Shown one piece after another: positions 1-64,000 of a stretch of 64,000 nucleotides of DNA (positions are counted from its first letter, which is position 1; each line of letters opens with the position of its first letter). The stretch is taken from assembly GCF_000685295.1 (NCBI RefSeq), contig NZ_ARYL01000001.1, forward strand, positions 124,001 to 188,000. Reading direction: 5' to 3'. The DNA comes from Hyphomonas oceanitis SCH89. Its GTDB lineage: Bacteria > Pseudomonadota > Alphaproteobacteria > Caulobacterales > Hyphomonadaceae. A model generated the notes under the pieces. That model was given only the letters and a program-made list of their open reading frames with translations. It was not told where the DNA came from and made no database searches. Both the position numbers and the translations under genes were made by a program.

Positions 1-34
1 TCACGAAACGGCTTCGCGTCGCTATCTTTGGCTC

Positions 35-769
35 ATGACTGATCAAGCGCCCCAGCCCAAGCTCGAAATCCGGATCATTCCGGTTACGCCCCTCCAGCAG
101 AACACGTCCATGATCTGGTCGACCGCGACCATGGAAGGCGTCTTCATTGATCCGGGCGGCGAAGTTGACCGGCTCATGGCGGCGGCGGAGCAGTTCGGCG
201 TCAAGATCGTCGCTGTGTGGCTCACGCATGGGCATCTGGACCATGCCGGCGCGGCCACGGCCGTTTCAGAGCGCACGGGATGCCCCATCATCGGCCCTCA
301 CGAGGACGACCAGTGGCTCCTTGACGAAGTCGAAGCGCAGGGCGCCAAATATGGCATCACGGACGGCAAGAACGTCACTCCCACGCGCTACCTGCACGAT
401 GGTGACGAACTGGAGCTTGGCGGCACCAAATTTGGTGTCGCCCACTGTCCTGGGCACACGCCCGGCCATGTCGTGATCTACAACAAGGAAGGCGCCCTCG
501 CCTTTGTCGGCGATGTTCTCTTCCAGGGCTCTGTTGGCCGGACGGACTTTCCACGCGGCAATCACCAGCAGCTGATCGACTCCATCACCGGCAAGCTGTG
601 GCCGCTCGGCAATGACATGCGTTTCGTGCCCGGCCACGGCCCGATTTCGACGTTCGGGCATGAGCGCCAGTCCAATCCCTTCGTAGCCGATAGCGTCACA
701 GGGTATCAGGGCGCCGCGCGCGAAGAAGCTGACATTATGAGCCAGAAACTGTCCAAACGCTGGACCTGA
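35..769 (+). CDS. MBL-fold metallo-hydrolase, glyoxalase II-like (YcbL type)
   Basis: A cytoplasmic metallo-beta-lactamase-fold hydrolase of 244 residues. The zinc motif THGHLDH at residues 64-70 supplies His65, His67, Asp69 and His70. Further family signatures follow: PGHTPGH, a GDVLFQGSVGRTDFP segment and a C-terminal VPGHGP. This arrangement is that of the YcbL/glyoxalase II-like branch, which hydrolyses thioesters such as S-lactoylglutathione. The substrate here cannot be told from sequence. There is no signal peptide. The start has no strong ribosome binding site, but the N-terminus aligns with the family without extension. It appears to be a single gene upstream of a stress-type promoter. 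Confidence 0.93.
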   Translation: MTDQAPQPKLEIRIIPVTPLQQNTSMIWSTATMEGVFIDPGGEVDRLMAAAEQFGVKIVAVWLTHGHLDHAGAATAVSERTGCPIIGPHEDDQWLLDEVEAQGAKYGITDGKNVTPTRYLHDGDELELGGTKFGVAHCPGHTPGHVVIYNKEGALAFVGDVLFQGSVGRTDFPRGNHQQLIDSITGKLWPLGNDMRFVPGHGPISTFGHERQSNPFVADSVTGYQGAAREEADIMSQKLSKRWT

Positions 770-815
770 TGGCGATTGCGCCCGTTTTCCTAACCAGCTT
801 GTAACAGGAAAGCAT

Positions 816-841
816 GGAACCGCTCCTTGTCACAGGACGTT
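816..841 (+). promoter_or_regulatory. EcfG-type general stress promoter
   Basis: GGAAC at 816-820 and CGTT at 838-841 are separated by 17 bases. This is a perfect match to the alphaproteobacterial EcfG (general stress sigma factor) consensus. It ends 31 bases before the start codon at 873, a sensible distance for a promoter of that gene. Functional assignment is inference from the match. Confidence 0.65.
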
Positions 842-872
842 TGTACCCCGTGATCAAGATAAGGAGCACACA

Positions 873-1211
873 ATGACAACCTATATGAAGCTCTTCGCAG
901 CAGGCGCGAGCGCCATTGTCCTCGCCGCTTGTACATCCAGCGGTACGACTGAGAAGAACGCCGCTTATGGCGCAGCAGCAGGCGCCGTTGCAGGTGCCGT
1001 GATTGGTAACAATGTTGGTGATGGCGATGCCCAGCGTGGCGCCGTTATTGGTGGTGTGCTCGGTGGTGCAGCCGGTGCAGCCAAAGGCTGTTCGGAGTCT
1101 GAAGACTGCGACATGCCCGGCGTGAAAGACCAGGAAGACGAACGTGATGCTGATGGCGACGGCTATGCCAACGCATATGACCGGTACCCTTACGACTCGC
1201 GTCGTTGGTAG
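873..1211 (+). CDS. Glycine-zipper lipoprotein
   Basis: A 112-residue secreted lipoprotein. The signal peptide ends in the lipobox LAAC with the lipidated Cys near residue 20. Residues 30-70 form a glycine zipper rich in alternating Gly/Ala (GAAAGAVAGAVIG and GAVIGGVLGGAAGAA), as in outer-membrane lipoproteins of the YMGG/Rick_17kDa type. The C-terminal third is acidic and contains a DADGDGY segment resembling a calcium-binding loop, ending in DRYPYDSRRW. A clear AAGGAG ribosome binding site lies just before the start. It is preceded by a perfect EcfG-type promoter and followed by a Rho-independent terminator, so it is a single-gene transcription unit, probably part of the general stress response. 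Exact function unknown. Confidence 0.9.
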   Translation: MTTYMKLFAAGASAIVLAACTSSGTTEKNAAYGAAAGAVAGAVIGNNVGDGDAQRGAVIGGVLGGAAGAAKGCSESEDCDMPGVKDQEDERDADGDGYANAYDRYPYDSRRW

Positions 1212-1247
1212 TACCATACTGATCGGCGATTAGACTTCGCCGCGATG

Positions 1248-1283
1248 AGCCCCGTATTCCATCAGGAGTGCGGGGCTTTTTTT
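1248..1283 (+). terminator. Rho-independent terminator
   Basis: AGCCCCG at 1248-1254 pairs with CGGGGCT at 1271-1277 and runs straight into seven T residues. It closes the glycine-zipper lipoprotein gene. Confidence 0.85.
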
Positions 1284-1426
1284 ATGCGCGAAATGGCCCA
1301 TCACGTCTGCCACAATCCGCCCAGATTCCGCCCTTGAATGACCTTGTCCGATACCGGAACGCCTCCCCAAGTGACGCCGTTTCTTCCAGGTCCGCACATC
1401 AGCCGGACGTAGACCTGGAACACTCC

Positions 1427-1912
1427 ATGACGCCCGCCTATCCTGTCCGTGATGACACACCCGCTTTCCTGGCCATGGTGAGCCGACGTGCTCCTGAGGC
1501 TGTCGTGCGTGACTGCGTAGACGCATGGGTCTACGCTTGGTCGAGCGACGCCTGCACGACAGATATGGAAGTCCTGCGCCCGCTCATGGGTGAGGGCAAT
1601 CTGAACATGATGAGTGATTTTGGTTCGGATATCGCCTTGAGCGACTCATTTGATACTTACCAAGCCGTTTGGATGCCGGTCCTGCGCGAGACGTTTCGTT
1701 CCTGGCAACTGGGTATCGCATCGGATGTCGACATCCGAGCGTCGCAGAGCCTCGCATCAGCGGCCTATTTTACGCTTTTTGAAGGCGAGACACACGAGGG
1801 CACGTCAATGATCCAGCGCCAGGCTGTTTCTGCCGTCTGGGAGATCCAGAATGGTGAGTGGCGCCTTGTCCAGGAGCACACGTCAATCGACTCCGAAGGC
1901 CGCATGGCTTGA
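1427..1912 (+). CDS. SnoaL/NTF2-like fold protein, unknown substrate
   Basis: A protein of about 161 residues whose C-terminal half looks like an NTF2/SnoaL-like fold: alternating strands around FTLFEGET, VSAVWEIQNGEWRLVQEHTS. The pattern 'W-x-I/R-x(n)-G-x-W-R-L-V-x-x-H-x-S' is typical of SnoaL_3/DUF4440 domains, which include isomerase-like and small-molecule binding proteins. No catalytic residue can be assigned. I chose the ATG at 1427 because the in-frame ATG further upstream lies inside the stem of the preceding terminator. There is no signal peptide. It sits alone between the lipoprotein and carB, and function is unknown. Confidence 0.7.
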   Translation: MTPAYPVRDDTPAFLAMVSRRAPEAVVRDCVDAWVYAWSSDACTTDMEVLRPLMGEGNLNMMSDFGSDIALSDSFDTYQAVWMPVLRETFRSWQLGIASDVDIRASQSLASAAYFTLFEGETHEGTSMIQRQAVSAVWEIQNGEWRLVQEHTSIDSEGRMA

Positions 1913-2066
1913 TCGGCCGCCGTCACTCTGCTGCGACAACACGACCCTCTCTTACCCCCTGCTATCCCAAAGCCAGATGAGATAGCAGCCACGGACCTGT
2001 TTACCCTTGCCCTTGGCACCGACTCCCCGCTATGAGGCAGCCGTTTGACCGGGAGAGAGAATTACC

Positions 2067-5000
2067 ATGCCGAAGCGCACTGATATCAAATCGATCCTCG
2101 TCATCGGTGCCGGCCCGATCATTATCGGCCAGGCCTGCGAATTCGATTATTCCGGCGTTCAGGCGGTCAAGGCGCTGAAGTCCGAGGGCTACCGGGTCAT
2201 CCTGGTGAACTCCAATCCGGCGACGATTATGACCGATCCGGACCTCGCCGACGCGACTTATATCGAGCCGATTACGCCAGAAATTGTCGAGAAGATCATC
2301 GAAGTCGAAAAGCCTGACGCCCTGCTGCCCACGATGGGCGGCCAGACGGCGCTGAACTGCGCACTCGACCTCCACTATGCCGGCGTCCTCGAAAAGCATG
2401 GCGTCGAGCTGATCGGCGCCAAGGCGGAAGCCATCGAGATGGCCGAAGACCGCAAGCTGTTCCGTGAAGCCATGGACCGGATCGGCCTCGAAAACCCGCG
2501 CGCCGCCATCATCGCCTCACCGGAAATCCGCGGCGAGAATGGCAAGATCAAGGGTTATGACCGCATCTCGGGCCTCAAGGCCGCGATGGACGCGCTCGAA
2601 ACCGTGGGCCTTCCGGCGATCATCCGCCCCGCCTACACTCTGGGCGGCACAGGCGGCGGCATTGCCTACAATGTCGAGGAATACGAAGAGATTTGCCGCT
2701 CTGGCATCGCCGCTTCGCCAAACGCCCAGATCCTGATCGATGAAAGTCTGCTCGGGTGGAAAGAATACGAGATGGAAGTCGTCCGCGACACGGCGGACAA
2801 TTGCATCATCATCTGCTCCATCGAAAACATCGACCCGATGGGCGTGCACACAGGTGACTCCATTACGGTCGCACCGGCCCTGACGCTGACCGACAAAGAA
2901 TACCAGATCATGCGCAACGCCTCGATTGCGGTCCTCCGCGAGATCGGCGTCGAAACGGGCGGCTCGAACGTGCAGTTCGCCGTCAATCCGAAAGACGGCC
3001 GTCTGATCGTCATCGAGATGAACCCGCGCGTCTCGCGCTCCTCGGCGCTGGCCTCCAAGGCCACCGGCTTCCCGATTGCCAAGATCGCTGCCAAGCTAGC
3101 CGTCGGCTACACGCTCGACGAACTCGACAATGATATTACCGGCGTCACGCCCGCCAGCTTCGAACCAACGATCGATTACGTCGTCACCAAGATACCGCGC
3201 TTCGCCTTCGAGAAGTACAAGGGCGCCGATCCGGTCCTCACCACGGCGATGAAATCAGTCGGTGAAGCCATGGCTATCGGCCGCAGCTTCCAGGAAAGCC
3301 TCCAGAAAGCGCTCTGCTCGCTCGAGACGGGCCTCAGCGGCCTTGATGACCTGCCGTTTGAAACAGACGCTGCCCTGCGCCAGGCCCTCGCGCTGCCAAC
3401 GCCAGACCGCCTGCGCGTCGTTGCACAGGCCTTCCGCGAAGGCATGAGCGTCGAGGAAGTGCATGGCGTCACCTCCATCGACCCATGGTTCCTCCGCCAG
3501 ATCCAGGAGATTACCGAAGTCGAGGCCAAGGTCCGCGCCAAAGGCCTGCCTGATGATGCGCGCGCATTGACCGAGCTGAAATCCATGGGCTTCTCCGACA
3601 AGCGCCTCGGCCAGCTGGTCGACAAGACAGAAGCCTGGATCCGCGGCTATCGCCACACGCTGAACGTGCGCCCAGTCTACAAGCGCATCGACACCTGCGC
3701 CGCTGAGTTCGCCGCCAAGACGCCTTACCTCTACTCCACCTACGAGCACGCCTCGTTTGGCACCGAAGCGCCGGACTGCGAGGCCCTGCCCTCGACCCGC
3801 GACAAGGCCATCATCCTCGGTGGCGGCCCCAACCGGATCGGCCAGGGCATCGAGTTCGACTATTGCTGCTGCCACGCGGCCTACGCGATGGAAGACCTCG
3901 GCATCGAGTCGATCATGGTCAACTGCAACCCGGAAACCGTCTCGACCGACTATGACACGTCAGACCGTCTCTATTTCGAGCCACTGACCGACGAGCATGT
4001 GCTGGAGATCATTTACAAGGAACAGAGCGCCGGCACGCTGAAAGGCATGATCGTCCAGTTCGGCGGCCAGACCCCGCTGAAGCTCGCCAGCACGCTGCAC
4101 GCCGAGAATGTGCCAATCCTCGGCACCAGCCCCGACTCCATCGACCTCGCCGAGGACCGCGAACGCTTCGCCGCCCTGCTCGACAAGCTGAATATCCAGC
4201 AGGCCCCCTCGCGCGTCGCCCGCAGCGTGGAAGAAGCTGAAGTGAAGGCCCACGAGATCGGCTATCCGGTCATGCTGCGTCCTTCCTTCGTGCTCGGCGG
4301 CCGTGCCATGGAAATCGCTCGCGATGACGAAGACCTGCGCAAGTTCGCCGCCGAGGCCCTTATGGTCTCCGGCGACGCCTCACTTTTCATCGACCGCTAC
4401 CTGTCAGACGCGATCGAAGTCGACGTCGACGCGATCTGCGACGGCACGAACGTCCACGTGGCCGGCATCATGGAGCATATCGAGGAAGCGGGCGTCCATT
4501 CCGGCGACAGCGCCTGCGCCCTGCCGCCCTACACGCTGTCTGCCGAATTGCAGGCCCGCCTCGCGGAACAGACGAAGGCCCTCGCCCTTGCGCTCAAGGT
4601 GTGCGGTCTCATCAACATCCAATTCGCGGTCAAAGGCGACGAGATCTACGTCCTCGAAGCCAACCCGCGCGCCAGCCGTACCGTGCCCTTCGTGGCCAAG
4701 GCAGTCGGCGCACCGATTGCGGGCATTGCCGCCAAGGTCATGGCCGGCGAATCGCTCACCAGCTTCGACCTGACCAATGCCAATCCACGCCGCGTCGCCG
4801 TCAAGGAAGCCGTCTTCCCGTTCGCCCGCTTCCCGGGTGTCGACCCGCAGCTTGGCCCGGAAATGCGCTCAACCGGCGAAGTCATGGGCTGGGACGATGA
4901 TTTCGGCATGGCCTTCCTGAAGTCGCAGCTCGGCGTCGGCGTCCGCCTGCCCGAAAGCGGCAAGGTCTTCATCTCGGTGCGCGATTCCGACAAGAAAGCC

Positions 5001-5345
5001 ATTGCCGAAGCGGCCCGCAAACTGGTCGACATGGGCTTCACTTTGATCGCCACCAGCGGCACCGCCACCTTCTTTGAGGAGCAGGGCCTGCCTGTTCAAC
5101 GCGTCAACAAGGTGCTTGAAGGCCAGCCCCATATCGTCGACGCCATGATCAATGGCGACGTGCAACTGATGTTTAATACAACTGAAGGTGCCGCCTCGCT
5201 GTCCGATAGCGCGTCGATCCGCCGGACCGCCGTTAACCGCAAGATCCCATATTTCACAACACTTTCAGCCTCGATTGCCTCCGTTCAGGCCATTACGAGC
5301 CTGAAAACACGGGAAATCTCGGTGCGCGCCTTGCAATCGGTCTGA
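2067..5345 (+). CDS. carB: Carbamoyl-phosphate synthase large subunit
   Basis: Large ATP-grasp enzyme of 1092 residues that makes carbamoyl phosphate from bicarbonate, two ATP and ammonia channelled from the CarA glutaminase, for arginine and pyrimidine synthesis. The duplicated synthetase halves are visible: the first begins [18 protein letters not shown] near residue 15 and the second [19 protein letters not shown] near residue 580. An oligomerisation region lies between them. The C-terminal MGS-like allosteric domain starts around residue 960 ([20 protein letters not shown]). The start follows a GGGAGAGAG ribosome binding site. carA is not in the window upstream. greA follows at 73 bases, an order common in alphaproteobacteria. 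Confidence 0.98.
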
Positions 5346-5347
5346 CC

Positions 5348-5375
5348 GAGGCCCACTTGACGGCCTCTCATTTTG
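5348..5375 (+). terminator. Weak hairpin after carB
   Basis: GAGGCC at 5348-5353 and GGCCTC at 5362-5367 form a six-base-pair stem followed by TCATTTT. It could attenuate read-through from carB into greA, but the T tract is interrupted. Confidence 0.35.
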
Positions 5376-5417
5376 CGACAAGCATTTCGCGCCAATATAC
5401 AAAATAAAGGACCTGAC

Positions 5418-5891
5418 ATGGAACGCATTCCCATGACCGCTGAAGGCCATGCTGCGCTTCAGACAGAACTGAAGGCTCTGAAATCCGTCGAACGCCCGAG
5501 CATCATCGCGGCGATCGCCGAAGCGCGCGCGCATGGCGACCTCTCCGAGAACGCCGAATATCATGCCGCCAAGGAGAAGCAGAGCTTCATCGAAGGCCGT
5601 ATCAGCGAGATTGACGACAAGCTCGCCCGGGCTGACGTCATCGATGTCTCGAAATTCTCCGGCACCAAGATCCGCTTCGGCGCGACCGTCACCATTGTCG
5701 ACGTCGATACCGAAGATGAGCAGACCTACAAGATCGTCGGCGAAGACGAGGCCTCCGTGAAACTCGGCAAGATCTCCGTCACCTCGCCTATCGCCCGTGC
5801 CCTGATCGGCAAAGAGGAAGGTGACGAAGCCGAGGTCTCCGCGCCCTCTGGCGCCCGGGCCTACGAGATAGCCAAGGTCGAGTACAAATAA
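5418..5891 (+). CDS. greA: Transcription elongation factor GreA
   Basis: A 157-residue GreA, the usual length. It rescues backtracked RNA polymerase by stimulating transcript cleavage. The N-terminal coiled-coil holds the family signature with the acidic tip ([17 protein letters not shown]) around residues 37-53. The C-terminal FKBP-like domain carries [22 protein letters not shown] place the start at MERIPMT (5418), where AAAGGA sits 8 bases upstream. A longer in-frame start at 5373 lacks this and would add residues foreign to the family. The stop codon overlaps the start of the next gene by one base (TAATG), so the two are probably cotranscribed and translationally coupled. Confidence 0.97.
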
Positions 5892-6970
5892 TGGGCGGGG
5901 CGGGCCTGCTCGGACCTTCAGTCTGGGCGGTGTCCGATGGCCGCGCAGGCAACGCCTCGCAGGTGCGCGCAATCCTGCAGGCGCTCGGCGAAACACGCCG
6001 CTGGATGAAGATCGCCCACATCGACGGCGCCGCGCACCGGGCCGACCCGGTCACGCTGAGCCCGCGCGCGCCATGGACATGGCTGCCCGCCGACAAATGG
6101 CCCTTGCTCCCGCATTCCCTCCCTGCGGCCCAGCGCGGCGTGCTGGAAGGCCCATGGCCGACAGTCTGGATTGCCGCCGGCCGCCGCTCCGCCCCCTTCA
6201 CGCGGGCCGTGCGCGAACTGTCTGGCGGGAAGACGCTTACCGTCCAGATCCTCGACCCCAATATCGACCCGTCCAATTTCGACATGCTGGTCGCCCCCAG
6301 CCATGACGAAGTCACCGGCCCGAACGTGATCGAGACGATCGGTTCGCCCTCCTATTTCGCGCCCGACACGATCGAGGATGCCGGCCAGGCCTTTGCCGAT
6401 CTCGCCGACGAGCGCGCCAAGAGCGCCATTGTCATCATTGGCGGCGATTCAAAGACGCACACGTTCACCGAGGCCGCCGCCGAGCGCCTCGAAGGCCAGC
6501 TGCGCCAGCTCGCGGGCCTCGGCTGGCGCCTGCGCATCACGACGTCGCGACGCACGCCTCTGCAGATGGTCACCCGTTTCCGCAACGTGGCAGACCAGAC
6601 TGGCGCCCGCTTCTGGTCCGGCCCCGAAGACGGCCAGAACCCTTATATCGCCTGGCTCGCTTTCTCTGACGTCGCCATCGTCACCGAGGACAGTTCCAAC
6701 ATGCTGTCGGACGCCGCCTGGCACGGCCTGCCGATTCATATTGCGCGCCTCGAAGGCCGCCACGACAAGTTCGACCGCCTGCATGATAGCCTGATCCAGC
6801 ATGGCGCCGCCCGCTGGTTCGGCGGCACGCTTGAAACCTGGAGCTACAAACCCCTGCGCGAAGCCGACCGCGTCGCCGACGCCATCGTCGCCCGGCTGCT
6901 CGAACGCTATCCCCAGCCCGACATGCCCGCCAGCGGCACCCACGTCGCCCCACCCGACTGGATGAGCTGA
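5891..6970 (+). CDS. Mitochondrial fission ELM1 family protein
   Basis: A 359-residue protein of the ELM1 family. The name comes from a plant mitochondrial fission factor; bacterial members are common in alphaproteobacteria and have no established role. Recognisable blocks are WAVSDGRAGNASQV near residue 11, an IAAGRRSAP segment near residue 95, VQILDPNIDP, and GGDSKTH near residue 185. The C-terminal half (TEDSSNMLSDA, GLPIHI) resembles the nucleotide-sugar end of GT-B glycosyltransferases, so a glycosyltransferase-like fold is plausible. Its ATG overlaps the greA stop. A strong double hairpin follows immediately after its stop. No signal peptide or membrane segment is seen. Confidence 0.88.
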   Translation: MGGAGLLGPSVWAVSDGRAGNASQVRAILQALGETRRWMKIAHIDGAAHRADPVTLSPRAPWTWLPADKWPLLPHSLPAAQRGVLEGPWPTVWIAAGRRSAPFTRAVRELSGGKTLTVQILDPNIDPSNFDMLVAPSHDEVTGPNVIETIGSPSYFAPDTIEDAGQAFADLADERAKSAIVIIGGDSKTHTFTEAAAERLEGQLRQLAGLGWRLRITTSRRTPLQMVTRFRNVADQTGARFWSGPEDGQNPYIAWLAFSDVAIVTEDSSNMLSDAAWHGLPIHIARLEGRHDKFDRLHDSLIQHGAARWFGGTLETWSYKPLREADRVADAIVARLLERYPQPDMPASGTHVAPPDWMS

Positions 6971-6985
6971 GGCTTCCCCCCCTCC

Positions 6986-7020
6986 GCCCCTTCGGGGCAC
7001 CTCCCCCGCAAGCGGGGGAG
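6986..7020. repeat. Double-hairpin palindromic repeat
   Basis: Two adjacent hairpins: GCCCC-TTC-GGGGC at 6986-6998 and CTCCCCCGC-AA-GCGGGGGAG at 7001-7020. The layout resembles REP-like extragenic palindromes found between genes in GC-rich alphaproteobacteria. It could also end transcription of the greA-ELM1 unit. It lies exactly where homology of the helicase remnant on the opposite strand stops. Confidence 0.6.
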
Positions 7021-7031
7021 GATGAACCAGC

Positions 7032-7232
7032 CCTGCTCAGTTCGATCAGGCTCGCGAGGAAACCCGCCAGCGTCTTGCCCCCGCCCGTCGGCGCAATCAG
7101 CAGCGCGCTCTCGCCCGCCAGCGCGGCTTCCGTCAGCGCCAGCTGGTGCGCCCGCGCCTGCCAGCCACGCGCAGCAAACCAGCCCGCAAAGGGCTCCGGC
7201 AAGCTATATGTCAGGGCGGCGCTATCAGGCAT
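7032..7232 (-). pseudogene. N-terminal remnant of Lhr-type ligase-associated DExH helicase
   Basis: Reading the minus strand from an ATG at 7232, about 66 codons match the start of the ligase-associated DNA damage response DExH-box helicases. There is a Q-motif-like region (GWQARAHQLAL) and a Walker A motif APTGGGKT at residues 47-54, then LAGFLASLIEL. After that the frame runs into the GC-rich palindromic repeat and encodes nonsense (ACGGGAPKGRRGG), whereas the intact family continues for over 700 residues with the DExH and other helicase motifs. All of that is missing. The helicase belongs to the same repair group as the exonuclease at 14.7 kb and the ligase at 17.9 kb. An intact copy may exist elsewhere in the genome. 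The remaining bases of the 6971-7339 gap hold nothing else I can recognise. Confidence 0.7.
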
Positions 7233-7339
7233 GTCAGGATTAAACTAACGCAAGACGGGTCCGTTGCCTCTTTATTTTCAGGCCCGGTTCAGGTGAAGCC
7301 TGTACTGACACAACCTCACGCCGAACCGAAGGACAGATC

Positions 7340-8023
7340 ATGCGCCACGCTTACCTCCCGCTCGCCCTCGCGGCGCTGCTGCCCCTCTCGGCCCATGCGG
7401 GCACACCGCTGGAAGACGCCCTCGCGGCCAAGGCGGACGGCCCGCTCTACATGTTCGACGTCACTGTCCAGAACAGCGACACCGAGGCCATGATCCGCGT
7501 CGACCCGTCCAAACCGGAAGGCGAGCGCCTCCATGTCATCACGCCAGCCCAAACGGACTGGACCGACGATTTCCGCAAACTGGTGAAAAAGATGGACGCT
7601 GACACCGACGGCGACATCTGGTGCAGCAGCCTGGGCGAAAACATCCCCGCCGACGCCGCCCTCGTCACCGAATCCCCCACCACCGCGACCTATACGTTCA
7701 AGCCCCACAAAGGCACCAAGCCCGACGATCTCGACGACATCTACAAATACCTCACCGGCACGGTCGTCGTCGCCAAGGATGAGCCCGCCATCCTCTCCGT
7801 CGAGATGGTCTCGGAAAAGCCGTTCCGCCCCCTGCCGATCGCCAAGATCAAAACCTTCAAGCTGAATTTCGACTGCGCCCGCGCGCCTGACGGCCGCACG
7901 CACATCTCCCGCGTCGATGTCGCGATCAACGGCTCCGCCATGATGAAGGAATTCAACGAAGCCGAACACCAGACGATCTCGAACCTCAAGCCCCTGCCCG
8001 AGTCAGGCATGGGCACGAAATAG
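7340..8023 (+). CDS. Secreted hypothetical protein
   Basis: A 227-residue protein with a clear Sec signal peptide (residues 1-20, LPLSAHA with cleavage after Ala). The mature part has two Cys residues (in DIWCSSL and LNFDCARAP) that could form a disulphide in the periplasm. It is rich in beta-strand patterns such as ATYTFKPH and TGTVVVAKDEP. I recognise no family. It ends 13 bases before the convergent serine hydrolase gene. The start is supported by the signal peptide. Function unknown. Confidence 0.8.
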   Translation: MRHAYLPLALAALLPLSAHAGTPLEDALAAKADGPLYMFDVTVQNSDTEAMIRVDPSKPEGERLHVITPAQTDWTDDFRKLVKKMDADTDGDIWCSSLGENIPADAALVTESPTTATYTFKPHKGTKPDDLDDIYKYLTGTVVVAKDEPAILSVEMVSEKPFRPLPIAKIKTFKLNFDCARAPDGRTHISRVDVAINGSAMMKEFNEAEHQTISNLKPLPESGMGTK

Positions 8024-8035
8024 GCTCCTTCAGGC

Positions 8036-9574
8036 CTAGTTCGGCTGGGCCTGCATCGCCTGCGCGGCTTGCTGGTCCGCGAGGAATTTCGCGCGTTCCT
8101 TCGGCGTCATGTTCTCCATCTGCGTCTCAAGCTCGGCCTGCGAGCGCTGCCATGCCCGCTCATCATCGGCGGCCTGCAGCGCCAGCAACACGTCGCGCGT
8201 GAAGTCATTGATCTCGAAGCCTGCACCGCCATTGGCGTCATAGCCGCGGCGCACGATCACGGCATTCATGCTCGGTGCGATAACGACATACTGCCCCCTG
8301 TTGCCCGCCATGTAATACACATCAGACGGCACGCCCGGCGCATCGGTCATCAGCCAGAATTGCGCGCCATAGCCCGGGCCCGTCGCAGGCTGCGCAGGCG
8401 CTGGCGTGCGCACGAATTTCGCCCAGCCTTCCGGCAGCAGGCGCTCATTGCCCCACATGCCGTCCTGCAAGTAGAGCTGGCCCACGCGCGCAAGGTCGCG
8501 CGCCGTTGACCAGACCTGGCTCGACGCAATGAAATCGCCGTTCCAGTCAATCTCCATCGTCGTGTGCGCCGCGCCGATCTTGTTCAGCACTTTCTCATAC
8601 GGGAAGCGGTGGAAGGCATCATCATCCTTCATCGCCTCGCGCAGCGCGCGCATCGCGATCAGCGTGTCATCATTGGCATATTTGAACCGCGTGCCCGGCG
8701 CCGCTTCCAGCACCTTGGTCGCGGCCTGATCGACCACACGTCCGCCGCCGAAATAGATCCGGTCGGTGCGCGAGCCGCGCTCGCCGCTGTCGAGGCCGCT
8801 CGCCATGTGCATCAGGTTGCGGATCGTGATGTTGCGGCGCGGGTCGGCGCCATTGTTCCAGGCGTCAACCACGGCTGGATAGTCGATATCGATGATGCCG
8901 TTGCGACGCGCTGCGCCCAGCACGGTCGCCGCGATGGACTTGCCGACAGACCATGTCCGCTGCGGTGTCTCATGGTCTACGCCAAGCGCATAGCGTTCGG
9001 CCACGACCTGACCGTCCCGCACGACCAGCACAGCGCTGGTGCGCGTGCCATTGCCATAGGTACGCTCGTCAAAGGCCGATGAGACCGGCAGTTCCAGCCG
9101 TTCGGCCTCTTCGGTGCGCAGCTGGATCTTGACGTTCGAGCCGATGGCGCTGCCCCGGTCAGCGGCGGGCGCAGCAGGCCAGCTGGCGAAATGCGGCAGG
9201 AACGCAATCTGGCTCGAATCCGCGCCGATTGGCAGCTGCGTACAGCCAAAGCCGGGGCGCCAGGCCGCAATGCGCGGCGGCATCGTCGCCGAATAGGTGA
9301 CCGACACGGTCTTCTGCAGCGTGTTCACCTGCGCGCCGGGCAGCTTGTCATAGGCGCGCTGGTAATCGGGATAGATGCCCGAGAGATCGTTCTGCTCGAT
9401 CTCCGCCATGGACTGACCGGCATTGAACAGGTCAGAGCAGGTGAAACTGGCTTTCCAGCCAGCCGCCAGCGCGGCGTCCATCTCGTCTGTATTGCCGCCC
9501 TCCTGCGCCAAAGCAGGCATGGCAGACACTGCAAGCGCAGCAAGGGACACGATCACGGCTCTGGCGGGACGCAT
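8036..9574 (-). CDS. Secreted serine hydrolase, beta-lactamase (class C) family
   Basis: A 512-residue periplasmic serine hydrolase of the beta-lactamase/EstB family. A signal peptide (ending AMPALAQ, about residue 24) is followed by a 130-residue N-terminal extension with two Cys and then the hydrolase domain. The catalytic SxxK is SVGK at residues 209-212. Tyr-Ala-Asn in FKYANDD is the YxN motif. The region near YGAQFWL is the usual C-terminal part. Such enzymes hydrolyse esters or peptides and usually are not resistance beta-lactamases. I favour the ATG at 9574, although an in-frame TTG six bases upstream is closer to the AGGAGA ribosome binding site. A decayed copy of its 5' end lies at 11.9-12.1 kb. 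Confidence 0.9.
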   Translation of the reverse strand: MRPARAVIVSLAALAVSAMPALAQEGGNTDEMDAALAAGWKASFTCSDLFNAGQSMAEIEQNDLSGIYPDYQRAYDKLPGAQVNTLQKTVSVTYSATMPPRIAAWRPGFGCTQLPIGADSSQIAFLPHFASWPAAPAADRGSAIGSNVKIQLRTEEAERLELPVSSAFDERTYGNGTRTSAVLVVRDGQVVAERYALGVDHETPQRTWSVGKSIAATVLGAARRNGIIDIDYPAVVDAWNNGADPRRNITIRNLMHMASGLDSGERGSRTDRIYFGGGRVVDQAATKVLEAAPGTRFKYANDDTLIAMRALREAMKDDDAFHRFPYEKVLNKIGAAHTTMEIDWNGDFIASSQVWSTARDLARVGQLYLQDGMWGNERLLPEGWAKFVRTPAPAQPATGPGYGAQFWLMTDAPGVPSDVYYMAGNRGQYVVIAPSMNAVIVRRGYDANGGAGFEINDFTRDVLLALQAADDERAWQRSQAELETQMENMTPKERAKFLADQQAAQAMQAQPN

Positions 9575-9737
9575 GGGCAAATCTCTCCTGTTGAGTGTGC
9601 AAGTCTATGCACATCGCTTCATGTCGCAAGTATGGCGGGGCAGTTAAGATTTGCACAACCCCATGCGCGCCCTGACCCGTTTGCGTCCCTTACGACGCCT
9701 CTAATCCTGAAGACAAAAACGGGGAGGCTTACCGCCA

Positions 9738-10535
9738 ATGACGCACACTCGGAATTTCATGCATATCGTCCTGCTCAGTGCAGGCCTGCTCCTGGTCGCC
9801 TGCGGCAGGCAGGAGCCACCACCAGCGCCGGACGGCGAAGCACAGCTGGACAGTGCCGACACCGGCACATTCAGCACTGAAGAGGCCGAACTGCAGGCGA
9901 TGATCATCCCCGAATTCGAGACCGCTGCGGCCAAGGGCCAGATGGATGCAGCGCTGTTCCTCGCCCTCTTCCGGCTGCGTCCGGAAACGGAAACCCTCTT
10001 TCTCGAAACCGCCGCCAAAGCCCGCAGGGAAGGCGCCACCTATGAAGAAGCCGGGCGCGCGGGCGGCGACGCCATCCGGCCAGTGCTGATCGAGGAATCC
10101 AACAAGGCCATGCTGCGCGCCACCGACCAGCAGGCCTCGGACTTTGCCAATGTGACGCTCAAGGAGTTCCGCGAGTTCGAGACCACTGACGCGCAGGATT
10201 GCGCCCGCGCTGCGATGGGCCTCGCGCCCCGGATCGCCTCCGACCGGATGGATGAACTGCGAAATGCTGAAAGCGCCATCACGGTCGACATCCTGAATGC
10301 GCCTGACCAGGGCGGTTTCGAGGTCTCGCCGATGCGGGATGTACAGACATGGATGGGCGGCGTCTTCAGGGACAAGCCGGCGGCAGGCACCGGCGCCACC
10401 TATATCGGCACGCCCGATCCCACAGATGAACAGGCCATGGCGATCTGCACGACCATGATCACGATCTATGAGGAGCTGGGCAAACTGCCGCTGGCCCGCC
10501 GCGCGGCCTATATGCGCGGCATGTCGGCAGGCTGA
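9738..10535 (+). CDS. Lipoprotein of unknown function, tandem copy 1
   Basis: A 265-residue lipoprotein with a short signal peptide and the lipobox LVAC (Cys near residue 22). No known domain is recognised. The mature protein is mainly helical and acidic. It shares most of its length with the next gene: GRMDA/GRMEVALxLALFRLRP, KAMLRATDQQASD, LMGLAPRI-SDR, AELRNxESAIT, and a C-terminal GATYIGTPDPTDEQAM. The two are therefore a tandem duplication. The upstream 60 bases are also duplicated (GACGCCT followed by GAAGAC and GGGGAGGC or GGGAGAGGC), so the promoter was copied too. It is divergent from the serine hydrolase. Confidence 0.87.
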   Translation: MTHTRNFMHIVLLSAGLLLVACGRQEPPPAPDGEAQLDSADTGTFSTEEAELQAMIIPEFETAAAKGQMDAALFLALFRLRPETETLFLETAAKARREGATYEEAGRAGGDAIRPVLIEESNKAMLRATDQQASDFANVTLKEFREFETTDAQDCARAAMGLAPRIASDRMDELRNAESAITVDILNAPDQGGFEVSPMRDVQTWMGGVFRDKPAAGTGATYIGTPDPTDEQAMAICTTMITIYEELGKLPLARRAAYMRGMSAG

Positions 10536-10610
10536 CGCTCGCGCTGACCCCGTTGCCCCTCTTTCGACGCCTGTCGTGCAGAAGACCAAATAGGGAGAGG
10601 CATTCAGTCG

Positions 10611-11414
10611 ATGACGCAGACTCAAGTATTGCTCCTCGCGGCCCTGATCATCGCAGGCCTGCTGCTGGCAGCCTGTGTCACAAAAGCGCTGATGCCGACG
10701 GCGCCGCCGGACGGTCAGGCAGAACGGGACCTGACCGGCGCGGACACGTTCGCCCTTCGCCGTGCCGAATTCAGGGCGCAGGTCTTGCCCGAGTTCCACA
10801 AGGCCGCTGCCCAGGGACGAATGGAGGTGGCCCTGATACTTGCGCTCTTCCGCCTGCGTCCGGACACTGAGCCCCTCTTCCTTGACGCCGGTACGAAGGC
10901 CCGCGGCGCAGGCGCAACCTATCTTGAGGCAACGGAGGCCGGAGCCGAGGCGATCAGGCCAATGCTGCTTGAAGAAACCAGCAAGGCCATGCTCCGCGCC
11001 ACGGATCAGCAGGCATCAGATGCTGCCGAAGTGACACTCCAGTCATACTACGAATATGAGCAGACAGACGCGCAGGCTTGCGCCCGCGTGCTGATGGGGC
11101 TGGCGCCCCGGATCGATTCCGACCGGCTGGCTGAACTGCGCAATACCGAAAGCGCCATCACGCTCGACATCATGAATATGCCCGCCACAGGTGTCGTCAC
11201 CATCACACCGCCCGATGAGGTTCAGCAATGGATGGTCGAGGTTTTGCAGGATGCGCCAGAGGCCGCCAGCGGCGCGACTTACATCGGCACGCCGGACCCG
11301 ACGGATGAACAGGCCATGGCCGCTTGCAAGGCCATGATCACGATCTACGAGGCGCTTGTGAAACTCCCGCTGCCCATCCGCGCTGCGCATGTGCGCGGCA
11401 TGTCGGCGGGCTAA
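10611..11414 (+). CDS. Lipoprotein of unknown function, tandem copy 2
   Basis: A 267-residue paralogue of the preceding gene, with lipobox LAAC (Cys near residue 21). Identity is highest over the central block (ATDQQASD, YEQTDAQACAR, RIDSDRLAELRN) and the last 45 residues (GTPDPTDEQAMA, MITIYEAL-KLPL, RGMSAG). The N-terminal 50 residues after the Cys are more divergent. Two internal Cys residues (in DAQACAR and AACKAM) are conserved in both copies, consistent with a periplasmic disulphide. The GGGAGAGG ribosome binding site lies 12-15 bases upstream. No function can be assigned. Confidence 0.87.
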   Translation: MTQTQVLLLAALIIAGLLLAACVTKALMPTAPPDGQAERDLTGADTFALRRAEFRAQVLPEFHKAAAQGRMEVALILALFRLRPDTEPLFLDAGTKARGAGATYLEATEAGAEAIRPMLLEETSKAMLRATDQQASDAAEVTLQSYYEYEQTDAQACARVLMGLAPRIDSDRLAELRNTESAITLDIMNMPATGVVTITPPDEVQQWMVEVLQDAPEAASGATYIGTPDPTDEQAMAACKAMITIYEALVKLPLPIRAAHVRGMSAG

Positions 11415-11418
11415 GGCA

Positions 11419-11904
11419 ATGGTACCACCGCGCACCACCCGGATCGACCATGACATTCCCACCACGCTTGTGGTCCGCCTCATGCTGGTGCTGGCAGGGT
11501 TGGCCATGCTGCTGATCCCGGCCTGGCTCCTGCGACACGGCCTGTGGCCGCCCGGTTCTGTCTCGCCCGTGATTGTCCTCATCGTGCTCGCCACGTGGCT
11601 CATCGGCATATTCTTTCTCGGCGCAGCCATGATCGTCGCTTCGTCCCGGTGGATCATATCGCCCGGCCATCTCCGCATCACGCTCAACCGCCCGTTCCGC
11701 GTGGCAGAGACGCATGCCTTCACGCCGCGCGATCAGGTCCGCTTCTCGGTCAAGCAACTCGACTGGGTGGAAACACTGGATACGTGGAAAGTCATTCTCA
11801 CCGCGCCGGACGGCAGGACATTCGCCTCCCGCCCTTTTTACAGCGCCGAAGACGCCGAGGCCTTTCGCAGCGCAGCCGAAACCCTGTTCCGCACGAAAGC
11901 CTGA
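11419..11904 (+). CDS. Membrane protein with PH-like C-terminal domain
   Basis: A protein of 161 residues with two predicted transmembrane helices (about residues 17-40 and 50-75) and a cytoplasmic C-terminal domain. The pattern there (ISPGHLRITLNRPF, VRFSVKQLDWVETL, WKVILTAPDGRTFASRPFYS) looks like a bacterial PH-type beta-sandwich domain, as in DUF2244-like or YdbT-like proteins. I placed the start at 11419, five bases after the stop of the preceding gene; an upstream ATG at 11389 would sit inside that gene. It is probably in one transcript with the tandem lipoproteins. Confidence 0.75.
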   Translation: MVPPRTTRIDHDIPTTLVVRLMLVLAGLAMLLIPAWLLRHGLWPPGSVSPVIVLIVLATWLIGIFFLGAAMIVASSRWIISPGHLRITLNRPFRVAETHAFTPRDQVRFSVKQLDWVETLDTWKVILTAPDGRTFASRPFYSAEDAEAFRSAAETLFRTKA

Positions 11905-11915
11905 TCAGGCTTTTG

Positions 11916-12066
11916 CCACTGCAAGCGCAATGCACGGCGAGCGCGGCACCAATGTCCTCTGTATTGCCGCCCTCCTGCGTCATTGCGGAAAAGGCAGACA
12001 CTACAATGGCAGCAACCGACACATCACGGGTTTGGCGCCGCGCATGGGAAAATTTCTCATGCTGAG
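11916..12066 (-). pseudogene. Decayed 5' end of a second serine hydrolase gene
   Basis: On the minus strand this segment parallels the start of the serine hydrolase at 9574. Both contain the run TGTATTGCCGCCCTCCTGCG on the plus strand, followed by CAGACACT and then a GCATGGG-AAAT-TCTC motif covering start codon and ribosome binding site. The peptide read here, IVVSAFSAMTQEGGNTEDI, matches AVSAMPALAQEGGNTDEM of the intact enzyme. A frameshift separates the start codon from this peptide, and homology stops after about 40 codons. Nothing of the catalytic domain remains. It is evidence of an older duplication. The rest of the 11905-12251 gap is AT-richer than its surroundings and contains no other gene. 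Confidence 0.72.
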
Positions 12067-12251
12067 TGGGCGAAACGAGATTTGAGTCTCACCCTATAAG
12101 AGAAAATGTTATAAACCAATCCGTGCATGCTTAGGAGTAAGTCAAATCGAGCGATGAGTTGCTGGTAGTTTCCCGAGCAGGGCTTCGGCGCCTTCAAACT
12201 GATTACACCATATTTCGTATGAAGAATTAGAAGTTCATGGGGGAACTTATT

Positions 12252-13352
12252 ATGAAATCGCTTTGTTTTTTGGCGCCTCTTTTTGGAGCAATTTGCGCGT
12301 GTACTGCTGTCCCATCCAGTCCGGAAAAACACCACGAACCGACGCTTGCCCGAGAATTGCTGGAATTGGAAAGACAGGCTTTCACTGTAGAAACCCAGAT
12401 TGACGATCCAAGCTTATACGTCTCTGCCGAAAACCAGATCGATAAGCTGACATCCGATACATTTAAAGCCTTCGCTGCTCAGAAGATCAATGTGAAAAAG
12501 GCACGATCGGATGAAGGCGAGGCGCTGAAAGCGCTACTGGCAATTGAGCAGGTGTTAGTGGAAAATCATTTTCTTTTGCATATCAAAACGACGCTCATGA
12601 GGGATATGCTTTCTGCGGAGCCACCTCGACCCCAGACTCACTTAACCCGAGGCCGTGAGAAGTTTTTCAACTCGCATAAAGATGAGATGTTCTACCACTT
12701 TGATTGTGATCTAGGATCCTACTTGATCATGGGAATCGGTGACGCACTGGAACTGCCAATCACTTTTGTCGAGGTCCCAAACCACAACTTTGTGCGATGG
12801 ACGTTTGACGACGGGACCTACATTAACTGGGATACCAATTCTGCAGCCATTGTCACAGATGACGATTTTCGAAGGGGGCGCTCGCGTACTTCCCGACAAG
12901 GATTTGATCAAGACACTGAAATTCGCGCTGGCTATTTGAGAAATATGACGCGGGACGAAATTAAAGGCTACCACCTCGGGCTTGTTGGCTCACGATTGTC
13001 CGGAAAAGGAAAAAAAGAAGAAGCACGCAATGTCTTTGAAAAAGCCATTGAACTGAGACCAAACGGCACAACCGCACATAATAACCTTTCTTGGATGATC
13101 GTCACCAGTGAAAAATTCCAAGACTCAGCATCTGCACAGCGCGCCCTCACGCTTTCGCAAAAAGTCTATGCTATTGATCCGTCGGACTTGAATGCAAACG
13201 ACACATTGGCCTGCGCATATGCAGCGACCGGTGAATTTGTCAGAGCGATAGAGATCGAAAAACTCGCTTTTTCAAACGAAGCCAAAATCGCTGCGTTTGG
13301 TGCAAACCGGACGTGCCTTGATATGGTCCTGTCGGGTGAGTTGGAACCTTGA
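12252..13352 (+). CDS. Low-GC lipoprotein: transglutaminase-like (SirB1-type) plus TPR
   Basis: A 366-residue lipoprotein with a short signal peptide ending ICAC, so Cys17 is the likely lipidated residue. I start at 12252 because GGGGGA lies 7 bases upstream. The middle resembles the SirB1/transglutaminase-like fold: HFDCDLGSYLIMGIGDALELPI, then PNHNFVRW and INWDTNSA. In this family the Cys, His and Asp of such motifs form the catalytic-like triad. The last 130 residues form TPR-like repeats (GKKEEARNVFEKAIELRPNG, LNANDTLACAYAATGEF). Codon use is markedly lower in GC than all neighbours, and the upstream region is AT-rich, which suggests horizontal acquisition. Role unknown; a protein-binding or peptide-crosslinking function is only inference. 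Confidence 0.82.
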   Translation: MKSLCFLAPLFGAICACTAVPSSPEKHHEPTLARELLELERQAFTVETQIDDPSLYVSAENQIDKLTSDTFKAFAAQKINVKKARSDEGEALKALLAIEQVLVENHFLLHIKTTLMRDMLSAEPPRPQTHLTRGREKFFNSHKDEMFYHFDCDLGSYLIMGIGDALELPITFVEVPNHNFVRWTFDDGTYINWDTNSAAIVTDDDFRRGRSRTSRQGFDQDTEIRAGYLRNMTRDEIKGYHLGLVGSRLSGKGKKEEARNVFEKAIELRPNGTTAHNNLSWMIVTSEKFQDSASAQRALTLSQKVYAIDPSDLNANDTLACAYAATGEFVRAIEIEKLAFSNEAKIAAFGANRTCLDMVLSGELEP

Positions 13353-13353
13353 G

Positions 13354-14616
13354 TTAAATTTCCGCCCTCATGCCAAAACCGCTGGCCTTCGCCATCGCCG
13401 CGCCATGCACCGCGAGGCCCTTGGCCACGGCGCCGAAGCGATCATTCGCTGACAGCGTCGCATTGCCGAACCGGGCGGCCAGCCTCTCCTGCACCAGCGG
13501 AATGAAGGTCGAACCGCCCACCATGACGATATCGGTGATCTGTTCGGGCCGTGCCCCGGCCCGCGCGAGGCATTCCACCGCCACCGCATCCATCTTGGAA
13601 ATCGCCTCGTCGATCAGGCCCTCGAACGCGGCCCGCGTGACAAGCTTTTCGAGGTGCGCGTCCGGCGTGTCATAGGCGAATATCTGCTGGTCGGCGCCGC
13701 TGAGGCCGATCTTGATCTGCTCGGTGCGCTTGGCATAGGCGTGGGCCTCATGGTGGCGCACCAGATAGTCGAAGGCGAGGATGCCTTCGCTCTGCGGGCT
13801 GTTCATCTTCATCCAGGTGATCTGCTTCTGCACATCGCGCGTGTAGAGCTTGTTGAGGCTCTTCCAGTCCGACAGGATCGAATAGGGCGATGACGGCACC
13901 GGCAAGCCGTTCAGCGACAGCGTCTCCATATGCCCGAACAGTTTCGACAGCTCATGGAAGCTCAGCATGTGGTCGAAATCATTGCCGCCCACGTAAAGCC
14001 CGGCGCTGCCCAGCACATCAAAGCCCGCATTGTCCGCCGAGATGCGCACGACCGAAAAGTCGGATGTACCGCCGCCGATATCGACCACGAAGACCAGCTT
14101 CTCCCGGCCCGCCTGAAAGCTTACGGACCGCGCCGCCGCCACCGGCTCGTCAAGGAACTCCACCTGGTCCACGCCCGCCACATTGAGGCAGGCCTCAAGG
14201 ATGGTCTGCGCCCGCGCATCGAGTTCCGGGTGGCGATCATTGAACGAGACCGGCCGCCCCTGGATCACCGAGTCGACGCGCTCACCCGTCTCCGCCTCGG
14301 CGCGGGCAATCACCCGCGTCAGGAAATGCGCGATCACATCGCGAAACGGCAGGCGCCGCCGCCCCACTTCCGTCGTCTCGTCAATCAGCGACGAACCCAG
14401 CACAGACTTGATCGACCGCATCAACCGGCCTTCCTCGCCCGACTCATACGCATTCACGGCTTCTGCGCCGATAGCATATTCGCCGGACGTCGAGCCATAG
14501 AACACCGCCGTCGGGATCGACGTGGCGTCCGGCTCCAGCGCGATCAGCTGCGTGCCGCCCGCGCTGCGAAACGCAATGGACGTGTTGGACGTGCCGAAAT
14601 CGATGCCGACTTGCAT
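13354..14616 (-). CDS. Hsp70-family protein (YegD-like)
   Basis: A 420-residue Hsp70-family ATPase, shorter than DnaK (about 640), with the nucleotide-binding domain but no full substrate-binding domain. The phosphate 1 motif is DFGTSNTSIAF at residues 6-16. Phosphate 2 is VDIGGGTSDFSV in the middle, and the adenosine motif VMVGGSTFIPLVQ lies about 60 residues before the end. This matches YegD-type proteins, whose clients are unknown. I use ATG at 14616; upstream in-frame codons give a low-complexity extension alien to the family. It is convergent with the low-GC gene, one base apart, and divergent from the exonuclease. Confidence 0.92.
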   Translation of the reverse strand: MQVGIDFGTSNTSIAFRSAGGTQLIALEPDATSIPTAVFYGSTSGEYAIGAEAVNAYESGEEGRLMRSIKSVLGSSLIDETTEVGRRRLPFRDVIAHFLTRVIARAEAETGERVDSVIQGRPVSFNDRHPELDARAQTILEACLNVAGVDQVEFLDEPVAAARSVSFQAGREKLVFVVDIGGGTSDFSVVRISADNAGFDVLGSAGLYVGGNDFDHMLSFHELSKLFGHMETLSLNGLPVPSSPYSILSDWKSLNKLYTRDVQKQITWMKMNSPQSEGILAFDYLVRHHEAHAYAKRTEQIKIGLSGADQQIFAYDTPDAHLEKLVTRAAFEGLIDEAISKMDAVAVECLARAGARPEQITDIVMVGGSTFIPLVQERLAARFGNATLSANDRFGAVAKGLAVHGAAMAKASGFGMRAEI

Positions 14617-14732
14617 GGGAGGAGCCCTCGGTGCGGGGAATGCGGCTGAACCGCCTACCCCACTTGAGCCCAAAGCGGAAGGCACGGCAGCCAGCCCCTT
14701 CCCCGCTTTGTGCAATCGCCTACATTCAAGGC

Positions 14733-15761
14733 ATGCTCCGCCCTGACCTCCTGCTGCAGCCGACACCCAGGGGCCTCTATTGCCCGCCGGGGGATTTCTA
14801 TCTCGATCCGGTGCGCGGCGCGGTTGAGCGAGCCGTCATCAGCCATGGCCATTCAGACCATGCACGCGGCGGTCATGGCAAAGTGCTGAGCCACCCCGAC
14901 ACGCTCGCCATCATGGCCTGCCGCTATGGCGCCAATTTCGCCAAGTCCACGCAGGCGCTCGAATATGGCGAGACGATCGAGATCAATGGCGTCACCGTCT
15001 GGCTCGCGCCCGCCGGTCATATCCTCGGCTCGGCCCAAATCATCGTCGAGCACAAGGGCCTGCGCATGACCTTTACCGGCGACTACAAGCGCCGCTTCGA
15101 CCCGACCTGCGCCAGTTTCGAGCCCGTCGAGAACACCCACGTCTTCATCTCCGAGGCGACCTTCGCCCTGCCCGTCTTCCGTCACCCGGATACGGGCCAC
15201 GAGATCAATCGCCTGCTGCAAAGCGTGAAGGACTTTCCCGAACGCGCCCATTGCATCGGCGCCTATTCGCTCGGCAAGGCCCAGCGCGTCATTCGCCACC
15301 TGCGTCTTGCTGGCTATGACGAGCCCATCTTCATCCATGGCAGCCTCGAAAAGCTCTGCGCACATTACCAGTCCGTCGGCATCGACCTTGGCACGCTCGT
15401 CCTCGCCACAAGTGACGACACATCCAAGGCTGCCCGCGAGGCCTTTCGCGGCAAGATCATCATTGCCCCGCCCGGCGCTTTTGAAGGCAAATGGGCCCAG
15501 CGCTTCCCCGACCCGATTCTCGGCTTTGCCTCCGGCTGGATGAGCATCAAACAGCGGGCGAAACAGCGCGGCGTGGAGCTGCCATTGGTGATCTCCGACC
15601 ATGCTGACTGGGACGAGCTGACCGAGACGGTGCGCGAAGTGAACCCGGAAGAACTCTGGGTCACCTATGGCCGTGAAGACGCCCTTGTCCGCTGGGCAGA
15701 GCTTGAAGGCCGCCGCGCCCGGCCCCTGCGCATGGTCGCCTATGACGACGAGGCAGGTTGA
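14733..15761 (+). CDS. Ligase-associated DNA exonuclease (MBL fold)
   Basis: A 342-residue metallo-beta-lactamase/beta-CASP-like nuclease of the ligase-associated DNA damage response group. The zinc motif SHGHSDHARG places His38, His40, Asp42 and His43. AGHILGSAQ and FTGDYKRRFDPT are further metal-ligand blocks, and ISDHADWDEL is the C-terminal His motif. The start at MLRPD matches family proteins; an upstream ATG at 14631 would add 34 unrelated residues. Family members are usually next to the ATP-dependent ligase and Lhr-type helicase. Here the ligase lies 2.1 kb downstream with a protease and a GST in between. Confidence 0.93.
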   Translation: MLRPDLLLQPTPRGLYCPPGDFYLDPVRGAVERAVISHGHSDHARGGHGKVLSHPDTLAIMACRYGANFAKSTQALEYGETIEINGVTVWLAPAGHILGSAQIIVEHKGLRMTFTGDYKRRFDPTCASFEPVENTHVFISEATFALPVFRHPDTGHEINRLLQSVKDFPERAHCIGAYSLGKAQRVIRHLRLAGYDEPIFIHGSLEKLCAHYQSVGIDLGTLVLATSDDTSKAAREAFRGKIIIAPPGAFEGKWAQRFPDPILGFASGWMSIKQRAKQRGVELPLVISDHADWDELTETVREVNPEELWVTYGREDALVRWAELEGRRARPLRMVAYDDEAG

Positions 15762-15818
15762 CCCCGCCGCGCCTTGGCCCCTTTAGTAAGGGCCATCGGT
15801 GCTTTCAAAGGGGACGAC

Positions 15819-17027
15819 ATGAAACACCCAGCCCTCCTCGCGGCCACAGCCGCCCTATTCGCGCTCACGGCCTGCGACGCCATCCGCCTGCCGGGTGACC
15901 CGCCAGAGACCGCCGCCGAGAAATCGGACGACACGTCCGGCACGCTCGACCAGCTACCGAGCGACCTCTTCGACGAGAACGTCACGAGTTCCGTCGAAGT
16001 GGTGCCCGAAACCCCAGCGAGTACCACCACAACGGACTCGGAAGTACCCGCGAACGCCCCCGGAACGGACACGGAAGTCCCGGAAAGCGGTCCGGAAATA
16101 CCCGACGAAGCCGCCCTGCAGCCCGAATCCGTGGGCGGCATGGCCCTTGCCGTTCAGGTGCCCGAAATCACGCTCGCATCGCTCAATGCCGCCAGCTGTG
16201 GCCGCCCTGCCGGCAGCCCGCCAACCCCAACGATTGCTGCAGTTTCCGGCGCCACGATACAGGACGAGACCCTCGCCGCGCCCGAAGCCGTCAACGGCCT
16301 CGCCGCCAGTCTCGCCAGCTTCCCCGGCATCGTGAAGCTCGAGCCCCGCACGCCCCAGCCCGACGGCACAATCACCAGTGGCCACTGCAGCGCCACGCGC
16401 ATCGCCCCCAACTGGTTCGTCACCGCCGCCCATTGCGTTGACGACGACTACCAGGAACTCCGCCTCATCGGCGACGCCGCCAATATCCGTAGCCCCCTCG
16501 CCAAGGTCACCAGCGCCACGGTCGCCGTCTGCCATGCGGGCTATCTCGGGACGTCCAATGGCTACGCCAATGACCTCGCCCTGATCCGCCTCGACGACGC
16601 CCAGATCGCCCCCATCGCCGATGTGCCCGTCGCCCGCTACGGCGCCACGCAGAAGCCACTGGCGCCCGCCAATTATCCCATGGCCGACATGGCCGGTTGG
16701 GGCCTCACCCACTACGGCGGCAACCTGTCGAACGACCTGATGTCGACACAGCTGAAGATCACCGCTGACGGGCCATCCCTGATAAACGTCGCCAGCGCAG
16801 GCGGCGCAGGCCCCTGCATCGGCGACAGCGGCGGCCCGCTCTACGTCGCAGAGGCAGATGGCTCAAAGACCGTTGTCGGCGTGCTCTCCGTCGTCGAACA
16901 GAACCGCGCCACCGGCGAGTTCTGCGCCGGCGACTATAATGGCCGCTACACAAACCTGCAGGGCTACACGAGCTGGATGAGCTCGGTCATGGCGCTCTGC
17001 GATGCCAATCCGGACGTGTGCAAATAG
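15819..17027 (+). CDS. Trypsin-like serine protease lipoprotein
   Basis: A 402-residue secreted lipoprotein protease of the S1 family. The lipobox is LTAC with Cys19. Residues 25-130 are a low-complexity linker rich in Pro, Glu, Thr and Ser that probably spaces the enzyme from the membrane. The catalytic triad is complete: His205 in TAAHC, Asp252 in NDLAL, Ser337 in GDSGGP. Several Cys residues fit disulphides of a periplasmic enzyme. The start has GGGGACGAC upstream and a good signal peptide. It separates the repair exonuclease from the ligase, and is not functionally linked to them by any sign in the sequence. Confidence 0.92.
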   Translation: MKHPALLAATAALFALTACDAIRLPGDPPETAAEKSDDTSGTLDQLPSDLFDENVTSSVEVVPETPASTTTTDSEVPANAPGTDTEVPESGPEIPDEAALQPESVGGMALAVQVPEITLASLNAASCGRPAGSPPTPTIAAVSGATIQDETLAAPEAVNGLAASLASFPGIVKLEPRTPQPDGTITSGHCSATRIAPNWFVTAAHCVDDDYQELRLIGDAANIRSPLAKVTSATVAVCHAGYLGTSNGYANDLALIRLDDAQIAPIADVPVARYGATQKPLAPANYPMADMAGWGLTHYGGNLSNDLMSTQLKITADGPSLINVASAGGAGPCIGDSGGPLYVAEADGSKTVVGVLSVVEQNRATGEFCAGDYNGRYTNLQGYTSWMSSVMALCDANPDVCK

Positions 17028-17040
17028 TGCCGCCCCGCCG

Positions 17041-17139
17041 CGCCCCTGCCTCCGCAGGGGACACGGCTTCAGGAGGTATGGGGTATTCGAAATTCAGGTC
17101 CGTAACATGGTTTCCGTGTCCCCTGCGCAGGCAGGGGCG
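17041..17139. repeat. Long imperfect inverted repeat
   Basis: The 26-base arms at 17041-17066 and 17114-17139 are reverse complements with a single mismatch; the spacer is 47 bases. Each arm itself contains a smaller CCCCTGC/GCAGGGG palindrome. It occupies the gap between the converging protease and GST genes and may form a large cruciform or act as a bidirectional terminator. It looks like an intergenic palindromic repeat. Confidence 0.7.
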
Positions 17140-17157
17140 GCGAATCCCGGCCCCTGC

Positions 17158-17772
17158 CTAGATGCCCACTTCCAGCATCTTCTGATAGGCAGGGCGCGCC
17201 TTCATCTTCTCGAACCAGGCCTTTGTTGCGGGCCGGTTCGCGAGGCCGCCCTGCGCATCCGACATCAGGATCTGGAAGCCCATCAGGCAGTCGGCTGCCG
17301 TGAAGCGCTCCCCTGCGAAGTACGGATACCTGGCGAGGTGCGCCTCGATCGTGCTGGCCGCCTTCTCACGTTCTGCCGCCATCATTTCCTTGGCCGGATT
17401 GCCCGTCATGTCGACGCGGGCAAAATAGACCTGCAGCAGGCCCGGCAGGAAGATGGCCCCCTCGGCGGCGTGCAGCCATTCGAGATAGCGCGGGAATTCC
17501 GGCGAGCTGGGGCGCGGGTGCAGGTGATAGTCGGTATCATACTTGCCCATCAGGTATTCCGCGATGGCGCCCGTCTCGGCGATCACGACATCGCCGTCTT
17601 CCAGCAGCGGCGACTTGCCCATCGGGTGGATCTTCAGCAGCTCCGGCGGCGCGAGGTTTGTCACGGCATTGCGCTTGTAGTGGACAATCTCGTGCGGCAC
17701 GCCGAGTTCGGCCAGCAGCCAGACAATGCGCTGCGAACGCGAGGCGTTGAGATGGTGAAGCTTGAGCGTCAT
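17158..17772 (-). CDS. Glutathione S-transferase family protein
   Basis: A 204-residue two-domain GST. The N-terminal thioredoxin-like domain begins MTLKLHHLNASRSQRIVWLL, with Ser12 or Ser14 near the position that contacts glutathione, and includes the cis-proline/gamma-Glu binding block KSPLLEDGDVVIAETGAI around residues 50-67. The all-helical C-terminal domain has the ERFTAADCLMGFQ N-capping motif. Start chosen at 17772, with AAAGGGA 8 bases upstream on the minus strand; longer in-frame starts add unrelated residues. It faces the ligase gene divergently. The substrate is unknown. Confidence 0.93.
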   Translation of the reverse strand: MTLKLHHLNASRSQRIVWLLAELGVPHEIVHYKRNAVTNLAPPELLKIHPMGKSPLLEDGDVVIAETGAIAEYLMGKYDTDYHLHPRPSSPEFPRYLEWLHAAEGAIFLPGLLQVYFARVDMTGNPAKEMMAAEREKAASTIEAHLARYPYFAGERFTAADCLMGFQILMSDAQGGLANRPATKAWFEKMKARPAYQKMLEVGI

Positions 17773-17866
17773 GAACGAATTTCCCTTTGAGACGTATGGG
17801 CCATTAGCGGCTGCGCGCCTGTTTCCGACGCTGTCATGAACCCTGTTTGGCCCTATGTAGGACTGC

Positions 17867-19498
17867 ATGCAAGCCTTTGCCGAACTCCTTGACCGACTGG
17901 TCCTGACGCCTTCCCGCAACGGCAAGCTGCGCCTGATGGCAGCCTATTTCGCCGCTGCGCCCGACCCGGACCGCGGCTATGCCCTCGGCGCGATCACGGG
18001 CGATCTCGACATTCCGAACGCCAAGCCCGCCATGATCCGCTCCCTCATGGACGGGCGGATGGACGCCGAACTGCTCGCGCTTTCCTACGACTATGTCGGC
18101 GACCTCGCCGAAACGGTCAGCCTCGTCTGGCCCGACACGCGCGGCGCCAATCGCACGCCGCCGCTATCGGACATTGTCGAAACGCTGAACGAGGCGACGC
18201 GCGCCGAGACACCCCGCCTTGTCGCCGGCTGGCTCGACGGCCTCGACGCCACGGGCCGCTGGGCCTTCCTCAAGCTGCTGACCGGCGGCCTGCGAATCGG
18301 CGTCTCCGCGCGGCTCGCCAAGCTGGCGCTGGCGGAGTTCGGCAACAAGGACGTGACGGAGATCGAGGAGATCTGGCACGGCCTCGCGCCGCCCTATGAA
18401 TCGCTCTTCGCCTGGCTCGAAGACCGCGCCGAACGTCCCAGCCCCGATATCGCCGCGCCCTTCCGTCCGGTCATGCTCGCCCACCCGCTGGTGCCAAAGG
18501 CCGACCGGGACAATCCGGATGCCGTCGACCCCGCGCACATCACTGCCGAGGCCTTCGCCGCCGAATGGAAGTATGACGGCATCCGCGTGCAGGCGTCCGC
18601 CGAACGCGGCACGCGGCGCATCTATACGCGCACGGGCGATGACATTTCGCACGCCTTCCCGGATGTGGTGGCCGCGATGGATTTTGAAGGCACGCTCGAC
18701 GGCGAACTGCTGGTGCGCAATCCCGATGGCACGGTCGCACCCTTCAACGCATTGCAGCAGCGTCTCAACCGCAAGACCGTCTCGAAGAAACAAATGGAAA
18801 CGCATCCGGCCTTCATCCGCGCCTATGACCTTCTGGTCGATGGCAGGCGCGACGTGCGGGGGCTGACCTTCCGCGAACGCCGCGAACGGCTGGAGAATTT
18901 CATCCTCACAATCGAGAGTGACCGGTTCGACCTGTCGCCGCTCGTGCCCATCACCACGCTGGCAAAGCTGGATGATGCACGGCTTGATCCCCCTGCCCCG
19001 GAAATCGAAGGCGTGATGCTGAAGCGCTGGGACAGTGCGTACCTCGCCGGGCGGCCCAAGGGTCTGTGGTACAAATGGAAGCGCGATCCCTATCTCGTCG
19101 ACGCCGTGCTGATGTATGCCCAGCGTGGGCATGGCAAACGCTCCAGCTTCTATTCCGATTTCACGTTCGGCGTCTGGCGCGAGAAGGATGACGCAGACGA
19201 ATTGACCCCGGTGGGCAAGGCCTATTTCGGTTTTACCGATGAGGAACTGAAACAGCTCGACGCCTTTGTGCGCGCCAATACGATCGACCGGTTCGGGCCG
19301 GTGCGCTCGGTCACGGCGAACAAGGAGAAGGGCATTGTGCTGGAAGTGGCCTTTGAAGGCCTGCAGCGCTCGCCGCGCCACAAGTCCGGCCTCGCCATGC
19401 GCTTCCCGCGCATCAACCGCATCCGCTGGGACAAGCCAACCGCCGAAGCCGACCGGATCGAAACGCTTGAAGCGCTGCTCGCCGAGCACGGTCAATAA
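17867..19498 (+). CDS. Cisplatin damage response ATP-dependent DNA ligase
   Basis: A 543-residue ATP-dependent DNA ligase, similar in size to the alphaproteobacterial ligases of the ligase-associated repair group. The N-terminal DNA-binding region spans about residues 1-200. The adenylation domain has the nucleotidyl-lysine Lys235 in EWKYDGIRVQ, then DGELLV and EGVMLKR, and the OB domain begins around WYKWKRDPY. It is distinct from the replicative NAD-dependent LigA. The family is named for its co-occurrence with the MBL exonuclease and Lhr-type helicase. The helicase gene that usually follows is absent here, where the HU gene lies on the other strand. Confidence 0.95.
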   Translation: MQAFAELLDRLVLTPSRNGKLRLMAAYFAAAPDPDRGYALGAITGDLDIPNAKPAMIRSLMDGRMDAELLALSYDYVGDLAETVSLVWPDTRGANRTPPLSDIVETLNEATRAETPRLVAGWLDGLDATGRWAFLKLLTGGLRIGVSARLAKLALAEFGNKDVTEIEEIWHGLAPPYESLFAWLEDRAERPSPDIAAPFRPVMLAHPLVPKADRDNPDAVDPAHITAEAFAAEWKYDGIRVQASAERGTRRIYTRTGDDISHAFPDVVAAMDFEGTLDGELLVRNPDGTVAPFNALQQRLNRKTVSKKQMETHPAFIRAYDLLVDGRRDVRGLTFRERRERLENFILTIESDRFDLSPLVPITTLAKLDDARLDPPAPEIEGVMLKRWDSAYLAGRPKGLWYKWKRDPYLVDAVLMYAQRGHGKRSSFYSDFTFGVWREKDDADELTPVGKAYFGFTDEELKQLDAFVRANTIDRFGPVRSVTANKEKGIVLEVAFEGLQRSPRHKSGLAMRFPRINRIRWDKPTAEADRIETLEALLAEHGQ

Positions 19499-19566
19499 AG
19501 ACGGCCAACACAAGCAAGGCGCAGGCGCAGAGGCCGCCGCGCGAGCGGCGAACAGCCTCAAGCACA

Positions 19567-19601
19567 TTAAAAAAGGGCCAGCCCCTGCGGGCCAGCCCTT
19601 T
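19567..19601 (-). terminator. Rho-independent terminator of the HU gene
   Basis: On the minus strand AAAGGGC pairs with GCCCTTT around an inner CCGC/GGGG-rich stem, followed by TTTTTTAAT. It lies 28 bases beyond the HU stop codon. On the plus strand it could also stop transcripts from the ligase. Confidence 0.7.
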
Positions 19602-19628
19602 CAAATCAGCTCAAAAAGAAATCCGTTA

Positions 19629-20102
19629 TCAGACGGTCTCTTTCAGTTCCTTCGCAACGCGGAAGGCGACTTTCTTCGAAGCCTTGATCTTGATGGCTTC
19701 GCCCGTTGCCGGGTTGCGGCCCATGCGTGCCGGGCGCTTGCGCACTTCCAGCGTGCCGAGACCGTTGATACGGATCCGCTCGCCTTTTTTCAGGCGTTTC
19801 GTGATCTGTGTCGCCATGTCGTCGAAGATTTCCTGCGACTGTTTCTTGGTGAGACCGTGGGTCTCTGCCATGTCGACAGACATCTGACGCAGTGTGACGG
19901 TCGTTGCCGTTTTCGTTGCAGCCTTGGCCGGTGCAGCAGCTGGTTTCGCAGCGGCTTTTGCAGTCGGTTTTGCTTTTGCAGCAGGCTTGGCTTTCGCGGC
20001 AGGCTTTGCAGCCGCTTTCGTGGCCGCAGGTTTTTTCGCGACAGCCGCCTTGGTGGCTGCAGGTTTCGCAGCGGCCTTCTTGGCCGCAGGTTTGATTGCC
20101 AT
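19629..20102 (-). CDS. HU-family DNA-binding protein with Ala/Lys/Pro-rich N-terminal tail
   Basis: A 157-residue protein in two parts. Residues 1-67 are almost only Ala, Lys, Pro and Thr in repeats such as PAAKAK and KPAATKAA, similar to histone H1 tails. Residues 68-157 are a complete HU/IHF domain with the signature GLGTLEVRKRPARMGRNPATGE forming the DNA-embracing arm. HU proteins are normally about 90 residues. Tails of this kind are known at the C-terminus of mycobacterial HupB; here the tail is N-terminal. The start at 20102 has AAAGGA 7 bases upstream. Likely a nucleoid protein with extra non-specific DNA binding. Confidence 0.94.
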   Translation of the reverse strand: MAIKPAAKKAAAKPAATKAAVAKKPAATKAAAKPAAKAKPAAKAKPTAKAAAKPAAAPAKAATKTATTVTLRQMSVDMAETHGLTKKQSQEIFDDMATQITKRLKKGERIRINGLGTLEVRKRPARMGRNPATGEAIKIKASKKVAFRVAKELKETV

Positions 20103-20227
20103 GAGCAAATTCCTTTGTTGAATCTCCGCAGAGGCGTCGGCGTATAACGCCAATTCGTCTTCCTGCATCAAACTTTTTTCAGTTGGGCGACGTGGACAGG
20201 CGCGTTTTGAGGTACATATCAGCCCTT

Positions 20228-20986
20228 ATGCAGAAACAACGGCCCTTCATCCTGATTCTCCTTGCGCTGCTGCAGCCGCTTTCGGGCGCGTTGGCGCCGC
20301 TGGCGGGAATCGGTACGCCGATCGGAAATGCGACGCGTGACCTTGGTGCGCCGGAGCAACCGCTGCCGGTCTTCTTTTCGATCTGGAGCGTAATCTTCGC
20401 CGCCTATCTCGCTTTCGCGCTGTTCCTGCTGCTGCGCCGTGAGCCGTGGATGGAACGCATTGCCATGCCGCTCGCCATTGCGGGCCTGATGAACGTGGTC
20501 TGGATGCTGAGCGCGCAACTGATCATGTCCCAACCGCTGGACTTCGTGCTCCTGTTTCCGATTGTTGCCGCAGCCTGGGTGTCCGCCTGGCAGTTCGACC
20601 GCATGCGCGGGATGGGCGGCAGCATCGCCAAGCTCACGGCGGACATGGCCACCGGCCTCCTCTCCGGCTGGATCACGGTGGCCGCCGCCATTTCCATCCC
20701 GCTCACCATTCGCCATTTCTCAAACCTCGGCGCGACGGACCAGCCATGGCTCATGCTCTGGGCCACGCTCGTGCCCGCCGCGCTGGCCGCGTGGGTCTTT
20801 ACCCGTTTCATCAGCCGTAGCCTCTGGTTCTACGTTGCACTCGGCTGGGGCCTGCTCGGTATCCTTCTCAACAACTGGACGATCACGGACATGAACTGGC
20901 TCGCCATCATGACGGGCGTGGTTACTGTCATCGTCCTCTCTCTGCGGCTGACGCGCGGCGCCCATGGCGCTGTGCAGGCCGCCTGA
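20228..20986 (+). CDS. Multi-pass membrane protein, TspO/MBR-like
   Basis: A protein of about 252 residues with seven or so hydrophobic helices. The pattern VFFSIWSVIFAAYLAFAL followed by a loop and NVVWML resembles tryptophan-rich sensory (TspO/MBR-like) proteins, but it is longer and lacks several of their Trp residues, so the assignment is tentative. The ATG at 20228 is preferred to the TTG at 20183. It is 15 bases upstream of an MscS gene on the same strand, so the two may form an operon. Function unknown. Confidence 0.75.
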   Translation: MQKQRPFILILLALLQPLSGALAPLAGIGTPIGNATRDLGAPEQPLPVFFSIWSVIFAAYLAFALFLLLRREPWMERIAMPLAIAGLMNVVWMLSAQLIMSQPLDFVLLFPIVAAAWVSAWQFDRMRGMGGSIAKLTADMATGLLSGWITVAAAISIPLTIRHFSNLGATDQPWLMLWATLVPAALAAWVFTRFISRSLWFYVALGWGLLGILLNNWTITDMNWLAIMTGVVTVIVLSLRLTRGAHGAVQAA

Positions 20987-21001
20987 CATCTGGAGCATTT
21001 C

Positions 21002-21832
21002 ATGGACTTTCTGAATAATATCGACTGGCAAGCCCAGTTCGAGGAACATTGGCCGGCCCTCGCAGGCTATGGCCTGAAAGCGCTCGGCGCCTTCCTCGTC
21101 CTGATCATCGGCCTGCGCATTTCCGGTGCCATGGCCAGCTTCGTCCGCAAGCAGGCCATCAAGCGTCCGAACATAGACGAGACGCTGGGCAGCTTCTTCG
21201 CCTCGCTCGTGCGCTGGTTCATGACGGCCGCCACGCTGATCGCCGCGCTGCAACTCTTCGGGGTTCAGGCGACCAGCTTCGTCGCCATCCTCGGTGCCAT
21301 GACCCTGGCCATAGGCCTGTCCTTGCAGGGCGCGCTTGGCAATATCGCGTCCGGCATCATGATCATGCTGTTCCGCCCTTACGGCGTCGGCCAGTATATC
21401 GAAGTGGCCGGCGAAGGTGGCACGGTGAAGGAGATCAATCTCTTCCAGACAATCCTTGCCACGCCCGACAATGTGCAGGTCATCGTGCCCAACAGCCAGG
21501 CCATAGATGGCATCATCAAGAACTATGCCGGTTACCCGACACGCCGCATCGATCTCGTCTTCGGCATCGACTATGGCGACGGGATGGAAAACGCGATGAA
21601 CGTGATCGAGAGCGTCATAAAGGCCGACAAGCGCGTGCTGGCGGACCCTGCCCCGGTGGTGCGGGTCAGCGAGCTGAACTCAAGCTCCGTCGACATCATT
21701 GCCCGGCCATGGGTGAATACGCCGGACTATTGGGAAGTCCGGTGGTCGCTGATCCAGAACGTCAAGAACGCCCTGGACGAAGCCGGCATCTCGATCCCGT
21801 ATCCGCACCAGGTCAACGTCAACAAGGAATAG
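21002..21832 (+). CDS. mscS: Small-conductance mechanosensitive channel, MscS family
   Basis: A 276-residue MscS channel, close to E. coli MscS (286) in size and architecture. Three membrane helices are seen: about residues 22-42, 62-85 and the pore-lining Gly/Ala-rich TM3 (GAMTLAIGLSLQGALGNIASG) near residues 98-120. A cytoplasmic beta/alpha vestibule follows, ending PYPHQVNV. It opens under membrane tension to release solutes at osmotic downshock. GGAGC 7 bases upstream is the ribosome binding site. Its 3' end converges with arsM, three bases apart. Confidence 0.95.
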   Translation: MDFLNNIDWQAQFEEHWPALAGYGLKALGAFLVLIIGLRISGAMASFVRKQAIKRPNIDETLGSFFASLVRWFMTAATLIAALQLFGVQATSFVAILGAMTLAIGLSLQGALGNIASGIMIMLFRPYGVGQYIEVAGEGGTVKEINLFQTILATPDNVQVIVPNSQAIDGIIKNYAGYPTRRIDLVFGIDYGDGMENAMNVIESVIKADKRVLADPAPVVRVSELNSSSVDIIARPWVNTPDYWEVRWSLIQNVKNALDEAGISIPYPHQVNVNKE

Positions 21833-21835
21833 ACC

Positions 21836-22891
21836 TCAACAGCACCCGCCCACCGGTGCGGCCGCCGGCACATCGCCCTGTGCGAACACGTCCGGCGCCG
21901 CGCATCCGGGGAACAGGCCAAAATGCCTGTCACCTGCGCCCACCACGTCGAAGTAGGATGCAAAGCGTGTTTCCATCAGCATGGCCAGCGTGTTGCCGCA
22001 CACCGGGAACACGCGCCCCTGCTCGATGGCGTGTTCGGCATCGAGAATGAACACGTCCTCCATGCCTTCCACGCCGCCGCGATAGATCACCGCCTGTCCG
22101 TAATCCTCGCAAGCCGGCTCCAGCCCCTCCAGCTTGAACAGGCGCGCAGTGACGGAGGCAAAGCGGATCTGACCAACCTTGGCTTTCAGTTCCGGATCGA
22201 GGATCGCCAGCGGGCGATGGTCCACCACGCGCGGGTCGCCAAAGCCTGCCGCCATGGCCACCGCCTGATAGTCGCCCCAATAGAGCGCACCAGACAGACA
22301 TTCGCCATAGAGGACCGGGTCCTTCACAAGGTCCGCCGGAATGCGACGGTCGGCATAGACGTCCGAGAAATAAAGCTCGCCGCCCGGCTTCAGCAGGCGG
22401 TGCGCGGCGCGGAACACGGCTGGCTTGTCGGAGCAAAGATTGATCACGCAATTGGAGATGATGAGGTCGAAGCTGCCTGCTTCCAGATCCAGCGCGTCCA
22501 GCTTCTCAAGCTCACCTTCAATAAAGGTCGTGTTGGGTCTGTCATAGCCGAACGCCTCGGCATGCCAGGCCTCGTGCTCGCGGGCGACGGCCAGCTGTTC
22601 CGGGGTCATGTCCACGCCCGTGACATGGCCGTTCGGGCCGACAAGACTGGCCAGCGCATAGACGTCCCGCCCTGCCCCGCAGCCAAGGTCCAGCACGCGC
22701 AGCCCTTCAAGCTGCGCCGGAATGGCCAGTCCGCAACCATAATAGCGCGCCGAAACCGCGTCATGCACACGGCCCAGTGCCTTGCGCACATGCAGCGGCG
22801 GCGCTGCATCGGTGGTGCAGGCATCTGTGCGCAGGTCCGATGAAGATTGCAGGATGTCTCCGTAATATTGCTGGACGACCTGTTTGTTCAT
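21836..22891 (-). CDS. arsM: Arsenite methyltransferase
   Basis: A 351-residue SAM-dependent methyltransferase that methylates As(III). Motif I is [15 protein letters not shown] near residues 65-79. Cys residues fitting the As(III)-binding set occur in TDACTT near residue 25, in [10 protein letters not shown] in the middle, and in ACEDYG near residue 260; the protein ends GGCC, a Cys pair often seen in ArsM. Length matches typical bacterial ArsM (280-390). AGGAG is 8 bases before the start. No arsR, arsC or efflux gene is visible nearby, so it stands alone between two MscS channels. Confidence 0.92.
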
Positions 22892-22995
22892 GCGATGGCT
22901 CCTGCGCTCTGTTGCCTTCCACCTGCCGCAAGTGTGGCTGTTTCACCAGTCACCTATGCGTGAAAGTTCAGTTGAAGCCCGCCCCGGCGCGTGAC

Positions 22996-24105
22996 ATGAG
23001 TGCGATCATGATGCCCGAGATCGACATGACTGGCTGGCCCGCCTGGGCGCAGGCCGCTGAACCACAGGTCCTGAAATGGGCGCTTGTGCTGGCCGCCGTT
23101 GTGGCAATCTGGATTGTTGCAATTGGGGTGAAGTGGCTGGTCGTGCTGGTCGGCAAGATCGTGACTCCGAAGGATCATGATTTCGAGGGGTCAAGTTGGG
23201 ACCTTGGCGCCTCCGTTGCGCGCATGTTCGCCTTGATCCTTATGTCGCCGTTGCCGCTTGGCCTGGCGGGTTATGACTGGCGCAGCATGATCGAAGAGCG
23301 TGGCGCAGGCGCCATTGCGGCTATGGTCATCCTTGTGGTCGCCATCCTCTTTGCCAACTGGATCGCGCGTTCGCTGCGCAATTTCGGCGGCAAGGCCCAC
23401 CGTCGCACGGGTGCAGACGACACCCTGTTCGCCTTTGCCGGCTCAATGGTGAAATACCTGATTTTCGCCATCGCGATCGTTACGGCGCTGACGCAGCTCG
23501 GCTTCCCGACCACATCCCTCGCGGCCGTGCTTGGCGCCATGGGTCTCGCCATCGGCCTCGGCCTGCAGGACACGATGAAATCCGTTGCAGCAGGCGTCAT
23601 GCTGGCCATCCTCCGCCCTTTCAGGATCGGCGACTATGTCAGCCTTGCCAATCTGGAAGGTGAAGTGACCGATATTTCGCCCTTCACAACGTCGCTGAAA
23701 CAGATCGACAACAAGGTCGTCATCGTCACCAACAATATGATCTGGGCCGATCCCCTGATCAACCACACGCGCCAGACGCGGCGCCGTTTCGACCTCTATT
23801 TCGACATCTCCTATGACGACAACATGGACCACGCGCTGCAAGTGCTGCTGGACCTCGCTAATGATCATCCGCGCGTGCTGTCCAAGGCAGACACATGGGT
23901 CGGCGTGCATGCGCTGGCCGACTGGAGTGTTAAGCTGCGCCTGCGCGCCTGGGTGGCGACGCCCGAATTCGTGCAGGTACGCGCCGACCTGACCAAGGCC
24001 GTCAAGGAAGCGTTCGACCGCGAAGGCATCACCATCCCCTACCCGCACCAGGTCAATGTCGCCTACAAGGGCAATCCTGTGCTAGACAATGCGGAAGATG
24101 AATGA
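22996..24105 (+). CDS. MscS-family mechanosensitive ion channel
   Basis: A 369-residue MscS-like channel larger than the one at 21 kb. It has two additional N-terminal helices (around residues 20-45 and 65-85) before the conserved core. TM3 is seen in VLGAMGLAIGLGLQDTMKSVAAGVML near residues 175-200, followed by RPFRIGDYV and the vestibule ending IPYPHQVNV. The start at 22996 gives a clean N-terminus (an in-frame upstream extension is Cys-rich nonsense). It diverges from arsM across about 100 bases and overlaps the next small gene by 17 bases. Confidence 0.93.
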   Translation: MSAIMMPEIDMTGWPAWAQAAEPQVLKWALVLAAVVAIWIVAIGVKWLVVLVGKIVTPKDHDFEGSSWDLGASVARMFALILMSPLPLGLAGYDWRSMIEERGAGAIAAMVILVVAILFANWIARSLRNFGGKAHRRTGADDTLFAFAGSMVKYLIFAIAIVTALTQLGFPTTSLAAVLGAMGLAIGLGLQDTMKSVAAGVMLAILRPFRIGDYVSLANLEGEVTDISPFTTSLKQIDNKVVIVTNNMIWADPLINHTRQTRRRFDLYFDISYDDNMDHALQVLLDLANDHPRVLSKADTWVGVHALADWSVKLRLRAWVATPEFVQVRADLTKAVKEAFDREGITIPYPHQVNVAYKGNPVLDNAEDE

Positions 24106-24463
24106 GAGCGAACCACCTGTTGTAGAACCGCTACCGCCGCCCGCCGAACCGGCGCCGCCCCCGAAACCCGTCAAGGAACCGCCCCGTCCGATCCTGAAGC
24201 GCCTCTTCGGTATTGGCGTATGGGGCTGGATCAAGCTGGTCGCGCTCTGCATCCTCGTCGGCTTTGTCGTGCTCGCCTCGAATTTCGACCCGTCCTCGCC
24301 GGACGTCGATATTCCTGCCGCCATTGGCGCCATTGTGCGCCAGACGCTCGCCGCCGCCGGCTGGGCCCTGCAGAATTTCTGGAAGCCCGCCCTTGCCGGC
24401 GCCGGCATCATGCTGCCCGTCTGGATACTCTGGCGGCTGGTCAGCCTGCCCTTCCGGAAGTGA
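24089..24463 (+). CDS. Small proline-rich membrane protein
   Basis: A 124-residue protein. The first 40 residues are proline-rich and acidic (PLPPPAEPAPPPKPVKEPP), then come two hydrophobic helices around residues 46-65 and 98-118. The last segment (LPVWILWRLVSLP) matches the end of the gene at 24.6 kb, so the two are distant paralogues. It overlaps the MscS gene by 17 bases and is probably translated from the same message; a start at 24098 is equally possible. No family recognised. Confidence 0.72.
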   Translation: MRKMNESEPPVVEPLPPPAEPAPPPKPVKEPPRPILKRLFGIGVWGWIKLVALCILVGFVVLASNFDPSSPDVDIPAAIGAIVRQTLAAAGWALQNFWKPALAGAGIMLPVWILWRLVSLPFRK

Positions 24464-24634
24464 ATACTGTCCCCTTCCAGCAAACCACTACCAGAGAATT
24501 GCGGAATTATGGGAAAGGCTTTCTTGAGCTTTATCTTCTATTTCTAGTTACACCCTAGATGATCCAGGGGCGGAATACTGAAAGAGTCGATCTTGGAACG
24601 GCGGGAAAAAGATACGGCTGTCACAGAGGAATCA

Positions 24635-25000
24635 ATGCCGAGGCAGCCCGCAATCATAGCGCTGCTTGATTTCGTGTTTGCCTGGGTATTCAATTTTTCG
24701 AGCATCAGCCTGTTCTGGTTCGTCATAATCTGTGTGCCAGTCGGCGTGGTCTTCGTCGGCTTGTCATCTGCAGCCACCCAACAGGAAAACCCGCACGTCT
24801 TTGTTACATATGCGGCAAACTACCTCGATGCATTCGGTAGTCTCACTCATTCCCACTTCGTTAGGGGCACACTCGGAATGATGTGGATCGGCCTACTCGT
24901 ACTTATACCTGTCTGGATCGTCTGGAGACTGGCTTGCCTTCCAGTCTACCTGCTCTGGCACATGGCCATTAGCATCCTGCGAGCCCGCAACCGCGCGTAG
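24635..25000 (+). CDS. Small membrane protein, paralogue of the preceding gene
   Basis: A 121-residue protein with two hydrophobic helices (about residues 10-45 and 88-110). The C-terminal LIPVWIVWRLACLP resembles the end of the gene at 24.1 kb. I choose ATG 24635 because GAGGA sits 6 bases upstream; a TTG at 24593 would extend it by 14 residues. Base composition here and in the 170-base gap upstream is lower in GC than the flanks. Function unknown. Confidence 0.68.
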   Translation: MPRQPAIIALLDFVFAWVFNFSSISLFWFVIICVPVGVVFVGLSSAATQQENPHVFVTYAANYLDAFGSLTHSHFVRGTLGMMWIGLLVLIPVWIVWRLACLPVYLLWHMAISILRARNRA

Positions 25001-25006
25001 CCCGCC

Positions 25007-25423
25007 TCAGCCCACCGGTTTCCAGTTCTGCGTCTTGCAGAGGAAGCCGACACAGCCCTTCACTTCCAGAATGCCGCTATCCAGCAGCTTCATCTTGGAG
25101 CTGTAGGTCTTGCCTTCCTTCGGATTGTAGATCGTCCCGTCAGCCCAGCCCTTGGCGGTCTTCTTGAAGCCTTCCAGCATGGTCAGGCCGAGAATTTTCT
25201 TGCCGTCTGCATCTGTGGCCGTTGCAGGCGTCTTGCCCTCCGTGACGCTCGCCGGGTCGATCCAGACAATCGTGCCGCAGGGCGTGCCGTCGCCGCAATC
25301 GGCAATCTGGATGTGCGAGTTCTCTTCCTCGGTCGCGTAGGTGCCGTACACATCGAGAGGGTCGGCAGCGGCATATCCTGCCGCGAGGGCAAGGGAGACA
25401 AATGCAAAAATGACGGGTTTCAT
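25007..25423 (-). CDS. DUF2147 secreted protein
   Basis: A 138-residue periplasmic protein with a signal peptide (LALAAGYAAA, cleavage near residue 20). The mature domain carries the DUF2147 hallmarks: DVYGTYATEEENSHIQI near the start, CGDGTPCGTIVWI, GLTMLEGFKK, IYNPKEGKTYSSKMKL and the closing CVGFLCKTQNWKPV. Cys pairs suggest disulphides. Family members are small beta-barrel-like proteins with no assigned function. Start at 25423 matches the signal peptide. It diverges from the SDR gene. Confidence 0.92.
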   Translation of the reverse strand: MKPVIFAFVSLALAAGYAAADPLDVYGTYATEEENSHIQIADCGDGTPCGTIVWIDPASVTEGKTPATATDADGKKILGLTMLEGFKKTAKGWADGTIYNPKEGKTYSSKMKLLDSGILEVKGCVGFLCKTQNWKPVG

Positions 25424-25486
25424 GGTCGTTCCTCCAGCTCCATTGGAGCTATGGTCCATAACAGAATTCAACCAGGGAGAACACTG

Positions 25487-26389
25487 ATGGATACGTCACA
25501 ATTGATGTTCCGCGATGGCCTGATGAAGGGTGAACGCATCCTCGTCACGGGCGGCGGCACCGGCCTCGGCAAGGAAATGGCCGAAGGCTTCCTCAAGCTC
25601 GGCGCCGAAGTCCACATTTGCGGCCGGCGCGGCGGCGTATGTGAAGAGACCGCCAAGGAACTGATGGAGAAACATGGCGGCAAGGTCGTGCCGCATGCGT
25701 GCGATATCCGCGTGGCTGAAGCCATTACCGACATGAATGATGCGATCTGGTCCAAGCACGGGCCCCTCACCGGCCTCGTCAACAATGCGGCCGGCAACTT
25801 CATCTCGCGCACGGAAGACCTCTCGATCCGCGGTTTCGATGCGATCTCGAACATCGTGTTCCGTGGCACGTTCTACATGACGCAGGATATCGGCAAGCGG
25901 TGGATCAAGGGCGGCAACCGGGGCAATGTCATCTCCATCCTGACGACATGGGTGTGGAATGGCGGACCATTCGTTGTCCCTTCCGCCATGTCCAAGGCCG
26001 CCGTCAACACGATGACGCAAAGCCTCGCCGTCGAGTGGGGCCGCTATGGCCTGCGCTTCAATGCCATCGCGCCCGGCCCCTTCCCCACCGAGGGCATGTC
26101 GAAACGTCTCTCGCCCGATGCCGAAGGCGCCAAGCGCATGGATTCAGGCGCGGCAAACCCGATGGGCCGTGTTGGCGAGATGCACGAACTGGTCAATCTC
26201 GCCGTGCTGCTGATGGGCCCCGGCGCCGAATACATCAACGGCCAGACCATCGCCATTGACGGCGCAATGTACAATGCGTCCGGCGGCAACTTCGCCCAGC
26301 TCACCGCCTGGGGGGACGCAGAATGGCAAGCCGCCAAGGACGCCATCACCGCCACCAATGACGCCGACAAGGCGAAGCGCACGGTGTAG
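25487..26389 (+). CDS. SDR oxidoreductase, 2,4-dienoyl-CoA reductase-like
   Basis: A 300-residue short-chain dehydrogenase. NADP-binding TGGGTGLGKEMA lies near residues 20-31 and NNAAGNF around residue 100. The classical catalytic Tyr of YxxxK is replaced: the motif reads SAMSK. That is also the case in mitochondrial/peroxisomal-type 2,4-dienoyl-CoA reductases, whose Lys and surrounding residues (VPSA-SKAAVNTMTQSLAVEWG-YG-RFNAIAPGP) match closely. It is thus likely to reduce 2,4-dienoyl-CoA during beta-oxidation of unsaturated fatty acids. AGGGAGA 10 bases upstream supports the start. It stands alone between DUF2147 and a stress-promoter lipoprotein. Confidence 0.9.
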   Translation: MDTSQLMFRDGLMKGERILVTGGGTGLGKEMAEGFLKLGAEVHICGRRGGVCEETAKELMEKHGGKVVPHACDIRVAEAITDMNDAIWSKHGPLTGLVNNAAGNFISRTEDLSIRGFDAISNIVFRGTFYMTQDIGKRWIKGGNRGNVISILTTWVWNGGPFVVPSAMSKAAVNTMTQSLAVEWGRYGLRFNAIAPGPFPTEGMSKRLSPDAEGAKRMDSGAANPMGRVGEMHELVNLAVLLMGPGAEYINGQTIAIDGAMYNASGGNFAQLTAWGDAEWQAAKDAITATNDADKAKRTV

Positions 26390-26395
26390 GCACGC

Positions 26396-26420
26396 GGAAC
26401 CTTCCGTTCGCAGGGCCGTT
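26396..26420 (+). promoter_or_regulatory. EcfG-type general stress promoter
   Basis: GGAAC at 26396-26400 and CGTT at 26417-26420 are spaced by 16 bases, a perfect match to the alphaproteobacterial general stress consensus. It lies 78 bases before the start codon at 26499, directly after the SDR stop. Confidence 0.62.
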
Positions 26421-26498
26421 GGCATCTGCGAACGGGACTCGCGCGCTGGCATAGCAAGAACGCGGCCTCCCGACAGTCCATCAAAGGGAAACGCCGCC

Positions 26499-27326
26499 AT
26501 GAAACTCACCACCCTCCTCGCCTCCGTCGCGCTCGGCACAATGGCCGTCGCCTGCGCCGCCACGCCGACCCAATACCCGGCCCAAAACCAGATTACAGAA
26601 CACGTCGTTACCGGCCAGCTGACCTATCGCGAGCGTATCGCGCTGCCTGCTGGCAGCACGGCGACCGTCACGATCAGCGACACATCGCGCATGGATGTCC
26701 CCGCCACGATTGTTGCGGAAGCCATGATGAATCTTGGAACGGCGCAAGTGCCGGTACCCTTCAACATTACGGTTGATGACCGCGACCTTGACCCGAACGG
26801 CATCTACACACTGCGGGCCACAATCCGCAGCCCCGCCGGCGAACTATTCTGGACAACCGACACAGTCTATCCGGTCGATCTCTATGGCCCCTATACCGAC
26901 ATGGGCACGCTCTTCCTTGTCAGCGGCACGCCCGGCAACGCCTATCCGGCGCCCTATCCTGACGCGAGCCCCTATCCGGCCAATCCCGGCTATGGCGCGA
27001 TGCTGAGTGGGCCTGAATGGGTCGTGGAAGACATCTCGCGCCAAGGCGTGATCGACTTCTCGCGTGCCTCGATCAACTTTGACAGCAATGGCCGCGTCAC
27101 CGGCAATGCCAGCTGCAACACGTTCAGCGCAGGCTATGCTGCCACTGGCCAGGATCTGCGCTTCACCGAGATGGTGATGACCCGCAAGGCCTGCCCACCG
27201 GCCCTAATGAACCAGGAACGCGCCTTTACCGACATCATCGGCAGTGCGCGCCAGTACACGATCACGCAGGATGGCGCATTGGTCATCTATGCGCCAAATG
27301 GCGACACGATCACGGCCCGCCGCTAG
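26499..27326 (+). CDS. YbaY-META fusion lipoprotein
   Basis: A 275-residue lipoprotein. The lipobox is AVAC (Cys19). Residues 35-140 form a YbaY domain (VTGQLTYRERIALPAGSTA, VPVPFNI, YTLRATI, VYPVDL). A Pro/Tyr-rich linker (PAPYPDASPYP) follows, and residues 170-275 are a META/HslJ-like domain (NFDSNGRVTGNASCNTFSAGY, TRKACPPALMNQERAF). Both domains occur in stress-related envelope lipoproteins such as HslJ, but the combination's role is not established. AAAGGGAAACG precedes the start. It is preceded by an EcfG-type promoter and followed by a lysozyme-inhibitor-like gene. Confidence 0.92.
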   Translation: MKLTTLLASVALGTMAVACAATPTQYPAQNQITEHVVTGQLTYRERIALPAGSTATVTISDTSRMDVPATIVAEAMMNLGTAQVPVPFNITVDDRDLDPNGIYTLRATIRSPAGELFWTTDTVYPVDLYGPYTDMGTLFLVSGTPGNAYPAPYPDASPYPANPGYGAMLSGPEWVVEDISRQGVIDFSRASINFDSNGRVTGNASCNTFSAGYAATGQDLRFTEMVMTRKACPPALMNQERAFTDIIGSARQYTITQDGALVIYAPNGDTITARR

Positions 27327-27406
27327 GCGAACGCTGTGCAGGCGGCGGAACCATTCCGCTGCCTGCCCGCTGTTCCCCCGGACAAATAGAAAACCGGAGA
27401 TACGTC

Positions 27407-27784
27407 ATGAAACGCGCCTGCACATTCGCCGCACTCACGCTCGCCGCCACAGCTGCCGCCTGCGCCGTCACGCCGCCTTCGGCCTCACAACAAGGCGATA
27501 TGCGCATGGCGAACGATCCTGCCTATGCAGCGCCGTATAGCTCTGACGTGATCTCTCCCTATTATGAATGTGGCGCGCTTCAGCTTGAAGCGAGCGTCGT
27601 CGGCACGATCGCGACCGTCATGTTCAACGGCGAAGTGCACCAGCTGCAACAGGTTGAGGCCGACAAGGGCATGCGTTACCAATCGGGCATCGGTCCGTCG
27701 CGCGTCGTCTTCTGGGACCAGGGCCGTTATGCCGTGCTGCAACAGGGCACGACCACTTTCCCCCAATGTACGCGGGTGCGCTAA
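27407..27784 (+). CDS. MliC-like lysozyme inhibitor lipoprotein
   Basis: A 125-residue lipoprotein with lipobox AAAC (Cys19). The mature region matches the MliC fold: YECGALQLEASVVG, TVMFNGEVHQLQQV, GMRYQSGIGPSRVVFWDQGRYAVLQQG and the final CTRV, with the two Cys placed to form the usual disulphide. MliC proteins protect cell-wall peptidoglycan from host or predator C-type lysozyme. GGAGA lies 7 bases upstream. It follows the YbaY-META gene by 80 bases; a partial stress promoter (GGAAC-N16-CGCT) lies at 27347-27371. Confidence 0.85.
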   Translation: MKRACTFAALTLAATAAACAVTPPSASQQGDMRMANDPAYAAPYSSDVISPYYECGALQLEASVVGTIATVMFNGEVHQLQQVEADKGMRYQSGIGPSRVVFWDQGRYAVLQQGTTTFPQCTRVR

Positions 27785-27837
27785 AGGCACCCTGACCCAC
27801 CTTTGACAAATCCATCCGGCTGCTGTCCAAGCGCCGG

Positions 27838-28734
27838 ATGGAAATCTGGATCCCCATAACCATTGCAGCAGCGTTCCTGCAGAACCTGCGGTCTGCGCTG
27901 CAGAAGAAGCTGCGCGCCACGCTTTCGACATGGGGGGCGACGGCGGCCCGGTTTGTCTATGCTGCGCCCCTGGCGCTGGCGCTGCTTTGCAGCCTCCTGC
28001 TGTCCACAGGCGCCAAGGCCCCTCCCCTGAACATCACCTTCATGCTGAGCGGCATGGCGGGCGGACTCGCGCAAATCCTTGCGACGGGCATGCTGATCCA
28101 TCTCTTCTCCCACAAGAACTTCACCGTCGCGACGGCCTTCACCAAGACAGAGCCGATCCAGACGGCCCTTTTCGGCATTGTCCTGCTGGGCGATCATCTT
28201 TCGCTGGCGGTTTCGATCGCCATCCTCATCAGCCTTGTCGGCGTGATCCTGATCTCGATCCCGGCAGATGCGGAAGGCCGACGCAATTTCCTTGATCGCA
28301 AGGCGCTGATCGGCATTGCGGCGGGCGGCCTTTTCGGCCTCTCGGCGGTGGCCTATCGCGGCGCCTCACTGTCGCTGGCCGATGGCAGCGTGTTCCTGCG
28401 CGCGACAGTCACCCTCGCCTTCGTGACCAGCTTTCAGGCCGTCGCCATTCTTGCCTTCCTGCGCCTGCGCGAACCGGGCGAGACCCTTCGCCTGCTCGCC
28501 AGCTGGCGCAGCGCGGCCTGGGTCGGTCTTGTCGGCATGCTGGGCTCGCTCGCCTGGTTCACGGCCTTCACCTTGCAGAACGCCGCGCTCGTACGGGCCT
28601 TGGGCCAGGTCGAAGTCTTCTTCATGATCGGCGCGTCGATCTTCGTGTTCAGGGAACGCGTCACTGCCCGCGAAATATTCGGCGTGTTGCTTGTGGCCGC
28701 CGGGATTGTCGGCCTCGTCCTCTGGTCCGCCTAG
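27838..28734 (+). CDS. EamA/DMT-family transporter
   Basis: A 298-residue integral membrane protein with about ten helices in two homologous halves, as in drug/metabolite transporters. Half-end motifs FTKTEPIQTALFGIVLLGD and LGQVEVFFMIGASIFVFRE fall at the ends of the two EamA repeats. Substrate cannot be predicted. It follows MliC by 53 bases and its 3' end overlaps the convergent quinone reductase by four bases. Confidence 0.92.
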   Translation: MEIWIPITIAAAFLQNLRSALQKKLRATLSTWGATAARFVYAAPLALALLCSLLLSTGAKAPPLNITFMLSGMAGGLAQILATGMLIHLFSHKNFTVATAFTKTEPIQTALFGIVLLGDHLSLAVSIAILISLVGVILISIPADAEGRRNFLDRKALIGIAAGGLFGLSAVAYRGASLSLADGSVFLRATVTLAFVTSFQAVAILAFLRLREPGETLRLLASWRSAAWVGLVGMLGSLAWFTAFTLQNAALVRALGQVEVFFMIGASIFVFRERVTAREIFGVLLVAAGIVGLVLWSA

Positions 28735-29708
28735 GGCGTCACCACGACCTTGCCGACAACCTTGCGATCCCACAGCATGGCGAAGGCATCCATCGCCTCT
28801 TCCAGTGGCACTTCGGCATGCACGCGCGGGTTCACCTTGCCGTCACGGGCCCATTGCCAGATCGTATCGACATTCTCGCGGCCCTTCTTCGGGAATTGGC
28901 GTCCATATTCCCCGGCCCGCACGCCGACCACGGAGAAGCCCTTGATGAGTGGCATATTGGTCGACACCGTAGCGATACGGCCTGAGGTAAAGCCGATCAC
29001 CAGAAGGCGCCCGTCAAAGGCGATACAGCGCACGCTTTCATCGAACACATCACCGCCAACCGGATCGAAGATGACATCCGCGCCTCGCCCGTGCGTCAGC
29101 GTCTTCACCTTGTCGCGAAAGCCCTGGTTCACATTGATCGCATAGTCAGCGCCATGCGCGACGACCTTCTCCAGCTTTTCGTCAGAGCCGCCTGTGGCGA
29201 TGACCGTGGCGCCCAGCAGCTTGCCGACATCCACTGCCGCAAGGCCGACGCCGCCGCTCGCGCCATGTACCAGCAGCGTCTCGCCCGGCTGCAGGTTTGC
29301 GCGGCGCACCAGCGCGACATAGGCCGTGAGGTAAGCTGCGGAATAAGAGGCAGCCGAGGCAAAGCTCATTGCGGGCGGCTTCTTCTGAAGGCCTTCCACC
29401 GGCACGCAGATGAATTCAGCAAAGGCCCCTGCCCGTACGCCGCCAGCCACATCCGTGCCTTCACGCAAGGGGCCGGTTACGCCGGGGCCGAGCTTATCGA
29501 TAATGCCTGAGAAATCCATGCCGGGTGTGAAGGGCGGCTCCAGTTTCAGCTGGTACTTGCCCTGCGTCAGCAACAGGTCCGGGAAGTTGACGCTGGCCGC
29601 CTTGACGCGCACGCGCACTTCGCCGGGGCCCGGCTCCGGCATCGGCACGTCGCGCACCTCGGTCCCGGAAAAGTCATCCGTGATCTTATGACAGACAAGC
29701 GCTCTCAC
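28731..29708 (-). CDS. NADPH:quinone oxidoreductase family protein
   Basis: A 325-residue zinc-independent medium-chain dehydrogenase/reductase. The N-terminal GroES-like part has MPEPGPGEVRVRVKAASVNFPDLL near residue 23; the Rossmann part has HGASGGVGLAAVDVGKLLGA near residue 150 and VFDPVGGDVF. It probably reduces quinones or enones with NADPH. The start codon is GTG, and GTGAGA overlaps the TGA stop of the upstream esterase by four bases, so the two are translationally coupled on the minus strand. Confidence 0.93.
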   Translation of the reverse strand: MRALVCHKITDDFSGTEVRDVPMPEPGPGEVRVRVKAASVNFPDLLLTQGKYQLKLEPPFTPGMDFSGIIDKLGPGVTGPLREGTDVAGGVRAGAFAEFICVPVEGLQKKPPAMSFASAASYSAAYLTAYVALVRRANLQPGETLLVHGASGGVGLAAVDVGKLLGATVIATGGSDEKLEKVVAHGADYAINVNQGFRDKVKTLTHGRGADVIFDPVGGDVFDESVRCIAFDGRLLVIGFTSGRIATVSTNMPLIKGFSVVGVRAGEYGRQFPKKGRENVDTIWQWARDGKVNPRVHAEVPLEEAMDAFAMLWDRKVVGKVVVTP

Positions 29709-30739
29709 AGGCGGCCATACATGTCGCGGACCATCTCGGCGATTTCCACGCAGGCCTTGCGCGACCCCGGCGAGAAATCCGTGAAGGCGGTAAAGGCATG
29801 GGCGAGCGTGTCATAGCGCTTGTGCTTCACGTAGACGCCCGCGCGGCCAAGGCGGAGGGCATAATCGTCGCCCTCATCCACCAGCGGGTCGTGGCCAGCC
29901 GTAATGACGATGGCAGGCGGCAGGTCGCTCAGGTCGCCCGTCTGGCCGGGCGAGAGCAGCCGGTCGCTCATGTCGAAGCCTTCCGGCAGGTATTGCTCCA
30001 TGAACCAGTTCATCGTGTCGGTCGAAAGGGAGAACGTGCCCGCGAAATCCTTGCGCGACGGGAATTCCTCGACCAGGTCCACGGCCGGATAGATCAAGAG
30101 CTGCATGGCCGGGATTGGTTTGTCCTGCCGCTTCATTTCCTGCGCGACGATGGCCGAGAAATTGCCGCCCATACTGTCGCCGCCGACGGCCGCCACGCCT
30201 TCCGGCGCGCCATACTTGCCGGCATTTCGCAGCGCCCATTCATAGGCCTCCAGCGCATCATCAATGCCTGCCGGAAACTTGTGCGGCGGGGCAAGGCGAT
30301 AGTCGACCGACAGAACCGGACATTTCGCCACCGAGGCAATGATCGAGCAGAAGGCATTGCACGTGTCGAGATCGCCGATCACGCCGCCGCCCATATGGTA
30401 ATAGACCATCAGCGGATGTGCGGGTTCCTGATCGTCCGGCCGGTAGAGCCGCACCGGGATCAGGTTCTTGTCAGGGCCCGGAATGGTGAAGTCTTCGATG
30501 GCGACGCCCGGCTCGGGCTTGGCCGCCAGCATGTTCAGCTGCTCGCGCGTCGCAGCCTGCACCACCTCAGCTGGCAAGGTCGACAGTGGCGGCGCGTTGC
30601 GCCCGTTCCAGGCCACCATTTGCAGCTGCGGTTCAAGCGTCCTGCCGTTGATCACAACCGGCTTGCCGCCCGCCATGCGTACCAGCATGCCATTGGGCAG
30701 TTTGAATATCAGTTTCGCAATTGTCTGCTGAAGGCTCAT
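29705..30739 (-). CDS. Alpha/beta hydrolase, hormone-sensitive-lipase type
   Basis: A 344-residue esterase of the HSL (GDSAG) family. The oxyanion motif is HMGGG near residues 115-119 (instead of HGGG). The nucleophile Ser189 is in GGDSMGGN, the acid is in GHDPLVDEGDDY and the His in LAHAF. The N-terminal cap helix region (residues 1-80) is typical. Start at MSLQQ (30739) is favoured over the ATG five codons upstream, but both are possible. It is the first gene of a minus-strand pair with the quinone reductase. The TetR gene 70 bases upstream on the same strand may be cotranscribed or regulate it. Confidence 0.92.
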   Translation of the reverse strand: MSLQQTIAKLIFKLPNGMLVRMAGGKPVVINGRTLEPQLQMVAWNGRNAPPLSTLPAEVVQAATREQLNMLAAKPEPGVAIEDFTIPGPDKNLIPVRLYRPDDQEPAHPLMVYYHMGGGVIGDLDTCNAFCSIIASVAKCPVLSVDYRLAPPHKFPAGIDDALEAYEWALRNAGKYGAPEGVAAVGGDSMGGNFSAIVAQEMKRQDKPIPAMQLLIYPAVDLVEEFPSRKDFAGTFSLSTDTMNWFMEQYLPEGFDMSDRLLSPGQTGDLSDLPPAIVITAGHDPLVDEGDDYALRLGRAGVYVKHKRYDTLAHAFTAFTDFSPGSRKACVEIAEMVRDMYGRL

Positions 30740-30808
30740 TGGCCGGGCTCCCACCTGCTGTTTTCACACCAGCTTACCGCCCTTACCCAAGGTCCGCCAA
30801 GCGGTTCC

Positions 30809-31438
30809 TCAAAGCGGCTTGCCGGAGACCTCGCGCACACCACCAAGCAAAAGGGCCGTGGCAAACTTTGTTGCGGCCACTGCATCCACCGGGCGGCGCT
30901 GCAACATGTGATCGCCCATTTCCCGCGCAATGCCGATGGCGGCAGCGGTGAGAAAATCGATATCCGTCACCGGTGCGCCTGCCGCCGACAGGACATGGTC
31001 GAGGTCCGAACGGATCTCATCGGCAATGGCCAGCATTTCCGGCGTATCCACGCGCACGCCGATCAGCGCCATGTGCGGGGCGCCCATGCGGATCGCCTCT
31101 TCATTCTCGGCGGCAACGAAGCTGAAATAGGCGTGATAGGCTTGATGGATATAGTCTTCGAACGTGGTCGCCCGCGCCCGCACATCGCTGAGGCGCGTGC
31201 GGAAGCGATAGGTCGAATCCTCGGCGATCGCCTCGAACACTTCCTCTTTCGACTTGAAATAATTGTAGAAAGTCCCTGCGGCGAGGTCCGTCTCACGGAT
31301 GATGTCCCGCACGGTGGTCGCATCGAACCCGATACGCGCAAACACCCGGCGCCCCGCGCTCAGGATGGCGCGGCGATTGGCAGCCTTGGAACGGGCCCGC
31401 TTGCCGGATGCGGCGAGTGAATCAGCTGTGTTGGACAT
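30809..31438 (-). CDS. TetR-family transcriptional regulator
   Basis: A 209-residue TetR regulator. The N-terminal helix-turn-helix lies at about residues 22-68 (ILSAGRRVFARIGFDATTVRDII and AAGTFYNYFKSKEEVFEAI). The C-terminal ligand domain is unassigned. Start at MSNTADS (31438); longer in-frame starts precede the family's N-terminus. It lies just upstream of the esterase and quinone reductase genes in the same direction, which suggests control of these two, likely in response to a hydrophobic ester or acyl compound; this is inference. Confidence 0.93.
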   Translation of the reverse strand: MSNTADSLAASGKRARSKAANRRAILSAGRRVFARIGFDATTVRDIIRETDLAAGTFYNYFKSKEEVFEAIAEDSTYRFRTRLSDVRARATTFEDYIHQAYHAYFSFVAAENEEAIRMGAPHMALIGVRVDTPEMLAIADEIRSDLDHVLSAAGAPVTDIDFLTAAAIGIAREMGDHMLQRRPVDAVAATKFATALLLGGVREVSGKPL

Positions 31439-31511
31439 GTACTTCCCTTTTGCCGCCATGGGACGGCTGTTGGCGCAATCATGCGCCCATCCGTCACCAT
31501 GCGTCAACTTT

Positions 31512-32228
31512 TTACACGGGCTGCGCGAATTTTCCAGCCAGTTTACCCAGTCCGCCATCCAGCTTCATGCGCCTGAGCAGCGACAGCACGATCCCGAACA
31601 AGACGCGGATCGCGATCAGGATCAGGACGCCCAACAGTCGCTCGTCTGTGGCGATCGCGATGAAGGCGCCGAGAATGATGGCCACATGCAACGTTACGAT
31701 CCGGCCATAGGGCGCAAACATCTCGGCGGGCGGGTCGGTGCGGCGGAACTCGCCCCGGCCGATATAGTCGACAAGGAAGAATACGGCATTGGTGACGATG
31801 ATCAGCCCGACAAACCAGAGCATGCCATCGCCGCTGCCAAGCGCCCAGGTCACGAGGTCCATCGGTGCAGCGCCGCCCCCGTTCCCCTCCCCGCCGGCAA
31901 AGCTGCGGATGAACAGGCCGTGGCCGTAGCAGAACATGCCATAGTGAAACGTGAAGAACGGGATCATGAAGAGCGCCGTCGCCAGGTTGATGAAACTCAC
32001 CACCGCCGCCCCGCCAAGCCGCAGGATCGTGTAGGCCCCGATGATGAGGTTCTCCAGCCAGTAGAGCGCCACAAGCGGCGTCGCGCCCCAGCCGAACACG
32101 AGAATCGCCGCAATCGGCACAAGGTCCGTCGCAAGGCTCATCCAGGCCAGCGGGTCGCGATAGGTGCGCGCAATGAGGGATGGATCAAGGAATCGCCCGG
32201 CAAACCGGGCGCTGCCAGTCTCGCTCAT
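31512..32228 (-). CDS. DUF6498-type membrane protein
   Basis: A 238-residue protein with five or six hydrophobic helices. YWLENLIIGAYTILRL near residue 60 and FFTFHYGMFCYGHGLFI near residue 95 are patterns of the DUF6498 family. The family has no assigned function. It sits between TetR and the M23 peptidase, all on the minus strand, with gaps of 73 and 20 bases, so it may share a transcript with the peptidase. Confidence 0.82.
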   Translation of the reverse strand: MSETGSARFAGRFLDPSLIARTYRDPLAWMSLATDLVPIAAILVFGWGATPLVALYWLENLIIGAYTILRLGGAAVVSFINLATALFMIPFFTFHYGMFCYGHGLFIRSFAGGEGNGGGAAPMDLVTWALGSGDGMLWFVGLIIVTNAVFFLVDYIGRGEFRRTDPPAEMFAPYGRIVTLHVAIILGAFIAIATDERLLGVLILIAIRVLFGIVLSLLRRMKLDGGLGKLAGKFAQPV

Positions 32229-32248
32229 ACCGTCCCCCCTATATCCCT

Positions 32249-32935
32249 CTAAGACCCCGCGAAGAGGTAATCATAGGCAGGAAAACTGAACGGGTCACGC
32301 ACTTGCAGGCCCTTTGACCCCTTGGGGTTGTGATAATTGCCTGTCAGGATTTCGTAATGGAGGTGGATTGCCTGCGCATTGCCGGTCTGGCCCATCATGC
32401 CCACCGGGCGCCCGTAATCGATCTCGCGTCCGGTAGCGACACCGGGGTCGAGATAAGCGAGGTGCGCGTAACGCGTATAGACGCCATTGCCATGGTCGAT
32501 CAGCACCTGAAGCCCGTAGCCGCTCGACATGCGCGCCTCGATGATGCGGCCCGGCGCGGCGGCATAGACAGGCCCTGCAGGCCGGTGCGTCAGGTCGATG
32601 CCCTCATGGAACGTGCCGCCGCGAATGCCAAAGCCTGACGACAGGCAGGCATCATTCGTCGGCACCGTCACCAGCACAACACCATTCACGACAATAATCG
32701 GCTTGAAATCCTCCACCCAGCCGCCCGGATAAGCGACCGGCGAATTGCTGACCGTCATGCCACCGCACACCTGCAAATAGGCGTTCGGTTGCAGCGTGCC
32801 GGGCACCGGCATGGGCGGCGATGGCGGCGGCTCCTCAAAGCGCGGATTATAGGCGCCCACCCGTGTCGGCGCCGGCGACGAGGCGCAGGCGGCTGCCATG
32901 AACAGCATAAGGAAGGCGGGGATCAGGCGCGTCAT
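32249..32935 (-). CDS. M23 peptidase lipoprotein
   Basis: A 228-residue lipoprotein with lipobox AAAC (Cys17). After a Pro-rich linker comes a LytM-type M23 domain. Zinc ligands are visible as His-x3-Asp in FHEGIDLTH and His-x-His in IHLHYEI, with VLIDHGNGVYTRYAHLAY between. Such proteins cut peptidoglycan crosslinks or, if inactive, activate amidases; here the full ligand set is present so activity is likely. Start at MTRLIP gives a good signal peptide. It is encoded just downstream of the flavin monooxygenase on the same strand; the intervening gap is 31 bases. Confidence 0.93.
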   Translation of the reverse strand: MTRLIPAFLMLFMAAACASSPAPTRVGAYNPRFEEPPPSPPMPVPGTLQPNAYLQVCGGMTVSNSPVAYPGGWVEDFKPIIVVNGVVLVTVPTNDACLSSGFGIRGGTFHEGIDLTHRPAGPVYAAAPGRIIEARMSSGYGLQVLIDHGNGVYTRYAHLAYLDPGVATGREIDYGRPVGMMGQTGNAQAIHLHYEILTGNYHNPKGSKGLQVRDPFSFPAYDYLFAGS

Positions 32936-32966
32936 TCCCCCGACTATGCCTGCCGCTAGGTTAATA

Positions 32967-34298
32967 TCAGGCAACCGCGTGCGCGCGCTTCTCCCCGCGT
33001 TTGATTTCCTTCAATAAATCCGCGACGTAGACGCCGAAATCCACCTGCATCCGGTGGCGCGGGCTGTCATAGAAGTGGCCAAGGTGCAGCTGCTCGTCGG
33101 CCTCGGTCACCTTGTCCATCTCCGCCGCATCGGGAAAGGCATACTCCCCGGTCAGCGCGGCAGCGACCAGTTTCGACTGCTGCTCGGCAAAATTCACCAG
33201 CGTCGGCAGCGGCTGGGCCAGCCCGAGGAAGAACAGCGTCTCGAAGCCCGGCTTCACCATGCGCTTGTACAGCGGGAACGTGTTCTCCTGCGGCATCAGC
33301 TCTTTCTGCTTCAGGAACGGGAAGGTCACATTATAGCCCGTCGCCCAGACGATCGCGTCGACCTGCTCGCGCGTTCCATCGGTGAATACGACACTGTCGC
33401 CATCAAGGCTCTGGATGCCCGGCTTCGGCTTGATGTCGCCGCAGCCAACCCGCGTCAGGAACTCGCCGGACACGGATGGGTGCCCGTCCAGCGGCTCATG
33501 GTCGGGCTTCGGCAGGCCATAATCTTCCATCATGCCGATGGTCTTCTTGATCTTTGCGCGCGCCAGTTTCCGGCCCAGCTTCGATGGCAACCATGGCGGC
33601 AGCGCCGCCTTGTCGGCGGGCGAGCCGTCCATGTATTTCGGCAGCACCCAGACGCCGCGCCGCATCGAGATGAACAGGTTCTTCGCGATCGGCCGCTGCG
33701 ACAGTTCCGAGGAAATATCCATCGCCGAATTGCCGGCGCCGACGATCATCACGTTCTTGCCCCGGAAGTCATAAGGCTCGAACGGGTCGCGGTAATGGTG
33801 CGAGTGGACCTGGTAACCCTCGAAATGCCCGGGATAGGTCGGCATGCGGGCATCCCAGTGATGGCCATTGGCCACGGCGACGGCATCGTATTCCCGCGCT
33901 TCGCCGGTCGACAGCGTCACTTTCCAGCGCCCGCCCGGCAGCGTCTCCACATTCGTCACCGCCGTGTTGAACGTGATCGTCTCGCGCAGGCCGAAATGGT
34001 CGACGTAATCGTGGAAATATTGCAGCAGCTGGGCATGGTGCGGGAAATCCGGCCAGTCCTCCGGCACGGGATAGTCCTCGAAGGCAAGGCGCCATTTGGA
34101 CGTATCGATATGCAGGCTCTGGTAACAGGACGAGGTGCCGTTCGGGTTCTTGTAATACCAGTTGCCGCCAATATTGTCCGACATCTCGAAACAATCGTAC
34201 GGCAGGCCCTTGTCCTTCAGGCGCTTGGCCATGGTGAAGCCCGAGCACCCGGCGCCAATGATGCATGTTTTCGGTTTGCTGCTGCCATCAAATGCCAT
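32967..34298 (-). CDS. Flavin-containing monooxygenase
   Basis: A 443-residue FMO/Baeyer-Villiger-like monooxygenase. The FAD motif GAGCSG is at residues 15-20 and the NADPH motif VGAGNSAMDIS near residue 187. WATGY near residue 315 is the second linker signature. The FMO identifying sequence is partly visible around FEGYQVHSHHYRDP. The likely reaction is oxygenation of a ketone or a soft nucleophile such as sulphur or nitrogen. It is divergent from the thioesterase pair. Confidence 0.92.
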   Translation of the reverse strand: MAFDGSSKPKTCIIGAGCSGFTMAKRLKDKGLPYDCFEMSDNIGGNWYYKNPNGTSSCYQSLHIDTSKWRLAFEDYPVPEDWPDFPHHAQLLQYFHDYVDHFGLRETITFNTAVTNVETLPGGRWKVTLSTGEAREYDAVAVANGHHWDARMPTYPGHFEGYQVHSHHYRDPFEPYDFRGKNVMIVGAGNSAMDISSELSQRPIAKNLFISMRRGVWVLPKYMDGSPADKAALPPWLPSKLGRKLARAKIKKTIGMMEDYGLPKPDHEPLDGHPSVSGEFLTRVGCGDIKPKPGIQSLDGDSVVFTDGTREQVDAIVWATGYNVTFPFLKQKELMPQENTFPLYKRMVKPGFETLFFLGLAQPLPTLVNFAEQQSKLVAAALTGEYAFPDAAEMDKVTEADEQLHLGHFYDSPRHRMQVDFGVYVADLLKEIKRGEKRAHAVA

Positions 34299-34475
34299 AG
34301 GCCGTCTCCTCCCGCTGCGTGAACTGTTTCCACGTCATGGCCCAAATGTTATCCGTGGCGACTGGAACGTCAAATGAAGAGGCCTGCACATGAACGATGA
34401 CGCGACGTCAGTTCCGCAAAGGGGCCCATTGCCGCTCCGTCGGATGCCGAAAAACCGCGACAGGATCTTCCAATA

Positions 34476-34958
34476 ATGTCTGCCGACCTCTCAGATCTGG
34501 AACAGCGCCTGACGCTCATGCGTGAGAACATGAAAATGATGACCAAGGCCGTGCCATGGGCGCGCGACCTCGGCTTCGAAGTCACGCGCATCGAGAAAGG
34601 CCGTGTCTGGGGCAGCCAGCCCTGGGATGAGACGCTGGTCGGTGACCCGGACACGGGCGTCATCCATGGCGGGGTAATCACCACGCTGCTCGACAATCTT
34701 TGCGGCATGTCCTGCAGTGCCATCCTGCCCGATTTCCGCTTCGTTGCCACGCTCGACCTGCGCATCGATTACATGCGCCCGGCCGACAAGGGCCGCGCCA
34801 TTATCGGCGAGGCCGAATGCTACCACACCACCCGCACGGTCTGCTTCACGCGCGCTTGGGCCTATCACGAGACCCGCGACAAGGTGATTGCCACCGCCGC
34901 CGGCGCCTTCGCCATCAACCAGCCGCGCCCGGCAGACAAGCTGGAGTCGCTCGCATGA
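34476..34958 (+). CDS. PaaI-family thioesterase
   Basis: A 160-residue hotdog-fold thioesterase. The active-site block HGGVITTLLDNLCG lies at residues 66-79, with DLRIDYMRPA downstream forming the central strand. These enzymes hydrolyse acyl- or phenylacetyl-CoA-type thioesters. The stop overlaps the start of the next gene (ATGA), so the two are coupled. The upstream promoter region is shared with the divergent monooxygenase. Confidence 0.92.
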   Translation: MSADLSDLEQRLTLMRENMKMMTKAVPWARDLGFEVTRIEKGRVWGSQPWDETLVGDPDTGVIHGGVITTLLDNLCGMSCSAILPDFRFVATLDLRIDYMRPADKGRAIIGEAECYHTTRTVCFTRAWAYHETRDKVIATAAGAFAINQPRPADKLESLA

Positions 34959-35383
34959 CCCCCTATGAAGCCAATCCCCGCGCCGCTGAGGTCGAGGCTT
35001 TCCTCGCCCGCACGCCTTTCGCCCAGAAACTCGGCATGCGCTGCGACATACGCGGCGACGAGATGACGGCCGTCCTCCCCTTCTCCAAGAAGCTGATCGG
35101 CAATTTCACCATCAAGGCCCTGCATGGCGGCGCGATCTCGTCTTTCCTTGAACTGACGGCCATGGCGCAGGTCTTCCTCGTGACAGACCTCGCCCGTCCG
35201 CCGCGCCCGATCAACCTGACCATAGACTACCTGCGCCAGGGCCACGCCAAGGATCTCTACGCCCGTGCCTACATAACCAAGATGGGCCGCCGCATGGCGT
35301 CGGTCCGCGCCGAAGCCTGGCAGGAAGAAAAGTCCAAGCCGGTCACGGCCCTCATGGCCCATTTCATGGTGGGCGGGGACTAG
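34955..35383 (+). CDS. PaaI-family thioesterase, second copy
   Basis: A 142-residue hotdog-fold protein homologous to the preceding one: HGGAISSFLELTAMA replaces the HGG-x(n)-D block, and INLTIDYLRQG is the central strand. The usual acidic residue at the catalytic position appears as Glu in FLELTA instead of Asp, within normal family variation. ATGA overlap with the first gene implies translational coupling and perhaps a heteromeric assembly. A longer in-frame ORF upstream is only a shadow of the first gene. Confidence 0.92.
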   Translation: MTPYEANPRAAEVEAFLARTPFAQKLGMRCDIRGDEMTAVLPFSKKLIGNFTIKALHGGAISSFLELTAMAQVFLVTDLARPPRPINLTIDYLRQGHAKDLYARAYITKMGRRMASVRAEAWQEEKSKPVTALMAHFMVGGD

Positions 35384-35425
35384 ACTTATCCAACCCCAAA
35401 ACACCCCGGCGTATACTCAACGCCG

Positions 35426-35818
35426 ATGCCGGACTTCAGCCTCTTCCGCCCCATGCAGGGCCTGCCATGGTATCTGCTGCCAATCTGGCCGCTGATCTTC
35501 CTGCGCATCCAGCGTTTGCGTGCATGGTTCAGGGCCAATGGCGGCCCCGGTTCGCAAATGCTCTGGGCTGTTACAAACCATGGCCGCGTGGACGTGGTCT
35601 ATTTGTCTGACGACATGTCCACCACACCAAAACATCCATGGAACCCACTACCGCTGTCCCACAGTTTCAGCACTGCTTTGAGCGGAGAACCTCACCCCCC
35701 CACACATCCGTGTCCCCGGCGAAAGCCGGGGCCTCTCTCAATGGCTTCCAGCCCACCCGCAAGAGATCCCGGCTTTCGCCGGGAATACGGATATGTTGGA
35801 CCTATTCCGGACACCTGA
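35426..35818 (+). CDS. Small hypothetical protein with repeat-derived C-terminus
   Basis: The first 75 codons encode a short protein with one hydrophobic segment (GLPWYLLPIWPLIFL at residues 12-26) and an apparent domain ending RVDVVYLSDDM. The remaining 45 codons read through an inverted palindromic repeat (CPRRKPGP, DPGFRREYGY), so the natural end of the gene may have been replaced. No family recognised. It may be a broken or shortened gene. Confidence 0.5.
   Translation: MPDFSLFRPMQGLPWYLLPIWPLIFLRIQRLRAWFRANGGPGSQMLWAVTNHGRVDVVYLSDDMSTTPKHPWNPLPLSHSFSTALSGEPHPPTHPCPRRKPGPLSMASSPPARDPGFRREYGYVGPIPDT
35705..35793. repeat. Inverted palindromic repeat pair
   Basis: CCCCGGCGAAAGCCGGGG at 35714-35731 and its inverted counterpart CCCGGCTTTCGCCGGG at 35768-35783. 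Flanking bases also match (ATCCGT on the left, ACGGAT on the right, reverse complements). This core is a widespread intergenic repeat in alphaproteobacteria, as I recall. It forms the 3' end of the preceding ORF and lies upstream of the disrupted hydrolase. Confidence 0.72.
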
Positions 35819-35886
35819 CCCGCAAACCCAATCCCGATAAACCAAACCTCACCCCCAAGCGCCCCAACAGGCGCCGCACGCGCAGC

Positions 35887-37213
35887 CTATTCCGTCGTCA
35901 CCTCAGGAAAGGCGCCCGCAATCGTTTGGTTCCAGCGGAACAGGTCCGGCCAGTTCTCGCCCTCATTCGACATGATCCCGAGACGCACAATCACAAGGTC
36001 GCGCGAGGGCACGATGAAAATGGTCTGCCCCTCATGGCCCTCTGCCGCAAAACTGTCCCAGGGCGGCGCATCACGTTGCTGGTAGGACGGCACCGGATCG
36101 GCCCCGCCCGTCGTCAGCCAGAAGCCCGCGCCATAGACGTTTTCCTTTGGCCCTTCCGGGTGCGACCGCGAGAAATCCACCCAGCCTTCCGGCAAAAGGC
36201 GCTCACCATCCCACACCCCATCCCGCAAATAGAGATAACCAAACTTCGCAAAATCCCGCGCCGACGCCCAGACGAGGGAGCCGCCGAGATATGTGCCGGC
36301 CGCATCATATTCCACGAGGGCATCCATGCCCGTCGCAACAAACAGGTTCTTGATGAGATCGTCGCCCCGCAAGTCACTGCGCAGAACCTTGGCGCTTTAA
36401 CAGGTCCTTGCATGCTTCCGGCAAGTTGGCATCGCCCAAAACCCGGAGACGCTCACAGTTTCGCACAGCCTCGCGATCACCATCGTTCAGGGCAACAACC
36501 AGTCTTTGCTCATCACGTAGTTTGTCATAGTCCGGCCCCAGCCCCTGCAGGGCATGCCCGATCAAATGAAACGCCGCCGTCGAATAATTCCAGACAGTCC
36601 CCGGCTCATGCAAAGCCGGCACCTGATCCTTGATATAGTCCAGCACATCGAATCGTCCCGGCCCGTACATCATCTGAATGACATCATTGTCCGCCATCCC
36701 CGTCGCGCCGATCTCGGTATAGTCGAGCCCGTCCGTCATGGTCAGCCACTGGCGCCAGGTGATCTCTGCCCGCTTATCGCCTGCATCGAACGGCGTCGGC
36801 ATCGGCGCATCGATATCCTTGATCAGGCCCAGCCTCACCGCCCGCCCCACCAGAGCCGACGTCACCGATTTCGCCATGCTCCACGAGACCTGTTTCGTGT
36901 CCGGCCCGAACCCGTCGCGATAGGCTTCGGCCACCAGCTTGCCGTGATGAATGATCACAACCGCCCGCGTCTCGCCCATCGGCCCGGCCTTCTCGCCGGC
37001 AATCGCCGTGTCGATCATCGGCTGGACAATCGCGGCAACATCCGGCGCCATCTCTCCCGTCTCCCAGCCCTGCGTTGGCCAGGCCAGCCCTTCCGGCTGC
37101 GGCGGCAGCGGCACCAGTTCCTGAGCGGAGGCGCAAAAGCTCCCGATCATCACAAGCCCAACAAGGCTGATCCTCAGCGCGGCCCGTTTCAAGACATGAT
37201 GGCCCACAGCCAT
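35887..37213 (-). pseudogene. Disrupted serine hydrolase (beta-lactamase family)
   Basis: Two minus-strand reading frames together make one EstB/beta-lactamase-like enzyme. The 5' frame (36374-37213) has a signal peptide, the catalytic SMAK motif at residues 112-115 and the YxN-like NYSTAAF near residue 209, then ends after about 54 residues that do not fit the family. The 3' frame (35887-36372 and a few codons before it) resumes with GMDALVEYDAAGTYLGG, ILPEGW-like LLPEGWVDFS and YGAGFWL, one base out of phase. About 160 bases (roughly 36376-36538) appear inserted, with a TGA and a frame change. The enzyme is very unlikely to be made whole. AGGGGAGGA abuts the ATG at 37213, so a GTG at 37207 may be the original start. 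Confidence 0.78.
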
Positions 37214-37357
37214 TCCTCCCCTGTTCTTTGCCGAAAGCTTAGGGGCAATTGCGGAAACGCGTCAAAGGCCTTCTGATACTGCCTGGCCTCTTCCCGGACT
37301 TAGGCCTTGCTTAAAGGGTTTGTCGGATGGTGCGCCTTCGTGTCCTGAAGGCCCTGC

Positions 37358-39130
37358 ATGTCCTTATCGTCTTCTTCCGGCTCCAGGCCCGATAACCCCT
37401 ACTGGCTGCTGTTCGGCTGCTTCCTGCTGGTCGGCGCCGGGCTCCTCCTGATGGATGGTCCACCGGGTAACAGTTATCTTTCGGATGTCGACGATATCGC
37501 CCGCCGGCTACAGATCGCCGACCTCCTGCGGGATGGCCAATGGCATGATCCGTCCTGGCCCTTCCTGCAGACGCCGGATGTCTACCAGTCGCCTTGGTCA
37601 CGGCTTGTCGATGCGCCCTATGTCTTCATCACATGGGCGCTGAGCCCGTTCATGGACACTGACAGCGGCTTTCGCATCGCACGGCTCGTGGTGCCCCCGC
37701 TATGGTTCGTGGTGTATGCAGCCCTCACGGTCAGGGTCATGCAACACCTGACTGGCCGCACGCCAGGTGCAATACCCGTCGCTATGGCTGCGCTGGCATC
37801 CTTCCTCGTCATGCCGGAATTCTATCCTGCCCGGATCGACCATCACAATGTCCAGCTTGTCCTGATGATGGCCCTCAGCCTCGGTCTGGTATCGCCGCAC
37901 CGGCATGCGGGGCTATTGGTCGGGCTTGCCAGCTTCCTGTCGATTGCCGTCGGTCTTGAATGCACACCTTTCATTGCGATTGCCCTTGTCAGTCTCGGCC
38001 TTGTTGCCGTCTGGACCGGTGAGGCAGGCCATATACGCCGGTTCCGTCAGGCGGGACTCTCCCTCGGCCTGTTGACCCTGCCCGGCAGCCTTGTGCTGAT
38101 CGGGCCTGCCGGGTTGGGACAGGTTTATTGCGATGCCATATCCGCGCCATGGATCCTCGCCCTGTCAGTGAGCGGAGGTATCATTGCCCTCGCACCCCGG
38201 CTCTGGGGCATGACCGCTTTTTCCAGCCGCGCCGCGCGCTTCAGCAGTCTGGCCATGCCGGGCGCCCTATTGCTTGCAGGCCTCTGGATCGCCTTCCCGC
38301 AATGTCATCATGGCCCGCTATACATGGTCGACCCGGTCGCGAAGGAATTCTGGTTATCGCGGGTCCTGCAGGAACATGATTTCATCAGGCTATATGCGGA
38401 AGGCGGACCGAGGGTTCTTGTTTTTGGTCCGGTCGCGCTCACAGGCGTGCTCATCGCCATCTGGACATGGACGCGCCCCCGGACCGCTAGCGCGGGCGTT
38501 TTGTACGCTATCGCTGTCGCGGCCGTTGTACTGGCACTCCTGCAGAACCGGAATTTCCCCTTTGCCGCGTCCTTCGCAGCCCTGTTCGTCCCAGGACTGG
38601 TGCAGGCCTATGGGCGAATTTCTTCGCTGCGCACGCGTGTTGTTCCTCTTGTCGTTCCCGTGCTTGCAATCACCGTCATCATCATCGCGATCAGGCGGAC
38701 CGATCCAGCAATCGATCTCATCATGGTGATGAAGGGCGATGCCTGCCTGAACCAAGACCTTTCCGTACTGGACACAGCGCCGCCGGGGACAGTCATGGCG
38801 CCCCCGCGCATGTCCTTCACCTTGGCCGAGTACAATCAGACATCTGGCGGGCACCATCCGGTTGCCTCCCTGCCCTTCCACCGCGCTGCGCCCAGCATAA
38901 GCATGGTCGCACAAACGTTTACGCGCGACGACGCTGACGGACGCCGCGAAGCGCTCGCCCCCTTCGACTATGTTGCGGTCTGCCGCATGGATCTGGAACT
39001 GGACCGCGCGCCCGCGCCTCTGTTCGGCGCCCTCGCAGCGGGTGAGAATTGGCCGGGGCTGATCGATGTTGCCCCCGACTCCGGTTCGCGCTTCCGCCTG
39101 ATGCGTATCGACCATGACGCCCTGCAATAG
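37358..39130 (+). CDS. GT-C-like multi-pass membrane protein
   Basis: A 590-residue protein with about 11-13 hydrophobic helices. Near residue 45 a luminal loop has SDVDDIARRLQIADL, and near residue 165 PARIDHHNVQLVLMMAL. An acidic loop residue plus a DHH-containing second loop is the arrangement of oligosaccharyltransferase STT3/AglB and related GT-C glycosyltransferases. The C-terminal 130 residues form a soluble part. I infer a glycosyltransferase using a lipid-linked sugar; no partner genes are adjacent. The start follows GAAGG. Confidence 0.78.
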   Translation: MSLSSSSGSRPDNPYWLLFGCFLLVGAGLLLMDGPPGNSYLSDVDDIARRLQIADLLRDGQWHDPSWPFLQTPDVYQSPWSRLVDAPYVFITWALSPFMDTDSGFRIARLVVPPLWFVVYAALTVRVMQHLTGRTPGAIPVAMAALASFLVMPEFYPARIDHHNVQLVLMMALSLGLVSPHRHAGLLVGLASFLSIAVGLECTPFIAIALVSLGLVAVWTGEAGHIRRFRQAGLSLGLLTLPGSLVLIGPAGLGQVYCDAISAPWILALSVSGGIIALAPRLWGMTAFSSRAARFSSLAMPGALLLAGLWIAFPQCHHGPLYMVDPVAKEFWLSRVLQEHDFIRLYAEGGPRVLVFGPVALTGVLIAIWTWTRPRTASAGVLYAIAVAAVVLALLQNRNFPFAASFAALFVPGLVQAYGRISSLRTRVVPLVVPVLAITVIIIAIRRTDPAIDLIMVMKGDACLNQDLSVLDTAPPGTVMAPPRMSFTLAEYNQTSGGHHPVASLPFHRAAPSISMVAQTFTRDDADGRREALAPFDYVAVCRMDLELDRAPAPLFGALAAGENWPGLIDVAPDSGSRFRLMRIDHDALQ

Positions 39131-39190
39131 CGCCTTGTTGCCCCTGACGCGGTTTCGCGCTTATCTTCCCGCACCGTGCGGGGGCATCAC

Positions 39191-39505
39191 ATGAAACTCG
39201 TCAAACTCCTTCTGATCACACTCGCTGTCGTGCTGGTCATTGCAGGCCTCGGCTGGCAGTTCTGGCTGAAGGATCAGGTCGCCTATGCGAAGGTGGCCAC
39301 CGCCTATGGCGCCAAGCAGGTCTGCTCCTGTCTCCACGTTGGCGAACGCCCGATGGAGAGTTGCATGGATGATTTCACCGTCGATATCAGCGCCGTAACC
39401 GTCACCGATGACGGCGCGGTTACAACGGCCAGCGTGCTCGGCGGCCTTGTGAAGTCCGAGGCAAGCTTCACGCCCGCTCTCGGCTGCACACTGGTGAAGC
39501 CATGA
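39191..39505 (+). CDS. Membrane-anchored small Cys-containing protein
   Basis: A 104-residue protein with an N-terminal hydrophobic helix (residues 3-25) and a periplasmic part. The block AYGAKQVCSCLHVGERPMESC recalls the N-terminal segment of some EstB-type serine hydrolases (AAK-x-x-C-S-x-x-F-V-x-G-R), but the catalytic domain is absent, and the gene is complete with a normal start and stop. Three to four Cys could pair in the periplasm. ATG at 39191 follows GGGGG; an upstream GTG is less likely. The next gene overlaps its stop (ATGA). Confidence 0.75.
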   Translation: MKLVKLLLITLAVVLVIAGLGWQFWLKDQVAYAKVATAYGAKQVCSCLHVGERPMESCMDDFTVDISAVTVTDDGAVTTASVLGGLVKSEASFTPALGCTLVKP

Positions 39506-39945
39506 AGCGCCTTGCCGCCCTGCTTCTCATCGCCGGTTGCGCATCGGCCCCGTCATCAGCGCGCGAGGCCTCGCTCGACTGGCTCACCGGCTGCTGGGAG
39601 AACGCGGATGGCAGCTATCGCGAAGTCTGGTCGCCCTCCGAGCAGGGCTATTATTTCGGATATGCCGTGAGCCTGAAAGACGGCGCGGTCAGCTTCTTCG
39701 AGCAGACCCGTATCGATCCCGGCCCGCCCGCCGTCATGAATGCCTATCCTGCGGGAAAGGGCCCGTCGCCCTTCCCCGAGATCAGCAGAACGGACACATC
39801 AATCAGTTTCGCCGAACCCGCACACGACTATCCGCAGCTGATTGTCTACCGGAAGACAGAGGCCGGACTATCCGCCCGGATTTCCCTGGAAGATGGCTCC
39901 AACGCGCAGGATTTCGACTTCGGGCCCTGCCCTATTCCTCGGTAA
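39502..39945 (+). CDS. DUF6265 lipoprotein
   Basis: A 147-residue protein with a signal peptide and lipobox IAGC (Cys13). The mature part begins with the DUF6265 pattern LDWLTGCWE, then REVWSPSEQGYYFGYA, and later PHDYPQ-like AHDYPQLIVYRK, common to this beta-rich family of unknown function. The start overlaps the previous stop. The last 14 bases overlap the convergent DUF3298 gene. Confidence 0.85.
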   Translation: MKRLAALLLIAGCASAPSSAREASLDWLTGCWENADGSYREVWSPSEQGYYFGYAVSLKDGAVSFFEQTRIDPGPPAVMNAYPAGKGPSPFPEISRTDTSISFAEPAHDYPQLIVYRKTEAGLSARISLEDGSNAQDFDFGPCPIPR

Positions 39946-40783
39946 CCGGCTCACCCGCAAAGAGGTCTTCATATTGCGGCTTCAGGAATTGATGGAACAC
40001 GGTCTGCGGCACGACGACCTTGTAGGCGCCCTCCGCGTAAGAGGCGATTTCATAGGGTGCAAAGTGCACGACGAAGCCGCCAAACGCGTCCGCCTCTGTC
40101 GAGGCCACAAGGCCGATCTCGCCTTCCATCAGACTGTCAACGGAAACGGCATCCGCCGCCTCCCCCCGGAATGTCGCTTCTGAACCGCTGCCGCCGGACT
40201 TTTCCGACCGCAGGCGCGCAATCTCGCTCAGCACGACTGGCAGGGCATCCTGCATGGCGGCATCGGGGTCTGCCAGAAGGTCGCGCAGAAAAACCTCCTT
40301 GCCGCCCGCCAGATCATAGATCCGCGCATCGGTCCCGTAATTGCCATGTGCCCCGCCCGTATAGGCGGAGGTGAAGCCCTCAATGCTGATGAGATCGCCT
40401 GCCTTGGCCGCAAGCGTCCATTCGATCGACAGGCTGTAGGCATTGAAATATTCCGGGTCAGCTTCCTTGTAGGTCTCGGCATCGGACTGCATCGCCGCCA
40501 TGCGTCCCTTGCCATCCTTCATCAGCTCAGCCGCCAGCGCAGGCGCCACCGCGAACAGGTCATCGTCCACCGTGACGGAACCGACAAAGGCCTCATTGGA
40601 GACCTCCGCCTTGTGCGGCACATCCGCGAGAGAGCCCGGCTCCGCCACAGGTTCGCTGGCCGGCTGTGCCTCTCCCGAAATGCCTGTCGCAGGCGTTGGC
40701 TCGACGTCCGGCGCTTCAGCCTTCTTGCCGCATCCCGTCAGGATCAGCACGCTCAGGGCGGCAGAGACAGCAAGTTTCAGCAT
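39932..40783 (-). CDS. DUF4163/DUF3298 (RsiV-like) lipoprotein
   Basis: A 283-residue lipoprotein with lipobox LTGC (Cys18). After an acidic Pro-rich linker (residues 22-55) comes a domain with GFTSAYTGGAHGNYG around residue 148, a hallmark of DUF4163, and a C-terminal DUF3298 portion (FVVHFAPYEIASYAEGAYKVVVP). The two domains form the lysozyme-binding RsiV-type fold, so this is a plausible periplasmic ligand or lysozyme-binding protein. It lies downstream of putA on the same strand at 15 bases and could be cotranscribed. Confidence 0.9.
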   Translation of the reverse strand: MLKLAVSAALSVLILTGCGKKAEAPDVEPTPATGISGEAQPASEPVAEPGSLADVPHKAEVSNEAFVGSVTVDDDLFAVAPALAAELMKDGKGRMAAMQSDAETYKEADPEYFNAYSLSIEWTLAAKAGDLISIEGFTSAYTGGAHGNYGTDARIYDLAGGKEVFLRDLLADPDAAMQDALPVVLSEIARLRSEKSGGSGSEATFRGEAADAVSVDSLMEGEIGLVASTEADAFGGFVVHFAPYEIASYAEGAYKVVVPQTVFHQFLKPQYEDLFAGEPVTEE

Positions 40784-40798
40784 CGGTCCGGTATCCTC

Positions 40799-43700
40799 TT
40801 AAAGGCTCAGCAGCTCCGCATCGCCGCCCTGCGCCGTGATATTCACTGTTACCACGCGTTCATTGGCGAAACGATGGAGATAATGTGGCCCGCCCGCCTT
40901 GGGGCCCGTGCCGGAAAGGCCTTCGCCGCCAAATGGCTGCACACCCACGACTGCACCGGTCATCGAGCGGTTTACATAGGTATTCCCCACCGGGCAGGCC
41001 GCCTTCACTTCATTATGGAAGCTTTCAAGACGTGAATGGATGCCGAGCGTCAGGCCGTAGCCTTTTGCTTTCAGCTTTGCGCCGACTTCGTCGATATCAT
41101 CGGGGTCGTAGCGGATGACATGCAGGATGGGGCCGAACTTCTCTTCCGTGATCTGGTCAAGCGACTTCAGTTCGACCAAGGCTGGCCCGAAGCCAAAGCC
41201 CCGCTCGCCGATCTTGCCAGCATTCACTTGGTGGAGAACTTTCGCCTCCTTGGCCATGGCTTCAAGGTGCTTTTCGAGCACCTCACGCGATTCTGCATCA
41301 ATCACCGGGCCGACATCCGTATCGGCTTCAGCCGGGTCACCAAGCTTCAATTCGTTCATCGCGCCGATAATGCCCTCGATCAGGCTCTTGGCGGTCGACT
41401 TCGGCAGGAACGCAACCCGTAGCGCCGAACAGCGCTGACCGGCAGACCCGAAGGCCGACACGATAATATCATCAATCACTTGCTCCCGCAGGGCGGTCGT
41501 ATCGACGAACAGGCCATTCAGGCCGCCCGTCTCTGCAATCAGCGGAATGATCGGACCATCGCGATCAGCAATGGCGCGGTTGATCAGGCGGGCCGTGGAC
41601 GTGCCGCCGGTGAAACAGACACCCGACACGCGCAGATCGCTCGTCAGGGCCGCGCCGACCGTTTCGCCCTTGCCCGGCAGAAGGTGAAGCGCATCGACCG
41701 GTAGGCCCGCTTTCTGGAACAGGCGAACAGTTTCGAACGCGACCAGCGGCGTCTGCTCAGCAGGCTTGGCAACGACCGTATTGCCCGCTGCAAGCGCCGC
41801 CACGATCTGGCCGGTAAAGATGGCGAGTGGGAAGTTCCACGGGCTGATGCAGCAAAACACACCGCGCCCATGTAGCGAGATGTGGTTGGTCTCACCCGTC
41901 GGTCCCGGCAGGCGCACGGCGCCTTCAAACTCATGCTCGGCCTGGGCGGCGTAATAGCGGCAGAAGTCCACGGCTTCACGCACTTCGGCCACGCCATCGG
42001 CGAGCGTCTTGCCGCCTTCGCGTGACATCAGGGCGATCAGGCGCGATGCATTCTCTTCCAGAATGTCCGACATCGCGCGCAAATGTTCAGCGCGTTTGGC
42101 ACCGCCGAGTTTGTCCCACGAAGGCTGGAACTTCACCGCCGCTTTGAGGGCCTTGTCGATGGCTTGCGGGCTCGCTTCCTTGCAGGCGCCAAGAATATGC
42201 TCGGTATCGAACGGCACACGGACCATGTCGCCGCCGCCGGTATCGGCCTTGCCGGAAACAATAGCCCCTGCCGAAATGGCCGGGCTGTCGCGGAAGGATT
42301 TGAGTGCGCTGTCCATCGAGTCACGCACAGCTTTCTGGCTCAGGTCGAGACCGGTGGAATTGCGCCGCTCTGGCCCGTAAAGGCGCGGCGGCGTCGGAAT
42401 ACCGGGGTGGCGACGCGGGCCGATCTCGATGCGCGTGATCGGATCATCGACCACGTCTTCCACCGGCACATCCGGATCAAGGAACGAGTGAACGAAGCTT
42501 GCATTCGCGCCATTCTCGAGCAGGCGGCGAACGAGATAGGGCAGAAGGTCCTTGTGCGCCCCGACGGGCGCATAGACGCGCACGCGCTTGCCGGCATCGG
42601 CGGCGTCATAAAGGGCCTCGCCCATGCCATGCAGGCGCTGGAACTCATAATGCGTCACGCCAGCCGCTTCAGCGAGCAGGTCGATCGCTGCCAGCGAGTG
42701 GGCGTTATGCGTTGCAAATTGCGGATAGATACTGGGCGCCGCCTCAAGCATGGCCTTGGCGCAGGCGAGGTAATGCACATCCGTACCCGGCTTCGTCGTG
42801 AAGACCGGGAAGTTCGGGTAGCCCTCAATCTGGGAATGCTTGATCTCACTATCCCAGTACGCACCCTTAACAAGGCGCACCATAAAGCGCTGGCCGGTCT
42901 CTTCAGCAAGTCGCGACAACTTGTCGATGACCAGCAGCGCGCGCTTCTGGTAAGCCTGTACGGCAAGGCCGAGGCCGGTCCAGTCCTTCAGGGACGCCTC
43001 ACGGGCCAGCCGCTCGAACAGTTTCAGGCTGAGCACCAGACGGTCTGCTTCCTCAGCATCAAGACAAAGGTGTATATTGGCAGCGGCCGCCTTTTCGCAA
43101 AGCGCCAGCAGGGAGGGATACATCTCTTCCATCACGCGTGCTTCGTTCACGGCCTCGAAGCGTGGGTGCAGGGCGGACAGCTTGACGGAGACGCCGCTGG
43201 CCTTTTCTGGCAGGACGGACTTGTCCTTTTCGGCAGCGACAGCATCGACCGCGGACTCATAAGCCTTCAGATAGCGCGTGGCATCTTCAGAGGTGCGGGC
43301 ACCCTCCCCCAACATGTCGAAGCTGAAATGAGCGGCCTCATTGGCCTTCACCATGCGCTTGCCGCGCTTGAGGGCTTCTTTCACGTTCCGGCCAAGGACA
43401 AATTGCTCGCCCATGATCCGCATGGCCTGCATCATGGCGGCGCGGATGACGGGCTCGCCGCTTTCACGGATCAGGCCCTGAACGAAAGCGCCCGGGCCTT
43501 TCTGCAGGGCTTTGGGAACGCCGATAACAGAGCCGGTGAGCATCAGACCCCATGTCGAGGCATTAACCAGCCAGCTTTCCGACTGACCTAAGTGAGAGGC
43601 CCAATCGCCAGAGCGGATTTTCTCGGCGATCAGGTCATCACGCGTTTCAGCGTCCGGAACACGCAGCAGGGCTTCCGCGAGGCACATGAGGGCGAGGCCT

Positions 43701-43933
43701 TCAGAGTTCGACAGGCCAAACTCCTCAAGGAAGCTTTCCATCATGCCTTTCTTGCGGCCTCGGCTGCGGGCAATCTCGACCAGTTCCCGGCCACGGCGCA
43801 CTGCCGCAAGGCGCGCGCCATCGTCCAGTGGCGCCGGTTTCACCAGTCCCTCAAGAAGCCCCTCCTCATCGTCGAACTTGTGTTCATCGAGGACATCCCA
43901 ATCGAGGGAGGCGAGGGTCAGAGAATCAGGCAT
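40799..43933 (-). CDS. putA: Bifunctional proline dehydrogenase / P5C dehydrogenase
   Basis: A 1044-residue PutA converting proline to glutamate. There is no N-terminal ribbon-helix-helix repressor domain, unlike trifunctional E. coli PutA. The FAD-binding beta/alpha barrel extends roughly over residues 80-470 (SVKLSALHPRFE, RLVKGAYWDSEIK, FATHNAHSLAA, GMGEALYDA). The aldehyde dehydrogenase domain follows, with catalytic Glu in AETGGLNGL and Cys in GSAGQRCSALR. It ends NITAQGGDAELL. I use the ATG at 43933, with GGAAA seven bases upstream; another in-frame ATG is 12 bases earlier. Confidence 0.97.
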   Translation of the reverse strand: MPDSLTLASLDWDVLDEHKFDDEEGLLEGLVKPAPLDDGARLAAVRRGRELVEIARSRGRKKGMMESFLEEFGLSNSEGLALMCLAEALLRVPDAETRDDLIAEKIRSGDWASHLGQSESWLVNASTWGLMLTGSVIGVPKALQKGPGAFVQGLIRESGEPVIRAAMMQAMRIMGEQFVLGRNVKEALKRGKRMVKANEAAHFSFDMLGEGARTSEDATRYLKAYESAVDAVAAEKDKSVLPEKASGVSVKLSALHPRFEAVNEARVMEEMYPSLLALCEKAAAANIHLCLDAEEADRLVLSLKLFERLAREASLKDWTGLGLAVQAYQKRALLVIDKLSRLAEETGQRFMVRLVKGAYWDSEIKHSQIEGYPNFPVFTTKPGTDVHYLACAKAMLEAAPSIYPQFATHNAHSLAAIDLLAEAAGVTHYEFQRLHGMGEALYDAADAGKRVRVYAPVGAHKDLLPYLVRRLLENGANASFVHSFLDPDVPVEDVVDDPITRIEIGPRRHPGIPTPPRLYGPERRNSTGLDLSQKAVRDSMDSALKSFRDSPAISAGAIVSGKADTGGGDMVRVPFDTEHILGACKEASPQAIDKALKAAVKFQPSWDKLGGAKRAEHLRAMSDILEENASRLIALMSREGGKTLADGVAEVREAVDFCRYYAAQAEHEFEGAVRLPGPTGETNHISLHGRGVFCCISPWNFPLAIFTGQIVAALAAGNTVVAKPAEQTPLVAFETVRLFQKAGLPVDALHLLPGKGETVGAALTSDLRVSGVCFTGGTSTARLINRAIADRDGPIIPLIAETGGLNGLFVDTTALREQVIDDIIVSAFGSAGQRCSALRVAFLPKSTAKSLIEGIIGAMNELKLGDPAEADTDVGPVIDAESREVLEKHLEAMAKEAKVLHQVNAGKIGERGFGFGPALVELKSLDQITEEKFGPILHVIRYDPDDIDEVGAKLKAKGYGLTLGIHSRLESFHNEVKAACPVGNTYVNRSMTGAVVGVQPFGGEGLSGTGPKAGGPHYLHRFANERVVTVNITAQGGDAELLSL

Positions 43934-44132
43934 ATAGGTTTCCATATATCAGGGGGTTCAAGAGAGTGATGTACGGCGCGGTAAAAGCCTGCGCAAAATT
44001 CGGGTTTACGGGCACAGCTATATCGTCACATAGAAGCCAACGCGAGCCTTAGGGCTGTTGTTCCACCTCTTTACGTATGAAACCAACCCCGCCACATTGC
44101 CGCCGACCGTCAAACGGCCTCGAGGAGACCCG

Positions 44133-45239
44133 ATGCGCATCATGTTGATCACCGACGCCTGGGACCCCCAGGTCAATGGCGTCGTACGCACGATGAAGCG
44201 CGTCATCGCTGAATCCGAGGCCATGGGACATATCTGGGAGATTGTGCATCCCGGAGACGGGTTCCACACGGTCCCGCTGCCGACTTATCCGGAGATCAAG
44301 CTGGCGCTCTTTGCGCGCCGCAAGATCGAGGAGCGGTTCCACGAATTCGAGCCCGACGCGATCCATATCGCCACCGAGGGCACGCTCGGCATGGCCGGGC
44401 GCACAATGTGCCTCAGGGTGAAACACCCCTTCTCGACCGCCTATCATACACGGTTCCCGGAATATGTGGCCGCTCGCCTGCCGGTTCCGGTATCGTGGGG
44501 CTATTCTTTTGTTCATTGGTTCCACAAGTATTCCGGCAAGGTGATGGTCCCGACCCCCTCGATGGTGGAGGAGCTGAAGGCCCGTAAGTTCATCAATCTG
44601 GTCGCATGGACGCGCGGCGTCGATACCGAATTGTTCAATCCGGCCCGCCGTGTCCCGGAAGGTGCAGAAAATGACCCGTTCAAGGGGCTGGCGCGCCCGA
44701 TCTTCCTGAATGTGGGTCGCGTGGCCGTTGAAAAGAACATCGAATCCTTTGCCGAACTCGACCTGCCGGGCTCAAAGGTCATTGTTGGGGCAGGACCCCA
44801 GCTTGAAGAACTCAAGCGCAATTATCCGAATGTCACCTTCCTCGGCGGCCGGTTCGGCGAGGATTTGGCGACGGTCTATGCTAGCGCTGACGTGTTCGTT
44901 TTCCCGAGTCTGACCGATACGTTCGGCCTTGTCGTGCTGGAAGCCATGGCGTCCGGCATACCTGTCGCGGCCTTTGATGCGACCGGGCCGCGCGATGTGA
45001 TCCCGGGCTCCGGCGCTGGTACGATCACTCCGGTTGGCGGCGATTTGCGTCAGGGCGCGCTCGACTGCCTGAAGCTGGACCGCAAGACCTGCCGCAGCTT
45101 TGCCGAGACCTATAGCTGGAAAGCCTGCGCGGAAGCCTTCATCGAAAACCTGCAGCCCCTTCCCGCTCCGGCAAGGCGTCGCTTCTGGCAGAAGATCCGT
45201 CTGCGGCGGCGCAAGAAACCGCCCATCGAAGGCCTTTAG
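44133..45239 (+). CDS. GT-B glycosyltransferase (GT4, mannosyltransferase-like)
   Basis: A 368-residue glycosyltransferase. The N-terminal domain has DAWDPQVNGVVRTM near residue 8. The C-terminal domain has LNVGRVAVEKNI, VGAGPQLEELKRNYP and FVFPSLTDTFGLVVLEAMASG, the last with the E-x7-E motif that binds the nucleotide sugar. This set resembles GDP-mannose-dependent alpha-mannosyltransferases of the MgtA/PimB type, acting on membrane glycolipids. GAGGAG is 6-8 bases upstream of the start. It is divergent from putA with about 200 bases between. Confidence 0.92.
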   Translation: MRIMLITDAWDPQVNGVVRTMKRVIAESEAMGHIWEIVHPGDGFHTVPLPTYPEIKLALFARRKIEERFHEFEPDAIHIATEGTLGMAGRTMCLRVKHPFSTAYHTRFPEYVAARLPVPVSWGYSFVHWFHKYSGKVMVPTPSMVEELKARKFINLVAWTRGVDTELFNPARRVPEGAENDPFKGLARPIFLNVGRVAVEKNIESFAELDLPGSKVIVGAGPQLEELKRNYPNVTFLGGRFGEDLATVYASADVFVFPSLTDTFGLVVLEAMASGIPVAAFDATGPRDVIPGSGAGTITPVGGDLRQGALDCLKLDRKTCRSFAETYSWKACAEAFIENLQPLPAPARRRFWQKIRLRRRKKPPIEGL

Positions 45240-45243
45240 GCCA

Positions 45244-45269
45244 GGAAACCTTCCGCCTCACATGGCGTT
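45244..45269 (+). promoter_or_regulatory. Candidate EcfG-type stress promoter
   Basis: GGAAA at 45244-45248 and CGTT at 45266-45269 with a 17-base spacer match the consensus except for one base. It lies 34 bases before the DUF3008 start. Confidence 0.45.
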
Positions 45270-45303
45270 GCTCCTGAACCAGACATAAGCAGGAGGCCCC
45301 GTC

Positions 45304-45495
45304 ATGCACGCCAAGTCAAAAGCCCAGCAGAAAGCCGCAGGCGCGGCGCTCGCCGCCAAGCGCGGTGAGCAGAAGAAGTCCGATCTCGTCGGCGCGTCAA
45401 AGGATATGTACGAGTCCATGACGGAAGATGAGCTGGAGGAACTTGCGTCCACGAAACGCAAATCCCTCCCGGATAAAGTCAGCGAATCTGACTAG
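45304..45495 (+). CDS. DUF3008 small basic protein
   Basis: A 63-residue hydrophilic protein of the DUF3008 family: MHAKSKAQQKAAGAALAAKRG at the start, then SDLVGASKDMYESM-TEDELEELA and a Lys-rich end. These small proteins are common in alphaproteobacteria with no known role, and are often stress-induced. CAGGAGG is 9-13 bases upstream. A near-consensus EcfG promoter sits at 45244. It converges with pstS. Confidence 0.9.
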   Translation: MHAKSKAQQKAAGAALAAKRGEQKKSDLVGASKDMYESMTEDELEELASTKRKSLPDKVSESD

Positions 45496-45513
45496 CGCGT
45501 AGCGCTACCAGCC

Positions 45514-46608
45514 CTAATTGGAGGCGGTCTTAAGTCCTTCGACGATCACACGCTGAGCCGCGCGGTCATCATCGCTAAGCGGGATAAGCCCCTTCTCGAC
45601 CAGATAACCATCAGGTCCGAATGCGCTCTCAGACGTGAATGCTTCAACGAAATCGATCAGCCCAGGTACCAGCGTCAGGTTCTGATCCTTCACATAGAAG
45701 AGCATAACGCGTGACAGCCCATATTGACCTGAATTGATCATCTCGAATGTGGCCGGCACGCCGGAAAGGTGTGCGCCCTTCACCCGGTCAGCGTTCTGTT
45801 CGAGATAAGAGAAGCCCAGCACGCCCATGGCAGTCGGTGTCTTGACCAGCGACTGGATGATCGCCGTGTCATTCTCGCCGAAATCGATCCACGCGCCATC
45901 GGTGCGGATCGTGTGTGCGCGGTCAGCGAAGGCTTTCGGGTCGCTGGCCTTCAGCGCAGCCATGGCCGGAACGGTTTCGGCGCCATGCTCCATGCCCAGC
46001 TCGACAAACGCGTCGCGCGTGCCGGATGTTGGCGGCGGGCCGAACACCATGATTGGCTCGTCCGGCAGGCTGGCATCGACATCATGCCACGATTTATAAG
46101 GGTTCGGCTCGAACTCGCCTGCCTCGTTTGGCACATCCTGCGCGAGTGCGAGATAGAGCTGCGTCTTGGTGACGTCGAAATCCGGACCTTCCTTGGAGTT
46201 GGCGATGACAATGCCGTCATAGCCGATCTCGACCGGGGTGATCTCCGTCACGCCATTACTGGCGCAGAGTTCGGCTTCGCTGTCCTTGATCGGACGCGAA
46301 GCATCCGAAATCGACGGCTGGTCCGGGCCAACGCCCTGACAGAAGGCCTTGAAGCCGCCGCCTGTGCCCGTTGTCTCGACAATCGGGGTCGGGAAACCTG
46401 ACGTCGCGCCGAAACGCTCGGCCACAGTTGTGGCGAAAGGCGAGACAGTCGACGAACCCACAACCTTGATTTTCTCGCTCGAGCCAGTCAGTTCCGGACG
46501 ATCCGGCGCCGCTTCGGACGCATCAAGCGTAGAGAGGTCGGTCTTGCCACAGGCGACAAGCGCCAGGGCCATTAGGCTGATGGCGCCAAAAGTCATGCCA
46601 GATTTCAT
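45514..46608 (-). CDS. pstS: Phosphate ABC transporter substrate-binding protein PstS-like
   Basis: A 364-residue lipoprotein (lipobox LVAC, Cys21) of the phosphate-binding PstS family. The ligand loop is VVGSSTVSPFATTVAERFG near residue 55, followed by VETTGTGGGFKAFCQG and a second anchor GTRDAFVELGM. It captures phosphate for the PstCAB importer, whose genes are not in the window. The start is at 46608; a longer frame from 46872 adds 88 unrelated residues. A PHO-box-like sequence lies about 86 bases upstream. Confidence 0.93.
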   Translation of the reverse strand: MKSGMTFGAISLMALALVACGKTDLSTLDASEAAPDRPELTGSSEKIKVVGSSTVSPFATTVAERFGATSGFPTPIVETTGTGGGFKAFCQGVGPDQPSISDASRPIKDSEAELCASNGVTEITPVEIGYDGIVIANSKEGPDFDVTKTQLYLALAQDVPNEAGEFEPNPYKSWHDVDASLPDEPIMVFGPPPTSGTRDAFVELGMEHGAETVPAMAALKASDPKAFADRAHTIRTDGAWIDFGENDTAIIQSLVKTPTAMGVLGFSYLEQNADRVKGAHLSGVPATFEMINSGQYGLSRVMLFYVKDQNLTLVPGLIDFVEAFTSESAFGPDGYLVEKGLIPLSDDDRAAQRVIVEGLKTASN

Positions 46609-46693
46609 TGCAGGTCTCCTGAAGAATCGTATCCCGGATCGGGCTTTCGGTCGCCGGAATACGCCGCAGACATGACAATCACGTCGAAGTTTC

Positions 46694-46711
46694 ATGACGT
46701 TTTTGCGACAT
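46694..46711 (-). promoter_or_regulatory. Candidate PHO box (PhoB site) of pstS
   Basis: On the minus strand ATGTCGCAAAAACGTCAT fits the PHO box CTGTCATAAAACTGTCAT at about 13 of 18 positions, including two half-sites and the central AAAA. It lies between pstS and the divergent ornithine decarboxylase. Confidence 0.5.
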
Positions 46712-46742
46712 CGCTGCAAACTTTCAAAATTTTTACTTGCGC

Positions 46743-46822
46743 CCCAGATCATCATCGCATATCTCACAGCCCGAATACGGATGTGGCGGACATCTGGGCC
46801 AACCCTTAAACTGGGGGCCCCC
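46743..46822 (+). promoter_or_regulatory. Structured 5' leader of the ornithine decarboxylase gene
   Basis: CCCAGAT at 46743-46749 pairs with ATCTGGG at 46792-46798, and GGGGGCCCCC at 46813-46822 is self-complementary. These hairpins precede the coding start at 46871. Alphaproteobacterial decarboxylase genes of this type are known to carry a conserved leader RNA (the speF motif), which this may be. I cannot align it to the motif by eye, so the identity is inference. Confidence 0.4.
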
Positions 46823-46870
46823 TGCACTAACGCCCGAAGCTGGTTAAAAGCCCTTTGGAGGTTAGGTGTC

Positions 46871-48064
46871 ATGCACTCCTATGCTACCCCCTATAATATT
46901 GTGCGCTCGCAAGAGCCCGATGTTCCTGTTTACTGCTTCCGCCCTGAGCGGGTGACAGCGGCTGCGAAATGGTTCCGGGAAAGCTTCCCGGCTCAGCCAT
47001 TCTACGCTGTGAAGGCCAACCCTGGCGTTCACGTGCTCGACGCCCTCTGGGCCGCCGGCATCAACAGCTTTGATGTGGCCTCGGAAAACGAGATCGAACT
47101 GATCTACAACCGTTTCCCCGGCGCCCGCATGGCGTTCCTTCACCCCGTGAAGAACCGCCGCGCTGTTTCCCGCGCCTACCACCAGTATGGCGTTCGCATC
47201 TTTGTGACCGACACGCAGGCAGAACTGCAGAAGATTCTCGAAGAAACGAACTATGCGAAGGATCTGACGATCATCGTGCGCATCGGGGTGTCGAATGACG
47301 GCGCAACGCTGCCACTGACCGGCAAGTTCGGCGCAACCGAAGACGATGCAGCCGCGATCCTGCGCGAAGCCCGCCGCTATGCGGACGAGCTGGGCGTGTC
47401 CTTCCATGTCGGCAGCCAGGCGATGAAACCCACCGCCTGGGCCACGGCCATGGCAGACGTTTCGCGCATCATCATCTCGGCTGGCGTCACCGTGGACATC
47501 GTTGATGTCGGCGGCGGCTTCCCGTCGATCTATGCCGACACGCCACCGCCTTCGCTGGAAGCCTACGCCTCGATGGTGGAATCCTCGTTCGAGAACATGT
47601 TCGTTCTGGAAAACGCCGAACTGTGGTGTGAGCCCGGCCGCGCGCTGGTCGCTGAAGCCGAAAGCCTGCTCGTGCGTGTCGAACTGGCCAAGCCCGGATC
47701 GCTTTACATCAATGACGGCTCCTATGGCTCGCTCTATGATGCCGTGCACGAACGCTGGCAGTTCCCTGTCCGCGCGATCACGGGCAATGGCCGCAAGCTG
47801 CGCGGCATGGCTGAGTACACGATCTACGGGCCGACCTGCGATTCGACCGACAAGTTTCCTGAAAAAGTCTGGCTGCCTGCTGGCCTGACAGAGGGCGACT
47901 ATCTCGAGTTCGGGAATATCGGTGCCTATGGCCGCGCCATGGCAAGCCGCTTCAACGGCTTTGGCGAAACCGAAGTGGCCATCGTTCACGATGCCCCTTG
48001 GCCAAGCCTTTACAACGCAGTTGGCGCAGAAGTCATCGCGATCGGGTCCAAAGCCACGAAGTGA
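46871..48064 (+). CDS. Ornithine decarboxylase (fold type III PLP enzyme)
   Basis: A 397-residue eukaryotic-like ornithine/lysine decarboxylase that makes putrescine from ornithine. The PLP Schiff-base Lys48 is in FYAVKANPG. HVGSQ and DVGGGFPS are the phosphate-binding blocks, and EPGRALVAEA the Gly-rich loop partner. The catalytic Cys lies in YGPTCDSTD near residue 325, at the other subunit's active site. GGAGG is 9-10 bases upstream. It is near aguA and aguB, giving two putrescine pathways within 5 kb. Its 3' end overlaps murI by 55 bases tail to tail. Confidence 0.95.
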   Translation: MHSYATPYNIVRSQEPDVPVYCFRPERVTAAAKWFRESFPAQPFYAVKANPGVHVLDALWAAGINSFDVASENEIELIYNRFPGARMAFLHPVKNRRAVSRAYHQYGVRIFVTDTQAELQKILEETNYAKDLTIIVRIGVSNDGATLPLTGKFGATEDDAAAILREARRYADELGVSFHVGSQAMKPTAWATAMADVSRIIISAGVTVDIVDVGGGFPSIYADTPPPSLEAYASMVESSFENMFVLENAELWCEPGRALVAEAESLLVRVELAKPGSLYINDGSYGSLYDAVHERWQFPVRAITGNGRKLRGMAEYTIYGPTCDSTDKFPEKVWLPAGLTEGDYLEFGNIGAYGRAMASRFNGFGETEVAIVHDAPWPSLYNAVGAEVIAIGSKATK

Positions 48065-48879
48065 GCGTCCGGGAAGCCGTAACGCCGGAGAACGAGCGCC
48101 AGGTCTGGCGACTCTTCCGGCGGGCTTGTCAGGTAAGCTGAACCGCCAATGCCGCGTGCTTCCGTTTCATGCGGAAGCACGCGGATGGTCTGGCGGGCAA
48201 TCGCCGCACCGGAATCCACATAGCTGACACCGCGCGGCGCGCTGGCAATCAGTTGCCCACGCACAAGCGGGAAATGCGTACAGGCGAGCACGATCGTGTC
48301 GATCTGATCCCCGCCAGGTGCATCGAAGAGTGGCGCCTGGGCTGCAGCAATGGCCTCAATCGGAACGTCCTCACCCCGCGCATGCGCCTCGGCCAGCCGG
48401 ACCAGCTCGATACTGCCATGCATGATAACTCTGTGGCCGCCCGCGAACTGATTGATCAGCCGCGCCGTATAGGCCCGCCTGATCGTGCCCGGCGTGGCGA
48501 GCAGGCCAATCGTGCCCGTCTGGCTAAACGCCGCCGCAGGCTTGATGGCCGGCACGGTGCCGACAACGGGAATATCCAGTACGGCGCGCACTTCCTGCAG
48601 CGCCAGCGTGCTCGCCGTATTGCAGGCGATGACAAACACATCAGGCCTCACATGATCGCACAGCATCCTCGCGACACGCGGGATACGCTCGATCAGTTCG
48701 TCGTCACTCTTGTCGCCATAGGGGAAAAACCCGCTATCGGCCGCGTAGTGGACGCCCAGCGCAGGCGCCAGTGCCCGTATCTCCTCCGCGACGGTCAATC
48801 CCCCTACCCCCGAATCGAACACGAGGACCCGCCCGCGAGCGGGCGAAGGCGTGAAATGGTTGGACAGGAAATCCGGCAT
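48010..48879 (-). CDS. murI: Glutamate racemase
   Basis: A 289-residue MurI supplying D-glutamate for peptidoglycan. VFDSGVGGLTV is at residues 20-30. Catalytic cysteines are in ACNTAS (Cys86) and ACTHFPL (near Cys198). The last 18 codons overlap the end of the decarboxylase gene on the opposite strand. The ATG at 48879 gives a normal N-terminus (MPDFLSNHF, then VLVFDSG). Confidence 0.95.
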   Translation of the reverse strand: MPDFLSNHFTPSPARGRVLVFDSGVGGLTVAEEIRALAPALGVHYAADSGFFPYGDKSDDELIERIPRVARMLCDHVRPDVFVIACNTASTLALQEVRAVLDIPVVGTVPAIKPAAAFSQTGTIGLLATPGTIRRAYTARLINQFAGGHRVIMHGSIELVRLAEAHARGEDVPIEAIAAAQAPLFDAPGGDQIDTIVLACTHFPLVRGQLIASAPRGVSYVDSGAAIARQTIRVLPHETEARGIGGSAYLTSPPEESPDLALVLRRYGFPDAHFVALDPIAMTSAPTAL

Positions 48880-48951
48880 GATTCGATATTATGTGCATTC
48901 GCTCGCGGCGAAAACGGGGCAGCGAAAGGAGTTTTGGCACGAGATTTGTTG

Positions 48952-48960
48952 TGCACTGCA
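48952..48960 (+). promoter_or_regulatory. Palindromic TGCACTGCA, possible PhaR-type operator
   Basis: The palindrome TGCACTGCA within TTGTTGTGCACTGCACC lies 45 bases before the start of the phasin-like gene. PhaR repressors of polyhydroxybutyrate granule genes bind similar TGCA-rich palindromes in alphaproteobacteria. Assignment is inference. Confidence 0.35.
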
Positions 48961-49004
48961 CCATAACGTGTCTACTATCCTGTTTGGAAACAAGGAAATT
49001 CCCG

Positions 49005-49307
49005 ATGATGGACCTCTGGCTCGCGCCGTGGCGCGCTTCTCTTTCCCTTACAGCCTCTACCCTCGAGATGATGCTTACGGCGCAAAAGAGCTTCGCAAGT
49101 GCTCAGGCCGTGCCCGATTTCCAGCCTATGGACGAGATCAAGATGCGCGAAGCCTTTCACACGGCAGCGGACGCAAACCTGCGCCGCTGGGGTGATACGG
49201 CTGACGCAATCAACAATCTGCCGGAATGGTACAGGGATCTCTCCCGCGTGCCGGGCGGCGTGATGACCGACTGGTTCGACAAGGCCCGCCGCGTGACGCA
49301 GGCCTAG
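49005..49307 (+). CDS. Small phasin-like protein
   Basis: A 100-residue protein, Trp- and Met-rich, mainly helical: MDLWLAPWRASLSLTASTLEMM at the start, ending PGGVMTDWFDKARRVTQ. Short amphipathic proteins of this type are found among phasins or PHB-granule proteins, and the palindrome TGCACTGCA upstream supports this, but no clear family signature is present. AAGGAAA lies 6-8 bases before the start. Function is a hypothesis. Confidence 0.7.
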   Translation: MMDLWLAPWRASLSLTASTLEMMLTAQKSFASAQAVPDFQPMDEIKMREAFHTAADANLRRWGDTADAINNLPEWYRDLSRVPGGVMTDWFDKARRVTQA

Positions 49308-50146
49308 ACCAGCTTGCCGTAAAGGTCCGGCCGCCGGTCGCGGAAAAAGCCCCATGCAGCCCGCTCGCGGTCGACCTCATCGAGGTCGAATGTTGCGAGG
49401 ATCACACCCTCCTCGGTCCGGCCGAAGTCAGTGACGACTTCGCCGGTCTGGTCTGCGATGAAACTTGTGCCGTAGAAGACCTGCCCGCCCTCATCGCCCA
49501 TGCGATTGGCCGCGCAGACAGGAATGACATTCGACACAGCATGGCCGAGCATTGCCCGGCGCCAGCGCCCGGCCGTGTCGAGCGTTGAATCCTGCGGCTC
49601 TGCGCCAATAGCTGTTGGGTAGAGCAGCACGTCTGCTCCCATCATCGCCATGGCGCGCGCGGCCTCCGGGAACCATTGGTCCCAGCAGATGCCGACGCCG
49701 ATACGGCCTTTCTGCGTGTCCCAGACACGAAAGCCCGTATCGCCGGGACGGAAGTAGAATTTCTCCTGATAGCCTGGGCCATCTGGAATATGGCTCTTGC
49801 GGTAGACGCCCATGGCGCTGCCGTCTGCATCGAGCATCACAAGCGAATTGTAATAGGCCGGGCCATCCTTCTCATAGATCGAGACCGGTATGACGACGCC
49901 GCATTTCTTTGCAATTTCAGCGAGTTGCACGACGGCCGGATGCGTTTCCCATGGCAGGGCCCGGGCGAAATGTTCCTCTTCCTGCGTCTTGCAGAAATAG
50001 GACCCGCAGAAGAGTTCCGGCGGCAGCACGACATCGGCGCCACGCCCCGCGGCCTCTTCAATGAAGCCGGCGACGCGGTCGATATTGTCCTGAACGTCGT
50101 CGGACGGTGCGAACTGGATGGCGGCGAGTGTAATGGAGCGGGTCAT
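49304..50146 (-). CDS. aguB: N-carbamoylputrescine amidase
   Basis: A 280-residue nitrilase-superfamily amidase. The catalytic triad is visible: Glu in LPPELFCGSYF near residue 43, Lys in YRKSHIPDGPGY near residue 121 and Cys in GICWDQWFPEAAR near residue 155. These blocks are typical of AguB, which cleaves N-carbamoylputrescine to putrescine. It lies 75 bases downstream of aguA on the same strand, so they are probably one operon. Its 3' end overlaps the phasin-like gene by four bases. Confidence 0.95.
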   Translation of the reverse strand: MTRSITLAAIQFAPSDDVQDNIDRVAGFIEEAAGRGADVVLPPELFCGSYFCKTQEEEHFARALPWETHPAVVQLAEIAKKCGVVIPVSIYEKDGPAYYNSLVMLDADGSAMGVYRKSHIPDGPGYQEKFYFRPGDTGFRVWDTQKGRIGVGICWDQWFPEAARAMAMMGADVLLYPTAIGAEPQDSTLDTAGRWRRAMLGHAVSNVIPVCAANRMGDEGGQVFYGTSFIADQTGEVVTDFGRTEEGVILATFDLDEVDRERAAWGFFRDRRPDLYGKLV

Positions 50147-50221
50147 GGGCGGTATCCGTTAGGGGCGCTGCAGGATCTTGCTTGGGTATTCGCAGACCGT
50201 TCTTGGGGTGTTGCGGGTCTC

Positions 50222-51217
50222 TTAGGCGGGAATTTCGCGGGTCATGCAGTGAAAACTGCCGCCGCCGCGCAGAATGTTCAATGCCGGAAGGCCGATCACC
50301 TTGCGACCGGGGAAGAGCGGACGCAGTTCGGCAAGCGCGACAAGACTGAAGCGCTCATCATAGGTCGGCACGAAAACAGCGCCATTGGTGATGGTGAAAT
50401 TCATGTGGCTGGCTGGCACCGGCTCGCCGTCGCCGAAATCGACCGGGCCGGGGGAAGAGATGGTCGAGACCATGAGACCAGCCGTGCGCAGCTTGTCCTC
50501 AATGGCGAGCAGCACTTCCCCATTGGGATCCTGCTCACCGGTCGGGTGCTGGCAGAGGACATGTCCCGGCGCGATGAATCGGGCGATATTGTCGACATGA
50601 CCGTCAGTATGGTCATTGAGCAGTCCGTCGCCGAGCCAGATGACTTCTTTAACGCCAAAGGCCTCGGCCAGCGCGGCTTCGGCATCGGCCTCGGTCCAGG
50701 CCCCGTTGCGGTTCGGATTGAGCAGGCACTGACGGGTGGTCAGCAAACGGCCTTCCCCGTCAACATCGATAGCGCCGCCCTCGAGCACGGTATCATGCGC
50801 ACGTACAGGAACACCCTCAACACCGGCAATCGCGGGAGCCGTTTCAGTGTCGCCCGGCATGAGATATTTGCCACCCCAGCCGTTGAAGCGGAAGGTTTCA
50901 GCCTGAAAGCCGCTGGCACCACGCGTGATGATCGGTCCGGTATCGCGCAGCCAGATGTCACCCGTCGGCACTTCCACGATTTGCGCCACGTCACCCACAG
51001 CTGCCTGCGCGGAGCGGGCAGCTTCTTCGGAACCAGCGGCAACTTTCACCGGAACGAAAGCGGCGGCGGCACGGATCAGTGCCGCAATTTCAGCGCGTGC
51101 GCCGTCATAATTGCCGCCCCATTCTTCAGCAAGGCGCGGCCAGCCGCACCAGAGGGCGGATTGCGGGGCCCATTCGGGCGGGAGGGAGAAAGTTGCTTCG
51201 GTCATGGTCGCTGGCAT
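50222..51217 (-). CDS. aguA: Agmatine deiminase
   Basis: A 331-residue peptidyl-arginine-deiminase-family enzyme converting agmatine to N-carbamoylputrescine. Motifs are LWCGWPRLAEEWG near residue 20, GDIWLRDTGPI in the middle, LLNDHTDGHVDNIARF and the C-terminal GGGSFHCMTREIPA with the catalytic Cys. I start at ATG 51217, with AAAGG seven bases upstream; GTG at 51223 and ATG at 51205 are alternatives. The first gene of the aguA-aguB unit. Confidence 0.95.
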   Translation of the reverse strand: MPATMTEATFSLPPEWAPQSALWCGWPRLAEEWGGNYDGARAEIAALIRAAAAFVPVKVAAGSEEAARSAQAAVGDVAQIVEVPTGDIWLRDTGPIITRGASGFQAETFRFNGWGGKYLMPGDTETAPAIAGVEGVPVRAHDTVLEGGAIDVDGEGRLLTTRQCLLNPNRNGAWTEADAEAALAEAFGVKEVIWLGDGLLNDHTDGHVDNIARFIAPGHVLCQHPTGEQDPNGEVLLAIEDKLRTAGLMVSTISSPGPVDFGDGEPVPASHMNFTITNGAVFVPTYDERFSLVALAELRPLFPGRKVIGLPALNILRGGGSFHCMTREIPA

Positions 51218-51238
51218 TGCCACACCTTTGAAACAAGG

Positions 51239-51268
51239 AAAAGGGCGGCCCGCATAGCAGGCCGCCCT
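51239..51268 (-). terminator. Rho-independent terminator of the TonB receptor
   Basis: AGGGCGGCC at 51242-51250 and GGCCGCCCT at 51260-51268 form a nine-base-pair stem. On the minus strand it is followed by TTTTCC. It lies just beyond the receptor stop and before aguA. Confidence 0.82.
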
Positions 51269-51299
51269 CCCAAATCTGCATTCCGGATCGCGAAGCGAC

Positions 51300-54200
51300 C
51301 TAGAACTCGTATTTCACACCGATCTGGATCTGCCAGAAGGACTGGTTCAGGACCTCGGAATTGGTCGAGGTGCTGAATGTCGACTCGTCGCGGTCGCCTG
51401 TGCCCCAGACGCCATCGCGACCTGGATCACCGTAGACATACTGGCCATTGACGATCGAAGCGGCAGCAACCTGGCGCTTGTACTCGTAACGGGTGCGCTC
51501 GACGCGACCGGCATTGCTGTCGATCAGGTTGCCGAGGTTCTCGATGTCGAGGAACAGTTTGGTGCGGTGATTTTTCATCGCGCCTGGCAGTTCCTGCTGG
51601 AGGCGAAGATCAACCAGCGTCGACCAGCGGGAATTGTCGCCGTTACGTGGCGCAACCTTGCCTTTGTACTGATTGAGTTCGGACGTTGCGATATAGGTGA
51701 AGAAGTCCTGCTGGAGGCCTACGTCACCACCGAACGAGTCAGGCGAGAAGAGCGGATCGTCGAAACCGGTTGGCACGTAGAGTGTCGCACCCGCATCATC
51801 CGCGCTGCTTTCGTTGATGCCGAACACATCGCTACGACCGTTCGTGTTGAACGTGTAGGTGTAAGGCTGGCCCGAACGACGTGTTGCAAACAGCGAAGCC
51901 TGCGTGGCGTAGCCGCGGAAGAATTCCTTCTCCCAGTTCAGGCGCAGTTTGAACTGATGCTCGACTTCGAAGTTCGACGTACCGGTGCGCGGGTTCTGGT
52001 AGCTCCAGCGTGCCGTGTCCGAATAGTTGGACGTTGCCGTCGACGAAGTGCCCATGCCGATGTCGTTGACGTCAGCATGCGTATAGCTGCCGAACACGTC
52101 GAAATCACCAACGGGTGTTTCCCAGTCATTGCTGGCCGAAAGGGCCCAGAGGAGCGAGTTGCCCTTGTCGACGCTGCCGACGAGGATGGCTTGCGGCGCA
52201 CTGGACGTGACGCCGTTGATGGTGCCCTGACCGCACGAGTACACCGGACGATCGTCAGGCGAAGCAGACACAGCCGTACAGGTCGCGTCATACCAGTAAG
52301 GTGCATTCTCGAGCTTGTTGTAGAGCACGTCCGCAGTGACCAGCCAGTTGCCTGGAACGTTCACAGCCACGCCGAGATTGGCTTTCCAGGTCGATGGGAT
52401 CTCGAACGAATTGTCGAGCGCATTGACCGAACCATCCGGAGATGTGTTTGCCAGTTGGTCCAGAAGGTTCTGCGGGATGTAGTTGCCCGACGTTGCCTCT
52501 GGTGTGTTCGGAACATTGATCGTGCCGGAATCGAAGACTTCGCCGTTGATGACGCCGTCGTTCGAGTAGCTGTTCGAGACCCAAACGCCCGGTGAGCCAC
52601 CGGAGAATTTGCCGAGGCCACCACGGACCGTGATGTCATCGCTCGCATCCCACTTGAAGGCGAAGCGCGGCAGGATCACGTCCAGCCCGTCAATGTCGTT
52701 CGTGTTCGAGAAGCCGTAACGGTCCTGGAAGTTCTGGTTCGGACGGATTTTGCCTTTCGACTGGTAATAGTCGTAGCGAATGCCGAACATCAGGTTCAGG
52801 TCGTTCCGGATATCCCAGCTGTCCTGCAGGTAGATGGAGTTGTAATTGTAACCCCAGATCGCACGCAGGTCGTTCTCATCGTTCGTGATGGCGTTCGCGT
52901 AGGAAACGTCCGTCGCAATCTGGTTGCGAAGGTCGTCGATGGACGCGAAGGCATATGTGCCTTCCGAGTTCTGGGCGAAGAGATTGTCGACATCGACTTC
53001 CTCACGCTCGAAACCGGCTTTCAGCGTGTGATCGCCAAGCAGGTATTCAGCCTTAAGCTTGTACTGCAGGAATTCCTGGTCGAGCTCGTTGCCGTGACGG
53101 AAGCGGTCAGGACCGAAGGCGATGACGGTGCCTGTGGAGGTCTCGACAGAACCGAGGAAGAATTCAGCGCCGTTCAGGCTGTCTGCGCCTGTAGCCTGGG
53201 TCGTCTTGGCGATCTTGACCTCAGTCGAGAAATTCGGCGTCCAGTCGGAATAAAGGTGGCCGATGAAGGATTCCACTTTCTCCGAGTTGTTGTACCAGGA
53301 CGACGGGAAAGCGAGGTCGGCACCTTGCAGGAAGTTGTTGCCGTTCTGCTCAGTGATGCTCGCACCTTCGGTCTTGATATAGGTGAACTTCGCACGGTGA
53401 TCGTTGGAGATGTTCCAGTCGATGCTGCCGAGGATTTTCTCGTCTTCGACCGGCGGCACGCCTGCACCGAAGTCGCCCACGTCAAAGCCGTAGACGCTTT
53501 GCATGATGTCCTGGATTTCGGAGATGTCGCCTGGTGTCACGTCTTCGATGTTGACCGCGCCCGAACCGGTTGGGCCGCGCTGAAGGGCAGCCGCCTCTTC
53601 ATACTTGTCGTACGAGAGGAAGAAGAAGAGTTTGTCCTTGATGATGGGGCCGCCAATCGTGCCGCCATAGGTTTTCTCTTCGAAATTACGGTCGACCTTC
53701 AGGTCGCCGCTCTTGCTGCCGGCCATCGAGTCGTCAGTCTTGAAGTAGAAAGCCGAACCGTGGAATTCGTTCGTACCGGATTTGGTGACAGCGTTGATCG
53801 TGCCGCCCGTGAAGCCGTTATATTCCGTGTCGAAAGGCGCCGATTCAACCGAGAGCGACTGGATCGCATCGAACGAGATTGGCGAGCGCTGGGTTGGGTA
53901 GCCGTTGGCGTTGAGACCGAAGCGGTCGTTCAGGGCCACACCGTCAATCGTCAGCGTGTTGAAGCGGTTGTTGGCGCCGGCAATCGTAAGTTCTTTTGCG
54001 CCGCCCGTCTGGACGTTCACGCTGGCGAACGGATCAAGCTCAGCAGCATCCGTGATGTCGCGGTCGATCGAGACGACTTCGTTGAGAGCTGCAAGACCAA
54101 GGGTGGTCGTCAGGCCTTCGCTGGAGAAACCGGTCTGCAGCTGGTTGGCTGTGACGACGACGGTTTCAAGCTTGCGCTCGCCGGAAACCGTGAGGTTCAG

Positions 54201-54522
54201 CGGGTATGTCTGGTCGAGATCGATATAGATGTCGGTGACGGTGACCGGCGTGAATTCGCCGCCCGTGACTTCAACTGTGTAAGGGCCGCCGACGCGAAGG
54301 CCGCGAGCCGAGAAATCACCGTTCGCGCTGGTAACAGCGGCGGACATCGTACCCGAAGGCGTGTGTGTGATGACGACCGGTGGCGTTTGGCACCGCGGCG
54401 CCTTCCGCATTGGTCACCTGACCGCGCATGCTGGAGGTTGTAACCTGCGCCGAGGCGATGCCTGCGACGCTGAGCGCAATAGCGGATACCGCCATGCCGC
54501 GACCGAATGTGTTCCAATTCAT
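51300..54522 (-). CDS. TonB-dependent receptor, Oar-like, with apparent frameshift
   Basis: An outer-membrane receptor of about 1075 residues with a signal peptide (MNWNTFGRGMAVSAIALSVAG) and N-terminal carboxypeptidase-like domain, then a plug (VDIDRDITDAAELDPFASV-like, TIDGVALNDRFGLN, GGTINAVTKSGTNEFHG) and a barrel ending in Phe (GVKYEF). The Oar family is typical of Caulobacterales and Hyphomonadaceae; substrate unknown. The first 50 codons are in one frame and the rest in another: near 54377-54380 the run ACCGGTC should read ACCGTC to give NATVVITHTPSG. That is one extra base, either a sequencing error or a real mutation. ATG at 54522 follows GGGGAAA; an ATG six bases upstream is also in frame. 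Confidence 0.85.
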
Positions 54523-54679
54523 GATCATTTTCCCCTGATCCGTATGATGGTCCGGCCTGCTCTCTCACAATCAGGTCGGTTGGCGGTCGCTTACGCTCCC
54601 TGCATGACGGATTAGTGACAAGTTTTTGAAGGTTCAACGTAGTGTGCAGTGAATCAGACCATTGGTTTTTGTGCGATGC

Positions 54680-54717
54680 AAAAAAGCCACGCTTTGGGCT
54701 CGCGAAGGGCATGGCTT
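54680..54717 (-). promoter_or_regulatory. Hairpin with T run in the TonB receptor leader
   Basis: On the minus strand AAGCCATGC at 54717-54709 pairs with GCGTGGCTT at 54692-54684 (one G-U pair), followed by six T. It lies about 160 bases before the receptor start, where no upstream minus-strand gene needs a terminator. It could be an attenuator or end an antisense transcript. The rest of 54523-54787 shows no gene. Confidence 0.4.
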
Positions 54718-54787
54718 GCCTGATTTTGGGGCTGTATTAGACGGGCCACGCACTGCATAAGCAGAGAATGTATCAAGGTGAGACCAC

Positions 54788-56368
54788 ATGGCAGGGCTGA
54801 GTCGCGAATCGGATTCCACCTATTGGCGCACTGTGGTCTTCGGCCTTGGATTGCTCCTTGTGCTGCGGGTCGGCTTCCTGCTCGTGTCACCGCTGAACCT
54901 CTATGCCGATGAAGCCCAGTACTGGCGATGGGGCGAAACGCTGGACTGGGGCTATTATTCCAAGCCGCCGATGATTGCCTGGGTGATACATGGCGTGACG
55001 GCACTGATGGGGAATGGCGAATGGGCCGTGCGGCTCGCAGCGCCCTTCCTTCATACGGCAGGGGCCATCTTCCTCTTCCTGCTCGGCCGCGCTGTTTATG
55101 ATGCCCGCACGGGCATGTATGCCGCCTTCCTCTATGCCCTGATGCCGGCGGTGATCCTCTCATCGGCCGTTATCTCGACCGATGGCGTGCTGATGCCGTT
55201 CTGGTGCGCGGCGCTCTATGCACTCTGGCGACTGCGCAGCGGCGACGGACGCTGGGTCAGCGCCGTGGGCCTCGGCATGGCCGTGGGCGCGGGCTTCCTG
55301 TCAAAATATGCGATGCTCTACTTTATCATCGGGATCGCGCTGGCGCTCGTGCTGGACCGGGAGACGCGCCGGGCTCTGCTGTCATGGCGTGGCCTCCTTG
55401 CGCTACTGGTCGCAGCTGCAATCTTCGCGCCGCATATCGCGTGGAACGCCGCGAATGATTTCAAGACGGTCAGCCACACCGTCGACAATGCGAATCTGGG
55501 CGGCGAGCTGTTCCATCCCGACCACGCGCTGACCTTTCTGGCCGACCAGATGGGCGTGTTCGGCCCGATCAGCCTGATCGCGTTCGTCATCGGCCTGTGT
55601 GCCATGCGCAAAGCGGGCGATGAGGTGAAGCCGCGCGACCGCTGGCTGCTCTGCTTCGTTCTCCCCGTGCTGGTCATCATTCTCGTGCAGGCCGTGCTGT
55701 CGCGGGCGAACGCCAATTGGGCGGCAACCGCCTGGCCGGCAGCGAGCGTACTGGTCGCGGCCTGGCTGATCCGGATGGCACCGACGGGCGTGCGCTGGCT
55801 GTGGGCCAGCCTTGCGCTGCATGCGGCCCTTGGCGTGATGTTCGTGACGGTTCCCCTGCTGCCTGCCTCGGCAGCCTCAGAGGCCGGCTTCGACAATGAG
55901 CTGAAGCGCACGCGGGGATGGGACACGGCGTCGAGGGCCGTGTTTCAGAAGGCGGCCGAGATTGGCGCGACATCCGTTCTGGTCGACGAACGCGAGGTCT
56001 GGCACGGGCTCGACTATTATGCCCGGGAGCGCACGCTGCCGCTGATCTCGTGGCGCCGCTATGGCGTGCCGAAAAGCTTTTCCGAAACGGTGGCCATGGC
56101 GCCGCCGCTGGATGAGAAAGTGCTGGTCGTTTCACTGCATGCCGACATGCGACCCATGATGCGTAGCGACTTCAAGACGCTCGAGAATGCCGGAGACATC
56201 ATTATCCCACTCGGCAAACGCCGGAATGGGTGCGCGCTGGAGCGTCGCTTTCATCTCTATATTGCATCAGGCTTTGCGCCGGAGCGCCACGACGATGCTT
56301 GGGAAGCGCGGCATGACGGGCTGACGGAGTTCAAGACCCCGCCCTGCCCCGCACCAAAGGATCAGTGA
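54788..56368 (+). CDS. GT39-family membrane glycosyltransferase
   Basis: A 526-residue GT-C membrane enzyme with about ten helices. The first periplasmic loop has LYADEAQYWRWGETLDWGYYSKPPMIAW near residues 36-63 with the DE motif of dolichyl-phosphate-mannose-protein mannosyltransferases and ArnT. A soluble C-terminal domain starts near residue 370 (TSVLVDEREVWHGLDYYARE). It would transfer a sugar from a polyprenyl-phosphate donor to a lipid or protein. AAGGTGAGA precedes the start. The 3' end overlaps msrA by seven bases, tail to tail. Confidence 0.93.
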   Translation: MAGLSRESDSTYWRTVVFGLGLLLVLRVGFLLVSPLNLYADEAQYWRWGETLDWGYYSKPPMIAWVIHGVTALMGNGEWAVRLAAPFLHTAGAIFLFLLGRAVYDARTGMYAAFLYALMPAVILSSAVISTDGVLMPFWCAALYALWRLRSGDGRWVSAVGLGMAVGAGFLSKYAMLYFIIGIALALVLDRETRRALLSWRGLLALLVAAAIFAPHIAWNAANDFKTVSHTVDNANLGGELFHPDHALTFLADQMGVFGPISLIAFVIGLCAMRKAGDEVKPRDRWLLCFVLPVLVIILVQAVLSRANANWAATAWPAASVLVAAWLIRMAPTGVRWLWASLALHAALGVMFVTVPLLPASAASEAGFDNELKRTRGWDTASRAVFQKAAEIGATSVLVDEREVWHGLDYYARERTLPLISWRRYGVPKSFSETVAMAPPLDEKVLVVSLHADMRPMMRSDFKTLENAGDIIIPLGKRRNGCALERRFHLYIASGFAPERHDDAWEARHDGLTEFKTPPCPAPKDQ

Positions 56369-57006
56369 CCGGTGGCCTCGTCGCCCCAGAGTTCCTTCAC
56401 GCGCGCATCCCGGCCACACGCGGCGCGGTAGTAGCGATACTTGAGCGGGTTCTTCTGGTAATAATCCTGATGATAGTCTTCGGCTGGCCAGAACGTGTCG
56501 GCATTGATGACTTTCGTCACGACCGGGGACGGCAGCACACCTGAGACATCAGAAATATCGGCTTCAGCTGTTGCGCGCTCGTCGGGCGTTGAGACGAAGA
56601 TGGCGCTGCGATAGCTCTCGCCCTTGTCGCAGAACTGGCCGTCAGCGTCCGTCGGGTCGATATGGTGCAGGAAATAAGTCACGAGCTGGTTATAGCTGAC
56701 CACGTCGGGGTCATAGGTGACCTTTACCGACTCATAATGGCCCGTGTCTTCATGGCTGACCTGCTTGTAGGTCGGGTTGGCCACATGGCCACCCGTATAG
56801 CCCGAAACCGTCTCGATGACGCCGTCCACCTTGTCGAAATCGGATTCGACGCACCAGAAGCATCCGCCGGCAAAAACGGCCGAGGACATATGCTTGGGTG
56901 CTTCACTGGCGGGCTTGTCTTCGGCGCCTGCGCTCGAAATGAACGCAAGGCTTGTCGCGGCAACACCGGCGACGATGGCAATGAAGGGGGCTGAACGAAT
57001 ACGCAT
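56362..57006 (-). CDS. msrA: Peptide-methionine (S)-S-oxide reductase, exported
   Basis: A 214-residue MsrA that repairs oxidised methionine. An N-terminal signal peptide (FIAIVAGVAATSLAFISSAGA) suggests periplasmic action. The active-site motif is GGCFWCVES with catalytic Cys49 and Cys52, followed by GVIETVSGYTGGHVANPTYKQV. Further block YHHIDP is seen as FLHHIDPTDADGQF. The start at 57006 gives the signal peptide; a longer in-frame ATG at 57060 also exists. It is isolated between the GT39 and pbpC genes. Confidence 0.93.
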   Translation of the reverse strand: MRIRSAPFIAIVAGVAATSLAFISSAGAEDKPASEAPKHMSSAVFAGGCFWCVESDFDKVDGVIETVSGYTGGHVANPTYKQVSHEDTGHYESVKVTYDPDVVSYNQLVTYFLHHIDPTDADGQFCDKGESYRSAIFVSTPDERATAEADISDVSGVLPSPVVTKVINADTFWPAEDYHQDYYQKNPLKYRYYRAACGRDARVKELWGDEATGH

Positions 57007-57164
57007 GGCAAACTCTTGAATTCTACGGACGGCGGACAAATGCTCCGTCTGCAGCGACATATGGGATGAGCCCCGCTATCGAAAAGACAGCAATCGCAGA
57101 CTTAACGGATTTGTGTTGCCCCCGTGTTGTCGCGGCGTGTCAAAAATGGGGCAATGCCGTGTTT

Positions 57165-59222
57165 TTAGGCAGGCCCGGTCAGCACCCTGACCCGCACACG
57201 ACTGGCACGACCTGCAGCATCCACTGCAGTAACCGTGTAAAAGCCCTCGCGCGTCGGTGACCAGACCGGGGCACCGGCGTCGTCGATGTCGCAGGGCGCA
57301 CCATCAACATACCAGGAAAGATGCCCTTCCCCGCGACCGGCCAGAACGAAGCCACGCGCCTGTTTGCCATCGACCGTGCCTGCCCAGAGTTCCGCCTCGC
57401 TTGGCGGAAAAAGGATCTGCGGCGGGGCCGTTGCAGCAAAGTCGCGGATGGCGCCCTTGGATTTCAACCGCTTCTCGCTGGTTAGCCGTCCGCGTGCCTC
57501 GCCTGTGTCGCGCAGGTGATGCGCGGCGCGGTCGGCAATTTCGAACAGGATCGGCAGCGCGGCGTCGCCACCTGTCACGCCCGGTCGGGGGGCGCCATCT
57601 GCGCGGCCCATCCAGGCAATGATGGCAAGATCGCCCGCCACACCCGCCGCCCAGGCATCGCGGTAGCCATAGGATGTGCCCGTCTTGAAGGCGATCTGCG
57701 GCGCATTCTCGGTAAGGCGGCCCGGCACACGGCCCGCCGGTGTTGGACCGTTTTGCAGGATGCGGAGAATCTCGTCCGCGCTCGCTTCGCCGATCAGGCG
57801 CTGTCCGGGCTGGTCATGAACGGCGGCTTCCTCATCGGCACGCCAGACCAGCGGCTTGGCGATTCCCTTGTCGCCGAGCGCAGAATAGAGAACGGCCAGT
57901 TCGCGCGCCGTCAGGCCCGCCCCGCCAAGCGCAATGGCAAGGCCCGCCTGATGGCTGGCTGACCCGGCAATGCGCGGGCTCGCCCCCGCCAGCGTCAATT
58001 GCGAGACAAAGCGATCCGGCCCAACCTTGTCGAGCATCATGACGGCGGGCACGTTCAGCGAGTGCTGCAGGGCATCCGACACACGAACATCGCCGCGAAA
58101 CATGCGGTCGAAGTTCTCCGGCTGGTAGGCGGCAAAGCGGCGCGGCAGGTCCGAGATCAGCGTGTCGGGCGCAGCAGAGCCATCATCGAACGCCATCGCA
58201 TAAATAAAGGGCTTCAGGGTCGAGCCCGGCGAGCGCGCCTGCGCCGTGAGATCGAGCCAGCCGCCCGGGCGCTCGCGCGATGCAGAACCCGCAATGGCCC
58301 GCACGGCGCGTGTGGGAATGTGCACGACCAGTGCTGCGACCTGAACATCGGCGCCTGCCGCCTCGGCCTGCGTCAGCGCGATGCGCTCGACTTCCGCCTG
58401 CAGGCCCGCATCGAGTGTCGAGCGAACATCGCCGCGCGGCCCGCTGGCGAGCGCTTTGGCGGCGCCATGCCAGGCGCGGTCCGGAAAATCCCGCCGACGG
58501 CCCGGCACACCGGAGGCCGCCACATCCGCCACATCATCAGCAGAGAAGACGCCATACATGGCGAGCTTCCTGGCGACCCAGTCACGCGCCTTCGCGGCTT
58601 GCTCGGGGCGCCGATCAGGCCGCCGTGCCTCAGGCGACTGCGGCAAGGCAATCAGAAGTGCAATCTCGTCATCGGTCAGCCGGTCGGCCTCGTGCCCGAA
58701 ATAGCTCCAGCTGGCCGCGCGCACGCCTTCTAGGTTTCCGCCATACGGTGTGAGCGTGAGGTAAAGCGCGAGGATTTCGTCTTTCGACAAGCGCCGCTCA
58801 ATCTGGTGCGCACGGACAATCTCGATCAGCTTGGAGCCGATATTGCGCCGCCTCGGCTCCAGCATCCGCGCCGTCTGCATGGTGATCGTCGAACCGCCAG
58901 AGACAACCCGGCCCGAAAGCGCAGAGTCCACCGCCGCGCGGACCATGCCTGTCCAGTCAGTGCCATGGTGCTGGCGGAAGCGCTTGTCTTCAACGCGGAT
59001 CAGCGCCTCGATGAATTCCGGGTCTATCTTGTCGAGATCGCCATGGAAACGCCAGCGGCCGTCATTGGTCGGGAAGGCGCGCAGGGGTTTCCCGGCGCGG
59101 TCCGTGACAAGGGCCGAGATCTCCCCTGCCCGCTCCAGCGGCGGCGGCAGCAGGGCATCCAGCGCGAAAGCCGCGCCGACAAGCAGGGCAAACCCGGCAA
59201 GAAGGCGCCTGCCTGGCCCCAT
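57165..59222 (-). CDS. pbpC: Penicillin-binding protein 1C
   Basis: A 685-residue bifunctional peptidoglycan synthase. A single N-terminal membrane helix precedes a GT51 transglycosylase (catalytic EDKRFRQHHGTDW near residue 77, then GGSTITMQTARML). The transpeptidase has SxxK in SPGSTLKPFIYA near residue 330 and KTGTSYGYRDAWAAG near residue 525. A C-terminal BiPBP_C domain ends in VTAVDAAGRASRVRV. It is four bases downstream of the alpha-2-macroglobulin gene, the conserved PbpC-YfhM pair in which the protease inhibitor may protect the envelope when repair of the wall is needed. Confidence 0.97.
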   Translation of the reverse strand: MGPGRRLLAGFALLVGAAFALDALLPPPLERAGEISALVTDRAGKPLRAFPTNDGRWRFHGDLDKIDPEFIEALIRVEDKRFRQHHGTDWTGMVRAAVDSALSGRVVSGGSTITMQTARMLEPRRRNIGSKLIEIVRAHQIERRLSKDEILALYLTLTPYGGNLEGVRAASWSYFGHEADRLTDDEIALLIALPQSPEARRPDRRPEQAAKARDWVARKLAMYGVFSADDVADVAASGVPGRRRDFPDRAWHGAAKALASGPRGDVRSTLDAGLQAEVERIALTQAEAAGADVQVAALVVHIPTRAVRAIAGSASRERPGGWLDLTAQARSPGSTLKPFIYAMAFDDGSAAPDTLISDLPRRFAAYQPENFDRMFRGDVRVSDALQHSLNVPAVMMLDKVGPDRFVSQLTLAGASPRIAGSASHQAGLAIALGGAGLTARELAVLYSALGDKGIAKPLVWRADEEAAVHDQPGQRLIGEASADEILRILQNGPTPAGRVPGRLTENAPQIAFKTGTSYGYRDAWAAGVAGDLAIIAWMGRADGAPRPGVTGGDAALPILFEIADRAAHHLRDTGEARGRLTSEKRLKSKGAIRDFAATAPPQILFPPSEAELWAGTVDGKQARGFVLAGRGEGHLSWYVDGAPCDIDDAGAPVWSPTREGFYTVTAVDAAGRASRVRVRVLTGPA

Positions 59223-59226
59223 CAGC

Positions 59227-62200
59227 CTACTTGCCTCCCGCCGCAGTTCCGGTGCTGCCCGTGATGGTCACACGGCCAGGGGCCGAGCGGGCATAGACAC
59301 TGGGCCGGTACATGTCCTCGACCACCACGCCCGGCATTGCAAAGTCGCCCGGCGTTACCGCCCGCACGACATACGCCACCGTCAATGGCTCGCCATAGAC
59401 ATCCAGCGCCGCGACATAGCGGTCATCCTGTGCCTGTTGCGTCTGGGCATAGGCAAGATCGCCGAGGAAGGCGAACGCACCGGATGTTTCGCCCTCGCGG
59501 CGGCCATCGGCGGGACGCAGCACGGTCTCGATCTCGAAACCGGCTGGCAGCAAGTCTGCCACAATCACCGGGTTGAGCCGGTTTTCCTGCGGCGTGACCG
59601 AGACACGCACGACCAGCTGGTCGCCCTGCTTGACGCGGGAGAGGTCCACCTTGCCACCGGTCATCGTGTAGAAGGTCTTGTCCGTCTTCAGCTTGGACGA
59701 AGCCGCAGGCGGGGCCTTTTCAGGGGCGCCGGTGACCAGCACGGTGCGGAACATCGGCGCCTTGCCTTCCAGCTTGAACTTGACGCCGGAAGCGACCTGG
59801 GCTTCCGAGACGAGGTATTGGCGCTCGTCATCATTGCCGCGACCGAGGCCTTCGACCATCAGGCGGAACGCGTTCTCGCCCTTGTTGAAGTCATTGACGG
59901 CCAGCAGCGTGAACGCCTTTTCCTGCGTGGTCATGGCATCGGCTTCCGGCACGTCCTTGCCGAGACGTTCGGCGAGGCGAGCCACAAGCTCTGTCATGTC
60001 GGCTTCACTGGCGAGAGCCATCACACCGGCCAGATCGCGCAGCGGCGTCTGGTAATAGTCGCCGGTATTGTCGTAGCCGAGCGCTTTCTCAGCCGATTCA
60101 AAGGCCGAGGTCGCGCGGGACCGGTCGCCCATAAAGGCCAGGCCGGCACCGATCTGGGCACGCGCGAGCGGGCTGTCGATGTTCGACAATTCGCGGTCAT
60201 GCAGGTAGCGGAGGCGCGAGATATCCGCCTCCCCTGCTTTGGCCAGAACATAGAGCGAGTAGGCCGCTGAGCGGAACATCATCTGTTCCTGCGTGTCGTT
60301 GGAATAACGGCTCTCATAGACGTCCGTGTCATAGCCATAGACGCGCCATTGGTCGCCGGTCGAGATCGCGCGAAGGGCGCCATAGGCCCGGTCGAGCGCT
60401 TCATCCGGCACATTATAACCGGCCGCTTTCGCGCGATAGATAAAGTCCGTCGCATAGGCCCCGAGCCATGGCGATGCATACCCATCGCCTTCGCGCCAGA
60501 GCCCGAAGGCGCCTTCAGCCCCCTGACGGTTGAGGATCGTATTGACGGCGGTCTGCACCCGGTCACGCGCATTGTCGCGCGAGCCCTTGGCCCCCATTGC
60601 GACCAGTTGCTCGGAATAGAGCAGCGGCATCGCGCGGCTGACCGTCTGTTCGGTACAGCCATAGGGATAGCGATCGAGCGAGGCATAGAGCGTCGCCGGG
60701 TCGACCGGGATGCTCGAGAAGCCAACCGTGACATCCGCTGATCCCGGCACATAGCCAGCCAGCAGTTTCGGATCGATCGAATATTGCTGGCCCGGCTGCA
60801 TGAGCGCGCTCGTCGAGCGTGTCTCCGGCAGGTAGGGCGAGCGGGTCTGGATGTCATAGGTGTGCTGGACAGAATACTTGTCCGGGCCGGTCACGGCGAT
60901 GCGCACCTGCGAAATGCCTTCACTCTTGGCTTCCACACGGACGGGGGCGTCAGAGCGCTTGCCCGTCTGCAAGGTCCGCGTGAGGCGGCTTTCAGCCACT
61001 TCGATCGGACCTGCACTGGATATCTCGGCGGTGAACTCGCCGGCGGGCAGTTCGACATTGTCGATGCTGGCGGTGAGGTAGGCTTCGTCACCGGGCGCCA
61101 TGAAACGCGGCAAGATGAGATCGGATGGTGCCGCGTCGCGGACGGTCATCTTGGCGTCGCCCTGCCCAAGGCCGGTCTTCGACCAGGCCACGGCCATGAT
61201 ACGCAGCTCGCCATTGAAGTCTGGTATGTCAAAGCGGACTTTCGCTTTGCCGGAACGGCCAACATCGACGAGGCCTGAGAAGAGCGCAACGGACTTGGTT
61301 GGCACAACGGTCAGGCCTTCGCCGCCGAGCTGGTCACCACCGGTGCGCACTTCGGCAGGCAGGCCCATGTTCGGATCGAGCAGGCGACCGTAATCGTCAT
61401 ACTGTTCCACGCCGAGCGCCTTCTGGCCGTAATAATAGGCGACCGGGTCCGGGCTCTTGAACTTGGTGAGCTGGAGAATGCCTTCGTCGACGGCCGCGAG
61501 CGTCAGGTAGACAGGCTCACGCGGGCCACCGCCGAAATCGACCTCGATAACCTGTTCGCCGCGCGGACGGGCCACTTTCGGGGCATTCACGGTCAGCTTG
61601 AAGGTGCGCGCATCCATGTTGACGGGCACGTGCGCCACGCCGACAGCGCGGCGCGGCTTGGCCTGAAGCACAGGGTCACGCTCTGTATAGACGTTGACCA
61701 TGACATAGGCGCCTTCGCCCCATTCCTCGGTCACTGGCAGGGACACGCGTGTGCCGCCAGCCGTCACATTGAGGTTCTGGACTGAAAGGACCCGGTCTGT
61801 CGCGACCACGATCTGGGCTTGCCCGTCATAGGGCGGGATGATGGTGATCTCGGCTGTCTGACCGGGCGTTGGTGAGCGTTCCGGGCCCATGACACGGACA
61901 CGGTCAGGTGCTTCGACGCCATCGTCGGAGACACGTCCGCCCCAGCCGACATAGAAATCGTCGCTGGCAGCTGCGCCGACATTGACGCCCTCGGCCTCGA
62001 CGACGAGTTCATGGCTGCCCCATTCGAGGCCGCTGACCTTGATTTCGGCTGTGCCGCCCGCAGTTGTCGAGACAACACCTTCATTCACCTTGGTCACGGT
62101 GCGCGACCGGCGCCAGCGCCACTCGTCGCCGTCGCGATACCAGTCATAATGATAGTCGATCGCCAGCATTTTCCAGGCGAGGCGCTGGGCCACAGCGGCG

Positions 62201-64000
62201 CCATCGGAATTGACCGCAACAACCTGATAGACCGTGTCACCGCCCTCTTCGACGGAGTCATCGAAGCCGGGTTTGAGACCAATATAAAGGCTTTCCGGGC
62301 GATACGGGATCCGCACGCTGTCTGTCACCGCGCGGCCACCGGGCTCCAGAACGCTGACGACCGTATTGATCCGCAGCGGACGGCCTGCATTGCTGCCGGC
62401 ATTGCCGGGCGCAACCCGCACCGTCGCGGCCCCTGCCCCGTCCGTTGTCTGGTCGGGCAGTTCGATGATGCGCTCCTCAAATGTCGCGTCAAAGCGACCG
62501 AAGGCAAACCCGTCAAAGGCGGGGAAAGGTTTTGGCTGCGGCTCAAGCCGCGCTTCGGCCTTCACCGTCAGGCCAGCGCCGGGCGCGCCATAGAGGAAGC
62601 GCGAGGCGACGCTGATTTCGCGCGTGCCGCCAAGTTTCATCGCCGTCTTGTCGTCGGCCTTCAGGTCAACCGCGATACGCTGGGGAACGAAGTCCTCCAC
62701 CGCAAAGGTGGCCGCGCCAGACGTTTCCGCCAAGCCGTCAATCTCGATGGCTGCGCGCCACTGGCCGCGCGAGGCGCCCTTGGGCAGCTCGAAACTGTCG
62801 AGGACGGCACCGGAATCAGGCGCATCAAAACGCACCTTTTCCGCGACCAGCCCGTTCGGGCGATAGATCACCAGATTACCGGCACGCTTCTCGACCTGGC
62901 GTCCCGCACGGTCGCGCAGCAGTGCCGAAATCTCAACCGTCTCACCAGGGCGATAGATGCCGCGCTCGGTATAGACATAGGCGTCAACGATGCCCGGCGT
63001 GCGGCGCCCGCCGGCAACATGTTCGGACAGGTCGACCGGCGCGCGCGCCAGGTCCAGCGCCGCGAGTTCGCCCTTGGCGCTATAGGCCAGGATCATTTTC
63101 GGGGCGAGATTGCCGGCGCCATTGATCAGCGGCCCATCAAAGGCAACACGGCCCTGCTCATTGGAGCGCGTCTCGGCGAGGATTTCATTGTTCATCGCCA
63201 CAAGCTGAACCGTCGTGTCCGGCACGGGCTTGCCGTCCTGCAGCGAGCGCAGGGTGACATCGAGGCCATCCTCGCCCTGATAGGCGGTGATCGCCAGATC
63301 AGTCAGCATGATCCAGCGACTGGACGAGGCTGGCGGGCCTTCCTGAGGATCAAGCTTGGCCGCGTCCTCAATGCGCACATAATAGGCGCCGGGCTCCATC
63401 GTGCCGATCACGTCCTGCAACGGGAAGACCGAGATCACCGGCGCATTCTGTTCGGCCGTAATCTCCATTGTCCCGGACCAAAGCTCGGTTTCAACTTCGC
63501 TCGGGCTGTCTTCGCCCCAGGAATAGGAATAACGGCCCTGCGCCGTGGTTTCGCCTTGCGTGATGCTCTTGAAGGCGAGCGCACGGTCATTGATGCGTGA
63601 GACCTTTATGGTCACCTTGTCTACATTGACGGTCTCGATTGGCAGGCCGTCAGCATCCTCGCGCGGCAGGATCACACCTGCGCCCTTGAAGCCGACATAA
63701 GGCGGCCGGTCGGCAAAATCGATCGGCACGCTCTCTTCACGCTTCAGCGTGCGCCCGTCAGCGGAAGGTAGGCCGGACAGGATGGTCGCCGTGCGGCTGG
63801 TGCCGAAGGTCAGGCCACCAATGCACAGTTCGCGTCCCTCGACGCTAAGCGCAGGCCGGAAGGCCGGGCGGAATTCAACATAGGGCGAATAGTCGGCCTT
63901 GGGGTCGAGCGCAGCGGAGAAGACGAGACAGGCGAGCGGCTGCTCACCCGAGGTGTCGATGCGATAGCGAAAATAGGAGAATTCCTGCTCCTGCGCAGCG
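59227..64000 (-). CDS. Bacterial alpha-2-macroglobulin (YfhM-type), 5' end beyond window
   Basis: At least 1590 residues of a large periplasmic protease trap; the frame is still open at 64000, so the start lies outside. The thioester motif Cys-Thr-Glu-Gln in YPYGCTEQTVSRAMP is at about 60640-60660, followed by the helical thioester domain (LYSEQLVAMG, AFGLWREGDGYASPWLGAYATDF). MG domains form the N-terminal half, including VYTERGIYRPGETVEISALLRD. It binds attacking proteases covalently. pbpC follows at four bases, so the pair is cotranscribed. The stop is at 59227. Confidence 0.95.
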   Translation of the reverse strand, partial: AAQEQEFSYFRYRIDTSGEQPLACLVFSAALDPKADYSPYVEFRPAFRPALSVEGRELCIGGLTFGTSRTATILSGLPSADGRTLKREESVPIDFADRPPYVGFKGAGVILPREDADGLPIETVNVDKVTIKVSRINDRALAFKSITQGETTAQGRYSYSWGEDSPSEVETELWSGTMEITAEQNAPVISVFPLQDVIGTMEPGAYYVRIEDAAKLDPQEGPPASSSRWIMLTDLAITAYQGEDGLDVTLRSLQDGKPVPDTTVQLVAMNNEILAETRSNEQGRVAFDGPLINGAGNLAPKMILAYSAKGELAALDLARAPVDLSEHVAGGRRTPGIVDAYVYTERGIYRPGETVEISALLRDRAGRQVEKRAGNLVIYRPNGLVAEKVRFDAPDSGAVLDSFELPKGASRGQWRAAIEIDGLAETSGAATFAVEDFVPQRIAVDLKADDKTAMKLGGTREISVASRFLYGAPGAGLTVKAEARLEPQPKPFPAFDGFAFGRFDATFEERIIELPDQTTDGAGAATVRVAPGNAGSNAGRPLRINTVVSVLEPGGRAVTDSVRIPYRPESLYIGLKPGFDDSVEEGGDTVYQVVAVNSDGAAVAQRLAWKMLAIDYHYDWYRDGDEWRWRRSRTVTKVNEGVVSTTAGGTAEIKVSGLEWGSHELVVEAEGVNVGAAASDDFYVGWGGRVSDDGVEAPDRVRVMGPERSPTPGQTAEITIIPPYDGQAQIVVATDRVLSVQNLNVTAGGTRVSLPVTEEWGEGAYVMVNVYTERDPVLQAKPRRAVGVAHVPVNMDARTFKLTVNAPKVARPRGEQVIEVDFGGGPREPVYLTLAAVDEGILQLTKFKSPDPVAYYYGQKALGVEQYDDYGRLLDPNMGLPAEVRTGGDQLGGEGLTVVPTKSVALFSGLVDVGRSGKAKVRFDIPDFNGELRIMAVAWSKTGLGQGDAKMTVRDAAPSDLILPRFMAPGDEAYLTASIDNVELPAGEFTAEISSAGPIEVAESRLTRTLQTGKRSDAPVRVEAKSEGISQVRIAVTGPDKYSVQHTYDIQTRSPYLPETRSTSALMQPGQQYSIDPKLLAGYVPGSADVTVGFSSIPVDPATLYASLDRYPYGCTEQTVSRAMPLLYSEQLVAMGAKGSRDNARDRVQTAVNTILNRQGAEGAFGLWREGDGYASPWLGAYATDFIYRAKAAGYNVPDEALDRAYGALRAISTGDQWRVYGYDTDVYESRYSNDTQEQMMFRSAAYSLYVLAKAGEADISRLRYLHDRELSNIDSPLARAQIGAGLAFMGDRSRATSAFESAEKALGYDNTGDYYQTPLRDLAGVMALASEADMTELVARLAERLGKDVPEADAMTTQEKAFTLLAVNDFNKGENAFRLMVEGLGRGNDDERQYLVSEAQVASGVKFKLEGKAPMFRTVLVTGAPEKAPPAASSKLKTDKTFYTMTGGKVDLSRVKQGDQLVVRVSVTPQENRLNPVIVADLLPAGFEIETVLRPADGRREGETSGAFAFLGDLAYAQTQQAQDDRYVAALDVYGEPLTVAYVVRAVTPGDFAMPGVVVEDMYRPSVYARSAPGRVTITGSTGTAAGGK

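Follow-up and report, generated by a model that had tools for sequence, protein, structure and literature searches.

Does a perfect stress-type promoter box in front of a small lipoprotein gene of Hyphomonas oceanitis SCH89 place that gene under general-stress control, and what might its product do in the envelope? GGAAC-N16-CGTT is a documented form of the EcfG promoter (PMC7083833), and a related form has also been described (PMC6599016). A sequence-only reading of the 64,000-nucleotide stretch analysed here (the window) had proposed that such a box drives a new general-stress envelope protein.

An EcfG-type box precedes a single-gene lipoprotein unit

The box lies on the plus strand at 816-841, with the -35 element GGAAC at 816-820, a 17-nt spacer at 821-837 and the -10 element CGTT at 838-841, as expected from the exact EcfG-consensus match that had been reported. 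Thirty-one nucleotides of window sequence separate CGTT from the ATG (873-875) of a 112-codon frame whose stop codon ends at 1211, and transcription from this box would start at about 847-849. A Shine-Dalgarno sequence, AAGGAG, was read at 861-866 (+). We annotated 873-1211 (+) as the gene for a 112-aa glycine-zipper lipoprotein on the basis of its open reading frame, Pfam matches, conservation and predicted two-helix hairpin. Downstream, an intrinsic-terminator-like hairpin of 14 pairs (8 G-C) followed by a T-run occupies 1247-1278 (+); chance alone would give 0.9 such sites in the scanned region. Together with the Shine-Dalgarno-led frame, this hairpin agrees with the single-gene, terminator-closed unit described in the sequence-only reading.

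The upstream neighbour, a metallo-hydrolase gene, ends at 769. No terminator was found between this point and the box at 816, and a search of 700-2100 gave no sigma-70-like site. The next gene, a SnoaL-like gene at 1427-1912 (+; Pfam SnoaL_3, 23.4 bits), forms a separate unit with its own EcfG-type box at 1356-1381 (+), which was found by pattern scan and is conserved in the genus.

Motif occurrence by itself proves little: the window has four GGAAC-N16-18-CGTT sites where shuffles give 1.3, a non-significant excess (5 of 100 shuffles reach four), and the 4.28-Mb genome has 71. Within this genome, a Shine-Dalgarno-led ATG lies downstream of 19 of 48 strict sites in sense and 5 of 48 in antisense. 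Elsewhere in the window, a strict N16 box at 26396-26420 (+) lies ~79 nt before a putative secreted-protein or lipoprotein gene starting at 26500, and a strict N17 box at 44064-44039 (-), which may be a chance match, lies about 93-105 nt before a minus-strand open reading frame.

A constant zipper half carries an exchangeable tail

The protein has a signal peptide with the lipobox LAAC at residues 17-20 (Cys20 is invariant in the alignments), a glycine zipper at about residues 28-77 and an acidic tail at residues 92-108 with the sequence DADGDGYANAYDRYPYD, also given in translation as DADGDGYANAYDRYPYDSRRW. The cut-offs of three Pfam zipper families were passed, namely PF13441 (33.8 bits, cut-off 28.9), PF13488 (31.5, cut-off 25) and PF05433 (24.6, cut-off 24.2). 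Every part of the glycine-zipper lipoprotein with an acidic DxDGDG-like tail that had been described is thus present. Its nearest named relative by protein is from Hyphomonas chukchiensis, with 100% identity over 112 aa.

Searched with a profile of the N-terminal half of the lipoprotein, 138 of 200 genomes in the order yielded homologues; a sample of the whole class, to which a stricter threshold was applied, added only one genome from outside the order. The lipoprotein belongs to an order-wide family of Caulobacterales and is not a single protein. Across the family, the zipper half is constant and the tail is swapped as one block from lineage to lineage. Hyphomonas and genera g14 and g17 have an acidic loop of D-x-D-x-D-G type and then D-R-Y-P-x-D, the g14 tail being the same as that of Henriciella MAG L051, and most other members seen have an aromatic tail on the pattern YYD...GRYYYYD..SGRYYWENG..R. 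The aromatic tails (L137, L139-L220) resemble, possibly by convergence, the WW/OCRE motif GRYYYVD..TG.TYW.NG, here on a bacterial lipoprotein; their assignment as a WW domain was rejected, with a best score of 19.6 bits against a cut-off of 26.9 and WW/OCRE scores below threshold.

AlphaFold2 predicted, with low confidence (mean pLDDT 64), a helical hairpin (residues 25-47 and 53-75) and a mostly unstructured tail. Neither Foldseek with the predicted model nor a sequence search of solved structures returned a significant match, and PADLOC returned none. SlyB was the best of 12 re-aligned chains (Z 6.0, rmsd 4.4 over 71 residues), with TraT also listed, but this model-based match is suggestive at most, within the range of unrelated helical hairpins.

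The tail resembles a TSP3 or EF-type loop and has a largely conserved DxDxDGxxDxxD pattern. The lipoprotein could be read as a cation-responsive envelope protein, in which a Ca2+/Mg2+-binding tail does the work in Hyphomonas and the zipper is a mere anchor. The invariance of nine tail residues in the Hyphomonas set (D92, D94, G95, D96, G97, D103, R104, P106 and D108) fits such a role, as does the swapping of the tail over an unchanging zipper. However, most homologues carry the aromatic tail, which argues that cation binding is not the function shared by the family, and no calcium-binding profile passed its cut-off (TSP3_bac E 0.14, dockerin E 0.059 and Excalibur E 0.034, each in just 1 of 11 members). 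We consider this explanation unlikely, and prefer one in which the zipper itself acts on the membrane.

The host encodes the PhyR-NepR-EcfG switch, and relatives link the gene to it

The host genome has PhyR, NepR and EcfG, with phyR facing nepR-ecfG on contig C41, and a box of the identical type precedes nepR (C41:4545-4570). Other boxes on this contig precede an entericidin-like lipoprotein gene, a DUF883-like gene and a DAGK-like gene, and boxes elsewhere in the genome precede DUF1328-, DUF305-, fasciclin-, OtsA-, hemerythrin- and DJ-1-like genes. We judged this regulon from pattern matches and the stretches around them, and named its genes from their translations rather than from profile searches. 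An entericidin homologue, CC_3473, belongs to the published Caulobacter SigT set (PMC3073932).

Of the 17 Caulobacteraceae contexts sampled, 13 have a homologue of the lipoprotein gene within ~3 kb of phyR, usually with the phyR/nepR-ecfG module on one side and, on the other, a divergent DAGK-like lipid kinase gene plus a metallophosphoesterase gene; several of the divergent Caulobacteraceae genes carry an EcfG-type box of their own. The module is ~5.5 kb from the lipoprotein gene in the Hyphomonadaceae genome G182, and the distance to nepR, taken from coordinates, is 2.8-2.9 kb in four f3 g3 genomes. In Hyphomonas, the lipid kinase and metallophosphoesterase genes adjoin ecfG, apart from the lipoprotein gene, which stands between the metallo-hydrolase gene and carB. 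Of the independent lines of evidence for a part in the stress response, this linkage to phyR/nepR, which the sequence-only reading could not see, is the strongest.

The DAGK-like lipid kinase gene was seen divergent from the lipoprotein gene, with its own box, at L139:467-1393 and L055:1509-2369 and in L146 and L179, and in Hyphomonas (L045) a box-bearing DAGK-like gene stands close to ecfG. The kinase gene may be a conserved member of the stress locus.

EcfG/NepR paralogues in the host genome are indicated by a second NepR-like gene and two additional matches to the PhyR_sigma2 family (C8:48353-48442, C11:338-493, C21:74678-74836). The promoter might then be real but read by a paralogous EcfG-like factor, or by another ECF sigma factor, with induction narrower than the general stress response; E. 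coli RpoE, for one, reads GGAACTT, which has a GGAAC-type -35 (PMC8103513). The identical box before nepR-ecfG and the linkage to phyR/nepR in relatives both speak against this, and since EcfG paralogues usually share a promoter (PMC7083833), control by one of them would still fall within the stress response. We regard a narrower regulator as quite improbable, and canonical EcfG as very likely the sigma factor used.

The box is conserved within Hyphomonas and across the order

Conservation of the box in orthologues had been put forward as a check on the original proposal. Among 30 Hyphomonas orthologues drawn from whole genomes, GGAAC-N16/17-CGTT is kept in 29 (the thirtieth has AGTT), and loss of the box in close orthologues was not seen. 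It lies about 55-60 nt upstream of the ATG, which in most of these orthologues is preceded by an AAGGA/AAGGAG-type site, and it is retained even with a different upstream gene. The five -35 bases are 100% identical across the 30 sequences and the four -10 bases 97-100%; nearly all flank and spacer columns are at about 33-70%, one exception being the C right after GGAAC (93%). Spacer length alternates between 16 and 17 nt, and the 30 sequences show 29 distinct spacers. It is this footprint conservation, unlike the motif count, that makes the predicted promoter convincing. Syntenic SnoaL-like genes in other Hyphomonas (32-88% protein identity) also nearly all keep a box, which suggests two adjacent stress units between the metallo-hydrolase gene and carB; the SnoaL-like gene is probably in the stress regulon as well.

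Beyond the genus, we examined 96 homologous loci of the order for a strict box within 140 nt upstream of the match. Such a box was present at 54, while 32 permutations of the EcfG motif gave a mean of 0.2 and a maximum of 4 in the same windows. Strict boxes were found at 14 of 14 loci in f1 (the family of the window), 23 of 24 in f2 and 8 of 10 in f3 g20, with few in f4 and f5; we infer from agreement with the Caulobacter vibrioides MAG L055, in proteins and in gene order, that f2 is Caulobacteraceae. Where the strict box is missing, variants occur (CGTA in several f4 genomes, CATT in G100). In f3 g3 a DUF1328-like gene precedes the lipoprotein gene, and two such genomes have a box ~290 nt upstream, an arrangement that suggests an operon.

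Antisense boxes were present at 14 of the 96 loci, all in f2 genomes. Their interpretation as noise was dropped; most of those inspected in detail face the divergent DAGK-like gene, and they are probably real second promoters. Other zipper genes (including glycine-zipper/OmpA-type), taken as a negative control, had a box within ~420 nt upstream in 7 of 20 cases and so were not clean. In seven Hyphomonas genomes (L249, L250, L256-L259, L261), a different glycine-zipper gene has GGAAC-N16-CGTT upstream; none was seen in the genome of the window.

The box also tracks the anti-sigma factor. NepR was searched as PF18557 in the genomes with homologues, and the strict box was present in 52 of 73 NepR-positive genomes versus 2 of 20 NepR-negative ones (Fisher p 9e-7, a value that is too optimistic because the counts share ancestry). 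The exceptions are 21 NepR-positive genomes without a strict box, some of which have CGTA, CATT or the operon layout, and the 2 genomes that carry it without a NepR match. That the box is a chance match, with the gene served by some other promoter or by transcription running on from the metallo-hydrolase gene, is hardly credible: the non-significant window count and the terminator-free stretch before the box would allow it, but the genus footprint and the permuted-motif control reject chance, the box follows NepR and persists where the upstream gene differs, and no sigma-70-like competitor turned up between 700 and 2100.

Together, the footprint, the host regulators with their own box, the co-occurrence with NepR and the linkage to phyR/nepR strongly support the EcfG-type general-stress control that had been proposed from the window. 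Judged from these comparisons of sequence, the lipoprotein gene is very probably under EcfG-type control.

A proposed role in the stressed envelope

The lipoprotein is very probably a real envelope stress protein. Under stress, PhyR would be phosphorylated and capture the anti-sigma factor NepR, and the EcfG thus freed would drive a one-gene transcript for the 112-aa lipoprotein from 816-841. The protein would be exported and lipidated on Cys20, with the outer membrane as its most likely destination given the threonine at +2. Its two glycine-zipper helices may form a hairpin and self-associate, protecting the cell by strengthening or reorganising the stressed membrane, as is thought for OsmB/SlyB-type lipoproteins, and the acidic DxDxDGxxD/NxxD tail could plausibly serve as a divalent-cation loop in the periplasm. 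Taken as a whole, and mainly for what it says about regulation, the likely explanation is an EcfG promoter driving a membrane-stabilising zipper lipoprotein; the membrane-stabilising role on its own is tentative, its chances falling a little short of even.

A more far-reaching version, which we hold to be improbable, would place the family among the ancestral components of the Caulobacterales general-stress locus, on which it would feed back. The exchangeable tail of an EcfG-made outer-membrane zipper would then report or buffer the state of the envelope for both the adjacent PhyR kinase module and the lipid kinase encoded divergently, using a cation loop in Hyphomonas and Henriciella-type genomes and an aromatic tail elsewhere.

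The family would add a widespread envelope effector to the alphaproteobacterial general stress response, in which many downstream proteins await characterisation. With its small size and its homologues in tractable Caulobacteraceae, where the gene often adjoins phyR, the protein lends itself to testing.

Comparison with known stress lipoproteins

In the open-access literature, which excludes important subscription-only articles on the SigT regulon of Caulobacter, we found no description of the lipoprotein in the EcfG regulon, nor did the papers searched mention the Caulobacter orthologue under a locus tag guessed from the neighbouring sod gene. The earlier claim of a new protein stands insofar as no description was found in papers, but what is new is an order-wide family. 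CC_3473, the entericidin B homologue of Caulobacter, is a small lipoprotein of the alphaproteobacterial general-stress regulon, but entericidin is much shorter, belongs to a different family and lacks both glycine zipper and tail.

SlyB is a stress-induced outer-membrane lipoprotein with zipper helices, and it forms rings (PMC13067283). Its structure in the E. coli BamA-SlyB ring (7ojf) scored best of the 12 re-aligned, though no better than unrelated hairpins can; unlike the lipoprotein, SlyB is longer and PhoPQ-controlled, and the sequence match is insignificant (profile E 9.3). Plasmid-borne TraT is about twice as long as the lipoprotein, which reaches 11.5 bits against the TraT cut-off of 31. 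This surface-exclusion lipoprotein (9fs5, 9e2v) forms rings and has a glycine-rich hairpin, with weak sequence and fold similarity.

E. coli OsmB carries a glycine zipper. This lipoprotein belongs to the sigma-S (RpoS) general-stress regulon (PMC4447067), and it shows that calling the Hyphomonas protein unlike most described stress proteins was overstated. Both are small zipper lipoproteins under the general-stress sigma factor of the cell, putatively so in Hyphomonas, but the sigma systems differ, OsmB (model length 72) has no acidic or aromatic tail, and the lipoprotein scores 21.4 bits on the OsmB model NF007830 (NCBIfam), far under the cut-off of 98. Stress-induced glycine-zipper lipoproteins are thus already known in OsmB and SlyB, and it is the tail exchange that is unusual. 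The parallel with OsmB of the unrelated RpoS response suggests that two stress sigma systems have recruited glycine-zipper lipoproteins.
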